From Herbiconiux sp. L3-i23 (lineage in GTDB: Bacteria; Actinomycetota; Actinomycetes; Actinomycetales; Microbacteriaceae), in the NCBI RefSeq assembly GCF_023734115.1, contig NZ_AP025737.1:2232001-2296000 (forward strand): a stretch of DNA of 64,000 bases, written 5' to 3'. Shown here piece after piece: positions 1 to 64,000 of this stretch. The position numbers were made by a program, and so were the translations under genes. Under the pieces are notes generated by a model. The model was not told the origin of the DNA and searched no databases. It was given only the letters and a program-made list of their open reading frames with translations. Position 1 is the stretch's first letter. Each line of letters begins with the position of its first letter.

Positions 1-25
1 TGGTACTGGATGCTCAACGCTTTCG

Positions 26-502
26 CTACTCGCCCAGGTGCCGGCGGGTGGACATGGCCCGCTGGGCCTCGCGGTTGTCCTGCCGTTCGCGCAGCGCCTG
101 ACGCTTGTCGTAGTCGCGCTTGCCCTTGGCGATCGCGATCTCGACCTTCGCGCGGCCCTCGTTGAAGTAGATCTGCAGCGGGACGAGCGTGTAGCCGCCG
201 TCCTTGATGCGGTTGCTGATCTTGACGATCTGCTCCTTGTGCAGCAGCAGCTTCCGCTTGCGTCGGGTCGAGTGGTTGGTCCACGATCCCGATCCCCACT
301 CGGGGATGTAGACGGCGTCGAGCCATGCCTCGCCCGCGTCGATGAACGCGTAGCCGTCGACGAGCGACGCGCGCCCCTCTCGGAGGGACTTCACCTCGGT
401 GCCGGTCAGGACGAGGCCAGCCTCGTAGGTGTCCTCGATCGTGTAGTCGTGGCGCGCCTTGCGGTTCGTCGCGACGACCTTCTGCCCCTTCTCCTTGGGC
501 AT
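26..502 (-). CDS. smpB: SsrA (tmRNA)-binding protein SmpB
   Basis: This 158-residue protein partners tmRNA in trans-translation, which rescues ribosomes stalled on broken mRNAs. The sequence shows the family's basic N-terminus, the conserved block [16 protein letters not shown] at about residues 14-29, the signature [14 protein letters not shown] from residue 34, and a Lys/Arg-rich C-terminal tail (GKRDYDKR onwards) that is disordered until it enters the ribosome in known SmpB proteins. The length is normal for the family. The ATG is preceded on its strand by a GGAGG-like ribosome site. It lies downstream of ftsX on the same strand, separated by a long perfect inverted repeat. The tmRNA gene itself, often next to smpB, is not in the window. 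Confidence 0.97.
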
Positions 503-556
503 GGGCGCACCTCCTTCACTCGTAGACCGCGGCTAAGACAGCCCTCAAGCCTACTC

Positions 557-640
557 CACCCCGGCGAGCGCGGTGTGTTGCTCCGAGCGCTGGTGTTTAT
601 ACAGGCGCGCTCGCGTCAACACACCGCGCTCGCCGGGGTG
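557..640. terminator. 24-bp perfect inverted repeat between ftsX and smpB
   Basis: Bases 557-580 and 617-640 are exact reverse complements (24 pairs), separated by a 36-base loop region. Read on the minus strand it lies after the ftsX stop and before the smpB start, so it could terminate ftsEX transcripts. No T-run follows on either side. The length and perfection of the stem are unusual for a simple terminator. Confidence 0.6.
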
Positions 641-661
641 AGGGGTGTGGGGTGAGGAGGT

Positions 662-1576
662 CTAGACGCGGAGGTGGCGGCGGATCGAGATCTGGGCCGA
701 GACCGCGGCGAGCAGGACGCCCACCAGGATCAGGAGTGGGACCACCAGGAGGGCGTCGGACATCGTCACGTACGAGAAGCCCAGCTGCGTCGTCGCCAGG
801 TAGCCCTGCACGAAGAACTGCACGATCGCCACGACCACCCCGCCCGCGAGCAGGGCGCCGAGCAACGACGCGAAGGCGCCCTCGAGGATGAACGGGGTCT
901 GGATGAACCGGTTCGACGCCCCCACCAGCCGCATGATGCCGAGTTCGCGGCGGCGCGAGTACGCCGAGAGACGGATGGTCGTCGAGATCAGCAGGCCGGC
1001 GGCGACGAGCATGATCGAGGCGATGCCGATGGCGGTGATGCTCGCCACGTTCAGAACCGAGAAGATCTGATCGAGGAGGCGGCGCTGGTCGGTGACGCTG
1101 TCGACTCCCGCGAGCGCGCTGAGGCTCTCCTGCAGCACGTCGGCCTGCGACGGATCCTTGAGGTTCACCCAGTAGGCCTCGTTGAGCAGGTCGGGGGTGA
1201 CGTAATCGACGACCGCGTTGCCGGCGAACTGCTCCTGGAAGTTCGCGTAGGCGTCGTCCTGCGACTCGTAGTAGTACCGGTCGATGAGCGGCGCGAGCGT
1301 GGGCGAGTCGAGTTGGGCCTCGACGGCAGCGACCTGCTCGGGCGTCGCGGCACCGGCGGCGCACGCCTCGCTGCCGACGGTGCCGTTGCACATGTAGATC
1401 GCGACCTGCGCCTTGTCGTACCAGAAGGTCTTCATCTGGGTGATCTGCAGCTGCAGCAGGGCCGCGGCGCCGACGAAGGTGAGCGAGATGAAGGTCACCA
1501 GCACGACGGAGACGACCATCGACAGGTTGCGGCGCAGACCCTGCGAGACCTCGGACCAGATCAGGGCGAATCTCAT
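662..1576 (-). CDS. ftsX: Cell division ABC transporter permease FtsX
   Basis: FtsX is the membrane half of FtsEX, which couples ATP hydrolysis by FtsE to activation of peptidoglycan hydrolases outside the cell. The 304-residue product has the expected plan: a short cytoplasmic start, one membrane helix at about 18-42, an extracytoplasmic domain of about 135 residues containing a Cys pair ([10 protein letters not shown]), then three more membrane helices with the FtsX-type loop [15 protein letters not shown]. The ATG at 1576 overlaps the ftsE stop by four bases (ATGA), so the two are translationally coupled. The much longer open frame upstream of this ATG is antisense and shadow sequence and is not part of the gene. 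Confidence 0.95.
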
Positions 1577-2865
1577 GAGGTCGGTCCCACTTCCTGCGAG
1601 CCGGTCGATTCGGGAGCCGCGCCGGGGCGGCGCAGACCGAGGCGGACGGCGAGCGCCAACGGGTCGTCGTGATCGGGTGCCGCCTGCGCTGCAGCGGCCG
1701 GCGGCGCCGCTTGGGGCGCAGGAGCGGCGACCGACTCCGGCCTGGAGGCCGGGGTGAGGAGGTGGCGGAGCGGATCCTCGGCCGTTGGTGCGGGCGCCGA
1801 CGTCTGGGCGGCCGGGTGCGGCGCGGTCGGGGCCGGCTGCGGGGTGGGCGTCGTCTGCGGATGGACGGTGCTCGGAAGCGGAGCGGCTTCGACCGGAGCC
1901 GCGGGCGCACTCGGGGTCGCCGGCGCGAGCGGCGCCGCGGTCGCAATCGGAGCACCGAAACGCGGGATCGCCCCGGTGGTGGTGGGCACTGCGAGGGGCG
2001 CGGTCATGGGGTGCGCGTCGTAGTCGGGCAGGTCGGCGTACCGGTTGGGGGTTCCTTCGACGACCGTCCGCGGCGAGCTGGGCAGCTCGACGGGTCCCGC
2101 CTCTTCTGCGACCGCGGCCGCGAAGGCTGCCGCTCCGGTCACGACGGGCACCGATTGCGTCGCGGGACGTTGGACGGGAATCGAGGTCGTGTAGCCGCCC
2201 TCGACCTCGTCGCGGACGATGTTGCCGCCGACGAGCTCGATGACGCGTCGCTTCATCGAGTCGACGATGCCGACGTCGTGGGTGGCCATGACGACGGTCG
2301 TGCCGCCCGCGTTGATCAGTTCGAGAACCTGCATGATGCCGGCGCTGGTCGCGGGGTCGAGGTTTCCGGTCGGCTCGTCGGCGAGCAGGATGGCGGGCTT
2401 GTTGACCACGGCGCGGGCGATCGCGACGCGCTGCTGCTCGCCGCCCGACAGCTCGTGCGGCAGACGTTCGGCCTTGCCCGCGAGCCCCACCATCTGGAGC
2501 ACGTCGGGGACGGCCTCCTGGATGAAGCCGCGGGACTTGCCGATGACCTGCAGGGTGAATGCCACGTTCTAATAGACGGTGCGTCCCGGGAGCAGACGGA
2601 AGTCCTGGAACACCACGCCGAGCGACCGACGGAAGTAGGGGATCTTGCGGCTCGAGATGCTGCCGAGCCGCTGACCGAGTACGTGGATCTCGCCGGAGGA
2701 CGGCTTCTCCTCCTTGAGGACGAGCCGCAGGAAGCTGGACTTGCCGCTGCCCGAGGCGCCGACGAGGAAGACGAACTCTCCGGCCTTGATCTCGACGTCG
2801 ACGCCGTTCAGCGCCGGCTTCGAGTTGCCGGAGTACAGCTTGGTGACGCGATCGAAACGAATCAT
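1573..2865 (-). pseudogene. ftsE: Cell division ATPase FtsE, interrupted by an in-frame TAG codon
   Basis: FtsE is the ABC ATPase that works with FtsX at the septum. The first 98 codons (2569-2865) encode a normal start with Walker A GASGSGKSS and end in RTVY followed by TAG at 2571-2569. The same frame then continues with [10 protein letters not shown], the signature [14 protein letters not shown], Walker [10 protein letters not shown] and the H-loop ATHD. Family members have Glu where the TAG sits (TVYENVAF), so a single G-to-T change of GAG explains it. A GTG two codons later (2565) could restart translation, but that product would lack Walker A. After the ABC core comes a tail of about 200 Ala/Pro/Thr-rich residues. 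This may be a real mutation or a sequencing error; frame and codon content are otherwise intact. Confidence 0.9.
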
Positions 2866-2983
2866 GGCTGTTCGAGGGTATGCACGAGGTGACGACTACT
2901 CCGCAGCGACACCCGAAGTCGAAAGTTATGTATTCGACTTGAAGGTTGTCGCCAGCGGCCCGGAGGGGCTCTACGGTGAGCGC

Positions 2984-3544
2984 GTGGGATCGGTCCTGTT
3001 GGTGCGGCACGCCGAGGCGGATTGGGCGAGCGCCGATGCCGCAGGTCTGGCCGGCCCCGCTCGCGATCTCATCGGTCTCACTCGGGCAGGTGTCCAGCAG
3101 GCGCAGGCTCGGGCCGAGCAGCTCGTGGACCTCGGCGCAGAGCGGATCGTGTCCTCGCCCATGACGAGGGCTCTGCAGACGGCGTCGATCATCGCATCGC
3201 GGGTGGGGCTCACTCCCGTTGTGGAACACGACCTGCGCGAGTGGGGCCCCGTGGGTGACTCCGGCTGGGATCACGCAGCGATGCGCGCGGCCTGGGCGGA
3301 CCTCGAGCGCTCAGGCGGCGAGTGGCCGCAGGGCGACCGACGGGACTGGGAGCCGCTCAGCTCGGTCTTCACGCGCGTGACGGCGGTCCTGCACCGCCTC
3401 CAGGCGTCGGCGGGACGCACGGTCGTCGTCACTCACGGCGTGGTGATCGCGACGGTGACGGGCGTGGATCCCGGGCTCGGCGAGGCGGTCTCCTACCGGC
3501 GGATCGACGGCGTCGCCCATTCCGACCTGCGTCGGCATGCTTAG
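2984..3544 (+). CDS. Histidine phosphatase family protein
   Basis: The 186-residue product belongs to the phosphoglycerate-mutase-like histidine phosphatases. The phosphohistidine motif RHAE is at residues 8-11 (LLVRHAEADW), followed by SSPMTRALQTA around 57-67, an acid-bearing HDLREWG segment, and the second catalytic histidine in VVVTHGVV near residue 150. The substrate cannot be read from the sequence. The GTG at 2984 is chosen because the family begins only a few residues before the RH motif; the longer open frame upstream runs antisense through ftsE. It is divergent from ftsE, with about 120 bases between the start codons. Confidence 0.85.
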   Translation: MGSVLLVRHAEADWASADAAGLAGPARDLIGLTRAGVQQAQARAEQLVDLGAERIVSSPMTRALQTASIIASRVGLTPVVEHDLREWGPVGDSGWDHAAMRAAWADLERSGGEWPQGDRRDWEPLSSVFTRVTAVLHRLQASAGRTVVVTHGVVIATVTGVDPGLGEAVSYRRIDGVAHSDLRRHA

Positions 3545-3589
3545 GCCCGGAAGTCGGGTCATTTTGCGACGTGCCTGGCAGCCCTACGG

Positions 3590-3735
3590 GGTGTGGTGAC
3601 CTGAAGCCCTGGTCGCTGGGGAGGCCGCCCGCGGCCGTCGCGAAGCGAAGGACCGTGGCATCGCCGCACTGAGGCGACCTGCGACTCACGTCATTGCGCG
3701 ACGGGCCTGGCGGCCCTCCGGGGTGTCCGGAGGGT
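3590..3735. repeat. REP-like palindromic repeat cluster (family A)
   Basis: This non-coding gap carries GGCCG...CGGCC palindromic cores flanked by GTCGCTG and GCGACGGGCC-type arms. Similar units recur at 18776-19040, 50825-51045, 58903-59240 and 62445-62560. Here the units are divergent copies, one reading GGAGGCCGCCCGCGGCCGTC and another GCGACGGGCCTGGCGGCCCT. It separates the phosphatase gene from the 3' end of prfB. Confidence 0.7.
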
Positions 3736-3740
3736 GCCGG

Positions 3741-4862
3741 TCAGTCGACCGGCTTGGACTTGCGCCAGCGGATGCCCGCGTTGATGAAGCCGTCGAGGTC
3801 GCCGTCGAACACGTTCGAGGGGTTGTTGACCTCGTGCTCGGTGCGGAGGTCCTTCACCATCTGGTACGGCGCGAGGACGTAGGAGCGGATCTGGTCGCCC
3901 CAGCTCGCCGTGATGTTGCCTGCGAGTTCCTTCTTCTTCGCGTTCTCCTCTTCGCGCTTCAGCAGGAGCAGACGCGACTGCAGCACCCGCAGCGCGGCGG
4001 CGCGGTTCTGGATCTGGCTCTTCTCGTTCTGCATCGACACGACCGTGCCGGTGGGGATGTGGGTGATGCGCACCGCCGAGTCGGTCGTGTTGACCGATTG
4101 GCCGCCGGGGCCCGACGAGCGGAAGACGTCGACGCGGATGTCGTTCTCGGGGATCTCGATCTCGTCGGTCTCCTCCATCAGCGGGATCACCTCGACGGCC
4201 GCGAAGCTCGTCTGGCGCTTGCCCGCCGCGCCGAACGGCGACATGCGGACGAGACGGTGCGTGCCGGCCTCGACGGAGAGGTTGCCGAACGCGTACGGGG
4301 CGTCGACCTCGAAGGTCGCCGACTTGATGCCCGCTTCTTCGGCATAGGAGGTGTCCATGACGGTCACCGGATACTTGTGCTGCTCGGCCCAGCGCAGATA
4401 CATGCGCAGGAGCATCTCGGCGAAGTCGGCGGCGTCCACTCCGCCCGCTCCGGCGCGGATCGTGATGACCGCGGGGCGCGGGTCGTACTCGCCGTTCAGC
4501 AGGGTCTGGACCTCGAGCTCGCCCATCAGCTTCTGCAGGCTCGCGAGCTCCGCTTCGGCCTCGACGGCCGTTTCGGCGGCGAGCGCGTCGTCGTCCTCTT
4601 CGCTGACCATCTCGAGCAGCACCTCGAGGTCGTCGAGGCGCTGCTCGATCGAGTTCAGTTTCGCCAGCTGCGCCTGCGCGTGGCTGAGGCTGCTGGTGAC
4701 CTTCTGCGCGGCAGCCGGGTCGTCCCACAGGTCGGGAGCGCCCGCCTGCTCCGAGAGCTCGACGACCCGGGCGCGGAGGGCGTCGACGTCGACGACCGCG
4801 CGGATGTCACCGAAAGTGGATCGCAGCTCGGCGATCTGCTGCGAGAAGTCCAATTCAGCCAT
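3741..4862 (-). CDS. prfB: Peptide chain release factor 2
   Basis: RF2 ends translation at UGA and UAA codons. The 373-residue protein has the class I release-factor architecture: an N-terminal helical domain, then the stop-codon recognition tripeptide SPF (in [16 protein letters not shown]), which is RF2-specific, and the catalytic GGQ loop in [17 protein letters not shown] around residue 245. The reading frame is continuous from the ATG, so the programmed +1 frameshift found in many prfB genes is absent. A TAGTCT element nine bases before the ATG is a candidate -10 box, giving a very short leader. It is divergent from the MFS gene at 5049. Confidence 0.97.
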
Positions 4863-4924
4863 AACCCGCCAAGACTACCGGCCCGCTCACTCCCCGACCT
4901 GACCGCTTTCCCCGGCCGTGCGAA

Positions 4925-5004
4925 CCGGATCAAGGAGAACTCGACCTTCAGTCACGCGTTCATGCGGATCCGAGCCGTTTCCGGACGCGTTCTCCTTGAT
5001 TCGG
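4925..5004. promoter_or_regulatory. Inverted repeat between divergent prfB and MFS genes
   Basis: CCGGATCAAGGAGAAC at 4925-4940 and GTTCTCCTTGATTCGG at 4989-5004 are reverse complements with one mismatch in 16, separated by 48 bases. Being between two divergent promoters, it could be a pair of regulator half-sites or a hairpin in the 5' leader of the MFS transcript. No adjacent regulator gene is present. The core resembles the GGATCAGGAG motif of the array at 46285-46574. Confidence 0.5.
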
Positions 5005-5048
5005 TCAGTGCCGAGCTCGTCGAGCGCGGACGTAGGGTGGACAACGTC

Positions 5049-6302
5049 ATGACGAATGGAACGACCGCCTTCCGCTGGCGTTCCATCGCCCTCCCCGCCC
5101 TGCTGCCGACGCTGCTGTTCTCGATCGGCGAGGGCGCACTGCTGCCGATCATCCCCGCGCTGGCCTCCGATCTCGGCGCCACCCTCGCGGTCGCCGGATT
5201 CATCGCGGCGATGCTGACTCTCGGCGAGCTGTTCGGCGACATCCCGAGCGGCTGGATCGTCGCCAAGATCGGCGAGCGCACCGCGATGCTGTACGCCACG
5301 GGCGTCGCCATCGCCGGACTGATTACCAGCGCATTCGCGCCGAACCCGGTCGTCCTGGCGGTCGGAATCCTGCTCATCGGACTCGCGAGCGCCGTGTTCG
5401 CGCTCGCCCGCCACGCGTTCATGACGAGTTTCGTGCCTCTGTCCCATCGCGCCCGCGCCCTGTCCACACTCGGCGGCACGCACCGACTCGGACTGCTGAT
5501 CGGTCCGTTCCTCAGCGTCGCCGCGCTGGCGGCGACCGACTCGAACGCGGCGCCGCTCTGGGTCTTCGTCGTCGCGTGCGGAGTGACCGCGCTCACCCTT
5601 CTGCTGCTCCCCGACCCCGAGTCGCTCTTCGGCGCCGCGGTGCGAGCGCGCGAGGCGGGCAGGAAGCAGCTCGATGAAGGCGAGCAGCTGATCCGCGATG
5701 AGTCCGTCGGACTGTTCGGCACCCTTTCCCGCCATCGCGCCCTGCTGCTGCGGCTGGGGACGGGCTCGGCGATCATCTCCGCGTTGCGCGCGAGCCGTCA
5801 GGTGATCCTGCCGCTGTGGGGTGTGAGCCTCGGGCTCGACGAGGCGCACACCGCGACGATCATCGGCGTCGCCGCCGCCATCGATTTCGCGCTCTTCTAC
5901 ACCGGCGGTCAGATCATGGACCGCTTCGGGCGCCTCTTCACCGCGGTGCCGTCGGTGCTCGGACTCGCGGTCGGGCTGATCGGACTGGCGCTCACCCACG
6001 ACCTGCCCGCCAGCGAGACATGGTTCGTGGTCTTCGCCGTCTTCCTCTCGATCGCCAACGGCATCGGCTCGGGGATCCTGATGACACTCGGCGCCGACCT
6101 CGCCCCGCCGTCGAACCCGGCACCGTTCCTCGGCGCGTGGCGATTCTGCAACGACGCGGGCGGCGCCGTCGCCCCGCTGCTTCTCGCCGGCGTCACCGCG
6201 GCGCTGTCGTTGCCCGTCGCCGTCGCCGCAGTCGGCGCCCTCGGCTTCGTCGGCGCAGGAGCCCTGCTGCGCTACGTGCCCCGCTACTCCTCCCACCGCT
6301 GA
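5049..6302 (+). CDS. MFS transporter
   Basis: The 417-residue product is a 12-helix major facilitator. It has the motif-A region between helices 2 and 3 (GDIPSGWIVAKIGERTA) and a longer charged central loop (EAGRKQLDEGEQLI) between helices 6 and 7, as in drug-efflux-type MFS proteins. The substrate is unknown. The ATG at 5049 starts MTNGTTAFRWRSIALP, directly before helix 1; open frame further upstream is antisense to prfB. A TAGGGT sequence at 5033-5038 is a candidate -10. It is alone on its strand, with the next gene only 32 bases downstream. Confidence 0.88.
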   Translation: MTNGTTAFRWRSIALPALLPTLLFSIGEGALLPIIPALASDLGATLAVAGFIAAMLTLGELFGDIPSGWIVAKIGERTAMLYATGVAIAGLITSAFAPNPVVLAVGILLIGLASAVFALARHAFMTSFVPLSHRARALSTLGGTHRLGLLIGPFLSVAALAATDSNAAPLWVFVVACGVTALTLLLLPDPESLFGAAVRAREAGRKQLDEGEQLIRDESVGLFGTLSRHRALLLRLGTGSAIISALRASRQVILPLWGVSLGLDEAHTATIIGVAAAIDFALFYTGGQIMDRFGRLFTAVPSVLGLAVGLIGLALTHDLPASETWFVVFAVFLSIANGIGSGILMTLGADLAPPSNPAPFLGAWRFCNDAGGAVAPLLLAGVTAALSLPVAVAAVGALGFVGAGALLRYVPRYSSHR

Positions 6303-6334
6303 ACCACAGGGCCACGCTCCCCTAGGCTCGGGCC

Positions 6335-6724
6335 GTGATGCAACAGCTCTTCGCGCTCGCCTTCTGCCTCGTGCTGCTCGCGTTGGCCGTCTTCCAGGTG
6401 GCGCTGATCGCCGGCGCGCCGCTGGGGCATCTCGCCTGGGGCGGGCGCGACCGGGTGCTGCCTCGAGGCAAGCGCATCGGCAGCGTCATCTCAGTGGTGC
6501 TCTACGTGCTCTTCGGCCTCGTCGCCCTCGAACGCGCCGAGATCACGGGACTCGTGCCCGACTCGTTCGACGGTGCCCTCTTCATCGCGATGTGGGTGAT
6601 CGCCGGCTACCTCGCGGTGGGCATCCTGCTGAACGCGGCATCGCGGAGCAAGCAGGAACGCGCCGTCATGACCCTGACCGCGCTCGTGCTCGCCATCCTC
6701 GCCGCGCTCGTCGCCCTCGGCTGA
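6335..6724 (+). CDS. Small four-helix membrane protein
   Basis: The 129-residue product has four hydrophobic segments: about 5-27, 47-66, 78-98 and 108-128, joined by short loops including the charged GGRDRVLPRGKR. I do not recognise a characterised family. A TAGGCT box at 6323-6328 lies six bases before the GTG, so translation is probably leaderless from GTG 6335 or the ATG that follows it. It sits between an MFS exporter and a flavin-dependent oxidoreductase, and the context does not reveal its role. Confidence 0.75.
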   Translation: MMQQLFALAFCLVLLALAVFQVALIAGAPLGHLAWGGRDRVLPRGKRIGSVISVVLYVLFGLVALERAEITGLVPDSFDGALFIAMWVIAGYLAVGILLNAASRSKQERAVMTLTALVLAILAALVALG

Positions 6725-6840
6725 GCCGTCCGGCTTCGGGGGCTGCGGGCGCAACGGAGGCTGTGCTTTCCGGAATTACTGCTGCCATGCTCTGGTTACG
6801 ACAGCAACAACATGCAGGCGCATAGAGATCGGATCTCGTC

Positions 6841-7869
6841 ATGACGGCACACCAGTTCGGGCTCGACACCTTCGGCGACGCGACCAACCACGACGACGGC
6901 ACCCCGAAGCCGCTGGCTCAGGTCATCCGCGACGTGGTCGAAGAAGGAGTCCTCGCCGATCAGGTCGGAGTCGACGCGTTCGGCGTCGGCGAGCACCACC
7001 GCGAGGACTTCGCCGTCTCGGCGCCCGACGTGGTGCTCACCGCCATCGCCGCCCGAACCGAGAAGATCCTCATCGGCTCCGCGGTCACGGTGCTGAGCTC
7101 CGACGACCCGATCCGCGTCTACCAGCGCTTCTCGACCCTCGACGCAGTCTCCAACGGCCGCGCCGAGGTCACGCTCGGCCGCGGATCGTTCACCGAGTCG
7201 TTCCCGCTATTCGGCTACTCGCTCTCGCAGTACGAGGAGCTCTTCAGCGAGAAGCTCGACCTCTTCGCCGCCCTGCTGCGCGAGGAGCCCGTCACCTGGG
7301 AGGGCGGCTTCCGCGCGCCGCTCGCCGACCAGCGGGTCTACCCGCCCACCGAGTCCGGCCGCCTGAAGACCTGGATCGGCGTCGGCGGCAGCCCCGAGTC
7401 CGTCGTCCGCGCCGCGCAGTACGGGTTCCCGCTGCTGCTCGCGATCATCGGTGGCGACCCGAAGCGCTTCGCCCCCTACGTCGACCTCTATTATCGTGCG
7501 CTCGACCAGCTCGGGGCCAAGGCGCTGCCGATCGGCGTGCACTCCCCCGGTTTCGTCGCGGAGACCGACGGCGAGGCGGTGCGCCGCTTCCTGCCCGGGT
7601 TCAAGGCGAACCGCGACCGGATCGGCGCCGAGCGCGGCTGGCCGCCGATGAGCGTCAACGAGTTCCAGCAGGAGCGTGCCCACGGCTCGCTCTACGTCGG
7701 CTCACCCGAGACCGTGGCGCGGAAGATCGCCGACACCGTGAAGGCGCTCGGCGTCGACCGCTTCGACCTCAAGTACAGCGCGGGCACCCTTCCGCACGCC
7801 CACGCGATGGAGTCGATCGAGCTCTACGGCACCAAGGTCATCCCCATGGTGAGGGACATGCTCGCCTGA
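6841..7869 (+). CDS. LLM-class flavin-dependent oxidoreductase
   Basis: This 342-residue enzyme belongs to the luciferase-like monooxygenase superfamily, which uses reduced flavin (FMN or F420) in a TIM barrel. Diagnostic stretches are DAFGVGEHHREDF near residue 50, the SAVTVLSSDDPIRVYQ segment near 80 and the flavin-phosphate region GRAEVTLGRGSF near 105. The closest recognisable group is the alkanal-monooxygenase-like oxidoreductases of unknown substrate. The length is typical. It is followed by convergent surE, and no flavin reductase lies beside it (a candidate reductase is at 51.6 kb, next to a different LLM enzyme). Confidence 0.88.
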   Translation: MTAHQFGLDTFGDATNHDDGTPKPLAQVIRDVVEEGVLADQVGVDAFGVGEHHREDFAVSAPDVVLTAIAARTEKILIGSAVTVLSSDDPIRVYQRFSTLDAVSNGRAEVTLGRGSFTESFPLFGYSLSQYEELFSEKLDLFAALLREEPVTWEGGFRAPLADQRVYPPTESGRLKTWIGVGGSPESVVRAAQYGFPLLLAIIGGDPKRFAPYVDLYYRALDQLGAKALPIGVHSPGFVAETDGEAVRRFLPGFKANRDRIGAERGWPPMSVNEFQQERAHGSLYVGSPETVARKIADTVKALGVDRFDLKYSAGTLPHAHAMESIELYGTKVIPMVRDMLA

Positions 7870-7909
7870 CGCGTCGCTCGGTTTTCGCGGCGAGCCGACG
7901 ATCCGGAGG

Positions 7910-8653
7910 TCACTCCCGCTGACGCAGAGGTGTCCACCCCACAGAGGTGATGCTCGTGAGAGTCGCGTAGCCCGCGCGGAGAAGAGCCGTGTCGCTCTCC
8001 GGGTCGACCGACTCGCCCGGATCGGCGACGGCCAGCCGGAGGTCGCCCTCGAAGGGTTCGGTGATCGTCGTCTGCACGATGCCGAACTCCGACAGGTGCG
8101 CCTCACGCAGCTCGGGCACGCGCGCGAGGTTGGGGACGTTGAGGTTGACGACGGCGCCGACCTGCTGCGCCAGTACGACCGGGACGACCTGCTCGACCAG
8201 CGCCGCCGCGGTCTCCCAGTGCAGTTCATCGGGGTCGATCCCGACGTCCAGGGATACGGCGAGCCCCCGCGCGTCGTTCACTCCCGCGGTGAGCGCCGCG
8301 CCGACCGTGCCCGAATGCAGGATCGCCCGCCCGGCGTTCGCTCCCCGGTTGATGCCCGACAGCACGAGCTCCGGCGTCGTCGTGAACGCCCCGTGGGCGG
8401 CGAGGAGGGCGATGAGCGCGGGCGCGGCCTCGACGGCGTAGCAGCGGGAGTCGGGGAGCCCGTCGATCGCACGTTCTTCGAAGTGGATGCGGCCGTCGTC
8501 GTGCTGCGCCATGATCGACGCGCTGCTGCCGCTCGACTGCGAAGCCGGAGCGGCCACGATGACCTCCAGCCCGGATCGCACCGCCGCCTGCGCGAGGGCG
8601 ACGAGGCCGGGCGAGTCGATGCCGTCGTCGTTGGTGATCAGCGCCGTCGTCAT
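7910..8653 (-). CDS. surE: 5'/3'-nucleotidase SurE
   Basis: SurE is a metal-dependent phosphatase that removes phosphate from nucleoside monophosphates. The 247-residue product begins with the metal-binding signature NDDGIDSPG at residues 8-16, followed by APASQSSGSSAS around 36-47 and the third conserved element SGINRGANAG near residue 100. The ATG overlaps the stop of the upstream kinase gene by four bases (ATGA), so the two are probably cotranslated. The C-terminal part is less conserved, as usual for the family. Confidence 0.93.
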   Translation of the reverse strand: MTTALITNDDGIDSPGLVALAQAAVRSGLEVIVAAPASQSSGSSASIMAQHDDGRIHFEERAIDGLPDSRCYAVEAAPALIALLAAHGAFTTTPELVLSGINRGANAGRAILHSGTVGAALTAGVNDARGLAVSLDVGIDPDELHWETAAALVEQVVPVVLAQQVGAVVNLNVPNLARVPELREAHLSEFGIVQTTITEPFEGDLRLAVADPGESVDPESDTALLRAGYATLTSITSVGWTPLRQRE

Positions 8654-9591
8654 CCCCGCACCTTCCCCTCGAACTCCTCGAGTCTGTCGATGCGCACGAG
8701 CTTCATCATCGAGCGCACCGCCTCGGGCTGACTCGAGCCCAGACCGTGACGGGTCACGTTCAGCGCTCCCGCCGCCGAGCCGACCTCGAGCGCCTCGTCG
8801 ATGTCGCCGCCGCGGGCGAGCACCGAGGTCACCCCCGCGGTCAGCGAGTCGCCCGCGCCGCGGGTGTCGACGACCTGCATCTCGGGCATGTGCACTTCAC
8901 GCACACCGTCGGGCGACGCGACGAGCGTCGATTCGTGCGCCCGGGTGACGATGACGTGCTCGGCGCCGTCATCACGGATCCGCTGCATGGCGGCGACGAT
9001 GTCGGCACGGTCCTCGCCGTCGAGGCGCCCGCTGTCGCGCAGTTCCGAATCGCTGACCTTGACGAGCAGCAGACCGCCGCCGAGCGCCTCCTCGAGTCGG
9101 TCGCCCGATAGATCGGCGATGACGCGGCGGCCGGCCGCACGCAGGTCGGCCGCCAGGCGCCGATAGACCTCGGCCGGGATCTCGTCGTCGCTCGTCGGAC
9201 CGCTCAGGATGATCGCGTCGCACTCGAGACCGGCGTGCAGGGTGAGCCCGTAGAGCTCGTCGAGTTCATGGCGGGACAGCGGGTCGCCCGCGGCTTCGAC
9301 GATGCTCTCTCGCTCGCCTTCGCGCCGGTCGTGGACGTAGGCGGCGCCGCGTCCGTCGCGCTCGACTCCGAGGACCTCGATGCCCTCGTCGTCGGCGAGG
9401 TGTCGGACCAGCCCGCCGACCTCGCCGGTGAGGACCGCGCAGATGGTCGTCTCGACGCCGAGGCGCTCGAGCATGCGCGCCTGCCAGACGCCCTGCCCGC
9501 CGGCGTGCACGTGCACGTCAGGACCGGTGGGGTGATCCTCGATGGTCACAGTGAGAACGGGAGACGGGGCGAAGACGGCGACTCGGGTCAC
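8650..9591 (-). CDS. PfkB-family carbohydrate kinase (phosphofructokinase-like)
   Basis: The 313-residue product is a ribokinase-fold sugar kinase of the 1-phosphofructokinase type. The N-terminal PfkB motif is seen as HAGGQGVWQARMLERLG, and the C-terminal one as VDTRGAGDSLTAGV, where Asp of GAGD is the catalytic base. The sugar substrate is not determinable. I prefer GTG 9591 (VTRVAVFAPSP) because CAGACT, a -10-like box, ends six bases before it; GTG 9615 would add eight residues. It overlaps surE and shares its transcript. Confidence 0.85.
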   Translation of the reverse strand: MTRVAVFAPSPVLTVTIEDHPTGPDVHVHAGGQGVWQARMLERLGVETTICAVLTGEVGGLVRHLADDEGIEVLGVERDGRGAAYVHDRREGERESIVEAAGDPLSRHELDELYGLTLHAGLECDAIILSGPTSDDEIPAEVYRRLAADLRAAGRRVIADLSGDRLEEALGGGLLLVKVSDSELRDSGRLDGEDRADIVAAMQRIRDDGAEHVIVTRAHESTLVASPDGVREVHMPEMQVVDTRGAGDSLTAGVTSVLARGGDIDEALEVGSAAGALNVTRHGLGSSQPEAVRSMMKLVRIDRLEEFEGKVRG

Positions 9592-9669
9592 CCGACCAGT
9601 CTGGCCCGATGGCACCCCGTTCCCCGTTTCCGTTCAGGGCCCTCTCGGTCGATCGTCAGCGCGGCTCGC

Positions 9670-10107
9670 TCAGCGGAACACGCTGCGAGCGGTCGCGGTC
9701 GCGTCGATCGCGACACCGGTGGGAATCAGCATCGAGACGAACGGCGGATTCCACACGGAGGAGAGCGTCACCGTCGCGGTCATCCCGTCCGTCGATTCCG
9801 CCTGCGCAACGGCGACATCGTCGGCGATCCCTGAGCGCGACGCCAGATGCGCGGCGACCGCGTCGCGGACTTCGGCCGACGTCAACCGCGGACGCACCGT
9901 CAGTCCGTCGACGCGCACGTCGTCGAGGTCGAAGGATTCGGCGGCGGCGAGTTCCGACTCGTCGGCAAGGTCGAGCAGCCGTTTGCGTTCGAGGTAGAGC
10001 GAGCTCGCCGCGGCGAGCAGGAGCGCCACCGCGAGCGCGAGTGCCGCGAAGCCGACGATGAGCGGGAGGGTCGACCCGGTGTCGTCACGGAGTGGTCTGC
10101 GGTTCAC
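9670..10107 (-). CDS. TadG-like pilus/secretion protein
   Basis: The 145-residue product has a TadE/TadG-type start: DDTGSTLPLIVGF leading into one hydrophobic helix at about 15-40, then a soluble extracytoplasmic domain. It is the last of three overlapping genes (10965 to 9670 on the minus strand) that encode minor-pilin-like proteins. Its start overlaps the stop of the preceding gene by four bases. By analogy to Tad/Flp systems these proteins assemble with or cap the pilus. The assignment rests on the N-terminal helix and on gene order. Confidence 0.75.
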   Translation of the reverse strand: MNRRPLRDDTGSTLPLIVGFAALALAVALLLAAASSLYLERKRLLDLADESELAAAESFDLDDVRVDGLTVRPRLTSAEVRDAVAAHLASRSGIADDVAVAQAESTDGMTATVTLSSVWNPPFVSMLIPTGVAIDATATARSVFR

Positions 10108-10589
10108 TGCAGCTCTCCGCGGAACGCCGAAACCCGTTGCACTGCGGTCGCCGTGACGGGGATGTGCAGCGGCAGCGAGGAGTCGAGCGCGGACGGTACG
10201 AGCGGCAGGGGGACGTCGAGCGTGACCGTCACCGTGACCACCGAATCGCGCTGAAGACAGTCCGCTGTGGCGGGGACGCAGCTGATCTCCGTGGCGGCCG
10301 GGGCGTCGTCGAGTGAGAAGTCGGCCGCGGCGAGGCGCACGATCTCGTCGACCGTCGTGCGCCCCTCCGCTGGCTCGAGGGCCTGGACGTACGCCCGGGC
10401 TGAGGCGTGCGCCGCGCCCTCGGCCGCGAACGCCGCGCCCTGCACCATCCCCAACGTGAGTACGAGATAGACGACCGGGACCAGCAGGAGTGCGCCGGCG
10501 GTGACGAACTCGAGGGACGCCGATCCCGCGTCGGACCTGAACCCGCAGCGCGGAGGTCGCTCAGTCCGCGAGTCGCTCGAGCGGAGCAT
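10104..10589 (-). CDS. TadE-like minor pilin protein
   Basis: The 161-residue product carries the TadE signature: SDAGSASLEFVTAGALLLVP at about residues 19-38, including the Glu five residues into the helix region expected of type IV-like prepilins, followed by a soluble domain with two cysteines (SCVPATADC). The ATG at 10589 lies behind a GGAGG site embedded in the end of the upstream gene, which it overlaps by 29 bases. It belongs to the three-gene pseudopilin cluster. Confidence 0.8.
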   Translation of the reverse strand: MLRSSDSRTERPPRCGFRSDAGSASLEFVTAGALLLVPVVYLVLTLGMVQGAAFAAEGAAHASARAYVQALEPAEGRTTVDEIVRLAAADFSLDDAPAATEISCVPATADCLQRDSVVTVTVTLDVPLPLVPSALDSSLPLHIPVTATAVQRVSAFRGELQ

Positions 10590-10965
10590 GGCCGGTCACC
10601 TCCAACGCCCGATCGGGCCCGAGCAGGCCGAACACGGGGAGAGCCGAGCGGACGCGGACCTCGACCATCGAGGCGCCTCCGACGGTCACCTCGCGCGCGC
10701 TGACGTCCGCGACGTATCCGTCGCTCACGGCGAGGGTGAGCAACGTGCGTGTGCGCTCGGCGCCCGCGTCGAGCGAACTACCCACGAGACCTGCGTGCCG
10801 AGCCCCTTCGACCGCCGCGTCGATCGCGGTGTTCCTCACATGGAGCGCGAGCGCCAATTGGACGACACCCAACGCCAGCGCTGTGAGGAGCACGGCGACC
10901 ATGGCGAATTCGGCCGGGGCGGATCCGCGGTCGTCGGTCAGCCATCGACGGCGCGGTGCGGACAT
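10561..10965 (-). CDS. TadE-like minor pilin protein
   Basis: The 134-residue product has DDRGSAPAEFAMVAVLL near its N-terminus, the classic TadE/TadG pattern of Gly-Ser-x-x-x-Glu-Phe entering a membrane helix. I start it at ATG 10965 because a strong AGGAGG lies seven bases upstream, whereas the open frame's more distal start has none. The C-terminal end overlaps the next gene. It is the first gene of the pseudopilin trio and lies about 760 bases from the small pilin-like gene at 11734, with a DUF4126 gene on the other strand between them. Confidence 0.82.
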   Translation of the reverse strand: MSAPRRRWLTDDRGSAPAEFAMVAVLLTALALGVVQLALALHVRNTAIDAAVEGARHAGLVGSSLDAGAERTRTLLTLAVSDGYVADVSAREVTVGGASMVEVRVRSALPVFGLLGPDRALEVTGHAPLERLAD

Positions 10966-11108
10966 GGGCGACCTCCTCGCCGCGAGTCTGCCGCGAGGGT
11001 CTGCACCGGGTCGGATGTCATCCACAGGCGTAGGACGCAGGATCGATGCGGAGGGCGCGTGCGTGATCCGCGTCCATCGACGACGATGGCCCGGAAGGAG
11101 GGCGGCAG

Positions 11109-11726
11109 ATGCTCGAAGCGATCGCAGGTACCGGCCTCGCCGCGGCGGCGGGACTCAACGCGTACATCCCGCTGCTCGCGCTCGGGTTGCTGTCCCGCTT
11201 CACCGATCTGGTCGTGCTGCCCGGCGGGTGGTCGTGGCTCGAGAACGAGTGGGCGCTCGGAGTCTGCGGGGTGCTGTTCGTGCTCGAGATCGTCGCGGAC
11301 AAGATCCCTGCGGTCGATTCGGTGAACGACCTGCTGCAGAGCGTCGTTCGCCCGGCGTCGGGCGGCATCGTCTTCGGCTCGGGAACGTCGGCGCAGACGG
11401 CGGCGATCGAGGATCCCGGCACGTTCTTCACCTCGGGCAGCTGGGTGCCGGTCGCGATCGGCGTCGGTGTCGCCCTCGCGGTGCATGTCGTGAAGGCCAT
11501 CGCGCGAGCCGCCGCCAACACTGTGACGGCCGGCGTCGCTGCTCCGGTGCTGTCAGTGGCGGAGGACATCGCGAGCGTCTTCCTGGTGATCGCCGCGATC
11601 GTGCTGCCGGTGCTCGTGATTCTCCTGCTGGCCGGTGTGGTGGTCGGCTTCGTCGTGCTGGTGCGACGCACAGCCGCGCGACGGCGGGCGAAGCGTCGGG
11701 CTTCGGCGGCCGCGCAGCCGACGTGA
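11109..11726 (+). CDS. DUF4126 membrane protein
   Basis: The 205-residue product matches the DUF4126 family: it opens with a helix containing GTGLAAAAGLNAYIPLLALG, then has the VLEIVADKIPAVD segment and several hydrophobic helices (about 1-30, 50-65, 110-130, 150-180), ending in a basic Arg/Ala tail. The biochemical function of the family is unknown. A GGAGG-type site precedes ATG 11109. It is inserted on the opposite strand within the Tad locus, with no sign that it is part of that system. Confidence 0.85.
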   Translation: MLEAIAGTGLAAAAGLNAYIPLLALGLLSRFTDLVVLPGGWSWLENEWALGVCGVLFVLEIVADKIPAVDSVNDLLQSVVRPASGGIVFGSGTSAQTAAIEDPGTFFTSGSWVPVAIGVGVALAVHVVKAIARAAANTVTAGVAAPVLSVAEDIASVFLVIAAIVLPVLVILLLAGVVVGFVVLVRRTAARRRAKRRASAAAQPT

Positions 11727-11733
11727 CGCGCGA

Positions 11734-11946
11734 CTAGAACGAGATGACCCGGTCGATCGCCTGATCGAAGACGTTACTGAGCGCGGGCGCCGCGACTCCC
11801 CAGATGACGATGACGAGGCCTGCCGTCATCAGGGTGATGAGCACCCATCCCGGCACGTCGCCCCGGTCGTCGGCGACGCGGACGCGCAGACGGTCGATAG
11901 CGCTGCTGATCAGGCGGGATGTCTTCGTGAAGCTGTGCTCGCTCAT
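11734..11946 (-). CDS. Small Flp-pilin-like protein
   Basis: This 70-residue protein has a charged cytoplasmic start with DRGDVPGWVLITLMTAG at about residues 27-43, a single hydrophobic helix, and a short Asp/Arg C-terminus. Size and layout match the small pilins encoded in actinobacterial tad loci, and it lies downstream of tadABC. The start ATG 11946 (MSEHSFTK) is preferred to the upstream in-frame one because the extra residues are translated from a repeat-bearing intergenic region. A true Flp cleavage site (Gly before Glu/Tyr) is not obvious, so pilin identity is an inference. Confidence 0.7.
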   Translation of the reverse strand: MSEHSFTKTSRLISSAIDRLRVRVADDRGDVPGWVLITLMTAGLVIVIWGVAAPALSNVFDQAIDRVISF

Positions 11947-12010
11947 CGCCTCAGGATTCCCCGGCGACGCGAAGGGCGGCGGGAGTTCTCCACAGGCCGC
12001 GCACCGACGC

Positions 12011-12068
12011 CGAGATGCCCAGTTCGGCGGGTCTGCGCGCTCGAACACCCGCAGAACCGGGCATCTCG
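12011..12068. repeat. Palindromic hairpin element, family B copy 1
   Basis: Arms 12011-12032 and 12047-12068 are complementary at 20 of 22 positions and carry the shared core TGCCCAGTTC-GCGGGT. It lies 16 bases beyond the stop codon of the hydrolase gene on the minus strand. Two other copies are at 58265-58328 and 62563-62610, also at gene 3' ends, so a terminator role is likely. Confidence 0.75.
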
Positions 12069-12084
12069 CCGAGCGCGGGCGGCG

Positions 12085-13053
12085 TCAGCGGCGGGGTGCG
12101 TAGGCGCGCCAGAGGATGCGGGCGTGCTGCGCCTTCGCTCGGGCGACGCCGCGCTCGTCTCCGCGTAGGGCGCTCACCCACTCGGCGGCGCGACTGTGCA
12201 TCGCGTTCATCAGCATCGCGAGGTCGGCGTTTCGGGCGGGCGGCAGTTCGGCGGCGTCGGACGACATCCGTCCGCGCTGCCGCAGCTCATCGTCGAGGTG
12301 GCGGATGGTCAGCTCGGCGACGCCGATCGCGTGCCCGTTGATGATCGAGTGCGCCGCTCCTTCGATCTCCCACCGCCGAGAGCCGGCCGCCGCCGCGGTG
12401 AGCGCGGAATGGAAGCGGCGGGGCGAAGTGCGGTCGTACTCGCCGCGGATGAAGAGGATCTTCGCCTGCACGAGCCGCACCCGGTCGCGAATGCGGTAGC
12501 GGAGCATGTGCGGCAGGACGGTGAGGAAGTACACCGCCCCGCAGAGCATGTACGCCGAAAGCGCGGTCAACGCGAGGTGCAGGGATTCGCGGACCGACGA
12601 CTGGACGAATCGCACGCCCTGCTTCGCCGCGGTGGCCTCGGCTTCGTTGACGACCGGACTCACCAGTACCGCGTGAGTGAGTTCGGGCCGCCGCACGAGC
12701 ACCTCGGTCACGACCTGGGTGCCCATCGAGTGGCCGATGAGGATGGCGTCGTCGAGGCCGTAGTGGTCGAGCACGGCCTCGACCTGGTCGGCGAAGAACT
12801 CTGGCGTCGGCTGCACGTGCGGACGCGGCATCCCGCCGAACCCCGGCAGGTCGAGCGCGTACACGTCACCGCGCAGTGCCAGGGTCGGCGCAAGGAACTC
12901 GAAGTAGGTGGCGGCCACCCCCACCCCGGCGACGAGCACGAACGCACGCGACTGCTCGGAGTCGCTCTTGCTCACCCGCGTGACGCGGGTCGTGTTCTCA
13001 CCCGACCGGACGTGGTCCACCGTCAGCTGGGTGGGCTGGCTCGCGTCGGTCAC
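12085..13053 (-). CDS. Alpha/beta hydrolase
   Basis: The 322-residue product has an alpha/beta hydrolase core. The nucleophile elbow GHSMG is at residues 107-111 (Ser109), the oxyanion region at LVAGVGVAATYFEF near 40, a likely acid in FIRGEYDRTSP, and the catalytic His in EGAAHSIINGH. The substrate is unknown. The start GTG 13053 follows a GGAG site. The last 70 residues are Arg/Ala-rich and outside the usual fold. It lies within the tad locus between tadC and the pilin-like gene, same strand, about 50 bases after tadC, so it may be cotranscribed without having a pilus function. Confidence 0.85.
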   Translation of the reverse strand: MTDASQPTQLTVDHVRSGENTTRVTRVSKSDSEQSRAFVLVAGVGVAATYFEFLAPTLALRGDVYALDLPGFGGMPRPHVQPTPEFFADQVEAVLDHYGLDDAILIGHSMGTQVVTEVLVRRPELTHAVLVSPVVNEAEATAAKQGVRFVQSSVRESLHLALTALSAYMLCGAVYFLTVLPHMLRYRIRDRVRLVQAKILFIRGEYDRTSPRRFHSALTAAAAGSRRWEIEGAAHSIINGHAIGVAELTIRHLDDELRQRGRMSSDAAELPPARNADLAMLMNAMHSRAAEWVSALRGDERGVARAKAQHARILWRAYAPRR

Positions 13054-13099
13054 CGCTCCAGGATGCCAGGTCACGTCCGAGAAGCCGCAGGGCGCCGGA

Positions 13100-14038
13100 T
13101 CAGAAGCCGGTCTGCAGCACCATGAGCCCCGGGAACACGGCGATTGCGATCGTGAACGGCAGGATGAAGAAGACGAGCGGCACCAGCATCGCGACCTCCT
13201 TCTTGCCCGCGAGTTCGAGGAGCACACGCTTGGCCTCCTCGCGGCAGTCACCCGCCTGCGCCCGGAGCACCTCGGCCAGCGGTGCGCCGCGATCCAGGGC
13301 TGCGACGAGCTGATCGACCGCCCGGGTGAGTGCGGGCACCCCGAGCTCCCCGGACAGCCGGAGCAGTGCGGACGCGAGCGGCGTGCCCGCCGCGACGGCG
13401 GCGACGACACCGCGCAGCTCGACGGCGATCTCGCCGGTGCCGACGCGGGCCACTCGGCGGAGGGAGTCGTGGATGCCCTCTCCGGCCGCCAGACTCAGCG
13501 ACAGGAACTCGAGCATCGTCGGCAGCTCCTGAGTTATTCGGGAGGACCGCCGGCGGACGGCCCGAGCCAGAAGTCGATCGCGGACGACGACGCCCGCGAC
13601 CGCACCGGTCGCGGGAAGCACGAGGGATGGTCCGAGCGCCACCCCCGCCGACGCCGCGGCGACGGCGAGCAGACCGCCCAGCGCGCCACCGGAAGCGAGC
13701 GCGATCAGTTGCTGGGTGCGGTAGCGCTCGACCGTCGTCGCGCTCCCCGAACGGCGCAGTTGCTGCACGAGTCGGGAGCGACCGCCGAGCAGCGAGTCGA
13801 GCCCGGCGCGTGCTGCGAGCAGTGCCGGCCGCCAGAAGATCCCGAGCACACCGCTCGGGTCGGACGATCGCCGGGCGAGGATGCGCCGCGCCTCCTGCGA
13901 GATGTCGACCAGTTGCGGAGCGAGTCGATCAGCGAGTCGAGGCCGTGACAGGCGCGGCGTCGCGGCGATCAGCATCCAGAGGCCGAGGCCGAGCACGCTG
14001 CCGAGCAGCGCCGACCAGCCGAGGCTTCCCGCGCTCAC
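13100..14038 (-). CDS. Type II secretion F-family membrane protein (TadC-like)
   Basis: The 312-residue product is a GspF/TadC-type inner-membrane platform protein. It has an N-terminal membrane helix, two central helices near 115-150, the cytoplasmic T2SSF domain (ELPTMLEFLSLSLAAGEGI through AGKKEVAMLVPLVFFILP) and a C-terminal helix. In Tad systems TadB and TadC form the membrane platform on which the TadA ATPase acts. The GTG start overlaps the tadB stop (GTGA), indicating tight coupling. Confidence 0.88.
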   Translation of the reverse strand: MSAGSLGWSALLGSVLGLGLWMLIAATPRLSRPRLADRLAPQLVDISQEARRILARRSSDPSGVLGIFWRPALLAARAGLDSLLGGRSRLVQQLRRSGSATTVERYRTQQLIALASGGALGGLLAVAAASAGVALGPSLVLPATGAVAGVVVRDRLLARAVRRRSSRITQELPTMLEFLSLSLAAGEGIHDSLRRVARVGTGEIAVELRGVVAAVAAGTPLASALLRLSGELGVPALTRAVDQLVAALDRGAPLAEVLRAQAGDCREEAKRVLLELAGKKEVAMLVPLVFFILPFTIAIAVFPGLMVLQTGF

Positions 14039-14907
14039 TGGAACCACCGCGCCTCGCGGGGAAGCCGCCCGATCGAGATCATGGCGCGGTAGGCGACCAC
14101 GGACAGTGCGGCACCGCACACGAGCAGCAGGACACCGGCCGACGTGCTGTAGGCAGCGGCCGCCTCGGGTCTGGTGCACAGCAGAAGCAGCACTATCCAC
14201 GGGGCGGCGACTCCGAGCCGTGCGGCGTTGTGCACCCACGACTGTCGGGCCTCGAGCTCGGCGCGGACGGCGCCGTCGGCGCGGAGATGCTGCGACAGAC
14301 CGCGCAGCACGGTCGCGAGCTCGGTGCCGCCGACCTCCCGCGCCATGCGGAGCGTCTCGATGATCCGGTCGGCGACGGGGTCGGCGAGCCGCGACTTAAG
14401 CTCGTCGACGCTGACACCGAAGTTACCGGTGGCGCCGTAACTGCGTGCGAACTGCCGGAACGCCGGACGCAGCGGCTCGGGCCCGGTGTCGGCGAGCGCC
14501 GCGAGCGCGTCGGGCATGGCGATCCCCGAGCGCACGGCTGCGACGAGGTGGTCGAGGACATCGGGCCACGCCTGACGCCCCGTGGCGATCCGGCGGGTGG
14601 TGCGCCATCCGACGACGGTCAGCGGAGCGGCTGCGCCCGCGGCCGCCGCGAGAGCCGCGAAGGCCGCGACACCCGTCACACCGAGGATGGCGGCGCCGGC
14701 GACGAGACCCAGCAGGACGGAGACGGCGACGAACGCGGCGGTCGACACCGCCGAGAAGCCGCCCGCGTCGAGCCTGGCGCGCAACCTTCCCGCTCGTACA
14801 GGCCGCCGTCGCTTCAGGCCGGCGTCGGGCCAAAGCCACGGCGCGGCGACGAGGAGCAGTCCCGTGCCGAGCACGACGCCGAGGAAGACGCCGACGAACA
14901 TGCTCAC
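14035..14907 (-). CDS. Type II secretion F-family membrane protein (TadB-like)
   Basis: The 290-residue product is the first of two T2SSF-domain platform proteins. It starts with a membrane helix (FVGVFLGVVLGTGLLLVAAP), has a second hydrophobic pair at about 55-105, the T2SSF core with WPDVLDHLVAAVRSGIAMPD and LAREVGGTEL-like segments, and C-terminal helices. Start is GTG 14907, overlapping the tadA stop, or ATG 14901 two codons later. It sits in tadA-tadB-tadC order. Confidence 0.88.
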   Translation of the reverse strand: MSMFVGVFLGVVLGTGLLLVAAPWLWPDAGLKRRRPVRAGRLRARLDAGGFSAVSTAAFVAVSVLLGLVAGAAILGVTGVAAFAALAAAAGAAAPLTVVGWRTTRRIATGRQAWPDVLDHLVAAVRSGIAMPDALAALADTGPEPLRPAFRQFARSYGATGNFGVSVDELKSRLADPVADRIIETLRMAREVGGTELATVLRGLSQHLRADGAVRAELEARQSWVHNAARLGVAAPWIVLLLLCTRPEAAAAYSTSAGVLLLVCGAALSVVAYRAMISIGRLPREARWFQ

Positions 14908-16133
14908 GCGACGCGTCCGAGGATCAGGGCGGGGTCCAGCCCGGCCAGCTCGAACTTTCCGAGCTTCTCGGGGAAGCTGCCGGTCGCCCGCAGCCGGATG
15001 CCGTCGTGGACGAAGAGGCTCGATGCTTCGATCACTCCCCCGTCGACCCTCCCGGTCGGGGCGAGGATCTCGACCACCTGACGCCGACCGCCGCGCCGCA
15101 TCGCGCAGTGCACGACCACATCGACCGTGGAGGCGACGGTCGGGATCACGAACGAGGAGTCGATGTTGCGCCCGGCGAGCAGCGGCAGGGTGCTGAGCTT
15201 GACCAGCGCTTCACGGGCGCTTCCCGCGTGGATGCTGCAGGCGCCCGGCACGCCGCTGCTGAGGGCGATCAGCAGATCGAGCGCCTCGGCCTCACGGACC
15301 TCGCCGATGACGAGGCGGTCGGGGCGCATGCGCAGCGCCTCCTTCACGAGTCGGCGCAACGTCACCTCACCGGTTCCTTCGAGGCTCGGCTGCCGGCACT
15401 GCATCGCGACGACGTCTCGGGCGCGGAGGTCGAGTTCGAAGGTCTCCTCGACGGTGACGATGCGCTCCCCCGGTCGCGCTGCGCCGAGCGCTGCCTGCAG
15501 GAGGGTGGTCTTGCCCGCGTGGGTGGCGCCCGAGACGAGGATGTTGCATCCCGCGAGCACGCACATCCGCAGGTATTCGGCCGCCTCGCGGGTCAGCGAC
15601 CCGCTCTCGACGAGCTGCCCGAGGTCGCGGAGCCCGCGCCCGAACTTGCGGACGTTGACCGCCCAGTGCCGTCGCGTGACGTCGGGGATGACGACGTGCA
15701 GCCGGGATCCGTCGGGCAATGACGCGTCGACGAAGGGCGACGAGTGGTCGACGCGGCGACCACTGGAGGCGAGCATCCGCTCGACCACGTCGCGCACGTC
15801 GTCATCGGTCATGACGATCGTGGTCAACTCGGCGACCCCGCCGCGGGCCGCGAAGACCCGCGCCGGCCCGTTGATCCAGATCTCCTCGACCTCCGGGTCG
15901 TCGAGCAGATGTTGCAGCGCACCGAACCCCGTCAGTTCGGCGAGCACGGCGCGTTCGAGGGCGGCGGGATCGACGGAAGTTCCGCGAAGCGCAGCCCCGT
16001 CGCGCTCCTGACCGCGGATCACCTCGTCGCGGATGTACCGCGTCGCGGCCGCCGGATCGAGATGCAGGTCGACGCCGTCGCGGCGCACCCTCTCCCGCAC
16101 CAGCTCCGTGATCGACTGCACCGCTCCCGCCAT
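14904..16133 (-). CDS. tadA: CpaF/TadA-family secretion ATPase
   Basis: This 409-residue hexameric ATPase powers Tad pilus assembly or secretion. The N-terminal domain contains EVEEIWINGPARVF and the arginine-rich region VNVRKFGRGL. Walker A is GATHAGKTT at residues 202-210, the Asp box VTVEETFELDL near 227, the Walker B region RPDRLVIGEVRE near 275 and the His box SIHAGSA near 300. I start at ATG 16133; CAGACT, a -10-like box, lies seven bases before it, suggesting a leaderless mRNA. The typical neighbours tadZ/cpaE and prepilin peptidase are not upstream, where an FBP gene is divergent. Confidence 0.92.
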   Translation of the reverse strand: MAGAVQSITELVRERVRRDGVDLHLDPAAATRYIRDEVIRGQERDGAALRGTSVDPAALERAVLAELTGFGALQHLLDDPEVEEIWINGPARVFAARGGVAELTTIVMTDDDVRDVVERMLASSGRRVDHSSPFVDASLPDGSRLHVVIPDVTRRHWAVNVRKFGRGLRDLGQLVESGSLTREAAEYLRMCVLAGCNILVSGATHAGKTTLLQAALGAARPGERIVTVEETFELDLRARDVVAMQCRQPSLEGTGEVTLRRLVKEALRMRPDRLVIGEVREAEALDLLIALSSGVPGACSIHAGSAREALVKLSTLPLLAGRNIDSSFVIPTVASTVDVVVHCAMRRGGRRQVVEILAPTGRVDGGVIEASSLFVHDGIRLRATGSFPEKLGKFELAGLDPALILGRVA

Positions 16134-16213
16134 GCGCAACAGTCTGCGCACGGCGCCCCACCCGTCGCCGGCGTTCTCCACAGTGCGCGCACACGGGCGT
16201 ACACTCGCCTGTC

Positions 16214-16291
16214 GTGAACCGTTCCGTTCCCCGCTCTCAGCCCTCCGGGCGTCAGGAGGTCGTCGGCGTCTCCTCCGCCGACGCGAGATAG
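16214..16291 (+). CDS. Possible leaderless 25-codon upstream ORF
   Basis: TACACT at 16200-16205 is a good -10 box and is followed eight bases later by GTG, which opens a 25-codon frame ending at TAG 16289-16291. The predicted peptide starts MNRSVPRSQPS and has no recognisable domain. A 6-bp stem (CCGCGA/TCGCGG) at 16387-16402 lies between it and the FBP gene. It could be a regulatory leader peptide or just the transcript start of the FBP gene. Promoter quality, not homology, supports it. Confidence 0.3.
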   Translation: MNRSVPRSQPSGRQEVVGVSSADAR

Positions 16292-16430
16292 CCACTGCTC
16301 CCTCCGAGCACTTCCGCGCGCCTGCGCACCCCGGCACCCATCTGCCCGTCGTGGCAGACCGTCGGACCCCGAACGGATACGTCCGCCCGCGACCCTTCGC
16401 GGCGGTCCTCACACACGAAAGAGCACTCTC

Positions 16431-16922
16431 ATGCATGCCCTGACCGAGAAGCAGCTGCGATCCTGCTTCGTCAACTCCACCCTCCGCGAGCGCAACGCCA
16501 TGCCGCTCCCCGACCGCTTCGGCGACCTCGACTGGGACTCCCTCGACTTTTTGGGCTGGCGCGACCCGAAGCAGCCGAACCTCGGCTACGTCGTCGCCGA
16601 GGTCGACGGCGAACCCGTCGGCCTCATCCTCCGCAAGGCGGAGGGCGGCAGCCGCACCAGGCCGCAGTGCAACTGGTGCGAAGACGTCACCCTGCCGAAC
16701 GACGTCCTGTTCTTCAGCGTCAAGCGCGCCGGAGCCGCGGGCCGCAAGGGCGACACCGTCGGCACGCTCGTCTGCGCCGAGTTCGAATGCTCGGCCAACG
16801 TCCGGCGTCGGCCGACGCTCGCCTATGTCGGATTCGACGTCGAAGCGGCGAAGCAGCAGCGCATCGACTCGCTGCGCGAGCGGGTGCAGAACTTCGCTCG
16901 CTCAGTGATGCGCGACAGCTGA
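16431..16922 (+). CDS. FBP-domain zinc-finger protein (FusB/EF-G-binding-like)
   Basis: The 163-residue product resembles proteins carrying the C-terminal treble-clef zinc finger of FusB-type elongation-factor-G-binding proteins. Four cysteines in two pairs, C80/C83 (QCNWC) and C115/C120 (VCAEFEC), are spaced as expected to bind zinc, with LFFSVKRAGAAGRKGDTVGT between them. FusB proteins free EF-G stalled on ribosomes and protect from fusidic acid; whether this protein does so is not known. The long leader (from about 16213) suggests post-transcriptional control. Confidence 0.8.
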   Translation: MHALTEKQLRSCFVNSTLRERNAMPLPDRFGDLDWDSLDFLGWRDPKQPNLGYVVAEVDGEPVGLILRKAEGGSRTRPQCNWCEDVTLPNDVLFFSVKRAGAAGRKGDTVGTLVCAEFECSANVRRRPTLAYVGFDVEAAKQQRIDSLRERVQNFARSVMRDS

Positions 16923-16935
16923 CGGGAGGCGCGGT

Positions 16936-17892
16936 TCAGCGGACCGTTCCGGTGAGCCCCGCCAACCACTTCAGCACCGGCGGGCGCGCGGCGAACCAGC
17001 CGGCCGCCATCACGGCGACGGAGGCGGCGAAGATCCAGAATCCGATCCAGCTGTCGTCGTCGCGGTTCGCGTACATGTGGTTGAGGTTGCGCAGGATCCC
17101 GGTGGTGAAGACGAGGAACACGTGCGTCGCCGTGAAGACGATGAAGTAGACCATCACCCACACGTGCACCAGGCGGGTCGCCTTCAGCGGGATGGTCTTG
17201 TCGAAGCGCCGGAACCGTGCGGCGAGGCCGGGCGAGAGCCGTAGCCCGGTGGCGATCGCGAGCGGTGAGGCGATGAACACGGTGATGAAGTACGTGATCA
17301 GCTGGAGGCTGTTGTAGTTCACCCAACCGTCTTCGTGCGGCCAGTCGAACGACACGTACTGCAGGCCCGCCGACACCGCGTTGGGGATGACATCCCAGCT
17401 GGTGGGCACGATGCGCACCCACTGGCCGGTCGAGAACAGCAGCACGACGTAGACGACGCCGGTGAGCACCCACACGGCGTCGAGCGACAGGTGGAACCAC
17501 AGCGGCAGCCCGATTCTTACCGGCTGCCCCTTCGTCTTGAGGCGGCCCGTGTTGTCGCGCTTGTAGAAGTGCGCGGGGCGCTGCTTGCGCCGCAGCTCCA
17601 GGCCGGTGCGCACGATGAGCAGCAGCATGAACGCGCTGAGGAAGTGGGTCCACGACACCCAGGCCGGGAAGCCGACGGGCGCCCAGTCTGGCAGCGGGGT
17701 GGTGCCCGGGTACTCGGCGATGAAGTCCTGCACGCCGGCCGTCTCGCGCAGCGCTCGGGCCACCCAGACGGCGATCGCGGCGACGACGAGGAATGCGACG
17801 ACGATGATCGTCCGGGTGAGCCAGGTGCGAGCGGCGGGCGTCAGCCGGCGGGGCGCGTCGGGCGCCCCGGACTCGTTGGACAACAGATGCAC
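16936..17892 (-). CDS. Cytochrome b561-like membrane protein
   Basis: The 318-residue protein has about six hydrophobic helices in a b-type cytochrome arrangement. Candidate haem-ligand histidines are in SWTHFLSAFMLLLIVRTG (near residue 85), LWFHLSLDAVWVLTGVVY (near 135), LVHVWVMVYF and FTATHVFLVFTTG (near 245). The family members are membrane electron-transfer subunits, sometimes partnered with molybdopterin oxidoreductases, but no such partner gene is adjacent here. It is convergent with the FBP gene, 13 bases apart. Confidence 0.8.
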   Translation of the reverse strand: MHLLSNESGAPDAPRRLTPAARTWLTRTIIVVAFLVVAAIAVWVARALRETAGVQDFIAEYPGTTPLPDWAPVGFPAWVSWTHFLSAFMLLLIVRTGLELRRKQRPAHFYKRDNTGRLKTKGQPVRIGLPLWFHLSLDAVWVLTGVVYVVLLFSTGQWVRIVPTSWDVIPNAVSAGLQYVSFDWPHEDGWVNYNSLQLITYFITVFIASPLAIATGLRLSPGLAARFRRFDKTIPLKATRLVHVWVMVYFIVFTATHVFLVFTTGILRNLNHMYANRDDDSWIGFWIFAASVAVMAAGWFAARPPVLKWLAGLTGTVR

Positions 17893-18029
17893 TCCACAGG
17901 ACGTCGGTTCCCTCCAACGCTAGTGGGTGCGCGCGGTGGAGATTCCGAGACATTCCTGATGAGTGATGCTCGGTTCCCTTCCAGGCTGCGGGCGGAGGCT
18001 GACATACGTCGCTTGCCGGAGGAGGCGCC

Positions 18030-18647
18030 ATGGCGGTCGTGGTCGACATCAGCATCTCGCTCGACGGGTTCGTCACCGGACCGGACAGCGGAGTGCACGC
18101 CGGTCTCGGTGAACGCGGAGAAGCGCTGCACGAATGGGCGATGGCGTCCACGGATCCGGTCGACCGCCTCGTCCTCGAAGAGGCGACCGCGCGCACCGGT
18201 GCAGTCGTGATGGGTCGGACGCTGTTCGACGTCGTCGACGCACCCGACGGCTGGAGCGACTCGCTCGGCTACGGCGGACGCCGCGATCAAGCAGCGAGGC
18301 CGCCGGTGTTCGTGGTGACCCGTGTCGAGCCGGAGCGCGTGCGACTCGTCGATCTCTTCTCGTTCCGATCGTCGCTCGATGACGCGCTCGATGCGGCGCT
18401 CGCAGCGGCCGGAGCGAAAGACGTCGTGGTCATGGGTGGAGGGATGGCGGCGCGCGGCGCGCTCCTCTCGGGTCGCGCGGACGAGCTGGTGCTGCATGTC
18501 GCACCCGTGGTGCTCGGTCGTGGGACGCCGCTGTTCGAGCCGGGCATGCCGACGGTGCGGTTGGAGTGGCGGGAGACGAGGACCTCTTCTGCCGCCCAGC
18601 ATCTGCGTTACCGGGTGGGCACCGTGGAGGAATGGCCGACGGCGTGA
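18030..18647 (+). CDS. Dihydrofolate-reductase-fold protein (RibD C-terminal family)
   Basis: The 205-residue product belongs to the RibD C-terminal/dihydrofolate reductase superfamily of NADPH-dependent reductases. It starts with VVVDISISLDGFVTGPD, the characteristic first strand and loop, and has the TGAVVMGRTLFDVV segment and the nucleotide-binding KDVVVMGGGMAARGAL region near residue 130, with ELVLHVAPVVLGRGTPLF near the end. The substrate is unknown. A strong GGAGGAGG site precedes ATG 18030. Confidence 0.88.
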   Translation: MAVVVDISISLDGFVTGPDSGVHAGLGERGEALHEWAMASTDPVDRLVLEEATARTGAVVMGRTLFDVVDAPDGWSDSLGYGGRRDQAARPPVFVVTRVEPERVRLVDLFSFRSSLDDALDAALAAAGAKDVVVMGGGMAARGALLSGRADELVLHVAPVVLGRGTPLFEPGMPTVRLEWRETRTSSAAQHLRYRVGTVEEWPTA

Positions 18648-18660
18648 AGGACCCGCGCTC

Positions 18661-18666
18661 TACACT
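18661..18666 (+). promoter_or_regulatory. -10 box of tRNA-Leu
   Basis: TACACT stands nine bases before the first base of the mature tRNA-Leu. It lies just after the upstream reductase stop codon. The -35 region is poor, as is common in this sequence. Confidence 0.6.
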
Positions 18667-18675
18667 TGCTGTCGC

Positions 18676-18757
18676 GCGGGAGTGGTGAAATTGGCAGACA
18701 CGCAGGATTTAGGTTCCTGTGCTTTCGAGCGTGGGGGTTCAAGTCCCCTCTCCCGCA
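18676..18757 (+). tRNA. tRNA-Leu (anticodon UAG)
   Basis: The acceptor stem pairs GCGGGAG (18676-18682) with CTCCCGC (18750-18756), followed by discriminator A. The anticodon arm CAGGA-TTTAGGT-TCCTG gives anticodon UAG, reading CUA and other CUN codons. A long variable arm (GTGCTTTCGAGCG region) fits a class II tRNA, and the T-arm GGGGGTTCAAGTCCCC is canonical. The CCA end is not encoded. Confidence 0.96.
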
Positions 18758-18775
18758 CAACACGTCGCACGCCCG

Positions 18776-19040
18776 CTCGTTGAGGAGGCCCGCCAGGCCG
18801 TCGCGAAACGAGGGACCTGGTCGGTTCGCCCCTGCTTTCGAAGCACCCGGGCCGACCGAAAGTGTGTCGCATCGCGACGGCCGTGAACGGCCTCATCAGC
18901 GTCCAGACACCCTGCTCGTTGAGGAGGCCCGCCAGGGCCGTCGCGAAACGAGGGACCTCATCGTTTCGCCCGAGCTCGAACACCCGACCGACAGAAGTGT
19001 GTCGCATCGCGACGGCCGTAAACGGCCTCCTCAGCGACCG
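18776..19040. repeat. REP-like repeat cluster (family A), four units
   Basis: Two forward units (18776-18812 and 18915-18952) begin CTCGTTGAGGAGGCCCGCCA and end GTCGCGAAACGAG, so each can fold into a hairpin with CTCGTT/AACGAG ends. Two inverted-type units (18863-18903, 19000-19040) have the core ATCGCGACGGCCGTGAACGG. The alternation forward-inverted-forward-inverted amounts to a tandem duplication of about 137 bases. It fills the gap between tRNA-Leu and the dehydrogenase's 3' end. Confidence 0.85.
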
Positions 19041-19047
19041 GGGGTGC

Positions 19048-19872
19048 TCAGCCCTGGGCGAGGAGGGAGACGTCGTTCCACTTCTCCCAGGTCTCGATGC
19101 GGCTCGCGTAGTCGGCCTTCGCGGTGGCGAGCGGCGACGAACCGAAGAAGACGCGCAGCGGCGGCTCCTCCGCGTCGACGACCTCGAGGATCGCCTTCGC
19201 CGACGCGTTCGGGTCGCCCGGGGTGCCGAGACGCTGCTTGCGTGCCTCGGCGATCTTCTCGCGCGTCTCGTCGTAGGCGGCGAGCGGTGCGGCGTGCTTC
19301 GCGCTCGAGCCGCCCCAGTCGGTCGAGAACCCGCCCGGCTCGATGAGCGTGACGTGGATGCCGAACCCGGCGACCTCTTGGGCGAGCGCCTGCGAGAAGC
19401 CCTCGAGCGCCCACTTCGACGCGTGGTACGCGCCGATGTTCGGGAATGCCGAGATGCCGCCGATCGACGACACCTGGATGATGTGCCCGCTCCCCTGCTC
19501 GCGGAGGAACGGCAACGCCGCCTGCGTGATCCAGAACGCCCCGAACACGTTCGTCTCGATCTGGGCGCGGACCTCGTCCTCGCTGAGCTCCTCGATGAAA
19601 CCGAACTGACCGTAGCCGGCGTTGTTGACGACGACGTCCAGTCGGCCGAACTTCTCGTGCGCGGCCTTCACCGCGGCGAAGTCGGCGGCGCGGTCGGTGA
19701 CGTCGAGCCCGATCGGCAGGATCGCGTCTCCGTACTTCTCGACCAGATCGTCGAGCGAACCGGTGTCGCGCGCGGTCGCGGCCACCCTGTCCCCTCGTTC
19801 GAGCGCGGCGATCGCCCATTCGCGACCGAAACCACGCGACGTGCCGGTGATGAACCAGACCTTCGACGACAT
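19048..19872 (-). CDS. Short-chain dehydrogenase/reductase
   Basis: The 274-residue classical SDR has the cofactor loop TGTSRGFG at residues 9-16, the NNAG motif (VVNNAGYGQFG) near 87, catalytic Ser in QVSSIGG and the Tyr/Lys pair in YHASK near 155. The loop resembles NADP-using members. The substrate is unknown. The ATG 19872 start follows GAGAGGA; the longer frame upstream lacks family sequence. It stands alone, with REP-like repeats just after its stop. Confidence 0.92.
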   Translation of the reverse strand: MSSKVWFITGTSRGFGREWAIAALERGDRVAATARDTGSLDDLVEKYGDAILPIGLDVTDRAADFAAVKAAHEKFGRLDVVVNNAGYGQFGFIEELSEDEVRAQIETNVFGAFWITQAALPFLREQGSGHIIQVSSIGGISAFPNIGAYHASKWALEGFSQALAQEVAGFGIHVTLIEPGGFSTDWGGSSAKHAAPLAAYDETREKIAEARKQRLGTPGDPNASAKAILEVVDAEEPPLRVFFGSSPLATAKADYASRIETWEKWNDVSLLAQG

Positions 19873-19976
19873 GAGCGTCCTCTCGTAGCGGATAGAGGTA
19901 GGGACAGCGCGCGGGGCGCCGCTATTCCGATGGTCAGCGCTCTCGCAGCGAGCACATCCCACACACCGGCCGCCGC

Positions 19977-20960
19977 TCAGAGCCCCAACGTCGCGAGCAG
20001 CGCCAAGTGGTCGCTATCGCCCGCCACCATCGTCTCGTTCGACACGACATCCACCCCAGTGGTGAACACGTGGTCGAGCCGGGTGGCGGGGAACCAGGAC
20101 GGCCAGGTGAAGCCGAGACCACCGCTCGTCTGGTTGGCCTCGCTCAGCTCCGCTTGCAGCGGCGCGAGCGCACGATCATTCGACGCGGCGTTGAAGTCGC
20201 CCACGACGACGACCCTGTCGTTCTCGTCGTTGGGCACCGTCGCGGCGAGCTCCGCCAGCATGGTGTCGCGGTCGGCGTGGTCGTCGAGGCGCGCCGAGCC
20301 GGCGTGGATGACGTAGATGCTCACCGGCCCGCTGGGGGTCTCGAGGTCGGCGGCGAGCGCACGGTTCCAGCCGAGGCCGAGTTGCAGCGGCTGGGCGTTC
20401 GCGATCGGATAGGTGCTCCACAGGCCAACGGTGCCGACCTGATACGAGTAGCCGTAGTCATCGGACAGCTCGTCGGCGATCGCGTTCCTCGCGCCGTAGT
20501 CCATCTCCTGTAGAGCGATCACGTCGGCGCCGGTCGCGGCGAGCTCGGTCGCCGACTCCACCCCCGTCGCCGAGTCGGCCTTGATGTTCTGGCTCGCCAC
20601 GGTGAGGGTCTCGCCCGACGGTGCCGCCGCAGCGAGCGGCAGCAGAGCGGGCACGAACATGACGCACCACACCACGGCGGGCACCAATACGGCGGCGATC
20701 GGGCGCCCGCGACGGGCGAGCAGCGCGAGCACGGCGAGACCGATCACGAGCAGACCGAGCCACGGCAGGATCGAGTCGAGGAGCAGCCCCAGACCCAGCA
20801 CGTCGGGCACGAGAGCATGCCCCGCGAGCAGCGCCGCGAGCACCAGCGAGCCGACGACCACCACGGCGTTGAGACGGCGCCGCGCGGGCCGCCGCGACGC
20901 GGTGACGGGGTCGCGAGGATCGGCGATCCGGGGAGCCGTCGCCGTCACCGGCGTCTCCAC
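19977..20960 (-). CDS. Endonuclease/exonuclease/phosphatase-family membrane protein
   Basis: The 327-residue product has about three N-terminal membrane helices (roughly 33-55, 60-80, 88-108) followed by an EEP-fold domain. Motifs are VASQNIKADS, VIALQEMDYG with the metal-binding Glu, VVVGDFNAA, and the final DSDHLALLATL carrying the catalytic His. Such proteins are membrane-anchored, with the catalytic domain probably outside the cell; the substrate (nucleic acid or phospholipid) is not evident. It is divergent from the DedA gene. Confidence 0.88.
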   Translation of the reverse strand: METPVTATAPRIADPRDPVTASRRPARRRLNAVVVVGSLVLAALLAGHALVPDVLGLGLLLDSILPWLGLLVIGLAVLALLARRGRPIAAVLVPAVVWCVMFVPALLPLAAAAPSGETLTVASQNIKADSATGVESATELAATGADVIALQEMDYGARNAIADELSDDYGYSYQVGTVGLWSTYPIANAQPLQLGLGWNRALAADLETPSGPVSIYVIHAGSARLDDHADRDTMLAELAATVPNDENDRVVVVGDFNAASNDRALAPLQAELSEANQTSGGLGFTWPSWFPATRLDHVFTTGVDVVSNETMVAGDSDHLALLATLGL

Positions 20961-21122
20961 GTCAGCTCGAGCATTCCCCGATGCTAAGCACAGACGCAGG
21001 TCGACGCGCTGAGAACATTCCTGCGGGGGGCTGAGACGATCTCGGCTAATCTGGGCGGGACGTCCAGTCTCGGTGTCGCGCGCGTCCGGCGCGTCTGCTC
21101 ACCGCCCGACGCTTGGAGCCTC

Positions 21123-21854
21123 GTGCCTTTCGTGCCTTCCCTTCACGCCACCGCGTTGATCCCGTGGCTCGACCCCGAGACGATCCTGCAGACGGCGGGA
21201 CCGTGGGCGGTGCTCGTGGTCTGCGCGATCATCTTCGCCGAGACCGGTCTGCTGATCGGTTTCCTGCTCCCCGGCGACACCCTGCTCATCTTCACCGGCC
21301 TCTTCGCGCACACCCCCGGCCTCGGCATGAACGTGTGGCTGGTCGCGCTCGCCATCGGCGTCGCCGCGTTCCTCGGCGGGGAGGTCGGCTATCTGATCGG
21401 CCATCGCGTGGGCCCGCGGATCTTCGAACGCAAAGAGAGCGGCCTGTTCAGCATCGAGAACGTCAAACGCACGAACGCGTTCTTCGAGCGCTTCGGCGGG
21501 CTCGCCGTGATCCTCGCGCGCTTCGTGCCGATCATCCGCACCTTCGCCCCCATCGCGGCGGGCGTCGGTCACATGAATTACAAGAAGTACACGCTCTACA
21601 ACCTGATCGGCGCGGTCATCTGGGGCGTCGGACTCACCATGCTCGGCTACCTGCTGAGCTTCATCCCCGTCGTCGGCGACATCGTGCGCGAATACATCGA
21701 CGTGATCCTCATCGCCGCCGTCGTGCTGACGATCATCCCCACTCTGTTCCACTACTTCCAGACAACCCGCAAGGCGAAGAAGGCCCGCGCCGAGCAGGCC
21801 GCACCCGAGACGCTTGTGGTCGACGAGAAGTACTTCGACCAGAAGCCCGACTGA
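21123..21854 (+). CDS. DedA-family (SNARE-associated/VTT) membrane protein
   Basis: The 243-residue product is a DedA protein; members act as membrane lipid flippases. Characteristic segments are FAETGLLIGFLLPGDTLLI near residue 40, the GGEVGYLIGHRVG loop near 80, and ILARFVPIIRTFAPIAAGVG near 138, where the Arg and re-entrant helix are conserved. The C-terminal tail is charged. GTG 21123 follows TTGGAG. A TAATCT at 21047-21052 is a possible -10. Confidence 0.93.
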   Translation: MPFVPSLHATALIPWLDPETILQTAGPWAVLVVCAIIFAETGLLIGFLLPGDTLLIFTGLFAHTPGLGMNVWLVALAIGVAAFLGGEVGYLIGHRVGPRIFERKESGLFSIENVKRTNAFFERFGGLAVILARFVPIIRTFAPIAAGVGHMNYKKYTLYNLIGAVIWGVGLTMLGYLLSFIPVVGDIVREYIDVILIAAVVLTIIPTLFHYFQTTRKAKKARAEQAAPETLVVDEKYFDQKPD

Positions 21855-21872
21855 TCGTCGGATCTGTCGGCG

Positions 21873-23111
21873 TCACGCCCCGGTGACGACCAGCCAGATC
21901 AGCGTCAGGTTGAGAGTCACGAGCAGCACCGCGGCAACGACCGCGGCGGCGGTCGTCCACCACCGGTTGGCGTAGTCGCCGACGACGCCCCGGCGCGCGG
22001 TGAGAGCGATGAGCGGGATCAGCGCGAACGGGATCCCGAACGAGAGCACCACCTGGCTGAGCAGCAGCGCCAGCGTCGGCTCGACACCGATCACGAGGAT
22101 GATCAGCGCCGGGATGAGCGTGACCGCCCGCCGTGCGAGGAGCGGCACCCGCACGCGCAGCAGTCCGTGCATGATCTCGGACCCGGCGTAGGCGCCCACC
22201 GACGACGACGCGAGCCCGGAGGCGAGCAGTCCGACCGCGAAGAGCGTGGCGACCGCGGGCCCGAGACCCGCCGCGATCGCCGCGTACGCTCCCTCGAGGG
22301 TGTCGGTGCCCGGCACGCCCTGCAGCGACGCGGCGGCGACGAGCAGGATGACGACGTTCACTCCCCCGGCGACGGCGAGAGCGATGGTCACATCCATCCG
22401 CGTCGCCCGCAGCAGCACCGGCACCCTCGAAGCGGGCTCGACACCGGCGAACCGATCGCGGGTCAGCGCGGAGTGCGCGTAGATCGCGTGCGGCATGACC
22501 GTGGCACCGAGGATCGACGCGGCGAGCAGCACCGAACCGCTGTCCTCGAAGCGCGGGACGAGTCCGGCGATCGCCTGCGCCGGGTCGGGCGGGCCGATGA
22601 TAATGCCGGCACAGAAGCCGACCACGATCACGAGCACCAGCCCTGCGACGATGCGTTCGAAACTGCGGGCGCCGCGCCGGTTCTGCACGAGGAGGAGCAG
22701 CAGCGAGACCGCGCCGGTGATCACGCCGCCGACGACGAGCGGCAGCCCGAACAGCAGGTTGAGGGCGATCGCGCCGCCGAGGATCTCGGCGATGTCGGTG
22801 GCCATGGCGACGAGCTCGGCCTGCACCCAGTAGGCGATCCGCGTGGGCCGCGACTTCATGGAGCCGCCGAGGTTCTCGGGCAGGCTCGCACCCGTGACGA
22901 TGCCGAGCTTCGCCGATAGGTACTGGATGAGCCATGCCATCACGTTGCCCGCGACGACGACCCAGACGAGCAGGTAGCCGTACTCGGCGCCCGCCGTCAT
23001 GTTGCTGGCGACGTTGCCCGGGTCGAGGTACGCGACGCCTGCGACGATCGCCGGTCCGAGCAGCGGCAGCAGCCGTGCTGATGCGGGCGGCGCGAGGGTC
23101 TTCGTCGACAC
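21873..23111 (-). CDS. mntH: Nramp-family divalent metal transporter MntH
   Basis: MntH imports Mn2+ (and Fe2+) driven by protons. The 412-residue protein has 11 predicted helices, the metal-binding DPGN at residues 30-33 in helix 1 and the MPH motif (GATVMPHAIYAHS) in helix 6, both diagnostic of Nramp. The GTG start 23111 follows GGAGG. The palindrome at 23121-23142 lies just upstream, spanning the ribosome site's 5' side, and mntR follows upstream in the same orientation, so manganese-dependent repression is likely. Confidence 0.96.
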   Translation of the reverse strand: MSTKTLAPPASARLLPLLGPAIVAGVAYLDPGNVASNMTAGAEYGYLLVWVVVAGNVMAWLIQYLSAKLGIVTGASLPENLGGSMKSRPTRIAYWVQAELVAMATDIAEILGGAIALNLLFGLPLVVGGVITGAVSLLLLLVQNRRGARSFERIVAGLVLVIVVGFCAGIIIGPPDPAQAIAGLVPRFEDSGSVLLAASILGATVMPHAIYAHSALTRDRFAGVEPASRVPVLLRATRMDVTIALAVAGGVNVVILLVAAASLQGVPGTDTLEGAYAAIAAGLGPAVATLFAVGLLASGLASSSVGAYAGSEIMHGLLRVRVPLLARRAVTLIPALIILVIGVEPTLALLLSQVVLSFGIPFALIPLIALTARRGVVGDYANRWWTTAAAVVAAVLLVTLNLTLIWLVVTGA

Positions 23112-23120
23112 GGGTCCTCC

Positions 23121-23142
23121 AGGTTTCGGTACACCGAAACCT
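23121..23142. promoter_or_regulatory. Candidate MntR operator upstream of mntH
   Basis: AGGTTTCGGT and ACCGAAACCT are perfect 10-base inverted arms with a two-base spacer. The site is nine bases upstream of the mntH start and 16 bases after the mntR stop, where a DtxR/MntR-type repressor would block mntH transcription. Confidence 0.75.
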
Positions 23143-23158
23143 TACGCCCGCGCTGTCG

Positions 23159-23770
23159 TCAGGGCAACGCGATCCAGACGGCCTCGGCGGCCTGTCCGAG
23201 GTCGCCGCAGACCACTTCTTCTCCGACGTCGACACCCGCCTGGGTCAGTCGGCGCAACAGCTCGGGATCGCGGTCGCTGATGCGCACCACCACCCCGACG
23301 GCGTCCGCCGCGAGCGTGTCGGCGCGGTCCGCTCGCGGGACCGTCACCCGCCCGTCGGCGTCCGGGATGGGGTCGCCGTGCGGATCGGCGACGGGATGTC
23401 CGAGCGCGGTGTCCATCGCGTCGAGCAGCCGATCGCTCACCGCATGCTCGAGAACCTCGGCCTCGTCGTGCACCTCGTCCCAGCCGTAGCCGAACTGGCG
23501 CACGAGCCACGTCTCGACGAGCCGGTGCCGCCGCACGGTGCGCAGCGCCTGCATCCGCCCTTCGGCGGTCAGGGTGATCGCGCCGTACGGCTCGTGCTCG
23601 ACGAGGCCGCGCGCCACGAGCTTCTTCACCATCTCCGTCACCGTCGACGGCGCGAGAGCGAGACGAGTCGCCAACTGCGACCCGGTGATCGGCTCGGGCT
23701 GCCATTCGGTGTGCGCGTAGACGGCCTTGAGGTAGTCCTCGATCACGGTGGCGGAGGGAGCGGCGGCCAT
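23159..23770 (-). CDS. mntR: Metal-dependent transcriptional regulator (MntR/DtxR family)
   Basis: The 203-residue product has a winged helix at the N-terminus (VIEDYLKAVYAHTEW through LAPSTVTEMVKKLVARGLV), the dimerisation/metal domain with HRLVETWLVRQFGYGWDEVHDEAEVLEHAVSD-type spacing of His, Glu and Asp ligands, and a C-terminal SH3-like FeoA domain (about 140-203), as in manganese/iron repressors of actinobacteria. A TAGAGT box seven bases before ATG 23770 implies a leaderless transcript. Gene order mntR-mntH supports manganese sensing. Confidence 0.93.
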   Translation of the reverse strand: MAAAPSATVIEDYLKAVYAHTEWQPEPITGSQLATRLALAPSTVTEMVKKLVARGLVEHEPYGAITLTAEGRMQALRTVRRHRLVETWLVRQFGYGWDEVHDEAEVLEHAVSDRLLDAMDTALGHPVADPHGDPIPDADGRVTVPRADRADTLAADAVGVVVRISDRDPELLRRLTQAGVDVGEEVVCGDLGQAAEAVWIALP

Positions 23771-23801
23771 GGACGCGACTCTACGGGAGCGCCGCGACGC
23801 G

Positions 23802-24725
23802 TCAGGCGTGGCGGCCGGCGGCGTGCTCGTGCCCGGCGTGGGTGGCGGGCTCGAGCTGGAACGTCGAGTGCTCGACGTCGAAGTGGTGCGAGAGGCAGGA
23901 GGTCAGCGAGTCGAGCAGCTCGTCGGTGCGGCCGCTTTCGAAGATCGACGCGTCGACCACGACATGAGCCGTGAAGACCGGCGCGCCGGTCGTGATCGCC
24001 CAGACATGCACGTCGTGGACGTCGACGACACCGTCCGATTCGAGGATGTGGGCGCGGATGTCCGCGACGCTGGTGCCGGTCGGCACCGACTGGTTGAGCA
24101 CCGACATGACGTCGCGCAGCAGCAGGATCGCGCGGGGCAGGATCATCGCGGCGACGGCGAGCGATGCGATCGCGTCGGCGGAGGCGAACCCGGTGGTGAG
24201 GATGACGATGGCGGCGATGATCGCGGCGACCGATCCGAGCATGTCGCCGAGCACTTCGAGGTAGGCGCCACGCACGTTGATCGACTCGACGCGGCCGCCG
24301 CGGAGCACCCCGAGGGAAACGGCGTTCACCGCGAGACCGAGCACGGCGATGACGAGCATCGGCAGGGCGAGCACCTCGCCGGGCTCCGGCGAGAGGAGCC
24401 GGCTGATGCCTTCGACGGCGACGAGCACCGCGATGCCGAGCAGCACGAGCGAGTTGAGCAGGGCGCCGAACACCTCGGCGCGCCGGTACCCGAAGGTGGA
24501 GCGGTCGGTGGCGGGCCGGGCGGCGACGACCGACGCGATCACGGCGACGACGAGGCCGATCGAGTCGGAGAGCATGTGGCCCGCATCGGCGAGCAGGGTC
24601 AGCGATCCGGTGATCAGGGCCCCGACGACCTCGGCGATCGCAAAGGTCGCGGTGATCGTGAGCGCGACGATGAGCCGGCGGCGGGTACCCCCGCCCCCGG
24701 CAGTGCCGTGGTCGTGTGAATGCAT
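23802..24725 (-). CDS. Cation diffusion facilitator (CDF) transporter
   Basis: This 307-residue CDF protein exports divalent metals (zinc, cobalt or manganese) by proton exchange. It has six helices: helix 2 carries DAGHMLSDSIGLV with the HxxxD metal site, helix 5 the matching segment GDMLGSVAAIIAA, and the cytoplasmic C-terminal domain VHDVHVWAITTG. Histidine-rich ends (MHSHDHG and the final HAGHEHAAGRHA) fit metal capture. Adjacent to mntR/mntH, it may balance metal import, but a direct link is inferred. Confidence 0.93.
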   Translation of the reverse strand: MHSHDHGTAGGGGTRRRLIVALTITATFAIAEVVGALITGSLTLLADAGHMLSDSIGLVVAVIASVVAARPATDRSTFGYRRAEVFGALLNSLVLLGIAVLVAVEGISRLLSPEPGEVLALPMLVIAVLGLAVNAVSLGVLRGGRVESINVRGAYLEVLGDMLGSVAAIIAAIVILTTGFASADAIASLAVAAMILPRAILLLRDVMSVLNQSVPTGTSVADIRAHILESDGVVDVHDVHVWAITTGAPVFTAHVVVDASIFESGRTDELLDSLTSCLSHHFDVEHSTFQLEPATHAGHEHAAGRHA

Positions 24726-24774
24726 GTCGCTACAACGGTAGGTCGCCGGCGGTCAAGACGCCAGTGATCAGGGC

Positions 24775-24806
24775 TTCTCGGGAACGAGAACCGCTCTCGC
24801 GAGCGG
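24775..24806 (-). terminator. Paired short hairpins downstream of rdgB
   Basis: TTCTCG-GGAA-CGAGAA (24775-24790) and CCGCTC-TCGC-GAGCGG (24791-24806) are two adjacent perfect 6-bp stems with GNRA-like or 4-base loops. They lie 17 bases past the rdgB stop. They are plausible terminators for the murI-rph-rdgB transcript; no T-run follows. Confidence 0.45.
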
Positions 24807-24822
24807 AGCGAAAGATACGCGG

Positions 24823-25428
24823 CTAGGCGCCGAGCTGCGCCGTCAGCCAGGGCAGGAGGGCGGTGAACGCCTGCGTGCGGTGGCTGATCGCGTCCTTCTC
24901 GGCCGGCGACAGCTGGGCGGCCGAGCGGTCCTCGCCGTCGGGACGGAAGACGGGGTCGTACCCGAAGCCGCCGTCGCCGGTGGGAGCGTCGAGCACGACG
25001 CCCGGCCATGCCGCGACCTCGACGTGCTCGATCGCGTCGCCGCCCTGCTGCGGGATCACCGCGGCGGCCGCGCAGTCGAACTGCGCCGAGCGATCGGCGA
25101 TCCCGTCGAGGTTCGCGAGCAGCAGTCGCACGTTGTCGCCCGAGTCGCGGGTGCCCGCGTACCGCGCCGAGTGGATGCCCGGCGCGCCGTCCAGGGCACC
25201 GACGCTGATCCCCGAGTCGTCGGCGATGGCGGGCAGACCGGTGTGCGCTGCGGCCGCGCGTGCCTTGATGAGCGCATTGGCGGCGAAGGTGTCGCCGTCC
25301 TCGACGGGCTCGGGCCCGTCATAACCGATCAGCTCGATCGACCCGAGCGGCGAGCCGAGGATTCGCCGCAGCTCCTCGACCTTGTGCGCGTTGTGGGTCG
25401 CGAGGACGACGCGGATGCCCTCCGTCAT
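24823..25428 (-). CDS. rdgB: RdgB/HAM1 non-canonical purine NTP pyrophosphatase
   Basis: The enzyme hydrolyses dITP, XTP and related damaged nucleotides. The 201-residue product has [14 protein letters not shown] at residues 10-23, the acidic-and-serine motif [16 protein letters not shown] near 68-83, and [11 protein letters not shown] and SHRTQAF at the C-terminus, all family signatures. Its ATG overlaps the rph stop by four bases. The rph-rdgB pair is a common bacterial arrangement. Confidence 0.96.
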
Positions 25429-26162
25429 GCGGAGACCTCGCCGAGGACCTCCCGCTGGATGGCGGCGAGACGGTTGGTGCCCGACACGGCGAGGTCGAGC
25501 AGCGAGTCGAGCTCAGGGCGATCGAACGGCGCGCGCTCGGCGGTGCCCTGCACCTCGACGAACAGGCCCCGACCGGTGGCGACGACGTTCATGTCGGTCT
25601 CGGCGCGGACATCCTCGGTGTAGGCGAGGTCGAGCATGGGGTCGCCGTCGATGATGCCGACGGACACCGCGGCGACGCTGTCGATGAGCGGCACCGCCTT
25701 CTGGCCGATGAACTTGCGCTCGCGCGCCCACTGCATGGCGTCGGCGAGGGCGACGTAGGCGCCGGTGATCGCCGCCGTGCGGGTACCGCCGTCGGCCTGC
25801 AGCACGTCGCAGTCGAGCACGACCGTGTTCTCCCCGAGGGCCTTGAGATCGATGACGGCGCGCAGCGAGCGGCCGATGAGGCGCGAGATCTCGTGCGTGC
25901 GTCCGCCGATCTTGCCCTTCACCGACTCGCGGTCGTTGCGGGAGTTGGTGGCGCGCGGCAGCATCGCGTACTCGGCGGTGACCCAGCCGGTGCCTTTGCC
26001 GGTCAACCAGCGCGGCACGCCGTTCGTGAACGAGGCGGTGCAGAGCACCTTGGTGCCGCCGAACGAGATCAGCGCCGACCCTTCGGCCTGCGCGCTCCAT
26101 CCGCGCTCGATCGTGACGTCGCGGAGCTGGTCGTTGGTGCGGCCGTCGATGCGGTTCGCCAT
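25425..26162 (-). CDS. rph: Ribonuclease PH
   Basis: RNase PH trims the 3' ends of tRNA precursors by phosphorolysis. The 245-residue product shows [13 protein letters not shown] at the N-terminus, [11 protein letters not shown], and the phosphate-binding region with conserved Arg ([18 protein letters not shown]) near residue 80-97, then [19 protein letters not shown], a hallmark of the PH family. Length is typical. It is cotranscribed with rdgB (four-base overlap) and probably murI (gap 41 bases). Confidence 0.96.
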
Positions 26163-26203
26163 GAGGTGTCCTTCGGGGGTCTGAATCGGGGCGGAGGGCG
26201 GGA

Positions 26204-27046
26204 TCAGGAGATCGGGTCGTGCGGGAGCGGGATCGCACCGGTGAGGACCGACGAGGCGACCGGCGCCTCGAGCCCCAGGAAGCGGCGGGCGAGGCGCGTG
26301 AACTCGTCGGCGCTCTCCCCCGTCGCCTCGTAGACGCGGGTCGGAGGGGATCCCGGCGTGCGTAGCAGGTCGTGCTCGACGAGGCGGCGGTACACGTCGT
26401 TCGCGGTCTCGCCTGCGCTCGAGACGAGCGTGACGTCGGGGCCGACGACGAACTGGATGGCCGCCGACATGAGCGGGTAGTGGGTGCAGCCGAGCACGAG
26501 GGTGTCGATGTCGGCGTCGGCGAGCGGGGCCAGGTACTCGCGGGCGACGGCGAAGAGCTCATCGCCGGTGGTGACACCCGCCTCCACGAACTCGACGAAG
26601 CGGGGGCACGCCGCGCTGAAGAGCCGCAGGTCGGGGGCCGCGGCGAACGCGTCCTCGTAGGCGCGCGAGGTGATCGTGGCGACCGTGCCGATGACCCCGA
26701 CGCGGTTGTTGCGGGTCTGACGCACCGCAGCGCGGGCCGCCGGCTGGATGACCTCCACCACGGGGATCCCGTGGCCCTCGGTGTAGCGCTCGCGGGCGTC
26801 GCGCAGCACCGCGGCCGAGGCGGAGTTGCAGGCGATGACGAGCAGCTTGACGCCCTGGTCGACGAGGTCGTCCATCACGGCGAGCGCGTGACGGCGGACC
26901 TCGGCGATGGGCTTCGGGCCGTACGGGCCGTTCGCCGTGTCGCCGACGTAGAGGATCGACTCCCCCGGCAGCTGGTCGATGATGGCGCGCGCCACCGTCA
27001 GACCCCCGACTCCGGAGTCGAAGACCCCGATCGGCGCGTCGCTCAC
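26204..27046 (-). CDS. murI: Glutamate racemase
   Basis: MurI makes D-glutamate for peptidoglycan. The 280-residue enzyme has the substrate loop [14 protein letters not shown] at residues 8-21, the first catalytic Cys in [13 protein letters not shown] near residue 75 and the second in [10 protein letters not shown] near residue 185. GTG 27046 is the only start compatible with the family N-terminus. A tiny membrane-protein gene ends 11 bases upstream, so the two are probably cotranscribed, with rph and rdgB downstream. Confidence 0.95.
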
Positions 27047-27057
27047 GGGGGTCGAGT

Positions 27058-27219
27058 CTATTCGTCCCGCTCCTTGCGGCGGACCGCCGCGACGATGAGT
27101 GCAGAGGCGAAGCCGATCAGGACGAGAGCGACCACGATGGCGGGGATGAGGTCCGTGCCGAGAGGGACGGACTGGGCCACGGTCGCGAGCGCGCGCGATC
27201 CGGGCAGGGACGGGTGCAT
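27058..27219 (-). CDS. Small single-helix membrane protein upstream of murI
   Basis: This 53-codon frame starts at ATG 27219 behind GGAG (nine-base spacing) and ends at TAG 27058. The product has a short polar start ([16 protein letters not shown]), one hydrophobic helix ([20 protein letters not shown]) and a basic/acidic end, RRKERDE. I do not recognise the family. It lies 11 bases from the murI start. It is short enough to be missed by standard gene finders. Confidence 0.65.
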
Positions 27220-27394
27220 TGCAGGGAGCTCCGGGGTGGAGAGGGGTCGGCGAGTGGGGTGGTTCGCCGAATGCGGTGGGTGGCCGCACGGGTGGGTCCG
27301 GCAATCGTATTGTCGGTGCGGCGCGGCTGTCAGTCCCCCGTCAAGGGGACACGGCCCGCAAGGCCCGCGGAAGGGCGCTGATTAGGCTGGGCGC

Positions 27395-28708
27395 GTGACT
27401 GCAAGCACGGCGCTTCTGACCGACCGCTACGAGCTGACCATGCTCGACGCCGCCCTCCACGCGGGGACGCACGAGCGCGAGAGCGTGTTCGAGGTGTTCG
27501 GCCGGTCGCTGCCCGGCTCCCGCCGCTACGGCGTGTTCGCCGGCGTCGGCCGCCTGCTCGAAGCGATCGAGCAATTCCGCTTCGGGGACGCCGAGCTGGG
27601 GTGGCTGAGCGAGAACGCCGTGGTGAGCCCCGAGGCGCTCGACTACCTCGCCGACTACCGGTTCGGCGGCGACATCCGCGGCTACCGCGAGGGCGAGCTC
27701 TACTTCCCCGGTTCACCGCTGCTCGTCGTGCAGGGCTCCTTCGCCGAGGCCGTACTTCTCGAGACCCTCGTGCTCAGCGTCCTCAACTACGACAGCGCCG
27801 TCGCCACCGCTGCGGCCCGCATGGTGTCCGCGGCGGGCACCCGGCCGCTCGCCGAGATGGGATCGCGCCGCACCGGCGAATGGTCGGCGGTCGCCGCCGC
27901 GCGCGCCGCGTGGATCGCCGGCTTCGCTGCGACATCCAACCTCGAAGCCGGTCGTCGCTGGTCGGTGCCGACGATGGGCACGGCGGCGCACGCGTTCACC
28001 CTGCTGCACGACGACGAGGAGCAGGCCTTCCGCGCACAGGTCGACCGGCTCGGCCCCGGCACGACGCTGCTGGTCGACACCTTCGATGTGCCCACCGCGG
28101 TGCGCCGCGCCGTCGAGGTGGCGGGCACCGGGCTCGGCGCCGTGCGCATCGACTCCGGCGACCTGCCCATCGTCGTCGCCGAGACCCGCGAGCTGCTCGA
28201 CTCCCTCGGGGCGACGAACACGAGGATCACGGTCACCAACGACCTCGACGAGTACGGCATCGCCATCCTGTCGGCCTCCCCCGTCGACTCGTACGGGGTC
28301 GGCACGTCGGTCGTGACCGGATCGGGGCATCCCGCCGCCGGCATGGTCTACAAACTGGTCGCCCACCGCGATGACACCGGCGCCTGGGTCAACGTCGCCA
28401 AGAAGTCGACGTCGAAGGCGAGTGTCGCGGGCAGCAAGCACGCGTTCCGGCGACTCGAGGGCGACACGGCGACGGCCGAGCTCATCCGCATCGATCGCGC
28501 CGACGCCCGCGAGCAGGCCGACGCCGCCGACGGCGAGCGGGTGCTGCACGTGCCGCTCGTGAGCCGCGGCATCGCCGATCCGCGCTGGCTCGGCGCCGCG
28601 GGCACGGCGGCCGCGCGCGAGCATCACGCCGCGGTCGTGCGGGAGCTCCCCCGCGACGGTCTGCGCCTCAGTCAGGGCGACCCGGCGATCCCGACGCTCT
28701 ACGTCTGA
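27395..28708 (+). CDS. pncB: Nicotinate phosphoribosyltransferase
   Basis: The enzyme joins nicotinate to PRPP in NAD salvage. The 437-residue product starts with ALLTDRYELTMLDAALHAG, the standard N-terminus, and has EMGSRRTGEWSA near residue 153 with the autophosphorylation-type region, DTFDVPTAV near 230, the phosphate loop VRIDSGDLP near 250, and ASPVDSYGVGTSVVTG near 295. TAGGCT at 27383-27388 is six bases before GTG 27395, so the mRNA is probably leaderless. It is convergent with the DUF3039 gene. Confidence 0.95.
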   Translation: MTASTALLTDRYELTMLDAALHAGTHERESVFEVFGRSLPGSRRYGVFAGVGRLLEAIEQFRFGDAELGWLSENAVVSPEALDYLADYRFGGDIRGYREGELYFPGSPLLVVQGSFAEAVLLETLVLSVLNYDSAVATAAARMVSAAGTRPLAEMGSRRTGEWSAVAAARAAWIAGFAATSNLEAGRRWSVPTMGTAAHAFTLLHDDEEQAFRAQVDRLGPGTTLLVDTFDVPTAVRRAVEVAGTGLGAVRIDSGDLPIVVAETRELLDSLGATNTRITVTNDLDEYGIAILSASPVDSYGVGTSVVTGSGHPAAGMVYKLVAHRDDTGAWVNVAKKSTSKASVAGSKHAFRRLEGDTATAELIRIDRADAREQADAADGERVLHVPLVSRGIADPRWLGAAGTAAAREHHAAVVRELPRDGLRLSQGDPAIPTLYV

Positions 28709-28729
28709 GCGAGGTCGCCGAGGGCCCGA

Positions 28730-28996
28730 TCAGTCGCGGAGGGACTCGTAGATCTCTTTGCAGGTGGGGCAGATCGGGAACTTCGACGGGTCGCGCCCCG
28801 GCACCCACTTCTTGCCGCAGAGCGCGCGGACGGGCTTGCCGGTGACCGCCGATTCGACGATCTTGTCCTTCTTGACGTAGTGCGCGAACTTGTCGTGATC
28901 GCCGTCGTCGAGCTGCTCCTTCTCGAGCAGCTCCTGGAGCTCGCGGTCGAGGACGTCGGTGCCGCCGGCGGGTGCGTTTGAGTCGAAGAAGCCCAC
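28730..28996 (-). CDS. DUF3039 protein
   Basis: The 88-residue product matches the actinobacterial DUF3039 family. It has an acidic helical N-terminus and a zinc-ribbon-like C-terminus with Cys60, Cys76 and Cys79 (ALCGKKW and PICPTCKEIYE), while His34 or His39 could supply a fourth ligand. No function is established. The gene is conserved near nicotinate phosphoribosyltransferase genes in some relatives, by my recollection. It starts at ATG 28996. Confidence 0.88.
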   Translation of the reverse strand: MGFFDSNAPAGGTDVLDRELQELLEKEQLDDGDHDKFAHYVKKDKIVESAVTGKPVRALCGKKWVPGRDPSKFPICPTCKEIYESLRD

Positions 28997-29051
28997 GCCG
29001 CGATTCTACCGGCCGATCGCCCGTCGGCGGCGGGAGTCGGGCAGCGGTGAG

Positions 29052-30626
29052 TCAGGCGTTCAGGAGCGACGACGCCAGCAGTTCGGGGCCGCGCCGGTTG
29101 AAGACGCGCGCGCCGATCCAGAGGCCGAGCAGCAGCGCTCCGACGCCGATGCCGACCCCGGTGACGAGAGCCCACCAGAACCAGCTGCTGCCGAGGAAGT
29201 AGCCGGCGATCGCGAAGCCGACCGCGGGGGCCGAGAGCAGCAGCGACGCGAGGAACGACACCGACTGGACGGCCGCCATGGTCGCGCCCGTGTTCTGCGG
29301 CTGGCTGAACGCGTTGTCGCCGGGCCGGACGACCGGGTACGGGAATCGTGCCGAGGTGATGCTCGAAAGCCCCATGCCGGAGAACAGCAGCGAGAGGCCG
29401 ACGCCGATGAGCGCCCCGGTGACAGCCCAGTCGCCGTAGAAGCCGGCGGATACGACAGAGCCGATGAGCACGACGGGCACGCCGATGACGATCGCGGGGA
29501 ACAGCCGTCCGAGCCGGTCGGCCCAGCCGTGGGTGCCGGAGGCGACGTGCAGCCAGATGGCGGTGTTGTCGTAGGCGACGTCGTTGTGCATCGACCAGCC
29601 GAGCAGCAGCGCGAACACGGGCACCGGCATGAGGGCGAGCGCTTGGCCCGGCACTCCGACGACGAGGAGCGGGATCAGCAGGATGAACGGCACGATGGGC
29701 ACCATGACGAGCGAGACGCGGTAGCGCGGGTCGCGGAGCCAGTACGTCGCGCTGCGCGCCGCAATGGCGCCCCCCGGCTTCGCGGGCAGACGGTCGAACC
29801 AGCCGAGTCCGCCGTAGTCCTTGCTGCGCGACTCGCGCTGCGGGGCGACGAGCATGTGGGCGACGAGCCGCTCCCAGGCGAGGTAAAGCAGGGCCGCCGT
29901 CGCCAGAGCGATGAGCAGGTGCGCGATCGCGATGCCCCACTGACCCGTCGCCGCGTCGGCCGGGAAGGCCCAGGCGGCCCCGAGCGGAGTCCACGCCAGG
30001 GTGTCGGCGATGCGCTGCGCGGTGGCAGGACCGTCGGTTCCCCAGTCGACCTCGGTGAGCACGATGATCGCCGGCGAGATCAGCACCAGCGCGACGAGGG
30101 CGACGAGCGCCGTCCACTCCTTCGCGCGACGCGTCGACAGCAGCAGCGCGGCGACCGAGGTGGTGACCCGCGCCGCGAGCACGCAGGTGGCGACGATCAA
30201 CGGGACGCTGATGAGGGCCAGCACGATCGAGCCGAAATCGCGCGTCCAGGTGACGATCGACGACAGGGCGAGCAGCGCGAGCGCGACCGATGGCACGCCG
30301 ATGCCCGCCGCGGCGAGGAGGCCGAGCGACAGTGTGCGGTTGTCGAGCCCGTACAGGGTGAAACGTCTCGGGTCGAGCGTGTCGTCGACTCCGAAGACGA
30401 GCGGGATGAGCGTGAAGCCGAGCACGATCAGCGATCCGCCGATCACGACGGCGCTGCGGGCGATGTCCGCATCGGCGAGGCGGAGTCCGAACAGGGCGAT
30501 CACGCCGAGCCCGGCGAGCCCGATCCCGTAGATCAGGCCGATGACGAGACCGACGATCTGCCAGGGGCTCCGCCGGAACGAGTTGCCGAGAAGCCGCAGC
30601 TTCAGTCGGAGAAACTGTGCAACCAC
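29052..30626 (-). CDS. ABC exporter permease subunit
   Basis: The 524-residue product is a polytopic membrane protein with about 12 hydrophobic segments (for example [19 protein letters not shown] near 20 and [20 protein letters not shown] near 440). The gene overlaps the ATP-binding gene by 25 bases, so the two form one exporter. It matches no narrow family I can name; the fold resembles ABC-2 type permeases. The substrate is unknown. Confidence 0.82.
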
Positions 30627-32293
30627 TCCATGCCCTCTGCAGCTTTGCGCCCACCCGCGAGCTCGACGAAACGGTCTTCGAGGGTGCGCCCGGCGCGGAC
30701 CTCGTCCATGGTCCCCGACGCGAGCACGTGGCCGCCGACGATGACGGCGACGTGATCGCAGACGCGCTGGATGAAGTCCATCCCGTGGCTGGACAGCACG
30801 ACCGTGCCGCCGCTCGCCACGTACTTCTGCAGGATCTCGATGAGATTCGCAGCGGACACCGGGTCGACCGATTCGAACGGCTCATCGAGCACCAGCAGCC
30901 GCGGAGAGTGGATCATCGCCGCGGCAAGGGCGATCTTCTTCGTCATGCCGGCCGAGTAGTCGGTGACGAGTCGATTGACCGCGTCCTCGATGCCGAAGGC
31001 GACGACCAGGTCGGCCGAGCGGGCGGCGACCGTCTCGCGGTCGAGGCCGCGGAGCACGCCCGCGTAGTAGAGCAGCTGGGCGCCGGTCAAGCGGTCGAAG
31101 AGGCGCAGCGCGTCGGGCAGGACGCCGATGCTGCGCTTCGCCCGCTCTGCCTCGCGCCACACGTCGATGCCGTGCACCTCGACGGTGCCGGAGTCGGGGC
31201 GCAGCAGGCCGGTCGCCATGGACAGCGTGGTGGTCTTGCCCGCACCGTTCGGGCCGACGATGCCGTAGAAGGAGCCGACGGGCACCTCGAGGTCGATGGC
31301 GTCGACGGCGACCTTGCTGCCGAAGTGCTTGCTGAGTCCGCGGACGGACAGCGCCGAACCCGTCGAGGATCGCGGGCTGTGCTGATCGGGGCCACCGACG
31401 GGGTCCGACTCATCCGCGACGGCGGCCGCAGCGGGCGCCGCTTCGGGGACGGGTTCAGGATCGGGGGTCGCGTCTGGTTCCACGACCGACTCCGGCTCGG
31501 GGGCGGACGTCGGCTCGGTAACCGGCTCCGGCTCAGGAGTCGGCTCGGCAACCGGCTCCGGCTTGTCAACCGGCGCGGGTGCGGCAACCGGCTCGGGCTC
31601 GGGCTCCGGCTCGAGCTCGGGGGACGCTTCGGGCTCCGCCGCTTCGGCGACCGACTGGTCTGTCGCTCCTACGGTCGTGTCGGACGCTGCGGTGACCGTA
31701 TCCGGGACGGCCGGTGTCGGAGCGACGGGCTCGACGACCTCGACGATGGCGGGCTCCGAGGCGGCGGCAACGACCGGCGCCTCGACTGCGGGGTCGGCCT
31801 TCGCCCCGTCGGCGGCCGCCGATGCGGTCGGCTTGCGGGCGCGCGTCGACTTCGCGCCGTTCGGGGACGACGCCGCGGCCTTCGCGGTGGCGCCGTTGGT
31901 GGTGCGGGTCCGCGTGCGCGGGGTCCTCTGCGCCGAGACTTCCTTCTCAGCGGGAGCGTCGGCGCCCTGTGCGGCCGACCCGCCGTTGGAGCCCGGAGTC
32001 GCTCGAGGTGTCGCGGGGCGCTTCTTCGCCGCGGCAGTGCTCTCGGTGTCCGCCGCGGCGCGCTGGCGCGGCTGACGCGGCGCCGCCGGCTTCGGAGTCC
32101 CGTTCGTCGTCGACTTCGATGCGGTGGCACGAGCGCTCGTCGACGGCTTCCGTGCGGCGGGTTTGCGCGCCGTCGTCGGCTTGGTGGTCGCGGGCGTCGG
32201 GTCCTCGGCGGGCGACGCCGTCGAGGATGGCGTCGTAGGCGCCTCGGTCGGCGTCGGCGAGTCGATGTCGTTGCTCTCCGGCGCTGCTGTCAC
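30602..32293 (-). CDS. ABC transporter ATPase with long disordered N-terminal extension
   Basis: Residues 313-563 form a normal ABC ATPase: Walker [10 protein letters not shown] at 347-355, a divergent signature YSAGM at 446-450, Walker B LLVLDEP at 466-472 and an H-loop SSHG. The first 312 residues are low-complexity. Roughly 30-180 are Lys/Arg/Ala/Thr/Pro-rich ([19 protein letters not shown]), resembling histone H1 tails, and 190-300 are Pro/Glu-rich repeats ([19 protein letters not shown]). No membrane helix is seen in it. The GTG 32293 start is a choice; an earlier start adds 32 residues. Such fusions are unusual for an ABC ATPase. Confidence 0.85.
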
Positions 32294-32507
32294 GGCCACA
32301 ACGTTATCAATCGAGAGGCGCTCGAATCCGAGAACCCGGCGGTACTGCGGCCTTCCGCGAACCTGAGAGGTCACTGTGCGAGTGATCACGATCCCACTAC
32401 GGCATCGCCGTACCCCTGGGCGCAGCGGATGTACCCCTAGTACAGTTCAGAGTCGCACGACGAAGTGTCACAAAGACTTGCAGACAGTGAATTCCAGGAG
32501 AACACAC

Positions 32508-33200
32508 GTGACCACGAAGATCGTCATCCTCGCCGCCGGAATGGGCTCGCGCCTCGGCCGCACCCTCCCCAAGCCTCTCACCGAACTGAGCGACGGCCGC
32601 ACCATCATGGGCCAGCAGTTCGACAACATCCACCACACCTTCGGCACCGGCGCCGACGTCACCATCGTCGTGGGCTACAAGCTCGAGCACATCATCGAGG
32701 CGTTCCCGCAGGCCGACTTCGTCTACAACGAGCAGTACGACCAGACCAACACGTCGAAGAGCCTCCTCCGCGCCCTCCAGGCGTCGGGCAACGGCGGCGT
32801 GCTGTGGATGAACGGCGACGTCGTCTTCGACGAGGCCGTGCTCGACCGCTGCCTCCCCCTCATCGCTCGCGACCAGTCGTTCGTGACCGTCAACACCTCG
32901 TCGGTCTCCGACGAGGAGGTCAAGTACACGACCACCGCCGAGGGCTACATCAAGGAGCTGTCGAAGACCGTCAAGGGCGGGCTCGGCGAGGCCGTCGGCA
33001 TCAACTACGTGTCGTCGCGCGACAAGGCGACGCTCATCCGCCAGCTGCAGAAGGTCGGCGCGCAGGACTACTTCGAGCGCGGCATCGAGCTCGCCATCGG
33101 GAACGACCGCATGCTGGTCGAGCCCCTCGACATCAGCGACCTCTACGCCGTCGAGATCGACTTCGCCGAAGACCTCGAGCGGGCCAACCTCCACGTCTGA
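32508..33200 (+). CDS. NTP transferase, phosphocholine/polyol-phosphate cytidylyltransferase-like
   Basis: The 230-residue product is a sugar-nucleotidyltransferase-fold enzyme. It begins with VILAAGMGSRLG at residues 6-17 and PKPL at 21-24, the nucleotide-binding signature, and has the metal-binding Asp in VLWMNGDVVFDEAV near residue 105. Its length and the segment NEQYDQTNTSKSLLRAL are like LicC-type cytidylyltransferases that activate phosphocholine or polyol phosphates. It heads the surface-polymer locus and precedes an ABC-2 exporter. AGGAG lies seven bases before GTG 32508. The substrate is inferred. Confidence 0.8.
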   Translation: MTTKIVILAAGMGSRLGRTLPKPLTELSDGRTIMGQQFDNIHHTFGTGADVTIVVGYKLEHIIEAFPQADFVYNEQYDQTNTSKSLLRALQASGNGGVLWMNGDVVFDEAVLDRCLPLIARDQSFVTVNTSSVSDEEVKYTTTAEGYIKELSKTVKGGLGEAVGINYVSSRDKATLIRQLQKVGAQDYFERGIELAIGNDRMLVEPLDISDLYAVEIDFAEDLERANLHV

Positions 33201-33231
33201 CCGGTCGGGCGTTCCGGGCAAGCGAGTCCGT

Positions 33232-33264
33232 TGCGGCGGGCCCCGCCTGCCGGAACGCACTCGC
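33232..33264 (+). terminator. Imperfect hairpin downstream of the cytidylyltransferase-like gene
   Basis: GCGAGT at 33232 pairs with ACTCGC ending at 33264, and the arms continue as an imperfect stem of roughly 15 bp around GGGCCCCG. It lies 32 bases after the stop codon. No T-run follows, as for most candidate terminators here. Confidence 0.4.
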
Positions 33265-33314
33265 GCACGCAGCGTCGAGGTCGTCTCGGAAGCACTGACT
33301 ATTAGAGTCTCCCT

Positions 33315-34121
33315 GTGACGACGACCGCCTCCCCGAACGCCGTCCGCGTTCGGCCGACCGGGGCGCGGCGTTACCGCCAGATCCTCTGGCTGCTCACCTC
33401 GCGCGACCTGCGCGTGCGGTACTCGACGTCGGCACTCGGCTACCTGTGGTCGATCCTCGATCCGCTCGTCATGGCTGGCATCTACTGGTTCGTCTTCACG
33501 CAGGTCTTCCAGCGCAGCGTCGGCGAAGACCCCTACATCGTCTTCCTGCTCTCGGCGCTGCTGCCGTGGATGTGGTTCAACGGTGCGGTGAGCGACTCGA
33601 CGCGCGCGTTCCTGCGCGAGGCGAAACTGGTGCGCTCCACCAAGATCCCACGCACCATCTGGGTGAACCGCTTGGTGCTGTCGAAGGGCATCGAGTTCCT
33701 CTTCAGCATCCCGGTGCTCGCGGCGTTCGCGATCTTCGGCGGCGCCGAGCTCACACCGTGGGTCGCCCTCTTCCCGCTGGCGATCCTGCTGCAGGCGATC
33801 CTCACCGCGGGCATCGGCCTGATCGTCGCCCCGCTCGTCGTGTTCTTCCGCGACCTCGAGCGGGCGACGAAGCTCGCACTGCGCTTCCTCTTCTACGCCT
33901 CCCCCATCATCTACAGCACGACGAACCTGCCGGAGAGCCTGCATTTCTGGGCGGCATTCAACCCGCTCAGCGGCATCTTCGCGATGTACCGCGCGGCGTT
34001 CTTCCCCGGTGAGCTCGACTGGTTCCTCATCGTCGTCTCCGCGGTGATGAGCGTGGCGTTCCTGCTGATCGGCCTCCTCGTCTTCCGGCGCAGCGAGCGC
34101 TCGGTGCTGAAGGAGATCTGA
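33315..34121 (+). CDS. ABC-2 type polysaccharide exporter permease (Wzm-like)
   Basis: The 268-residue product has six helices with the motif-bearing N-terminus LLTSRDLRVRYSTSALGYLW typical of TagG/Wzm permeases, PYIVFLLSALLPWMWFNGAV, and the FFRDLERATKLALRFLFYASPIIYS loop near residue 180. It partners the ATPase encoded from the next ATG, whose start overlaps its stop by one base. Such pairs export lipid-linked polysaccharides or teichoic acids. TAGAGT at 33303-33308 ends six bases before GTG 33315, indicating a leaderless transcript that starts a new unit. Confidence 0.93.
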   Translation: MTTTASPNAVRVRPTGARRYRQILWLLTSRDLRVRYSTSALGYLWSILDPLVMAGIYWFVFTQVFQRSVGEDPYIVFLLSALLPWMWFNGAVSDSTRAFLREAKLVRSTKIPRTIWVNRLVLSKGIEFLFSIPVLAAFAIFGGAELTPWVALFPLAILLQAILTAGIGLIVAPLVVFFRDLERATKLALRFLFYASPIIYSTTNLPESLHFWAAFNPLSGIFAMYRAAFFPGELDWFLIVVSAVMSVAFLLIGLLVFRRSERSVLKEI

Positions 34122-34861
34122 TGAGCACCCCGTCCGTGATCGAGGTCCGCGACGTCGGCATCCGCTACCGCCGCAACCGACGGGCCCGCCGCAGCTTCAA
34201 GGATCTGTTCTCCAGCAAATCGCGGCGCTCGCGTCCCGGCGAGTTCTGGGCGCTGCGCGGGGTGTCCTTCGATGTCGCGCCGGGCGAGGCGATCGGTGTC
34301 GTCGGCCGCAACGGCCAGGGCAAGTCGACCCTGCTGAAGCTCGTCGCCGAGGTGGTGCTGCCCGACGAGGGCGCCGTGTCGGTGCACGGCGGCGTCGCGC
34401 CGCTGATCGAGATCACCGGCGGCTTCGTCGACGACCTCTCGGTACGCGACAACGTCTACCTGACCGCCGGCCTGCACGGCATGACGCGCAGTGAGATCGA
34501 CGAACGGTTCGACGAGATCATCGCCTTCGCCGAGATCGGCGACTTCCTCGACACCCCCTACAAGCACCTGTCGAGCGGGATGAAGGTGCGCATCGCGTTC
34601 GCGGTCATCTCCCGTCTCGAGGAGCCCATCCTGCTGGTCGACGAGGTGCTCGCCGTCGGCGACCGTGCGTTCCGAGAGAAGTGCTACGCGCGCATCGAGG
34701 AGCTGCTCGCCGGCGGTCGCACGCTGTTCTTCGTCTCGCACAGTGAACGCGACCTGAGACGGTTCTGCACCCGCGGCCTCTACATCGAGGGTGGACGGGT
34801 CGTCTACGACGGCGCCATCGACGAGGTGCTCGACCGATACAACGAGGCGACCTCGTCCTGA
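34121..34861 (+). CDS. ABC polysaccharide exporter ATPase (Wzt/TagH-like)
   Basis: The 246-residue product contains an N-terminal basic segment (RRNRRARRSFKDLFSSKSRR) and an ABC core: Walker A GRNGQGKST at 62-70, signature LSSGMKVR (a Wzt-type variant) and Walker B ILLVDEVL. It ends at about 246 residues, so it lacks the C-terminal carbohydrate-binding domain of long Wzt proteins and is closer to TagH/RfbE. It pairs with the permease encoded immediately upstream. Confidence 0.93.
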   Translation: MSTPSVIEVRDVGIRYRRNRRARRSFKDLFSSKSRRSRPGEFWALRGVSFDVAPGEAIGVVGRNGQGKSTLLKLVAEVVLPDEGAVSVHGGVAPLIEITGGFVDDLSVRDNVYLTAGLHGMTRSEIDERFDEIIAFAEIGDFLDTPYKHLSSGMKVRIAFAVISRLEEPILLVDEVLAVGDRAFREKCYARIEELLAGGRTLFFVSHSERDLRRFCTRGLYIEGGRVVYDGAIDEVLDRYNEATSS

Positions 34862-34903
34862 CGCCCGGCGAACTCCCCGACTCCGCTCCGTAGACTCCGG
34901 GGC

Positions 34904-35743
34904 ATGAGTGACGAGTTCGAACGCTCCGACAGCGCGGTGCCTCCCGCGCTCGCGAAGTCCTTCGACCGTCTCATGGCCGTGCAGCGACCGGCGGTGCTCG
35001 CGAACATCCGCACGCTGCGTCGCCTCCGGCCCGATGCGACGCCTCAACAGCTGCTGAAGACCCTCGAGCGGCAGTACCTCGCCGCCGTGACGACGAGCGG
35101 TGCCGCCGTCGGCGCGAGCGCGGTCATCCCCGGCGTCGGAGTGGGCATGTCGCTGGCCCTCAGCGGCGTCGAGACGGCCGGTTTCCTCGAAGCGAGCGCG
35201 CTGTTCGCCCAGTCGGTGGCCGAAGTCCACGGCATCTCGGTGACCGAACCGGATCGCGCGCGCGTGCTCGTCATGGCGCTCATGATGGGCGAAGGTGGAC
35301 AGAGCCTCGTCAAACAGTTCGCCGGGCAACTAGGCGGACGCTCCCCCGGCCGGTCGGTGTTCTGGGGTGAGCTGGTCACCAGCAACCTCCCGCAGGCGGT
35401 GGTCGGGCCGCTCACCGACAGCCTCAAGCGCCACTTCATCAAGTCGTTCATCACCCGTCACGGCACGAGCGTCATCGGCCGGGTCGTACCCTTCGGCATC
35501 GGCGCCGCCATCGGCGGCACCGGAAACCACCTGCTGGGTCGACGTGTCGTCCGCAGCGCCCGGGACGCCTTCCCTCCGGCGCCGCTCGAGTTCCGTGCCG
35601 AGCTGGCACCGCAGCAGGGCGGCGAGCGCAAGCGCTTCAGCCTGAAGCGCCGGTCGGCGTCGCAGCCGTTCGAGATCGGCGCCGCACGCGAGACGTCGGA
35701 CCGCGCGGACGCCGACGACGACGCCCACGATCCCGCGAACTGA
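34904..35743 (+). CDS. Uncharacterised protein, possibly EcsC-family
   Basis: The 279-residue product has two glycine-rich hydrophobic stretches (SGAAVGASAVIPGVGVGMSL near 65-84 and VVPFGIGAAIGGTGNHLLG near 188) and an acidic end. These features and the spacing resemble EcsC-family proteins, but I would not claim it firmly. TAGACT at 34891-34896 lies seven bases before ATG 34904, suggesting leaderless translation. It separates the exporter from the Ig-repeat protein, same strand. Confidence 0.6.
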   Translation: MSDEFERSDSAVPPALAKSFDRLMAVQRPAVLANIRTLRRLRPDATPQQLLKTLERQYLAAVTTSGAAVGASAVIPGVGVGMSLALSGVETAGFLEASALFAQSVAEVHGISVTEPDRARVLVMALMMGEGGQSLVKQFAGQLGGRSPGRSVFWGELVTSNLPQAVVGPLTDSLKRHFIKSFITRHGTSVIGRVVPFGIGAAIGGTGNHLLGRRVVRSARDAFPPAPLEFRAELAPQQGGERKRFSLKRRSASQPFEIGAARETSDRADADDDAHDPAN

Positions 35744-35896
35744 GACTTCGCGATCGCTCGTGCGCGGCTGTGCGAACGGACGTCGACGCCGCAGTGAACA
35801 TCGCATAGCGCGCCCGGACGTCGCAGACGGCCGTCGATAGCGTCGAGGCGGGCCCCGGCCCACACCCCCCCGCCCCCTATCGATGGGAAGAACTGC

Positions 35897-37540
35897 ATGC
35901 GTTCCGTCACCAAGTACGGCATCGCGGCGACCGGCGTCGCCGCCGCGATCGTCGTCGCCCCGCTGCCCGCCATGGCGGCCGAGGACACCGACTCCTCGAC
36001 CGGCACCGTCACCGTCACCCGCTTCGACGACCGCTACGCCGACGGCGTCTTCGACCAGTCGAAGACCGCGCGCGACGGCTGGACCGACGTCAAGAACACC
36101 AACCTCTCCGCCTGGCTGGTCGCCTCGGACAACAGCCGCCACTACGGCTACACCACCGCCTCGAACGACTACATCTTCGAGAACGTGCCCGTCGGACCCG
36201 CAAAGGTCTACCTGTACACGCCGAACAACCCGGCCGGCGAGGTGCTCTTCGACGCCACGGGTGCCGAGAGCGCCGACGACATCGTGCGTCTGCCCTTCGG
36301 CAGCGACCAGGGCATGGCCTCGGGAGTCCTCTCCGTCGATGTCGACGCGGACGGCGAGCAGCGTCTCGTCGGAATGTCGGCGCTGCGCGTCGCCGCGGAC
36401 GTCCGCTTCGCCGACGGGTCGATCGCGACCGGCCTCACCGGCGTCGAGTTCGGCTCCGGCGACGACTGGTACAACGCCTCCGAGTACCAGTTCAACGGCG
36501 GATACGGCACCTACGAGGCGTTCGAGAGCTTCGGCTACGTGCGCCACATCCCCGACGAGCTGGGCGTCCGCATCGCCGCGCCGGCGGGGTATCGCGTCGC
36601 GTCGGTCACCGCCGACGACTACGTCGCCATCCCGGTGACCCAGCACGACGGCGCTTACTGGATCGACGCCGCCGCCGCCTCCTCCTACTTCGCCGCCCCG
36701 AAGTTCACCATCACGCTCGAGGCGGCTCCCGACACCACTCGCCCGGAGGCGACCCTCGTCGCGCCGACCACGGCCGGCCCGGCGAAGACCATCGACCTCA
36801 AGGTCGACGCGACCGACGACCGCGGCCTGGGCCGCATCGTCGCGAACATCTACAAGGACGGCACCCTGGTCAAGAGCACCCAGACCGCGGTGAACGGCGC
36901 GACGAGCGGATCGCACACCGCGACGGTGACCCTGCCCGACGGCAAGTACACCATCCGCTACAACGCGTCGGACCTCGCCGGCAACGTCTCGCAGACCCGC
37001 TCGTTCGACGTCACCGTCGACGGCACCGCCCCCACGGTGACCGTCAAGGACGGCGCGAGCTACACCGTCGGTGACGCGAACGCCTACGGCCTCGTGAGCT
37101 TCAAGCTCTACGACGCGGGCAAGATCGACAAGGTCACCATCAACGGCAAGGTCAAGGACCTCACCGACAACGCCTGGTCCGACGTGAACTACGTGAAGCC
37201 CGGCACCTTCGGAGCCGTCGAAGGCGCGAACACCCTCGTGGTCTACGACGTCGCCGGCAACACCACCACCCTCCGCTTCACGCTCGACGGGACGGGCCCG
37301 CAGGTCACCGTCAAGGAAGGCGTGCGCGCGAGCTACGACGTCGTCGGCTTCAAGCTGTACGACGCCGTGAAGGTCGACAAGGTGAGCATCAACGGTGTCG
37401 TCAAGGACCTCAGCAACAGCCAGTGGTCCGATGTCAACGGCGTGAAGCCCGGTGTCTTCGGCGCGGTCAAGGGCGAGAACACCCTCGTCGCCTACGACGT
37501 GCTCGGCAACACCACCACCGTGGGGTTCACGCTCAACTGA
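35897..37540 (+). CDS. Secreted protein with Ig-like and tandem repeat modules
   Basis: The 547-residue protein starts with a signal peptide (MRSVTKYGIAATGVAAAIVV, cleaved after AMA-AE near residue 28). Residues 30-270 form an uncharacterised acidic/Tyr-rich domain. From about 275 an Ig-like module (PEATLVAPTTAGPAKTIDLK) is followed by two copies of a 75-residue module sharing FKLYDA, IDKV-INGKVKDL, WSDVN-VKPGTFGAV and GNTTTL, at about 385-465 and 465-547. GGGAAG lies six bases before ATG 35897. It ends without an LPXTG sortase signal, so it is probably released or bound non-covalently. It is followed by a strong terminator. Confidence 0.8.
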   Translation: MRSVTKYGIAATGVAAAIVVAPLPAMAAEDTDSSTGTVTVTRFDDRYADGVFDQSKTARDGWTDVKNTNLSAWLVASDNSRHYGYTTASNDYIFENVPVGPAKVYLYTPNNPAGEVLFDATGAESADDIVRLPFGSDQGMASGVLSVDVDADGEQRLVGMSALRVAADVRFADGSIATGLTGVEFGSGDDWYNASEYQFNGGYGTYEAFESFGYVRHIPDELGVRIAAPAGYRVASVTADDYVAIPVTQHDGAYWIDAAAASSYFAAPKFTITLEAAPDTTRPEATLVAPTTAGPAKTIDLKVDATDDRGLGRIVANIYKDGTLVKSTQTAVNGATSGSHTATVTLPDGKYTIRYNASDLAGNVSQTRSFDVTVDGTAPTVTVKDGASYTVGDANAYGLVSFKLYDAGKIDKVTINGKVKDLTDNAWSDVNYVKPGTFGAVEGANTLVVYDVAGNTTTLRFTLDGTGPQVTVKEGVRASYDVVGFKLYDAVKVDKVSINGVVKDLSNSQWSDVNGVKPGVFGAVKGENTLVAYDVLGNTTTVGFTLN

Positions 37541-37553
37541 TCGGGGACTGACA

Positions 37554-37593
37554 ACGAAGTGCGCCTCCCGCCGAGCGGGGAGGCGCACTTCGT
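37554..37593. terminator. Bidirectional terminator hairpin
   Basis: A perfect 16-bp stem, 37554-37569 with 37578-37593, has an eight-base loop (GCCGAGCG) between convergent genes. TCTGCGT follows on the plus strand; the minus-strand side continues TTGTCAG. It should serve both the Ig-repeat gene and the TagF-like gene. Confidence 0.85.
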
Positions 37594-37622
37594 TCTGCGT
37601 GGCCGGTGACGGACGGGGCCGC

Positions 37623-38903
37623 TCAGTCGTCGTCGTCTCGAGCGTCCGGGTCGTCCAGGTCGCGCCAGGGGCCGTCGCCGCCGTGCAGAGCGGCGTGGGT
37701 CTCCCACTCCTCGAGGAGATGCTCGATCGCCGCGTGGAAGCGCGAGGTCGCGACTCCCTGAGTCGTGTCGCCGAAGTAGTGCCGGACCCACTTCGTGAGC
37801 CGGGCCTCGGCATCCTCGTCGTGGCGCAGGTCGTCGAGCCGCACGGACACGGTGGCCGCGTCCCGCGCGTCGAGCCACTCCGCGTCGGACAGGTAGCCGC
37901 CCTCGTCGATCACGGCCTCGTCGCTCACCGGTCGGGTGACGAGCAGCGGCTTTCCCGAGGCCAGCCGGTCGTAGACCATCGCCGAGATGTCGACGATGGC
38001 GAAATCGGCGACGGCGAGCTGCCAGCCGATGTCCGCCCCGGTGTCGTGGACGTGGTGGGCGCCGGCGTCTTCGGCGTTCGCGCGATCGAGGATCTGCACG
38101 ATCTCGCGGTTCGCCGCGCCGTACGCCGGATCGACGACACCGCTGCGCGGGTGCGGGCGGTAGATGACGCGGTGCCGCCCGGTCGCCACCAGCGAGCGCA
38201 CGAGTTCGACGCCGTGGCTGGCGACGGAGCCGTACGCGGCCGCGGGGCGGTCGCCCTCCCAGGTCGGGGCGTACAGCACGACGGTGCGATCGTCGGGCAC
38301 GAACGGCAGGTCGCCCGAATAGTGGTCGGCCTGCGGGCGTCCGATCGGGATGGCCCTCTTGTCGAAGTCGTAGTCCCACAGCACGCGGCCGAGCCGCTCG
38401 CGTGCGGCGTCGCCGGCGATGAGGCTGTAGTCGTACGCCTTGAACTGGTTCGTCGTCATGTACATCTTGTCGCTCTCGCCGTGATTGACGAAGACGTGCC
38501 AGCGGCGCCCGTACCGCATCATCTGGAAGTTCCGGGCGTTCTGGTTGACGTACAGGATGATCTTGAGCGGCTGCTCGTCGACGACCCGTTCGAGGTCGGC
38601 CACGCGGCGCACGAAGGCGACCGGCAGGGGCGACTCGTCGAGGATCGACAGCGCCGCCGAGGCCGACCGGCTGAGGATCAGCACGCGGTGCGTCTTGTCG
38701 AGCTCCATCAGCGGCTTGTACCACTGACGGATCTGGTACATGTTCACGCGCCCGTCGGCGAAGTAGACACCGATCTCGTACTCGCCCTTCGGCAGGGGGG
38801 CCAGCGCTCGGAGCCGCCGCTGAAGGCGACGCTGGTTGAGCCGCGACGTGACCATCCGTCGGAAGACCTTGACGGCGAGGCGGGCGTCGTTCAGGAGCGG
38901 CAT
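37623..38903 (-). CDS. CDP-glycerol glycerophosphotransferase-family protein (TagF-like)
   Basis: The 426-residue product is a GT-B-fold polyol-phosphate transferase of the TagB/TagF type. It shows VNHGES near residue 150, APTWEG near 225, RPHPRS near 260 and DISAMVYDRLASGKPLLV near 310, the last being the family's nucleotide-binding region. These enzymes add glycerol-phosphate or similar units from CDP-polyols to teichoic-acid-like polymers. TAGCCT lies six bases before ATG 38903, suggesting leaderless translation. It belongs to the surface-polymer locus. Confidence 0.88.
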   Translation of the reverse strand: MPLLNDARLAVKVFRRMVTSRLNQRRLQRRLRALAPLPKGEYEIGVYFADGRVNMYQIRQWYKPLMELDKTHRVLILSRSASAALSILDESPLPVAFVRRVADLERVVDEQPLKIILYVNQNARNFQMMRYGRRWHVFVNHGESDKMYMTTNQFKAYDYSLIAGDAARERLGRVLWDYDFDKRAIPIGRPQADHYSGDLPFVPDDRTVVLYAPTWEGDRPAAAYGSVASHGVELVRSLVATGRHRVIYRPHPRSGVVDPAYGAANREIVQILDRANAEDAGAHHVHDTGADIGWQLAVADFAIVDISAMVYDRLASGKPLLVTRPVSDEAVIDEGGYLSDAEWLDARDAATVSVRLDDLRHDEDAEARLTKWVRHYFGDTTQGVATSRFHAAIEHLLEEWETHAALHGGDGPWRDLDDPDARDDDD

Positions 38904-38935
38904 TCGACCAGGCTATCCGCTCACCCTCGGCGGGC

Positions 38936-39829
38936 TCAGACGATCGGGGGGCGCCCCGCAGCGGCCATGCGCAGAACCGTGCGCCAGCGCATGGCGCGGC
39001 GGCCGCCGGGGTCGACGCGCCACCCTTCCCGCCAGCCGGCGAACCACGCCGCCCTCCCCTTACCAGACCGGGCGAAGCGCAGCAGCTGGATGAGCAGCCA
39101 CGACCCGGTGTAGAGCGGGATGAGCGCGACGGGCAGGTTGCGCCGGGCGAGCCACACGCGGTTGCGCGCGGTTAGGCGGTAGAAGTCGTCGTGCCGGGTC
39201 GGCTGGATGACGGGGTGGGCGGCCTCGAGATCGCCCGCGTACCAGGCGCGGCGGCCGGTGTCCCACACCCGCCAGGCGAGCTCGATGCCCTCGTGCGCGT
39301 ACCAGTACGGCGCACCCCAGCCGCCCGTCCGGTCGAACACCGCCCGCGGAAGCAGCACGGCGCCCTCCCACGCGGTCATCATCGTGCTGGGGCGGGAGGG
39401 GTCGCCTTTTCGAATGCGCGGAATCCACCGGCGGGGCGTCGTCACCCCGGTCGGGTCGACGACGCGGGGCTGGATCATGCCGATCGTCGGATCGGCGCGG
39501 ATCTTCGCGACCGCATCGGCGAGGAAGCGCGGCGACGGGAGGCTCGCGTCGTCGTCGAGGAAGAATAACCACTCCCCCGTGACCTCGGGGACTCCCGCGT
39601 TGCGTCCGGCGGGGATGCCGAGGTTCTCGGGAAGCGCCAGCGAAGTGACGCTCGCGGGCAGGTCGGCCTCGGCCGGGTCCCACCCGTTGCCGACGACCAC
39701 GATGTCGGCGTCGACATCGTGCTGGGCCAGGACGCTGTCGATCGCGGCGCGAAGCTCGGCGGGGCGGGTGCCCTGGGTCAGGATGACGACGCCGACGCGC
39801 GGGATCGTCGACGGGTCAGGATCGGACAC
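38936..39829 (-). CDS. Family 2 glycosyltransferase
   Basis: The 297-residue GT-A enzyme starts with VGVVILTQGTRPAELRAAID and has the DXD-type FLDDDASLPSPRFL near residue 95. Other family features are the acceptor-site segment WGAPYWYAHEGIELAWRVWD near 175 and a C-terminal hydrophobic stretch (LPVALIPLYTGSWLLIQLL). The sugar transferred is unknown. Its start overlaps the end of the CDP-alcohol phosphotransferase gene by 14 bases, so the two are coupled. Confidence 0.9.
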   Translation of the reverse strand: MSDPDPSTIPRVGVVILTQGTRPAELRAAIDSVLAQHDVDADIVVVGNGWDPAEADLPASVTSLALPENLGIPAGRNAGVPEVTGEWLFFLDDDASLPSPRFLADAVAKIRADPTIGMIQPRVVDPTGVTTPRRWIPRIRKGDPSRPSTMMTAWEGAVLLPRAVFDRTGGWGAPYWYAHEGIELAWRVWDTGRRAWYAGDLEAAHPVIQPTRHDDFYRLTARNRVWLARRNLPVALIPLYTGSWLLIQLLRFARSGKGRAAWFAGWREGWRVDPGGRRAMRWRTVLRMAAAGRPPIV

Positions 39830-40658
39830 GCTTCGACGCCATGATCGCGACGAAGTGCCCGGCGAGCGCGAGCACCGACAGCGGCAGCAGCAGCCCGATC
39901 AGCCAACGGTCGACGACCAGCTCGGCGTCGGCGACGCCGGTCGCCGCGAGGATCAGCCCCAGCACGGCCGCCGCGAACGCCATCATGGTCAGTTCGACCG
40001 AGTGGTAGAGGCGGTGGAACGGCACGAAGCGCGCGGCGCGCCGCAGGCGTGCGACGAGGCTCTGCGTGGGAACCGATTCGTGCTTGCGGTCGGCGAGCTT
40101 GGTGAGTCCCGCGTTGGCGCGGGCGACGTGCACCATGTCGTTCAGCGCCTTGTTGAGCACGATGACGAGTGCGAGGGCGAATCCGATCGTCGTCCAGAGG
40201 AAGTCGTCGGGGCTCTCGAACGGGTAGCCCGCCGCCCGGATGCCGAGGACGATGGGGATCAGCGCCTCGGTCGTGTAGTGGCCGACCTTGTCGAGGAAGA
40301 CGCCGGCCGGTGACGACTGGCCGCGCCACCGCGCGACCTCGCCGTCGGAGCAGTCGACCAGCATCTGCAGCTGCCCGAGGATCAGGGCGAGCGCCGCCCC
40401 CGCGATGCCCGGGATGAGCAGGGCTGCGGCGGTCGACCAGCCGACCAGGATCATGAGGCCGGTCACGCCGTTCGCCGAGATCGACGTGCGCAGCAGCATC
40501 CAGGTCAGGTACGGCGAGAGGCGGCGCAGATACAGCGACGCGGTCCAGTGCTCGGCGTTCGCGCGCTGACGCACCTCCGGCGGCTGGGTGACCGCGATCT
40601 GCTCAGCGATGGAGGAGGGACGCGTCGACCGCGACGCGCCAGTGGTGGCGTCGGACAC
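39816..40658 (-). CDS. CDP-alcohol phosphatidyltransferase-family protein
   Basis: The 280-residue product is a membrane CDP-alcohol transferase. The family motif DxxDGxxAR(x8)GxxxDxxxD is present as DCSDGEVAR, then GVFLDKVGH, with His in place of the last Asp. Six or more helices surround it (LTWMLLRTSISANGVTGLMI, LALILGQLQMLVDCSDG). Members join an alcohol phosphate from a CDP donor to a lipid or sugar acceptor. Given the neighbouring cytidylyltransferase-like and TagF-like genes, polymer synthesis from CDP-polyols is a reasonable inference. Confidence 0.88.
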   Translation of the reverse strand: MSDATTGASRSTRPSSIAEQIAVTQPPEVRQRANAEHWTASLYLRRLSPYLTWMLLRTSISANGVTGLMILVGWSTAAALLIPGIAGAALALILGQLQMLVDCSDGEVARWRGQSSPAGVFLDKVGHYTTEALIPIVLGIRAAGYPFESPDDFLWTTIGFALALVIVLNKALNDMVHVARANAGLTKLADRKHESVPTQSLVARLRRAARFVPFHRLYHSVELTMMAFAAAVLGLILAATGVADAELVVDRWLIGLLLPLSVLALAGHFVAIMASKRVRS

Positions 40659-40661
40659 GCG

Positions 40662-41717
40662 TCACCTTCCGGTGTAGGCCTGGATGTTCCGGGTGAGCTT
40701 CGCGATACCGAAGAAGAACCCGACGCCCCAGCAGAAATGGATGCAGGGCAAGACTAGGAGAAACCAGAGTGCCGTGCGTAGCCCATGACCGCGCGCGAAC
40801 ACGACGGTCGCCGCGACGTCGAAGAGCACGTAGACCGCGGGGGCGACGAAGCCGATGAGGGCCCACGGCACCGCGCCCATCGCGGCCTGGACGATGCCGG
40901 CGATGCCGAGCAGGATCCCGAGGGCGACCCCGATCACCATGACGGGCGGCACGAAGTAACGCAGGCCGTTCGCCGACGGTTCGCGCCGCGCCAGTTCGCC
41001 CCGCCACAGGCCGGTGCTGAGGAACTGCCGGGCGAGGCGCCGATAGCTCGAGCGCGGGCGGTACACGACGCGCAGGGCGGGGTTGAACCAGACGACGTCG
41101 CCCGCTTTGCGCAGGCGGCGGTTGAGCTCCCAGTCCTGGCCGCGACGGATGTCCTCGTCGAAGAGGCCCGCCGCCTCGAGGCGGTCGCGCTGGAAGACGC
41201 CGAGGTAGACCGTCTCGGCCGGCCCCTCTTCTCCCCCGAGGTGCAGCCGGGTGCCGCCGAGCCCGACCGGTGAGCCATACGCGATGGCGACGGCCTGCTC
41301 GAACGGCGTGTGACCGCGGGCGTCCATGACGCCGCCCACGTTGGCCGCGCCGGTGCGCTGCAGCGTCTCCACCGCGATGCGGGTGTAGTCGGGCGGCAGC
41401 ACCGAGTGCGCGTCGACGCGCACCACGATGGGGTTCGACGTGGCCCGGATGGCGATGTTGAGCCCCTCGGGCGTCGTGCCGAGTTCGTTGACCGCCGAGC
41501 GGATGCGCGGGTCGGCCGCGCTCATGCGTTCGACGAGTTCGCTGGTGCCGTCGGTGCTCGGACCGAGGGCAAGCATCACGTCGAACGGGCCCTCGTAGTC
41601 CTGCCCGACGAGGCTGGCGACGGCGGCCTCGATGTGGTCCGCCTCGTTCAGGACGGGCATGACGTAGGACACGGCCGGGAGGCCGGCCCGGGCAGGGTTC
41701 ACCGCGTGCTCAGCCAT
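40662..41717 (-). CDS. Family 2 glycosyltransferase with C-terminal membrane helices
   Basis: The 351-residue enzyme has the GT2 start VSYVMPVLNEADHIEAAVAS, a metal-binding region RVDAHSVLPPDY near residue 105, the acceptor motif DEDIRRGQDWELNRRLRKAG near 190, and three C-terminal membrane helices beginning near 262. This layout matches membrane-anchored processive or lipid-linked glycosyltransferases. ATG 41717 is preceded by TACACT eight bases upstream, again implying little or no leader. Three bases separate its stop from the next gene's start (40658). Confidence 0.9.
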   Translation of the reverse strand: MAEHAVNPARAGLPAVSYVMPVLNEADHIEAAVASLVGQDYEGPFDVMLALGPSTDGTSELVERMSAADPRIRSAVNELGTTPEGLNIAIRATSNPIVVRVDAHSVLPPDYTRIAVETLQRTGAANVGGVMDARGHTPFEQAVAIAYGSPVGLGGTRLHLGGEEGPAETVYLGVFQRDRLEAAGLFDEDIRRGQDWELNRRLRKAGDVVWFNPALRVVYRPRSSYRRLARQFLSTGLWRGELARREPSANGLRYFVPPVMVIGVALGILLGIAGIVQAAMGAVPWALIGFVAPAVYVLFDVAATVVFARGHGLRTALWFLLVLPCIHFCWGVGFFFGIAKLTRNIQAYTGR

Positions 41718-41801
41718 CGTTCCGGAGTGTATCAACGCGGATGACGGCGCGACAGGACGCGACTCGCCACCGGAGCACGGGCCTTCCGCGCCGGACACGG
41801 T

Positions 41802-41836
41802 GACGGCCGGCACCCCACGCGGGGGCGCCGGCCGTC
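41802..41836 (-). terminator. GC-rich hairpin downstream of the HtrA-like gene
   Basis: GACGGCCGGC (41802-41811) pairs with GCCGGCCGTC (41827-41836) and an inner CCCC/GGGG block extends the stem. It lies 17 bases past the stop codon of the protease gene. There is no downstream T-run on that strand. Confidence 0.6.
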
Positions 41837-41852
41837 GCCGGGAGGAGCACGC

Positions 41853-43550
41853 TCAGAGGCTCAGCGTTCCGAGCGTCACGTCGGCCTCGTAGCTCTGACC
41901 GTTGCGGACGTAGACGAGCGTCGCGTCGGCGCCGGCGGCCAGGTAGCGGACCTGGGCGGTGAGGTCGGTCGAGGAGGCGATCGCGACCCCGTTGAACTCG
42001 GTGACGATGTCGCCGCTGCGCAGTCCGGCTGCCTCGGCGGCGCCGCCGCTCGTGACCTCCTGGATGTAGGCGCCCGCCACTGAGGCGTCGGGGTCGGCGG
42101 AGGTGGCGTCGGCGACGCTGGCGCCGAGCAGACCGTGGGTGGCGGATCCGCCCTCGATGATCTCGTCGGCGACGCGCTTGGCGAGGTTCGCGGGGATCGC
42201 GAATCCGACGCCGATGCTGCCGGCGCTCGACGAGGACGAGCTGCCCGCGCTCGCGATGGCGACGTTCACGCCGATCAGCTCGCCGTCGGAGTTGAGCAGC
42301 GCACCGCCCGAGTTGCCGGGGTTGATGGCGGCGTCGGTCTGGATGACCGGCACCGAGATCGTGCCCGTGCTCTGCTGCTGCTGGCTCTCCTCCTGGCCGG
42401 GGATGTCGAAGTTCCAGAAGTCGTACGGTGACTGGCCGCCCTGGTCGGGCGTGGCTTCGTCCTCGGTCGAGTCCGGCACGGCAGACGAGGCGACCGTGAT
42501 GCTGCGGTTCAGCGAGCTGATGATGCCGTCGGTGACGGTTCCGCTGAGTCCGAGGGGCGCGCCGATCGCGACGGCGGAGTCGCCGACGTTGAGGTCGTCG
42601 GAGTCGGCCCACTCCATGGGGGTGAGTCGGCTGGCATCGTCGAGCTTGATGACGGCGAGGTCGACGACGGGGTCGGTGCCCACGATGGTGGCGGTGAAGA
42701 TGCGGCCGTCGTCCGTGGTGACCGTGACGTCGGCGTCGGCGACGGAGCCGTCGAGGGTGACGACGTGCGTGTTGGTCAGGATGTAGCCGTCTTCGCTGAG
42801 GATGATGCCCGAACCGGTGCCGGCGGAGTTGCTGCCGCTGACCGAGATGGTGACGACCGACGGCGAGGCCTTCGCGGCAACCGCGGTCACCTGGGTGGCG
42901 TCGTCGGCGCGGTTCACCGTGACGTTCGTCGATCCGCCCGTCTCGCTGACCACGCGGGGGTTCTGCTGACCGACGAGGACGGCGATCCCGGCGCCGGAGG
43001 CTCCTCCGAGGAGGGCGCCGACGGCCAGGGCTGCGACGACGGGGACGACGATGCGGTTGCGTCCCGAGCGGCGGCTGCGGCCGTCCTGCTCGCCGGTCGC
43101 CCCGGCACCGAACGCCGCGCCCGCGGGGGCGGCCGTGTGGTGGGCGGAGGGGATGTCGTAGATGGAGGCGGCGGGCGCCTGCTGCTGCGGCGCGCCGTAC
43201 TGCGGCGCCTGCTGCTGCGGTGCCGTGTGCTGCGGTGCCGCATGCTGACCGGCCGGCTGCTGCGGGGCGGAGTTCTGGGGAGCCGCGTTCTGCGGGGCGG
43301 CGTTTTGGGGAGCGGCCGGCGGGAACTGCTCAGTCGGCGCCGTGTAAGCGGCGGTCTCGCTCGTGGGAGTCGCCGCGGTCTCGGGCTGGGTGGCCTCGGA
43401 CTGGGCGGGGCTGGCGGGCGGGGTCACCGACGATGCGTCGGGTGCGGTCGGTGCGGTCTCGGGGTTGGTCGAAGAATGCTGCGCGGGCACGGCGCCGGCG
43501 GCGTCGCCCTGCTGCTCGTCACGGGAGTCGTGCTCCGGGTTCTGGGTCAT
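41853..43550 (-). CDS. HtrA-like trypsin-type serine protease with PDZ domain
   Basis: The 565-residue protein is a membrane-anchored HtrA/DegP-type quality-control protease. Residues 1-165 are Gln/Ala/Pro-rich with repeats such as PQNAAPQNAAPQ, then a membrane helix at 168-194, then the protease domain with catalytic His262 (TNTHVV), Asp297 (VVDLAVIKL) and Ser414 (NPGNSGGALL), then a PDZ domain at about 465-555. Three such signatures and their order are diagnostic. ATG 43550 follows GGAG at normal spacing. The proline-rich cytoplasmic tail is typical of actinobacterial HtrA paralogues. Confidence 0.93.
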   Translation of the reverse strand: MTQNPEHDSRDEQQGDAAGAVPAQHSSTNPETAPTAPDASSVTPPASPAQSEATQPETAATPTSETAAYTAPTEQFPPAAPQNAAPQNAAPQNSAPQQPAGQHAAPQHTAPQQQAPQYGAPQQQAPAASIYDIPSAHHTAAPAGAAFGAGATGEQDGRSRRSGRNRIVVPVVAALAVGALLGGASGAGIAVLVGQQNPRVVSETGGSTNVTVNRADDATQVTAVAAKASPSVVTISVSGSNSAGTGSGIILSEDGYILTNTHVVTLDGSVADADVTVTTDDGRIFTATIVGTDPVVDLAVIKLDDASRLTPMEWADSDDLNVGDSAVAIGAPLGLSGTVTDGIISSLNRSITVASSAVPDSTEDEATPDQGGQSPYDFWNFDIPGQEESQQQQSTGTISVPVIQTDAAINPGNSGGALLNSDGELIGVNVAIASAGSSSSSSAGSIGVGFAIPANLAKRVADEIIEGGSATHGLLGASVADATSADPDASVAGAYIQEVTSGGAAEAAGLRSGDIVTEFNGVAIASSTDLTAQVRYLAAGADATLVYVRNGQSYEADVTLGTLSL

Positions 43551-43645
43551 GGTCTTGCTCCTCTCGGTGTGATCAGCATTCCGATGCACACTATGGGGCT
43601 CATTGGCTGCACCCTTGGGCCGCCTGGCGCTTTCCTATGAAAGCT

Positions 43646-44476
43646 CTAGCAGCCGACCATCGTCTGAGAGCGGCATTCGCCGTCAACCAGCACGGTGGAG
43701 GCGGTGGTGACGATCAGCGGCGTCGACGGCGCGGCGACGATGAGGGTGCCCTGGACGGTTCCCCACCCCGAACCCTGGAAACGATACTCCGCCGCGTACT
43801 CCACCCCGACGCTCACGTCCACCTCTCCCCGCTGGCGGTACACGTGACTGGTGGGCGTCGGTGCGAACCGCTCGACGCCGAGTTCCGCCCACGTGGCGCC
43901 CCCGGTCGAGGTGACCCGCGAGGTGCCGTCGCCGTACTCCCAGTGCCAGGCGATCGGCGTGAAGCGGACTTCCGCCGGCGCCCCGAGCAGCTGCCCGGCG
44001 ACGACGTGGGCGGTCGCGGATCCGACGAAGTTGGCGTGCAGTCCGCGTAGCGCCCACCCGCTCGGCTGACCGCGGAACTGCGGCTGCTGCGGCGTGAAGC
44101 TCGCGATGTCCGCGATGGTGAGGGGACGCCACGGGATGTCGGTGCCCGCGAAGGTGACGCTGATGTCGTTGCGGCAGATGACGCCGGTGATCTGCCCCGC
44201 GCCGGAGTCGCAGGAGGCCGCGTTCTCGTAGACGAAGGGAAGCTCTGCGCCGCCGCCGGCACCGCCCGCTCCCCCACCGCTACCGGGCACGTTCACCTCG
44301 CCGCGGACGTCCACCCCGCCGTTGTTGATGCCCGCAGAGGTGGACGGGGTGCTTCCGCACGCGCCGACCAGTACGTTCCCAGCGTCACAACTCGCAGCGG
44401 CCGCCTGGCTCGTTGAGACCAAAGCGGCTGCCACCGACGCGACTGCCGCGATCAACAGAAGTTTGTTCCGCCCCAC
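43646..44476 (-). CDS. Secreted protein with a PKD-like domain
   Basis: The 276-residue product has a signal peptide (KLLLIAAVASVAAALVSTSQ, cleaved near residue 27) and a Gly-rich linker (GSGGGAGGAGGG) at about 67. A PKD-like beta domain follows: WHWEYGDGTS with SHVYRQRGEVDVSVGV about 40 residues later. Cysteines are spaced along the chain, with one in the last position. The GTG start 44476 follows GAGAGGA. It overlaps the upstream lipoprotein gene by 25 bases, so both are probably one operon of unknown function. Confidence 0.72.
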   Translation of the reverse strand: MGRNKLLLIAAVASVAAALVSTSQAAAASCDAGNVLVGACGSTPSTSAGINNGGVDVRGEVNVPGSGGGAGGAGGGAELPFVYENAASCDSGAGQITGVICRNDISVTFAGTDIPWRPLTIADIASFTPQQPQFRGQPSGWALRGLHANFVGSATAHVVAGQLLGAPAEVRFTPIAWHWEYGDGTSRVTSTGGATWAELGVERFAPTPTSHVYRQRGEVDVSVGVEYAAEYRFQGSGWGTVQGTLIVAAPSTPLIVTTASTVLVDGECRSQTMVGC

Positions 44477-44997
44477 GCCTGGTTCCTCTCAACTAAGAGC
44501 TTTCCGTCGCTGATGGCAAGAGTTGCTTCGAACGGCTGATGGTTGCCCCTCGTATTGGGCGTCACGTCCACCCCGTTTTCGTCGATCAACCTCATCTCGG
44601 CGATGTCCAGGCAGACATATAGATGCACCTCGCCAGATACGAGGTCCGACTCGGCAAGTAGGAAGTTGTACGGTTTGGTCGAACCTTGGAGGCTCTGTCC
44701 ACTGGCACGGATGCCCTCGAATGTCTCGACGTCGGAGGCGGCCGCTTCTCGAGTTGCAAACAGCAAAATCTCCTCCTCTGCCCCCTCATCGTCGTTGGCG
44801 AGCAAGTCGATAGATCGCGCGTAACCCTCATAGGTCGCCGTTGCCGCAGCGAGCGCCTCGTCCTCCGATTGGAAGACCGGTGCCGAAGAGGGCAGTGGTG
44901 AAACGAGAACGGTGGGATATGCCTCGCATCCGACCAACGCGGTTGCGGTGAGAAATCCGCCGGCCAGAGCCAGGCACACACGCCAACGCGTAGTCAT
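44452..44997 (-). CDS. Lipoprotein of unknown function, lower GC
   Basis: The 181-residue product has a lipoprotein signal with lipobox LVGC-E at about residues 19-23 (TATALVGCEAYP). The rest is acidic and Ala-rich (SEDEALAAATATYEGYARSI). I do not recognise a family. Four hand-counted 60-base rows inside the gene are 53, 57, 58 and 62% GC, against 75% in a row of the next gene, so it may have been acquired recently. It is the first gene of a two-gene operon with the PKD-like protein. Confidence 0.7.
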   Translation of the reverse strand: MTTRWRVCLALAGGFLTATALVGCEAYPTVLVSPLPSSAPVFQSEDEALAAATATYEGYARSIDLLANDDEGAEEEILLFATREAAASDVETFEGIRASGQSLQGSTKPYNFLLAESDLVSGEVHLYVCLDIAEMRLIDENGVDVTPNTRGNHQPFEATLAISDGKLLVERNQAWGGTNFC

Positions 44998-45071
44998 GAG
45001 CCCCACGGTAAATGTGGGTGGATAGTCCGGCGAAGATCCATCCACAGGCCGCGGCGGTAGCGTTGTCGCTC

Positions 45072-46271
45072 GTGACGGTGCACGGATCTTGGGAGCGAGC
45101 CGCTCGCGGCGCCCTGCTGCTCGACCCGGACGGGTCGGCGCGGACGACGATCTTCGCCGAGATGAGCGCACTCGCGGCGCGCACCGGGGCGATCAACCTG
45201 GGGCAGGGGTTTCCCGACTACCCGGGTCCGGCGGAGGTTCTCGAGGTCGCGCAGCGCGAGATCGCGGCCGGCAACAACCAGTACCCGCCGGGGCGCGGCA
45301 TCGCGTCGTTGCGCGAGGCGATCAGCGAGCACCAGCGGCGCTTCTACGGGCTCGAGTTCGATGCCGATCGGGAGGTCCTCGTCACGGCGGGGGCGACGGA
45401 GGCCTTGGCGGCGACGATCCTCGCCCTCATCGACGACGGCGACGAGGTCGTCACCTTCGAGCCATTCTACGACGAGTACGGCGCCTGCATCGGGCTCGCG
45501 CGCGGCGTGCACAAGACGGTGCCGCTGGCGGCGCCGGACTTCCAGCCCGACCTCGACCGACTCCGGGCCACAGTGACGGATAAGACGCGCCTGATCGTGG
45601 TGAACACTCCGCACAATCCCACGGGGGCGGTCTTCAGCCGCGAGGTGCTCGAGACCATCGTTGACCTCGCCGAGCGACATGACGCGTACATCGTCACCGA
45701 CGAGGTGTACGAGCACCTGCACTACGACGGCTCCGTCCACGTGCCGATCGCAACCCTGCCGGGCGCACGCGAGCGCACGATCACGATCTCGTCGGGTGGG
45801 AAGACCTTCAACACGACGGGGTGGAAGATCGGCTGGCTCACCGCCCCGGCGCCGCTCGTCGACGCGGTGCTCGCCGTGAAGCAGTTCCTCACGTACGTCA
45901 ACGGCAGCCCGTTCCAGCCGGCGATCGCGGCGGGACTCTCGCTGCCCGACGAATTCTTCGCCTCGCTCGCCAGCGACCTCGCCGGCAAGCGCGACCTCCT
46001 CGCCGGCGGACTCCGCGCCGCCGGGTTCGGGGTGACGCTCCCCCGCGCCGGCTACTTCATCGTCGCCGACGCCCGCCCGCTCGGCTTCACCGACGGCGCC
46101 GACCTGTGCCGCCGACTGCCGGAACTAGCGGGCGTCGTAGGCGTGCCGATCTCGGCCTTCTGCCTCCCCGAGAACGCGGACCAGTACTCGCCCCTGGTCC
46201 GCTTCGCCTTCTGCAAACGCCTCGACGTCCTGGAAGAAGCCTCCCAACGCTTGGCCTCCCTCACCCCCTGA
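45072..46271 (+). CDS. PLP-dependent aminotransferase (class I/II)
   Basis: The 399-residue product is a fold-type I aminotransferase of the DapC/kynurenine-aminotransferase-like group. It shows INLGQGFPDYPGP near residue 40, YPPGRGIASLREAI near 75, VNTPHNPTGAVF near 180 and the Schiff-base Lys in SSGGKTFNTTGWKIGW near 245. The substrate is uncertain. I start at GTG 45072; TAGCGT ends eight bases before it. The intergenic region after its stop contains the GGATCAGGAG array. Confidence 0.92.
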   Translation: MTVHGSWERAARGALLLDPDGSARTTIFAEMSALAARTGAINLGQGFPDYPGPAEVLEVAQREIAAGNNQYPPGRGIASLREAISEHQRRFYGLEFDADREVLVTAGATEALAATILALIDDGDEVVTFEPFYDEYGACIGLARGVHKTVPLAAPDFQPDLDRLRATVTDKTRLIVVNTPHNPTGAVFSREVLETIVDLAERHDAYIVTDEVYEHLHYDGSVHVPIATLPGARERTITISSGGKTFNTTGWKIGWLTAPAPLVDAVLAVKQFLTYVNGSPFQPAIAAGLSLPDEFFASLASDLAGKRDLLAGGLRAAGFGVTLPRAGYFIVADARPLGFTDGADLCRRLPELAGVVGVPISAFCLPENADQYSPLVRFAFCKRLDVLEEASQRLASLTP

Positions 46272-46284
46272 CCCGACACTCCGG

Positions 46285-46574
46285 GTACACGGATCAGGAG
46301 AATGTGCACGGATCAGGAGAAACGGCGCGAATAGTCCTGATCCGTGTGCGAGTTGCCCACTTTCCCGCCGGATCTCCTGATCGGTGCACAAACTCCTGAT
46401 CCGTGCACCCACGGTTGAGACGGCCGGGTGCGAGGAAACAGGAGCAGGCGGCCGGGGCAGGCGGGGGTGTGCACGGATCAGGATGACGCCCGCGACACGC
46501 CGAATCGAGACCCCGATCCAGTCCTGAACGGCGGGCATTCTCCTGATCCGCGCGCAATCTCCTGATCCGTGTAC
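46285..46574. repeat. Array of eight GTRCACGGATCAGGAG-type repeats in both orientations
   Basis: Forward copies start at 46285, 46304 and 46469; reverse-complement copies lie at 46335-46349, 46374-46389, 46393-46408, 46540-46555 and 46559-46574. Each is 15-16 bases with at most one or two changes. The order is two forward, three reverse, one forward, two reverse, with irregular spacing, within the 358-base gap between convergent genes. Inverted pairs could fold into hairpins. This is not a CRISPR array. Confidence 0.9.
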
Positions 46575-46629
46575 CCACGGGTCGCAATGGGCGGGTGCGG
46601 CGGGCGGGCCGGGGTTCCGGTGGGGTGGG

Positions 46630-47442
46630 TCAGGCGGGTTCGACGCGGTAGCGGCGCAGGTCAAGGGCCGGATTCTTGGCCCGGACCTGGGCGAGGCGCT
46701 CCGTCGAGATCCACGCGACCGCGACATCGGTCGCCTCGCCGATCTCGACCATGTGCACGCCCATCGGCCCCACGATGAGACTGTTGCCGACACCCACCGG
46801 CGGAGCGTGGTCGGCCGCCGCGACGTAGATCGTGTTCTCGATCGCCCGCGCCGTCACCAGGGTGCGCCAGTGATGCTCCTTCAGCGGACCCCGCACCCAT
46901 TCCGCAGGGATCAGCACCAGATCGGCCCCGGCATCCACGAGCCGGCGCGTGACCTCGGGGAAGCGCACGTCGTAACAGGTCTGCATACCGACCTTGATGC
47001 CGCCCACCTCGAAGATCTCGGGAGCCGCGCTCGGGTCGCCGGGCACCACCCAGTCGCTCTCGCGCTGCCCGAACGCGTCGTACAGGTGCAGCTTGCGGTA
47101 CCGGGCGACGACGCCCGAGGCGTCGACGGCGACGAGGGTGTTCGAGAACTTGCCGGACGGCTCCATCTTCTCGACGACGCCCGCCACGATCGTCACGGAC
47201 AGACGCGTGGCGAGGGTGCGCAGCGCCTCCACGAATCGTCCGTCGAGGGTCTGGGCGTTGCGCGCGAAGCTGCCGTCCATCGGATCGGCGAAGTAGGACG
47301 AGTACTCGGGGAAGACGACCAGTTGAGCGCCGCGCTCGGCGGCGAGGGTGGCGAGTCCGGTGATCCGGTCGAGATTCTCGACGGCGTCGCGGCCCGGCGC
47401 GAACTGCGCCACTGCCACCCCGAGCTGCGCGTCGCTCACCAT
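46630..47442 (-). CDS. Carbon-nitrogen hydrolase (nitrilase-superfamily amidase)
   Basis: The 270-residue product has the nitrilase triad: Glu in VVFPEYSSYF near residue 45, Lys in ARYRKLHLYDAF near 115 and Cys in GMQTCYDVRFPE near 153. The latter sequence matches omega-amidase or deaminated-glutathione-amidase-type members. The substrate is unknown. It is convergent with the aminotransferase at 45072, across the repeat array, and not otherwise linked. Confidence 0.92.
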   Translation of the reverse strand: MVSDAQLGVAVAQFAPGRDAVENLDRITGLATLAAERGAQLVVFPEYSSYFADPMDGSFARNAQTLDGRFVEALRTLATRLSVTIVAGVVEKMEPSGKFSNTLVAVDASGVVARYRKLHLYDAFGQRESDWVVPGDPSAAPEIFEVGGIKVGMQTCYDVRFPEVTRRLVDAGADLVLIPAEWVRGPLKEHHWRTLVTARAIENTIYVAAADHAPPVGVGNSLIVGPMGVHMVEIGEATDVAVAWISTERLAQVRAKNPALDLRRYRVEPA

Positions 47443-47555
47443 GGCGTCAGCCTAGCCGCGGAACCGTCTTCGCGGTCAGGCGAATCTTCGCTCCGTGCGT
47501 CGGCGGCGTCGGCCGAGAGGCAGGTGCAAACTCGGCTGAGCGCTCTCGGCGACGG

Positions 47556-48314
47556 TCACGGGCAGAACTGATCGGAGGCGACGCCGGGGTCCGCGGTCGG
47601 TCCGGCGGTCGGCGATGCGCCCGGGATCTCGGAGGGGATCGATTCGAGCACCTCACCCTCGAACACCTCGCCCTGCAGTTCGCCGGGAGGCAGTTGGCTG
47701 AGGCAGGTCGCGAACGGGTCGGCGAGCTCGATCTTCGCCACCGGAAGGAGGTTCTCATCGACCATCTCGAGTCCCGCGATCGCCGCGGAGACTCCCAACT
47801 TGGTCTTTCCGCAGGAGTCGGTCGGCCACGCCGCGCGCACCGCCTGGCCGTCCTCGGCGACGAGCCACAGCTCGGGAACGATCTCGTAGTCGGCGGTGCA
47901 CGGGCCCGGCCCGACCGCGTCGCTCGGCTCCTCGAGGGCCGTCAGCAGGGGCGGAAGATCGCCGTCGTAACGGGTCTCCCGCACGGCCTGCCATTGCTCG
48001 CCATCAATCTCGACGCCGAACTCGCCCGAGCACACGACCGCCTGCACCGCCTCGAAGCCGTCGGGCACCGACCCGGCGGCGGGGGCCGCCTCGTGCTCGC
48101 CGTCGACCGCATCGGACTCGTCGAAGCCGAAGTCGGTGAAGTATCGGAGCCCCGACGCGAGGCAGTCGGCCGAGTCGGCCACGACCGCGGGCGCTGCGGG
48201 GCCGCCCGGCTCTCCGGGCTGCGCGGGACCGGCGCATCCGGCGAGCGCCACCGCGGCGGCGACCGCGAGAAGGAGTCCGGCGGGCTTCGTTCGGATGCGC
48301 ATGCTCCGATGCAA
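47556..48314 (-). CDS. Putative lipoprotein of unknown function
   Basis: The 252-residue product starts with a lipoprotein signal (KPAGLLLAVAAAVALAGC, lipobox LAGC near 23-26) and continues with a Gly/Pro linker and a soluble domain that contains a regular set of cysteines (DCLASGLRYF, VVCSGEFG, GPCTADYE, DSCGKTK, TCLSQL). No family is recognised. ATG 48314 is preferred because GGAG lies nine bases upstream; a second in-frame ATG is four codons later. Confidence 0.75.
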   Translation of the reverse strand: MHRSMRIRTKPAGLLLAVAAAVALAGCAGPAQPGEPGGPAAPAVVADSADCLASGLRYFTDFGFDESDAVDGEHEAAPAAGSVPDGFEAVQAVVCSGEFGVEIDGEQWQAVRETRYDGDLPPLLTALEEPSDAVGPGPCTADYEIVPELWLVAEDGQAVRAAWPTDSCGKTKLGVSAAIAGLEMVDENLLPVAKIELADPFATCLSQLPPGELQGEVFEGEVLESIPSEIPGASPTAGPTADPGVASDQFCP

Positions 48315-48443
48315 ACAGGCTCCGGCAACGGATCGGTGACGACTTCGTCACGATTGCCTATCGATGGCGGCGAGCGCCGCAACCCTCGCCGCGCGCCGCA
48401 CCACAGCCCGCACCACGCGCCGGAAACTTAGACTGGCCTGGAC

Positions 48444-49565
48444 ATGCAGTGCTCGTACTACGACGCCGGCCTCTGCCGGTCCTGCACCCTCCTCGAGCAG
48501 CCGTACCCCGACCAGCTCGCCGACAAGGACGCCCGCTCCCGTTCGCTGCTCGACGATCCGACGATCGCCTGGCTGCCGCCCGTGGCGAGCGCCCCGTCCG
48601 GCTACCGCAACAAGGCGAAGATGGTGGTGGGCGGCACGGTCGATGCCCCGACCCTCGGCATCCTCGATGGCCGTGGCCGCGGAGTCGACCTCAGAGGATG
48701 CGCGCTCTGCACCCCCGGCATCCAGGCGGCGATGCCCGCGCTCGCTGCCTTCGTCACCCTGGCGGGCCTCGCCCCCTACGACGTGCCGGCACGGTCGGGC
48801 GAACTCAAGTACGTGCTCGTCACCGAGGCCCCGAACGGCGAGCTGATGCTGCGCTTCGTGCTGCGCTCGGAAGCGTCGATCCCCGTGATCCGGGCGAACC
48901 TCGACGCCCTCCACCGGGCGCTGCCCCGGGTCGCCGTCGTGACCGCCAACCTCCTCCCCGAGCACAAGGCCGTCGTCGAAGGCGACCGCGAGGTCGTACT
49001 CACCACGCGCGACACCCTCACCATGACGCTCGGCGGCATCGACCTGCACCTTCGGCCGCAGAGCTTCTTCCAGACCAACACCGACATCGCCGAGCGGCTC
49101 TACGCCCAGGCCCGCGAGTGGGCGGACGAGATCGGCCCGCGGTCGGTGTGGGACCTGTACTGCGGCGTCGGCGGGTTCGCGTTGCATCTCGCCGCGCCCG
49201 GACGCAGTGTCATCGGAGTCGAGGCGAGCGTCGAGGCGATCGAGAGCGCTCGCCGCAGTGCCGGCGACCTCGGGCTGACGGAGGTGCGCTTCGAATCCGG
49301 CGACGCCACCCGTTTCGCGATGAGCGCGGGCGACGCACCCGACCTCGTCGTCGTAAACCCACCCCGCCGCGGCATCGGCGCCGAACTCGCCGGACACTTC
49401 GAACGCTCCGGGCCACGGCACATCGTCTACTCGAGCTGCAACCCCGTGAGCCTCGCGAAGGACCTCGCGATGATGCCCTCCTACGCCGTGCGTCGCGCCC
49501 GCGTGCTCGACATGTTCCCGCAGACCTTGCACCTCGAAGTGATCACGCTGCTCGAACGGCGTTAG
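48444..49565 (+). CDS. rlmC: 23S rRNA (uracil-C5)-methyltransferase RlmC-like
   Basis: This 373-residue enzyme methylates a uracil of 23S rRNA (U747 type). Its N-terminal Fe-S cluster cysteines are Cys3, Cys11, Cys14 and a fourth at Cys86 or Cys89 (RGCALC). The SAM-binding domain has DLYCGVGGFALHLA near residue 240, and the catalytic Cys lies in VYSSCNPVSLAKDL near 335. A TRAM domain is absent, as in RlmC. A TAGACT at 48429-48434 is nine bases before the ATG. Confidence 0.92.
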   Translation: MQCSYYDAGLCRSCTLLEQPYPDQLADKDARSRSLLDDPTIAWLPPVASAPSGYRNKAKMVVGGTVDAPTLGILDGRGRGVDLRGCALCTPGIQAAMPALAAFVTLAGLAPYDVPARSGELKYVLVTEAPNGELMLRFVLRSEASIPVIRANLDALHRALPRVAVVTANLLPEHKAVVEGDREVVLTTRDTLTMTLGGIDLHLRPQSFFQTNTDIAERLYAQAREWADEIGPRSVWDLYCGVGGFALHLAAPGRSVIGVEASVEAIESARRSAGDLGLTEVRFESGDATRFAMSAGDAPDLVVVNPPRRGIGAELAGHFERSGPRHIVYSSCNPVSLAKDLAMMPSYAVRRARVLDMFPQTLHLEVITLLERR

Positions 49566-49634
49566 ACGCGCTTGGCGGTGACGGTATGCGACATGCTTCG
49601 CACGATGCTGCGCACCCCGTGACACTCTGAAGGG

Positions 49635-50813
49635 GTGAGCGACTGTCCCGACTCCCACCCGTTCGATCGCCTGACCCGCGAATCGCTCGACACCCCGTGG
49701 AGTCGCAAGTGGAGTCTCTCCCCCGGCACCATCGGCGCCTGGGTCGCCGAGATGGACTTCGGCACCGCTCCCGCAGTCAGCGAGGCGCTCACCCGCGCGG
49801 TGTCGGACGGCAACCTCGGCTACCTCGCGCCCTCGACCGCCGCCGACCTCGCCGATGCGACCGCCGCGTGGATGGCGGGCGAGTACGGCTGGACCGTGTC
49901 ACCGGACGACGTGCATTCCGTTTCGGATGTGATGGCGGCATTGCGCGTCGCCGTCGAGGAGTACTCCCCCGCCGGATCGGCCGTGATCGTGCCGACGCCC
50001 GCCTACATGCCCTTCCTGACCTACCTGCCGACGCTCGGCCGTGAGGTCGTCGAGGTCCCCGGCCGCGTCGTCGACGGGCGCTGGGAGCACGACCTCGACG
50101 CGATCGACCTCGCGTTCGAGCGCGGGGCCTCGACGCTCGTGCTGTGCAGCCCGCACAACCCGACCGGCACGGTGCTCACCCGCTACGAGCTGCTCGCGAT
50201 CAGCGAGGTCGTCGAGCGGCACGGCGGCCGTGTCTTCGCCGACGAGATCCACGCCCCGCTGCGGTACGACGGCGTCGTCCACGTGCCGTACGCGTCGGTG
50301 TCGGCGGCCGCCGCCGCCCACACGATCACGGGTACCAGCGCGTCGAAGGCCTGGAACATCCCTGGTCTCAAGGCCGCCCAACTGATCACTTCGAACGAGG
50401 ACGATCGCCGTCGGTACGGCCGCTTCGGCTTCGCCGCGGTGCATGGGGCCTCCACCCTCGGAGTGCTGGCGTCGACCGCCGCGTACCGCGAGGGGGCGTC
50501 CTGGCTGCGCGACGTCGTCGGCTACCTGCAGGGCAACCGGGACCTGCTCACCGAGCTCGTCGCCCGAGAGCTACCGGGCGTCGGATACGTCGCGCCGCAG
50601 GCGACCTACCTGGCGTGGCTCGACTTCGGCGGCGTCGCTCTCGACCGGAGCCCGGCCGACGTCCTCCGGGAACGCGGCGGCGTCACGCTCACCGACGGCG
50701 GGCTGTGCGGGCGCGGATCCGAGGGGCACGCCCGCTTCGTGTTCGCGATGCCCCGCCCGCTGCTGGAGGAGAGCGTCGGGGCGATGGCTGCCGCGCTCGT
50801 CGCCGCCCGCTAG
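49635..50813 (+). CDS. MalY/PatB-family PLP enzyme (cystathionine beta-lyase-like)
   Basis: The 392-residue product is a MalY/PatB-type fold-type I enzyme. Diagnostic segments are WVAEMDFGTAPAV near residue 37, LCSPHNPTG near 175 and the Schiff-base Lys in GTSASKAWNIPGLKAAQL near 235. PatB proteins cleave cystathionine or other C-S bonds; the exact substrate is not known. It lies next to sulfur genes (51.6-55 kb) but is separated by VanZ and repeats. GAAGGGG precedes GTG 49635. Confidence 0.9.
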   Translation: MSDCPDSHPFDRLTRESLDTPWSRKWSLSPGTIGAWVAEMDFGTAPAVSEALTRAVSDGNLGYLAPSTAADLADATAAWMAGEYGWTVSPDDVHSVSDVMAALRVAVEEYSPAGSAVIVPTPAYMPFLTYLPTLGREVVEVPGRVVDGRWEHDLDAIDLAFERGASTLVLCSPHNPTGTVLTRYELLAISEVVERHGGRVFADEIHAPLRYDGVVHVPYASVSAAAAAHTITGTSASKAWNIPGLKAAQLITSNEDDRRRYGRFGFAAVHGASTLGVLASTAAYREGASWLRDVVGYLQGNRDLLTELVARELPGVGYVAPQATYLAWLDFGGVALDRSPADVLRERGGVTLTDGGLCGRGSEGHARFVFAMPRPLLEESVGAMAAALVAAR

Positions 50814-50824
50814 TCGCATCAGCG

Positions 50825-51045
50825 GTCATTGAGGAGGCCGTCTACGGCCGTCGCGAAATGACGGAACCACCGAATCGTAAGACCGGCCGACCGGAGAGTG
50901 ATGTCGCATCGCGACGGCCGTGGACGGCCTCCTCAGCGACCAGACCCGGGTCGCATCGCGACGGCCGTGAACGGCCTTCTCAGCGAGCAGACTCGGGTCG
51001 CATCGCGACGGCCGTGAACGGCCTCCTCAGCGACCAGCACGATGC
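50825..51045. repeat. REP-like repeat cluster (family A), four units
   Basis: Unit 1 (50825-50862) has GTCATT and AAATGAC ends and a GGCCGTCTACGGCC core. Three more units in the opposite sense follow near 50905, 50950 and 51000, each with ATCGCGACGGCCGTGAACGG or a close variant. These fill the gap between the PatB-like gene and the vanZ-like gene. Confidence 0.85.
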
Positions 51046-51053
51046 CGAACGGC

Positions 51054-51512
51054 TCAGGCGCTGAGTCGGTGGTCTGCACGGAGGGTGCGGCGGGCCGCCA
51101 CTACGCCCGCGCCGATCGCGATGCCGATGACCGCTCCCACCGTGTTCGCTACGAGGTCTCGAGGGTCGGACACCCGGTCGAGCGGGATCTGCAGCGCCTC
51201 GATGGCCACCGTGATCGACGCGGCCGCCGCGAACACGGCCACTCCCGCGGCGCGGGCGAAGACCAGGCGCAGCAGCAGGCCGATCGGGACGAACATCACG
51301 ATGTTCGCCACGAATTCGATCGGACTGCCCGTCGTCCACGTCGACGGGTCGGTCCAGAGGCTCGGCGTGAAGGCTCCGAACCGGGCCTCATCGGTCGGTG
51401 TCCGCCACGGCAGCGGCGCCATGGTGAAAAGGGCGACGAGCGCGAGATACCCGACGGTCGCCATGGCGAGAACGGCACGGCCGGCGGTCCCGGATCGTGT
51501 CGATCGAGTCAT
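51054..51512 (-). CDS. VanZ-family membrane protein
   Basis: The 152-residue product has four hydrophobic helices (about 12-30, 63-80, 85-100, 115-138) and the family motif region FVANIVMFVPIGLLLRLV with AIEALQIPLDRVSDPRDLVANTVGAVIG. VanZ-like proteins occur in glycopeptide resistance and many other contexts; no resistance operon is seen here. ATG 51512 is preceded by AGGAGGA, which fixes the start. Confidence 0.87.
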   Translation of the reverse strand: MTRSTRSGTAGRAVLAMATVGYLALVALFTMAPLPWRTPTDEARFGAFTPSLWTDPSTWTTGSPIEFVANIVMFVPIGLLLRLVFARAAGVAVFAAAASITVAIEALQIPLDRVSDPRDLVANTVGAVIGIAIGAGVVAARRTLRADHRLSA

Positions 51513-51615
51513 CGGCGTCCTCCTCGCCTCGGTGGTCCCGACGACGATACGGGGCACCGCAGCGCATGGACGCGCCCCATAGGAATCGCATCGGGGCCTC
51601 GCAGCCACCGCGGTG

Positions 51616-52152
51616 CTACAGCGAAACGCGCTCCACAGCGAGAGCGATTCGCTCACGGAGGGTGGGCGTCGGCTCCTTCTTGTCGATGAACTCGGCGTCG
51701 GATGCCGGCACACCGACGGGGAGGATGCGCGCCTGGAAAAAGGCGAACAGCGCCCGCAGGTGGTGCTCGACGAGGGCCGCATCGCCCGGCGCTCCGGCCG
51801 TCGAGGCGAGCAGCACCGGACGGTCGGTGATGGCATGCTGCCCGACCTGGTCGAAGAAGGTCTTGTACAGACCCGTGTAGGTCGCGCGATAGGCGGGCGA
51901 CCCGACGATCAGGACATCCGCCGCCTCGACGGCGTCGAGCGCCACCCGCGCGGGCTCGCCGAGTTCGGCTCGCCACACGCCCGCGGCGAGATCCTGACGC
52001 AGTGCTGACAGCTCGATCACCTCGACCTCGGCTCCCCCGCCGGCCTTCGCGGCGAGCGCGTCGGCGATCTCGCGCACGAGAACGGTGGTCTTCGACGGCG
52101 TTGTGGGGCTGCCGCTCACGGCGACGATCCTGATCGGGCGCTTGTCGGTCAC
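51616..52152 (-). CDS. NAD(P)H-dependent FMN reductase (MsuE/SsuE-like)
   Basis: The 178-residue flavodoxin-like reductase has VAVSGSPTTPSKTTVL near the N-terminus (the FMN phosphate loop) and VLIVGSPAYRATYTGLYKTF near residue 85, both characteristic. These enzymes supply reduced FMN to two-component monooxygenases. It is divergent from metY, 100 bases away, and the NtaA-type monooxygenase is two genes further, so its partner is likely that enzyme. GTG 52152 follows GGGAGA. An upstream in-frame ATG would add 17 residues. Confidence 0.9.
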   Translation of the reverse strand: MTDKRPIRIVAVSGSPTTPSKTTVLVREIADALAAKAGGGAEVEVIELSALRQDLAAGVWRAELGEPARVALDAVEAADVLIVGSPAYRATYTGLYKTFFDQVGQHAITDRPVLLASTAGAPGDAALVEHHLRALFAFFQARILPVGVPASDAEFIDKKEPTPTLRERIALAVERVSL

Positions 52153-52252
52153 GGTCCGATTCTCCCGGGCACTACACGATCGCCGCATCGGGCGACGTAA
52201 CACTACTTAGCGTCGGTTCGCGCGGAAGCGTCTGCGGTGCGAACCTACCGGG

Positions 52253-53638
52253 ATGACGAGCACCCCTCCGGACGAGACGGAACCCGCCTTCGCGACCCGA
52301 CAGGTCCACGCCGGTCAGTCGGTCGAGGGGGCGCACGGCGCCAGGATCACACCGATCTACCTGTCGGCGGGGTTCGCGTTCGACGACTTCGATGAGGCCG
52401 CCGACCGGTTCAACGGCGGCGAGGGTTACAGCTACACGCGTCTCGGGAACCCGACGACGACCGCCGTCGAGCGCAAGCTCGCCGCCCTCGAGGGCGGCGT
52501 CGAAGCGATCGCGACGAGTAGCGGTCAGGCGGCCGTCAGCCTCGCCCTGCTGGGACTGCTCAAGGCCGGCGACCACTTCCTGTCGTCCCGGAGTATCTAC
52601 GAGGGGTCGCGCGGGCTGTTCCGCGACGTGTTCCCCCGTTTCGGCATCGAGGTCGACTTCGTCGACGACCAGAACGACCCGCAGGCGTGGCGGCGGCTCT
52701 CGAAGCCGACGACCCGGGCGTACTTCGCCGAGACCATCGCGAATCCGCGCAACGAGATCCTCGACATCGAGGCCATCGCGGATGCCGCCCACGAGCAGGG
52801 TGTGCCGCTCGTCATCGACAGCACCTTCACAACGCCCTACCTCGCAAGGCCGATCGAGCACGGCGCCGACATCGTGGTGCACTCGACGAGTAAGTTCCTC
52901 GCCGGGCACGGCTCCTCGCTCGGCGGCGTCATCGTCGACGGCGGCCGCTTCCCGTGGGCGGACTTCGCGGACGGCTTCCCGCACCTCGCGACGCCGACGG
53001 CATCGGGCGAGGCGAGCTTCGTCGATCGCTTCGGCTCCCGGGCCTACGCGGTATTCACCCGCGACGTGCTCGCCTCCCGGCTCGGGCCCACCCCGTCGCC
53101 GTTCAACACCTTCCTCTTGCAGCAGGGCATCGAGACGCTCTCGCTGCGGCTCGACCGGCACTCCTCCAACGCGCTCGCTCTCGCCACCTGGCTCGAATCA
53201 CGTCCCGAGGTCGCGTCGGTCGACTACTCCGGGCTCGAGTCGAGCCCGTACGCCGAGCTGTCGCGCCGCTACCTGCCGCGCGGTGCCGGATCGGTGTTCT
53301 CGTTCACCCTGCACGGCGGCGAGCAGGCGGCCCGCATCGTGCACGACAACGTCGCTCTCTTCACCCGCATGACCCACCTCGGCGACGTCCGATCGCTCGT
53401 TCTGCACCCGGGCACCACCAGCCACGCGCACGCGACCCCCGCCGAGCTCGCGGCCGCGGGCATCGACCCCGGTCTGCTGCGCATCTCCGTCGGAGTGGAG
53501 GACCCGCGCGACCTCATCGCCGATCTCACGCAGGCGCTCGAGAAACTGCCGGCCGGCGAACCGGCCGACCACCACCCCCGCGGCAACCACACCGCCCGCG
53601 ACCACTCCACGCACCGCGCCGCGGTGACCCAGGTCTGA
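52253..53638 (+). CDS. metY: O-acetylhomoserine aminocarboxypropyltransferase (MetY-like)
   Basis: The enzyme makes homocysteine from O-acetylhomoserine and sulfide. The 461-residue PLP enzyme has the gamma-family signature: TRQVHAGQSVEGAHGARITP near 15, YSYTRLGNPTTTAVERKLA, TSSGQAAVSLALLGLL, and the Schiff-base Lys in VVHSTSKFLAGHGSSLGG near 210. The C-terminal segment after residue 430 is His-rich (HHPRGNHTARDHSTHR) and unusual. It is followed 12 bases later by the NtaA-type monooxygenase, suggesting one unit for assimilating sulfur from organosulfur compounds. Confidence 0.92.
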   Translation: MTSTPPDETEPAFATRQVHAGQSVEGAHGARITPIYLSAGFAFDDFDEAADRFNGGEGYSYTRLGNPTTTAVERKLAALEGGVEAIATSSGQAAVSLALLGLLKAGDHFLSSRSIYEGSRGLFRDVFPRFGIEVDFVDDQNDPQAWRRLSKPTTRAYFAETIANPRNEILDIEAIADAAHEQGVPLVIDSTFTTPYLARPIEHGADIVVHSTSKFLAGHGSSLGGVIVDGGRFPWADFADGFPHLATPTASGEASFVDRFGSRAYAVFTRDVLASRLGPTPSPFNTFLLQQGIETLSLRLDRHSSNALALATWLESRPEVASVDYSGLESSPYAELSRRYLPRGAGSVFSFTLHGGEQAARIVHDNVALFTRMTHLGDVRSLVLHPGTTSHAHATPAELAAAGIDPGLLRISVGVEDPRDLIADLTQALEKLPAGEPADHHPRGNHTARDHSTHRAAVTQV

Positions 53639-53650
53639 GGAGACGCCACG

Positions 53651-54973
53651 ATGGCACGACTGCAGCACTTCGGCTGGTTCTTCGCCCGCGGCTTCGGGCC
53701 GCAGGGATGGGGTCACCCCTACTGGGAGTGGAACTACGACTGGCGCACCCCCAAGCTCTACCAGCAAGCGGTGCGTGAGCTCGAGCAGGCGGGGCTCGAC
53801 CTCGTCATCCCCGAGGACGCCATCTCACTCGGCACCGACGAGACTCTCGACCTGCGCATCCGGTCGGCGTACGGCGGCCCCAAGCACGACCCGCTGATGC
53901 TCGTGCCCTACCTGCTCGACGCGACGGAGAAGATCGGCTTCGCACCCACAGTCAACGCGGGCGCGACCCCGCCGTACCTCGCGGCGCGCCAATTCGCGAC
54001 GCTGCAGCATCTGAGCGGCGGACGCGCGGGCATCAACCTCGTGACGGACGTGAAGAGCGCCCGCCACTTCGGTCTCGACGAGCTCTCGCACGACGCCGCC
54101 TATGACCGCGCCGAGGAGTGGATCGACGTCGCCCGCAAGCTCTGGCACAGCTGGGACGGCGGCGCGCACGTCGCCGACCGCGCCACCAACCGGTTCGCCG
54201 ACGCGTCCAAGCTCGATCGGTTCTCGCACGAAGGCGAGTACTTCCGGGTCGACGGGCCTCTGAACGCTGTGCCCTTCGGGCCGGAGGGCGACCCGGTCAT
54301 CGTCTCCCCTGGAGGCTCCGGACCAGGACTCGCTTTCGCCGGGCGCAACTCCGACGTCCAGCTCGCCCTCGCCCGCCTCACCGTCGAGGACGTCGTCGCC
54401 TACCGTCGCAAGATCCACGACGCCGCGATCGCGCAGGGCCGCTCCGCGCAGGACATCAAGGTGCTCTTCGTCTTCAAGCCCGAGATCGTATCGAGCCGCG
54501 AAGAGGCCGACCGGATCGTCGCCGCATCGCAGACCCCGTCCGACGAGGTGATCCGCGCGATCCTCGAAGGCCAGTCGAGCGACCTCGAGACCGACCTCAC
54601 CGTGCTCGACCTCGACAAGCCGGTCGACCCCGCGATCTTCGGCCAGCACGTGTCGCGCGGCACCATCAAGGGACTGCTCGGAAAGCACGAATCGTTCGAG
54701 GAGGCGACGCTGCGTCAGCTCGCCGTCGCGAAGGCGCGCAAGGGGCGCATCACCGACGGCAGCGGCTTCGTCGGCACCGCCGACGAGATCGCGGACTTCG
54801 TCGAAGCCCTCGGCGACGACGCCGACAACGACGGCTTCATCTTCTCGGGAGACCTGCACCCGGTGACGATCCACCGCACGCTCGACGAACTCGTGCCGAT
54901 CCTCCGCCGTCGCGGAGTGCTGCGCACCGAGTTCGGCGACGGCGGCCTGCGTGGCAACCTCACCGATTTCTGA
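53651..54973 (+). CDS. NtaA/DmoA-family FMN-dependent monooxygenase
   Basis: The 440-residue enzyme is a luciferase-like monooxygenase of the nitrilotriacetate/dimethylsulfide/alkanesulfonate type. It shows HFGWFFARGFGPQGWG near the start, VNAGATPPYLAARQFATLQH near 100, the SGGRAGINLVTDVKSARHFG segment near 120 and HEGEYFRVDGPLN near 195. Together with an FMN reductase and MetY it may release and assimilate sulfite or sulfide from organosulfur compounds. A GGAG site precedes ATG 53651. Confidence 0.9.
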   Translation: MARLQHFGWFFARGFGPQGWGHPYWEWNYDWRTPKLYQQAVRELEQAGLDLVIPEDAISLGTDETLDLRIRSAYGGPKHDPLMLVPYLLDATEKIGFAPTVNAGATPPYLAARQFATLQHLSGGRAGINLVTDVKSARHFGLDELSHDAAYDRAEEWIDVARKLWHSWDGGAHVADRATNRFADASKLDRFSHEGEYFRVDGPLNAVPFGPEGDPVIVSPGGSGPGLAFAGRNSDVQLALARLTVEDVVAYRRKIHDAAIAQGRSAQDIKVLFVFKPEIVSSREEADRIVAASQTPSDEVIRAILEGQSSDLETDLTVLDLDKPVDPAIFGQHVSRGTIKGLLGKHESFEEATLRQLAVAKARKGRITDGSGFVGTADEIADFVEALGDDADNDGFIFSGDLHPVTIHRTLDELVPILRRRGVLRTEFGDGGLRGNLTDF

Positions 54974-55048
54974 CGCACAGCTTCGCGTGCACCACGAGTC
55001 GTAGAGTCCCGAACTGTCCGTGAACGACGCGACCCGAAGGAGAACGAG

Positions 55049-55819
55049 ATGAGCGTGGCCGACAAGGCGACCGAACTTCAGCGACTGCACCAGGCCCCCG
55101 AGATCCTGCGGGTGGTCAATGTGTGGGACGCCGTCACCGCGAAGACAATCGCGGCACTGCCCGAGACCAAGGCGATCGCAACCGCCGGCCACTCCATCGC
55201 CGCGATGTACGGATACGAGGACGGCGGCATGCCCCTCGACCTCGCCCTCCAGGGCGCCAAGACGGTCGCCGAGGCGGTGGACCTGCCGGTCACCGCAGAC
55301 CTCGACGACGGCTACGACGAGCCGGGCGAGACCATCCGCCGCGCGATCGGCTTCGGGATCGTCGGCGCCAACGTCGAAGACCGCCTCCGACCGCTCGCCG
55401 AATCGGTCGCGCGCGTCGAACAGATCGTCCGGGCCGCCGAGAGCGAAGGGGTGGCCTTCCAGCTGAACGCCCGCACCGACGCGATCGTCCGTGGCGGGGA
55501 CAAGCCGCTGGACGACAAGATCGCCGACGCCATCGAGCGGGGTCGCGCCTACCTCGACGCCGGAGCTCCGCTCGTCTTCGTTCCCGGTGCCATCGACCGC
55601 GCCGTCGTCGAGCGCCTCGTCGAGGGACTCGGAGCCGGCAACCTTTCGGTTATCGGCCTGCCCGGCGCGCTGACGGCCGCCGAGTACGAGAGCCTCGGCG
55701 TGGCCCGCATCTCATACGGGCCGCTGACGCAGCGCGTCGCGCTGCGGGCCCTCCGCGACCTCGCGACCGACCTGTACGCCGATGGGGTCATCCCCGAGGA
55801 CACGCCCGCCCTCAACTGA
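55049..55819 (+). CDS. Isocitrate lyase/phosphoenolpyruvate mutase-family protein
   Basis: The 256-residue TIM barrel has the superfamily features: VVNVWDAVTAKTIAALPETK near residue 20, TADLDDGYDEPGETIRRA near 85 with metal-binding Asp residues, and GANVEDRLRPLAES near 110. It lacks the isocitrate-lyase KKCGH motif, so a carboxyphosphonoenolpyruvate mutase-like or oxaloacetate-decarboxylase-like role is more likely than isocitrate lyase. AGGAG precedes the ATG, and TAGAGT at 55000-55005 is a candidate -10. A terminator follows. Confidence 0.87.
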   Translation: MSVADKATELQRLHQAPEILRVVNVWDAVTAKTIAALPETKAIATAGHSIAAMYGYEDGGMPLDLALQGAKTVAEAVDLPVTADLDDGYDEPGETIRRAIGFGIVGANVEDRLRPLAESVARVEQIVRAAESEGVAFQLNARTDAIVRGGDKPLDDKIADAIERGRAYLDAGAPLVFVPGAIDRAVVERLVEGLGAGNLSVIGLPGALTAAEYESLGVARISYGPLTQRVALRALRDLATDLYADGVIPEDTPALN

Positions 55820-55833
55820 CGGTCATCGAGTGT

Positions 55834-55867
55834 AAAGGGGCGCTGGTCGAATGGCCGGCGCCCCTTT
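55834..55867 (+). terminator. Intrinsic terminator with T-run
   Basis: AAAGGGGCGC (55834-55843) pairs perfectly with GCGCCCCTTT (55858-55867), followed by TCG. This is the only candidate in the window with a clear T-run. It ends the unit that includes the isocitrate lyase-family gene. Confidence 0.85.
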
Positions 55868-55899
55868 TCGCGGTCTCGACTCGGCAGTGCCGCGCGTCC

Positions 55900-55937
55900 T
55901 TTTGCACCATGGCCGCCAGAGTGCAATACTGCACGAT

Positions 55938-55955
<18 letters not shown>
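55900..55955. promoter_or_regulatory. Promoter and symmetrical operator of the TetR-MFS unit
   Basis: TTGCAC (55902-55907) as -35 and AATACT (55925-55930) as -10 are 17 bases apart. Superposed is a large dyad centred at 55927.5: TTTTGCAC (55900-55907), the palindrome GTGCAATACTGCAC (55921-55934) and GTGCAAAA (55948-55955) are equally spaced from the centre. A dimeric regulator could occupy the outer half-sites and the centre. It overlaps the -10, so binding should repress the TetR gene and the MFS gene. Confidence 0.8.
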
Positions 55956-58251
<2,296 letters not shown>

Positions 58252-58264
58252 CCCCGAGCCGTAC

Positions 58265-58328
58265 CGACGAGGTGCCCAGTTCTGCGGGTGTGAGCGCTCA
58301 CACACCGACAGAACTGGGCACCTCGTCG
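58265..58328. repeat. Palindromic hairpin element, family B copy 2
   Basis: Arms 58265-58284 and 58309-58328 are perfectly complementary over 20 bases (core TGCCCAGTTCTG), and the loop contains TGTGAGCGCTCACA at 58289-58302, itself a perfect palindrome. Almost the whole 64 bases can pair. It lies 13 bases past the MFS stop codon and serves as a likely terminator. Confidence 0.85.
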
Positions 58329-58341
58329 TCTCCGCTGCGTC

Positions 58342-58397
58342 GACTCGCCCGCTTCACCCCGTGTTCTGCGCCCCGGACGGGGTGAAGTGGGCGAGTC
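58342..58397. terminator. 21-bp hairpin at the 3' end of the ATPase pseudogene
   Basis: 58342-58362 and 58377-58397 are complementary with one mismatch in 21. The right arm overlaps the ancestral stop codon (58396-58398) of the ATPase gene on the minus strand, so the stem could terminate that transcript. Confidence 0.6.
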
Positions 58398-58858
58398 AGC
58401 CCCAGCTCAGGTGAGTGGCGATCTCTGCGGCGATGTCCTGCAGGGAGCGGCCGTCGGTGGGCACCCGGATGGCACCCTGCACCTGCGCGAGGCGATTCGC
58501 CGGTCTCGCGGTGGCTCAGCCGTTCGGCGACGGTGTCGTCGGATGCGTCGAGTACGATCTTGGTCACGTTCGGCTCGCCGCCCATCGCCGCCGCGAGCGT
58601 GGCTGCTTCGAGCACGGCGACGGTGTTGACGTAGATGAGCCGCGTGTATCCGCTCTCTCGGTAGTTGGCCCACACGGCGGCGAGGTTGCGTTCGGCCATG
58701 CGGGTGGCCCATGGGGTGGGATGCGCGAGGTCGAGGAAGTCGCCGTCGAGGTAGGCGTGCTGCACGTCCCGCTCCACGAGCAGGTCGTGCACCGCGAACC
58801 CGACACTCGTCTTCCCGGCCCCGGACCGCCCGGAGACCAACAGCAGCTCCTCGCCCAC
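58396..58858 (-). pseudogene. AAA-type ATPase/kinase-like gene with internal frameshift
   Basis: Codons from GTG 58858 encode LLLVSGRSGAGKTSVGFAV (Walker A GRSGAGKTS near residue 10) and continue normally to ERLSHRETGE near residue 119. After that the frame reads Arg/His-rich nonsense. In the next frame the sequence ANRLAQVQGAIRVPTDGRS then DIAAEIATHLSWG and a stop at 58398-58396 resemble the usual C-terminal end of such ATPases. The total of 463 bases is not a multiple of three. A deletion of about 18 residues' worth near 58500 would explain both. It is leaderless-type (TAGCGT six bases before GTG). Confidence 0.7.
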
Positions 58859-58902
58859 GGGTCCACGCTACCGACCGGCCGTCGCACGAGCGGAAGGGTC
58901 CC

Positions 58903-59240
58903 CACCGGTCGTCGAGTAGCGACGGAGGAGCGTATCGAGTCCCCCCGCGCAAACGTGCGCGGTGGGCCCAGGGTCGAGTAAGCGAAGCGCATCGAGACCA
59001 CAGCGCCAACGTCTGGCACGTCTGCTCTCGATGCGCTCGTTCCTCGCTTACTCGAGCCGTCTCGATACGGGCCTGGCGGCCCTACTCGACGACCGGGGCT
59101 GCGACACGCGCCCTTCGTATCGCTTCGCGGGGCGGGCGGGGACTTCCTCCGGTCGTTGAGTAGCGACGAAGGAGCGTATCGAAACGGGTCGAGTAAGCGA
59201 AGCACATCGAGACAGCGGCACCCACTCGACGACCGGAACA
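58903..59240. repeat. REP-like nested inverted repeat region (family A related)
   Basis: Within this 412-base non-coding gap, GGTCGTCGAGTAGCGACG at 58907 and CTACTCGACGACCGG near 59081 are inverted copies, and GGTCGTTGAGTAGCGACG with ACTCGACGACCGG repeats it at 59150-59237. Between them are runs such as GTCGAGTAAGCGAAGC and its inverse. It lies between the ATPase pseudogene and the MMPL gene's 3' end. I find no gene in it. Confidence 0.75.
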
Positions 59241-59270
59241 GGATTCCGGCCGTCGAGAGGGCGCTCAGGG

Positions 59271-61772
59271 TCAGACCGTCGTGGTCGGGGTCTCCGGGGT
59301 GTGGTGGCGGCGCTCCAGGGCGGCGCCCTCGACGTCGACGTTCGGGACGATCCGGTCCAGCCACTTCGGCAGCCACCACGCGGAGCGGCCCAGCAGGTGC
59401 ATGAGCGCCGGCATCAGCAGCAGACGGACGACGAACGCGTCGAGGAGAACACCGAACGCGAGACCGAACCCGATCGAGCGGATGATCGTCGACTCCGAGA
59501 ACACGAATCCGCCGAACACCGACACCATGATCAGGGCCGCGGCGATGACGACGGCACGTCCCGCCTTGAATCCCTGCATGACCGCCTCGCGCGCGCTCGC
59601 ACCGTGCACGTACGCCTCGCGCATGCCGGAGGCGAGGAACAGCTGGTAGTCCATCGCGAGTCCGAACAGGATGCCGACGAGGATCACGGGCAGGAAGCTC
59701 AGGATCGGCCCGGTGCTGTGCAGCCCGATGATCTCGGCACCCCACCCCCATTGGAACACGGCGACGGTGGCGCCATAGGTCGCGAACAGCGACAACACGA
59801 ACCCGCCGGTCGCGATCAGCGGCACGAGCAGTGACCGGAACACGACGATCATGATGAGCAGCGACAGACCGACGACGACTGTCAGGTAGAGCGGCAGCAC
59901 GTTGGCGAGGCTCTCCGAGATGTCGATGTTGATCGCCGCCTGACCGGCGACGCCGAGCTCGATGTCGTCGCCGACGGTCAGCCCGCGCAGGTCGCGCACG
60001 AGCTGCTCCGTCGAGACGCTGTTCGGCCCTTCGGCGGGTACGACCTGGAACGCGGCGAGCAGGTTGTCGTCGGAGGTGGCGACCGGCGCGACGGCGACGA
60101 CATCGCCCTCGTCGTAGATCGCCTGACCGATCTCGGCCTGCAGTGCGAGCAGCTCGTCGTCGTCGGTGCCCTCGGGCAGATCGGCGGTGACGAGGAGAGG
60201 ACCGTTGGTGCCCTCACCGAACTTCTCGTTCGTGATGGTGAACGCCTGGTACGACGACGACCCCTCGGGCTCGGATCCGCCGTCGGGCAGTCCGAGTCGC
60301 ATGGACAGCGCGGGGATGGCGACGACGAGCAGGGCGACGACGCTGAGCAGCACGGTCGCGACGGCGCGCACCGTCGGCATCGGACGCACCGCGTCGACGT
60401 GCTTGTGCTCGTCGTGGCCGATGCGGGCGCGGGCACGCTTGCTGAGCACACGCTCCCCCGCCATGCCGAGGATCGCGGGGGTCAACGAGATGGCGATGAG
60501 GACCGCGATCGCGACGCACGCGGCGCCGACGGTGCCCATCAGGCCGAGGAACGGAACCCCGGTCACGTTGAGCGCGAGCAGTGCGACGACGACGGTAGCT
60601 CCGGCGAAGACGACTGCGTTGCCGGCCGTGCCGTTCGCGAGTCCGATCGACTCACGCACCTCGGCCCCGTGAAGGAGCTGCTTGCGGTGCCGGTTGATGA
60701 TGAACAGCGAGTAGTCGATACCCACAGCGAGACCCAGCATGACTCCGAGCACCGGAGTCACCGAGGCCATCTGCACGACGCCCGAGAAGGCGAGCGAGCC
60801 GACCACACCGACGGCGACGCCGACGAGCGCGGTGATGATCGGGAACGAGGCGGCGAGCAGCGATCCGAGCATGACGAGCAGCACGACGGCCGCGACGACC
60901 AGGCCAACGGCCTCGCCGACTCCGAAGATCTGCGGGACGCCCTGGGCGATCTCGGTCGAGAAGCCGACCTCGACACCGTCGATCGGCTCGGACTCGAAGT
61001 GGTCGATGACGCCCTGCTTCGCATCCTCCGAGAGCTCGAGGCGGGGCTCGGTGAACGATACGTTGACGATGGCGGTCGAGCCGTCGTCGGACACGATCCG
61101 GATGTCGGATGCGAGGTCGGCGAGCTGGGCACCGAGCTCGAGCTGAGTCGTCTGCGCTTCGATCTCGGCCCGGCCGCTGTCGATCTGCGCCTGCTGCTCG
61201 GTGATGACCGCCCGCTGGGCGTCGAGCGTCTGCTGCTGCGCGTCGAGCTGGGTGGTCGGCAGGCCCGCGCCCTCGAGCTGCGCTCGCGCCGCGTCCAGCT
61301 GAGCCTGACCGGCCTCGAGCTGCTGCAGCCCGGCGTCGAGCTGCGTCTGCCCCTGTTCGAGCTGATCGACGGCGGCGGCGATCTGCGCCTGCCCGTCCGT
61401 GAGCTGCTGCGTTTGCTCCGCCTGCTGGGCGGCTGCCTCGAAGGGGTCGATGATGTCGGCGACGTCGTCGAGGTCGCGCCCGTCGGCGACGAGGGCGCTG
61501 ATGGCGGCGCGCTGCTCGTCGGAGAGTTCGGACCCGTCCTCGGTGCTGAAGACGACCGTGCCGGAGGCGCCGCTGAAGTCGGGCAGCTTCTCGGAGAGCT
61601 CGTCGGTCACCTCACCGGACGCGGTGCCCGGGATGTCGAAGCTGTTGGTGAGCGACTTGAAGCCGATGAGGAAGCCACCGACCGCGACCGCGAGGACGAC
61701 GATCCACGCGACGATCACCACCCACGCCCGTTGCGCCGCAAATGTGCCCAACCGGTAGAGCAGTTCCGCCAT
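59271..61772 (-). CDS. MMPL-family (RND superfamily) transporter
   Basis: The 833-residue protein has 12 membrane helices in two repeats, with long extracytoplasmic loops after helix 1 and helix 7. GIDYSLFIINRHRKQL near residue 355 and the matching GLAMDYQLFLASGMREAY near 720 are the MMPL proton-relay helices. The first loop includes an alpha-helical Gln-rich stretch (about 118-215, with QLEQGQTQLDAGLQQLEAGQ), predicted coiled coil. Substrates of actinobacterial MMPL proteins are often lipids. GAGAGGA precedes the ATG. A divergent TetR gene is 71 bases away. Confidence 0.93.
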   Translation of the reverse strand: MAELLYRLGTFAAQRAWVVIVAWIVVLAVAVGGFLIGFKSLTNSFDIPGTASGEVTDELSEKLPDFSGASGTVVFSTEDGSELSDEQRAAISALVADGRDLDDVADIIDPFEAAAQQAEQTQQLTDGQAQIAAAVDQLEQGQTQLDAGLQQLEAGQAQLDAARAQLEGAGLPTTQLDAQQQTLDAQRAVITEQQAQIDSGRAEIEAQTTQLELGAQLADLASDIRIVSDDGSTAIVNVSFTEPRLELSEDAKQGVIDHFESEPIDGVEVGFSTEIAQGVPQIFGVGEAVGLVVAAVVLLVMLGSLLAASFPIITALVGVAVGVVGSLAFSGVVQMASVTPVLGVMLGLAVGIDYSLFIINRHRKQLLHGAEVRESIGLANGTAGNAVVFAGATVVVALLALNVTGVPFLGLMGTVGAACVAIAVLIAISLTPAILGMAGERVLSKRARARIGHDEHKHVDAVRPMPTVRAVATVLLSVVALLVVAIPALSMRLGLPDGGSEPEGSSSYQAFTITNEKFGEGTNGPLLVTADLPEGTDDDELLALQAEIGQAIYDEGDVVAVAPVATSDDNLLAAFQVVPAEGPNSVSTEQLVRDLRGLTVGDDIELGVAGQAAINIDISESLANVLPLYLTVVVGLSLLIMIVVFRSLLVPLIATGGFVLSLFATYGATVAVFQWGWGAEIIGLHSTGPILSFLPVILVGILFGLAMDYQLFLASGMREAYVHGASAREAVMQGFKAGRAVVIAAALIMVSVFGGFVFSESTIIRSIGFGLAFGVLLDAFVVRLLLMPALMHLLGRSAWWLPKWLDRIVPNVDVEGAALERRHHTPETPTTTV

Positions 61773-61795
61773 CTCGTGTCCTCTCGTGGAAGCAA

Positions 61796-61816
61796 ACGGT
61801 TAATGATACGCACCGT
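61796..61816. promoter_or_regulatory. Candidate TetR operator between MMPL and TetR genes
   Basis: ACGGT at 61796-61800 and ACCGT at 61812-61816 form an inverted repeat with 11-base spacing. The spacer contains TATCAT on the minus strand (61803-61808), a -10 for the MMPL gene. A repressor bound here would silence MMPL. TAGGAT at 61838-61843 is the TetR gene's -10. Confidence 0.6.
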
Positions 61817-61849
61817 CTCATCTAGCGAAGATGAACGTAGGATATGAAC

Positions 61850-62434
61850 ATGTCCGAGCACCGCCAGGGTCCGGTCCGCAGCGAGGCGGCACGGCGCGCG
61901 ATCCTCGAAGCGACCGCCCGCCAGTTCGAGGCGAAGGGCTACGACCACCTCACCATGGAGGGCATCGCCGCCGCTGCGGGGGTCGGAAAGCAGACCATCT
62001 ACCGCTGGTGGCCTTCCCGCGGCGCGCTTGTCGCGGAATGCCTGATCTCAGGCCAGTTGCTGCCCGATCGTTTCGGCTTGCCGGACACCGGGGATCTGCG
62101 CGCGGACCTCGTCGCCTGGCTGGGAACGATCTTCGAGTTCGCCGCCGACCCGAGCGGGGAGGCGGTCGTCCGCTCGCTGGTCGCGGCGGCGGCCGAGAAC
62201 GTCGACGTCGGCCGGCGACTGCACGAGAGCCTCGGCGCCACGCAGTCCCTCGTCGCCCGTCTCCAGTCCGCGGTCGATTCGGGCGAGTTGCGGACGGATG
62301 CCCCGCTCCCGGATATCGGCGACGCGTTGGTCGGCGCCATGCTGCTGCGTGCCCTCAGCCGCACGACGGCGGAACCGGGAGTCGCGGAACGCCTGGTCGA
62401 CGTCGTCCTGGTCGGCCTCATCGCCCCCCGCTGA
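61850..62434 (+). CDS. TetR-family transcriptional regulator
   Basis: The 194-residue product has the TetR helix-turn-helix LTMEGIAAAAGVGKQTIYRWWPSRGAL near residues 34-60. ATG 61850 is preferred because TAGGAT lies exactly six bases upstream, giving a leaderless transcript; the ATG two codons earlier is the alternative. Being divergent to the MMPL gene at 71 bases, it probably controls that exporter. The ligand is unknown. Confidence 0.92.
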   Translation: MSEHRQGPVRSEAARRAILEATARQFEAKGYDHLTMEGIAAAAGVGKQTIYRWWPSRGALVAECLISGQLLPDRFGLPDTGDLRADLVAWLGTIFEFAADPSGEAVVRSLVAAAAENVDVGRRLHESLGATQSLVARLQSAVDSGELRTDAPLPDIGDALVGAMLLRALSRTTAEPGVAERLVDVVLVGLIAPR

Positions 62435-62444
62435 GCGGTACTGG

Positions 62445-62560
62445 TCGCTGAGGCGCCGCGAAGCGGCCCACGCGAAGCGACGGGTCGCAGATTCGCCGCT
62501 ACCTGCACCCTGCAACTCGCGTCATTTCGCGACGGGCCTAGCGGCCCTCCTCAATGACCA
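62445..62560. repeat. REP-like repeat (family A), variant unit
   Basis: GGTCGCTGAGGCGCCGCGAA at 62443 begins a degenerate unit with GAAGCGACGGGTCGC, and ATTTCGCGACGGGCCTAGCG at 62525 ends in CCTCCTCAATGACC. The pattern matches the units at 3590-3735. It lies between the TetR gene and family-B copy 3. Confidence 0.6.
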
Positions 62561-62562
62561 GG

Positions 62563-62610
62563 TGCCCAGTTCTGCGGGTGTCTTGCGGCTGGAACCCGCA
62601 GAACTGGGCA
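62563..62610 (-). repeat. Palindromic hairpin element, family B copy 3
   Basis: TGCCCAGTTCTGCGGGT at 62563-62579 pairs perfectly over 17 bases with 62594-62610, with a 14-base loop. It starts two bases past the exonuclease stop codon on the minus strand, and is a likely terminator for that gene. The core is the same as in copies 1 and 2. Confidence 0.85.
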
Positions 62611-62612
62611 TC

Positions 62613-63539
62613 TCAGCGGTCGAGGCTGGCGAGGACTCGGCGGGCTGATTCGCCGAGGCCCCAGCGCTCCGTCAACGCCGCGAACTTCTCGCGGCCCTCG
62701 TCGGTCAGGCCGATGGTCGCGTCGAACTCCGGCAGGTCGAGGTCGCGTGCCACCGCCACCACCGCGGGAGCTCGGGTGAGATAGTCGGACGCCGCGCGGA
62801 TCTTCGCCTTCACTCCCGGGGCCATCGACGACGACGCCCCACCGTCGGCGGCAGCGACGATGCCGTCGAGGTCGCCGTACTGCGCGAGCAGCGTCGCCGC
62901 CGTCTTCTCTCCCACCCCGGCGACACCCGGAAGCCCGTCCGAGGTGTCGCCGCGCATCGCGGCGAAATCGGCGTATTGCGCCGCGGAGACGCCGTACTTG
63001 GACTTCAGCACGTCATCGGTGACGATCTCGAGCTTGCTCATACCGCGCGCCGTGTAGATGACGCGTACGTCGCGGGAGTCGTCGACGACCTGGAACAGGT
63101 CGCGGTCCCCCGTGACCACATCGGTCGGCATCGTCGCCGTGGCGGCGAGCGTGCCGATGATGTCGTCGGCCTCGTACTCGGCCTTGCCGACGATCGGGAT
63201 GCCGAGCGCCGTGAGCGTCTCGACGATGATCGGCACCTGCACCGTCAGCGGGTCCGGCACGACCTCGATATCCGACCCCGCCTCGACGACCTCGGCGACC
63301 CGATGGGTCTTGTAGGTCGGGATCAGGTCGACCCGCCACTGCGGGCGCCAGTCGACATCCCAGCAGGCGACGAGCTCGGTGGCCCGGAACTCGGGCACGA
63401 GCTTCGCGATCATGTCGAGCAGCCCGCGCACCGCGTTCACCGGCGTCCCGTCCGGAGCCTTCACCGTGTCGGGCACGCCGTAGAAGGCGCGGAAGTAGAG
63501 GGCTGCGGTGTCGAGCAGCATCCGGCGGCCGTCGGTCAT
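62613..63539 (-). CDS. 5'-3' exonuclease (PolI-type N-terminal domain)
   Basis: The 308-residue product is a stand-alone PIN/FLAP-type 5'-3' exonuclease, like the N-terminal domain of DNA polymerase I. Acidic metal ligands are seen in MLLDTAALYFRAFYG near the start, AEYEADDIIGTLA near 120, VTGDRDLFQVVDD near 140, and the helix-three-turn-helix GDTSDGLPGVAGVGEKTAA near 195. No polymerase domain follows. Such stand-alone nucleases process flaps or RNA primers. ATG 63539 is preferred, with the -10-like CACACT six bases upstream. Confidence 0.93.
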   Translation of the reverse strand: MTDGRRMLLDTAALYFRAFYGVPDTVKAPDGTPVNAVRGLLDMIAKLVPEFRATELVACWDVDWRPQWRVDLIPTYKTHRVAEVVEAGSDIEVVPDPLTVQVPIIVETLTALGIPIVGKAEYEADDIIGTLAATATMPTDVVTGDRDLFQVVDDSRDVRVIYTARGMSKLEIVTDDVLKSKYGVSAAQYADFAAMRGDTSDGLPGVAGVGEKTAATLLAQYGDLDGIVAAADGGASSSMAPGVKAKIRAASDYLTRAPAVVAVARDLDLPEFDATIGLTDEGREKFAALTERWGLGESARRVLASLDR

Positions 63540-63607
63540 TGCACCAGTGTGGCGCAGAAGAGGCGGCGAGCGCTCAAGCCCTTCGTATCGCTTCGCGCGG
63601 CGGGCGG

Positions 63608-64000
63608 TCAGTCGGCGGCGGCGAGTTGGCCGCAGGCGCCGTCGATCTCCTTGCCGCGGGTGTCGCGGAGCGTCGTCGGGATGCCGGCGGCGTTCAGGCG
63701 GCGTACGAACTCGTCCTGCACGTGCTCCTCCGACGACGTCCAGATCGACCCCGGCGTCGGGTTCAGCGGGATCGGGTTGACGTGCACCCAGCCGCGACCG
63801 CGCGCGTTGAGCTTCTCGGCGAGCAGGTCCGCACGCCAGGCGTGGTCGTTCATGTCCTTGATCAGCGCGTACTCGATCGAGACGCGGCGCCCGGTCTTCT
63901 CGAAGTAGTTGCGGGCGGCGTCGAGCGCCTCGTCGACCTTCCACCGGGAGTTCACGGGGATGAGCTCGTCGCGCAGCTCGTCGTCGGGTGCGTGCAGCGA
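63608..64000 (-). CDS. rlmN: 23S rRNA (adenine2503-C2)-methyltransferase RlmN, C-terminal part
   Basis: The visible 130 residues are the C-terminal part of the radical-SAM enzyme RlmN; the N-terminus lies beyond the window end. The fragment reads [20 protein letters not shown] at its beginning, then [49 protein letters not shown], with the catalytic Cys in GACGQL near the end. The frame reaches the window edge without interruption. It is convergent with nothing; the exonuclease gene follows on the same strand. Confidence 0.95.

Follow-up and report, generated by a model that had tools for sequence, protein, structure and literature searches.

Hairpin repeats of Herbiconiux sp. L3-i23 that recur genome-wide and their probable partner, an AbiEi-like/DUF559 nuclease gene

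The RAYT/REPIN system looks like the nearest analogue of the pairing of hairpin repeats with DUF559 genes described here. According to passages of PMC3116915, the RAYT gene is single-copy and not self-mobile, and it stands with many hairpin doublets and co-evolving words. As in that system, inverted pairs of an intergenic word give hairpins that occur in many copies and in tandem arrays, the words adjoin a distinctive nuclease gene (here DUF559, on both sides), one word family belongs to each gene, and word and protein appear to co-evolve (same passages of PMC3116915). The partner is, however, a DUF559 protein (PD-(D/E)XK, Vsr-like) whose N-terminus resembles AbiEi, and not an HUH Y1 transposase. 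Furthermore, the RAYT/REPIN tags GTAG and CGTC named in the title of PMC3733652 are absent from the unit GTRCACGGATCAGGAG, the one unit inspected by eye for them. Since no Y1 transposase, the defining component, was detected, the elements are not assigned to RAYT/REPIN.

Other described systems share part of these features. BIMEs, or clustered REPs, are intergenic mosaics built from palindromic units (excerpts of PMC2817692), with which the present type A/type B hybrids compare, whereas the word, the 19-bp step and the partner protein differ. MITEs resemble the elements in being short, non-coding and dispersed with inverted termini. On the protein side, VsrA of Caulobacter belongs to the same DUF559 domain family and has been studied as an endonuclease with a predicted role in mismatch repair and a tie to cytosine methylation; unlike the genes considered here, it has no repeat-element association described in the consulted parts of PMC12907096. 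AbiEi antitoxins resemble the N-terminal part of the protein, which is fused here to a nuclease domain. AbiEi-like/DUF559 proteins are common in actinobacteria and have no agreed function. A link between DUF559 and palindromic repeats was not found in the literature searched, which consisted of titles, abstract starts and passages, including those of PMC12907096 and PMC3710099, with subscription journals and preprints outside its scope.

The window is a stretch of 64,000 nucleotides of Herbiconiux sp. L3-i23, at 2,232,001-2,296,000 of its contig, and positions below refer to it unless given as genome positions. The array at 46285-46574 consists of two adjacent palindromic elements, of 124 bp (46285-46408, + strand) and 106 bp (46469-46574, + strand). 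All eight of its units lie within zero to two mismatches of GTRCACGGATCAGGAG. The first element carries two forward units without mismatch, GTACACGGATCAGGAG at 46285-46300 and GTGCACGGATCAGGAG at 46304-46319, followed by reverse units at 46334-46349 (two mismatches), 46374-46389 (one) and 46393-46408 (none), with start offsets of 0/19/49/89/108. The second carries a forward unit at 46469-46484 (one mismatch) and reverse units at 46540-46555 (two) and 46559-46574 (none); reading by eye adds a degenerate unit at about 46520-46537 and a centre, CGACACGCCG, at 46493-46502. The three forward and five reverse units thus follow the order given by the sequence-only reading, which had also denied them a constant spacer. 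This last claim was not confirmed: each tandem unit starts exactly 19 bp after its neighbour (46285/46304, 46374/46393 and 46540/46559), and the unit offsets of both elements recur throughout the genome. Its statement that the array is not CRISPR-like holds, the units standing in both orientations at start offsets of 19, 30 and 40 bp and not between unique spacers of constant length. In the whole window nine matches to GTRCACGGATCAGGAG were found at up to three mismatches, the ninth being solitary (45078, three mismatches), as compared with a mean of 1.38 and a maximum of five in 100 dinucleotide shuffles, none of which reached nine.

Both elements folded better as single-stranded DNA than all 200 of 200 shuffles, in keeping with the proposal that the array may form cruciforms. 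Element 1, taken with two flanking bases per side, reached −45.6 kcal/mol (z −9.9), and element 2 had a z of −3.6. As had been noted, the gap that holds them lies between convergent genes, an aminotransferase-like gene at 45072-46271 (+) and a nitrilase/amidohydrolase-like gene at 46630-47442 (−), both named from reading the sequence alone. This pair of neighbours is kept in all eight congeners examined. No sigma-70-like promoter site was found in the gap, which says little because shuffles also gave none. Rfam gave no match at the gathering score in 46000-46900; nine matches to miRNA models reached 18.6-28.2 bits, where the gathering scores are 54-197.

The unit was then counted over the genome. 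On the 3.14-Mb contig the exact 16-mer GTRCACGGATCAGGAG occurs 48 times and its reversed pattern not once, and at up to three mismatches the counts are 193 and 42. Together with near copies, the exact ones fall into at least 30 clusters, and all clusters listed are intergenic according to gene calls made by an in-house script with a simple codon score, no standard program being used; the number of clusters rests on about 100 of the 193 matches, and clusters made of degenerate units alone may be missing. The sequence-only reading had held that units scattered singly over the genome would reduce the array to a chance cluster of a common repeat. Every one of the 48 exact copies has a second unit within 130 bp. 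With the shuffle and reversed-pattern controls and the recurring offsets, this refutes chance clustering, for which the short length of the unit speaks and nothing else, and we give it practically no credence. Two solitary weaker matches, of two mismatches each, were seen elsewhere (L081, L092). Words related to GTRCACGGATCAGGAG also occur in Frigoribacterium. A viral source of the word was considered and rejected, six viral contigs each having a single isolated match with no array nearby.

Two layouts recur among the dispersed copies, to which we refer as the GTRCAC family. Type A, of about 105 bp, has forward units at 0 and 19 and reverse units at 49 and 89, the last two separated by a conserved asymmetric stretch GAGTTGCCC..TTTCGGGC. 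Type B, of about 106 bp, has a forward unit at 0, reverse units at 52, 71 and 90, and the centre CGACACGCCG. Element 1 of the array is a type A element with one extra unit, and element 2 is of type B. Template scans gave 21 type A matches, of which two repeat an already counted element in a second register, plus 12 type B matches; loci L090 and L098 resemble hybrids of both types by eye. Some copies have additional 19-bp units at the ends of the element, and the family is dispersed, as expected from the earlier suggestion of a repeat with duplication activity. The biggest tandem expansion observed lies at L102, positions 3125-3292 (genome about 2,578,620-2,578,790), where nine reverse units in 19-bp steps stand beside a type B element. 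Taken together, the sequence-only reading is partly supported, and a simple regulatory locus with several binding sites seems the less likely account of the array.

The clusters are unevenly placed with respect to genes. Seventeen of the 30 listed lie in convergent, four in divergent and nine in codirectional gaps, and within a stretch of 436 kb the gaps of the family are convergent in 8 of 10 cases as compared with 39 of 262 gaps overall (P = 4.5e-6). This bias could reflect a host function. It agrees, as do the strong hairpins, with bidirectional terminators or stabilisers of mRNA 3′ ends that the host has selected between convergent genes. Against this explanation, which we consider very unlikely, no GC-rich stem followed by a T-run was found in 46150-46750 (0 versus 0.4 in shuffles, hence weak evidence), and a second hairpin family of the genome, with the word GGTGAAGTGGGCGAGTC, shows no convergent bias, since only 2 of its 14 matches are in convergent gaps. 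Host-selected terminators would moreover leave unexplained that such hairpins flank DUF559 genes.

This flanking was met at genome positions 1,234,000-1,241,000 (L088), where two type A elements directly bracket a single gene encoding a protein of 290 amino acids. Residues 205-279 match DUF559 (PF04480) with 45 bits against a cut-off of 20.6. At the N-terminus, residues 3-42 match AbiEi_4 with 24.3 bits, slightly below the cut-off of 25; the protein also matches AbiEi in PADLOC, and its first 40 to 88 residues or so are AbiEi-like. One relative was found in the PDB, 3hrl 'Endonuclease-Like Protein', over residues 186-280 (E 1.4e-8). D217, E227, D229, H233 and D242 are invariant in a three-row alignment, and the D, E, H and D columns are conserved in at least 80% of the rows of a 30-row DUF559 alignment. 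The stop codon of this gene is TAA and lies outside the downstream word (L252). We consider it likely, though not certain, that the array is a side-by-side pair of REPIN-like hairpin elements, non-coding and dispersed, and that their partner is the AbiEi-like/DUF559 (Vsr-like PD-(D/E)XK) protein.

Three DUF559 genes were detected in the genome, each bracketed by its own hairpin word. The second is bracketed by CTGACCAAATGCAGGAG hairpins and the third by GACTCGCCCACTTCACC hairpins. Over 436 kb the GTRCAC word gave 41 matches at up to one mismatch, all intergenic, versus one for the reversed pattern; the word of the second gene gave 17 (up to three mismatches) and that of the third 14 (up to one mismatch), versus none reversed in either case. 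In paired copies the arms are spaced 71 bp from start to start in the family of the second gene (72 bp once) and 39 bp in that of the third. The latter has a copy inside the window, the hairpin at 58342-58397 (+); its word, GGTGAAGTGGGCGAGTC, is also found in the flanks of the DUF559 gene that lies at 1,551,696 in the genome.

We next asked how often DUF559 genes of relatives are flanked by shared repeats, by counting the exact 12-mers common to the 350 bp past the stop codon and the stretch that lies 500-1350 bp before this codon. Twelve-mers were chosen because 10-mers gave at least three shared words in 115 of 655 control genes. In nine genomes of the genus, 30 of 33 DUF559 matches had loci and entered the test. 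At least one 12-mer was shared by the flanks of 26 of these 30 loci, at least three by 23 and at least six by 19, as compared with 111, 25 and 4 of 574 control genes. Mismatched pairs of flanks reached three in 30 of 870 cases and six in 7 of 870. An inverted pair was present within each flank on its own at 19 of the 26 positive loci, and the first downstream word began at a median of 14 bp past the stop codon. In the own genome, at the loci of the second and third genes (L260 and L270), the TGA stop of the DUF559 gene itself belongs to the first word of the downstream element (cTGAccaaat... and cTGActcgcc...). Four of the 30 loci had no 12-mer common to both flanks; at one of them (L272) a palindromic element was seen by eye on the upstream side only.

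The association extends beyond the genus. In other genera of the family, at least three common 12-mers were found at 19 of 28 DUF559 loci (29 non-own loci minus L309, which is of the same genus) versus 16 of 756 mismatched pairs. Among loci from other families of the class, at least six 12-mers were common to both flanks at 8 of 29 versus 3 of 812 mismatched pairs, and 21 of 29 remained below six; this sample comprised 29 non-own loci of about 100 matches listed, and one of the eight positive loci (L305) is a weak protein match of 21 bits. A DUF559-type gene of the outgroup Frigoribacterium sp. ACAM 257 has the 16-mer on its upstream side and is bracketed by CTCCTCATTCAGGAA ends. Counting the own genome, 41 of the 59 genomes sampled from the class carry a detected DUF559 match, and relatives of the 290-aa protein (E ≤ 1e-10) were found in 80 of the 120 sampled from the family.

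Repeat flanks are not exclusive to DUF559 genes. Fourteen matches to DUF222-HNH were found in the genome, and at least three 12-mers were common to the flanks of 4 of 13 loci, as compared with 10 of 156 cross pairs. Two DUF222-HNH genes of the own genome (L236 and L238) have repeats common to both flanks. As partners of the GTRCAC family, the DUF222-HNH genes were rejected, the first and last shared words of the tested loci differing from the word of this family.

The identity of the word follows that of the protein. With seven word classes, assigned by eye for 26 loci, the tree of 30 proteins required six changes, the minimum, whereas 300 shuffles of the labels required at least 14 (mean 17.2). 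A Mantel test, which is independent of the classes, gave a rho of 0.41 between word similarity and protein identity, reached in none of 2000 permutations. Concomitantly, 22 of 32 pairs of loci at 50% protein identity or more shared a 7-mer of the word, versus 1 of 54 pairs below 20%. At the level of sequence, the data show a cognate pairing of gene and word, and word and protein covary. These results suggest that the poorly understood DUF559 nucleases handle such hairpin repeats, and we infer that the DUF559 protein mobilises them. We lean, with some reserve, towards a broader proposal: AbiEi-like/DUF559 proteins would be a class of their own among nucleases that mobilise repeats, with every gene maintaining its own hairpin population through a co-evolving word, so that an organisation of the RAYT-REPIN type would have been converged on from an unrelated nuclease.

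A mechanism of this kind might run as follows. The AbiEi-like part would read the word, and the Vsr-like nuclease part would nick or cut the hairpin or its ends, perhaps while they are single-stranded at the replication fork. Repair or strand transfer would then copy the element into new intergenic sites. Many of the genes remain in place, which is also the description given for RAYTs, and word and protein change together. The tandem 19-bp units may be protein sites stacked one after another, with slippage adding further copies. If DUF559 proteins do mobilise or maintain hairpin repeats, an abundant family would gain a function, many species-specific intergenic palindromes would be explained, and there would be a second, independent case of immobile nuclease genes kept with large repeat populations. 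The covariation of word and protein already provides data from which the way the protein reads DNA could be learned.

The positions of the genes and of the elements were then compared between species. Eight groups of DUF559 genes, comprising 21 of the 30 loci, have neighbouring DNA in common between species, on one side or on both; the gene of the GTRCAC family (L252) is outside these 21. The elements behaved differently from one species to another. Among 118 gaps orthologous between the own genome and genome G002, nine were occupied in the own genome only, six in G002 only and none in both, counting any family by the word or by the 19-bp rule; for instance, the G002 counterparts of gaps 98, 332 and 344 are without the hairpins. 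In the window's own gap, palindromes with other words were seen by eye in three of eight congeners, a fourth being doubtful, and in the comparison with genome G001 this gap was the one shared of 22. The conserved occupancy of orthologous gaps hinted at by the window's gap was dropped because none of the 118 gaps was shared with G002. Neither a transposition event nor an excision product or a junction was observed in the sequences compared.

The 19-bp step itself recurred. Combined with an inverted copy, it was the commonest direct spacing in the own genome, G002 and G001, in 12, 5 and 11 gaps, respectively, versus none in shuffles (one set each), and the corresponding gaps of G001 and G002 mostly carry other words. 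This rule superseded an earlier, word-agnostic cluster detector that had many false positives (46, 37 and 47 real gaps versus 10, 8.6 and 22.2 shuffled).

This turnover bears on the possibility that the elements are operator sites through which AbiEi-like/DUF559 regulators control their own genes, the dispersed copies forming a regulon or a nucleoid-binding set. Such a role would suit the similarity of the N-terminus to AbiEi antitoxin regulators, the presence of elements upstream as well as downstream of the DUF559 genes, and the position of 13 of the 30 listed clusters (4 divergent, 9 codirectional) upstream of at least one gene. The other 17 lie between convergent gene ends, however, and the absence of any gap occupied in both the own genome and G002 fits a conserved regulon poorly. 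We therefore hold operator sites to be an unlikely explanation.

The hairpins might also be MITEs or REPs moved by a conventional transposase that the genome lacks, has lost or carries undetected, the DUF559 genes merely attracting or tolerating them. They are indeed palindromic, dispersed and present or absent between species; related words occur in genome G004 without a detected cognate gene, and repeat flanks are found at some DUF222 genes as well. Arguing against this origin, PF01797 (Y1 transposases including RAYT), the only transposase family screened genome-wide, had no match in this genome, while 5 of 14 control genomes were positive. Within that screen no multi-copy autonomous parent was found, and the sole candidate for one was the DUF559 gene with its element flanks. 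Unlike MITEs, the elements show no target-site duplication (no excess over flank shuffles for 26 elements at k = 2-5). IS200/IS605-type elements make no target-site duplication either, so that this absence is not decisive. Also against bystander insertion are the agreement of the word with the DUF559 tree, unexpected under such insertion, and the recurrence of the DUF559-repeat pairing in other genera; many DUF559 genes also keep their chromosomal place in relatives, another difference from MITEs. An ordinary transposase as the source thus seems improbable to us.

Some words were found without a detected gene. Five genomes have a clade-A gene, and the copies of CRCGGATCMGGA in them number 123, 55, 43, 41 and 150, with reversed controls of 0-1. 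Among the genomes without a detected clade-A gene, counts at the level of the controls had been predicted in advance. This prediction partly failed, the counts being 45 in G004, 27 in G006 (68% complete), 14 in G008 and 7 in G007. No DUF559 gene was found in four 20-kb stretches of G004 around related words. PF04480 does miss members of the family, however: a gene of G004 (L140) scores 260 bits with the genus profile and is absent from the PF04480 matches, so that words of the G004 type may be orphans or belong to undetected genes.

Further palindromic families were observed in passing. In G001 (L215-L234), the CCGAGCGCG and TGTCGCA palindrome families have a 19-bp step, and no DUF559 partner was found for them. 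The same genome contains a DUF559-like gene (L224, 1959-3030) with a CCGCATCACTTCGGACTAACCGC hairpin upstream, whereas by eye the stop codon shows no more than a remnant, TGCGGATAG; the gene is a possible partner of the dispersed CCGCATC family of G001. Hairpins of CGCACGTTCC recur in gaps of the own genome and of G002, and, given the repeat flanks of some DUF222-HNH genes, a separate association of gene and repeat may exist. Finally, G003 has a further dispersed family, CTCCTCGACCAACG with GGTCTCGAGACGG palindromes, at L147 (10178-10385) and L150 (7971-8191).
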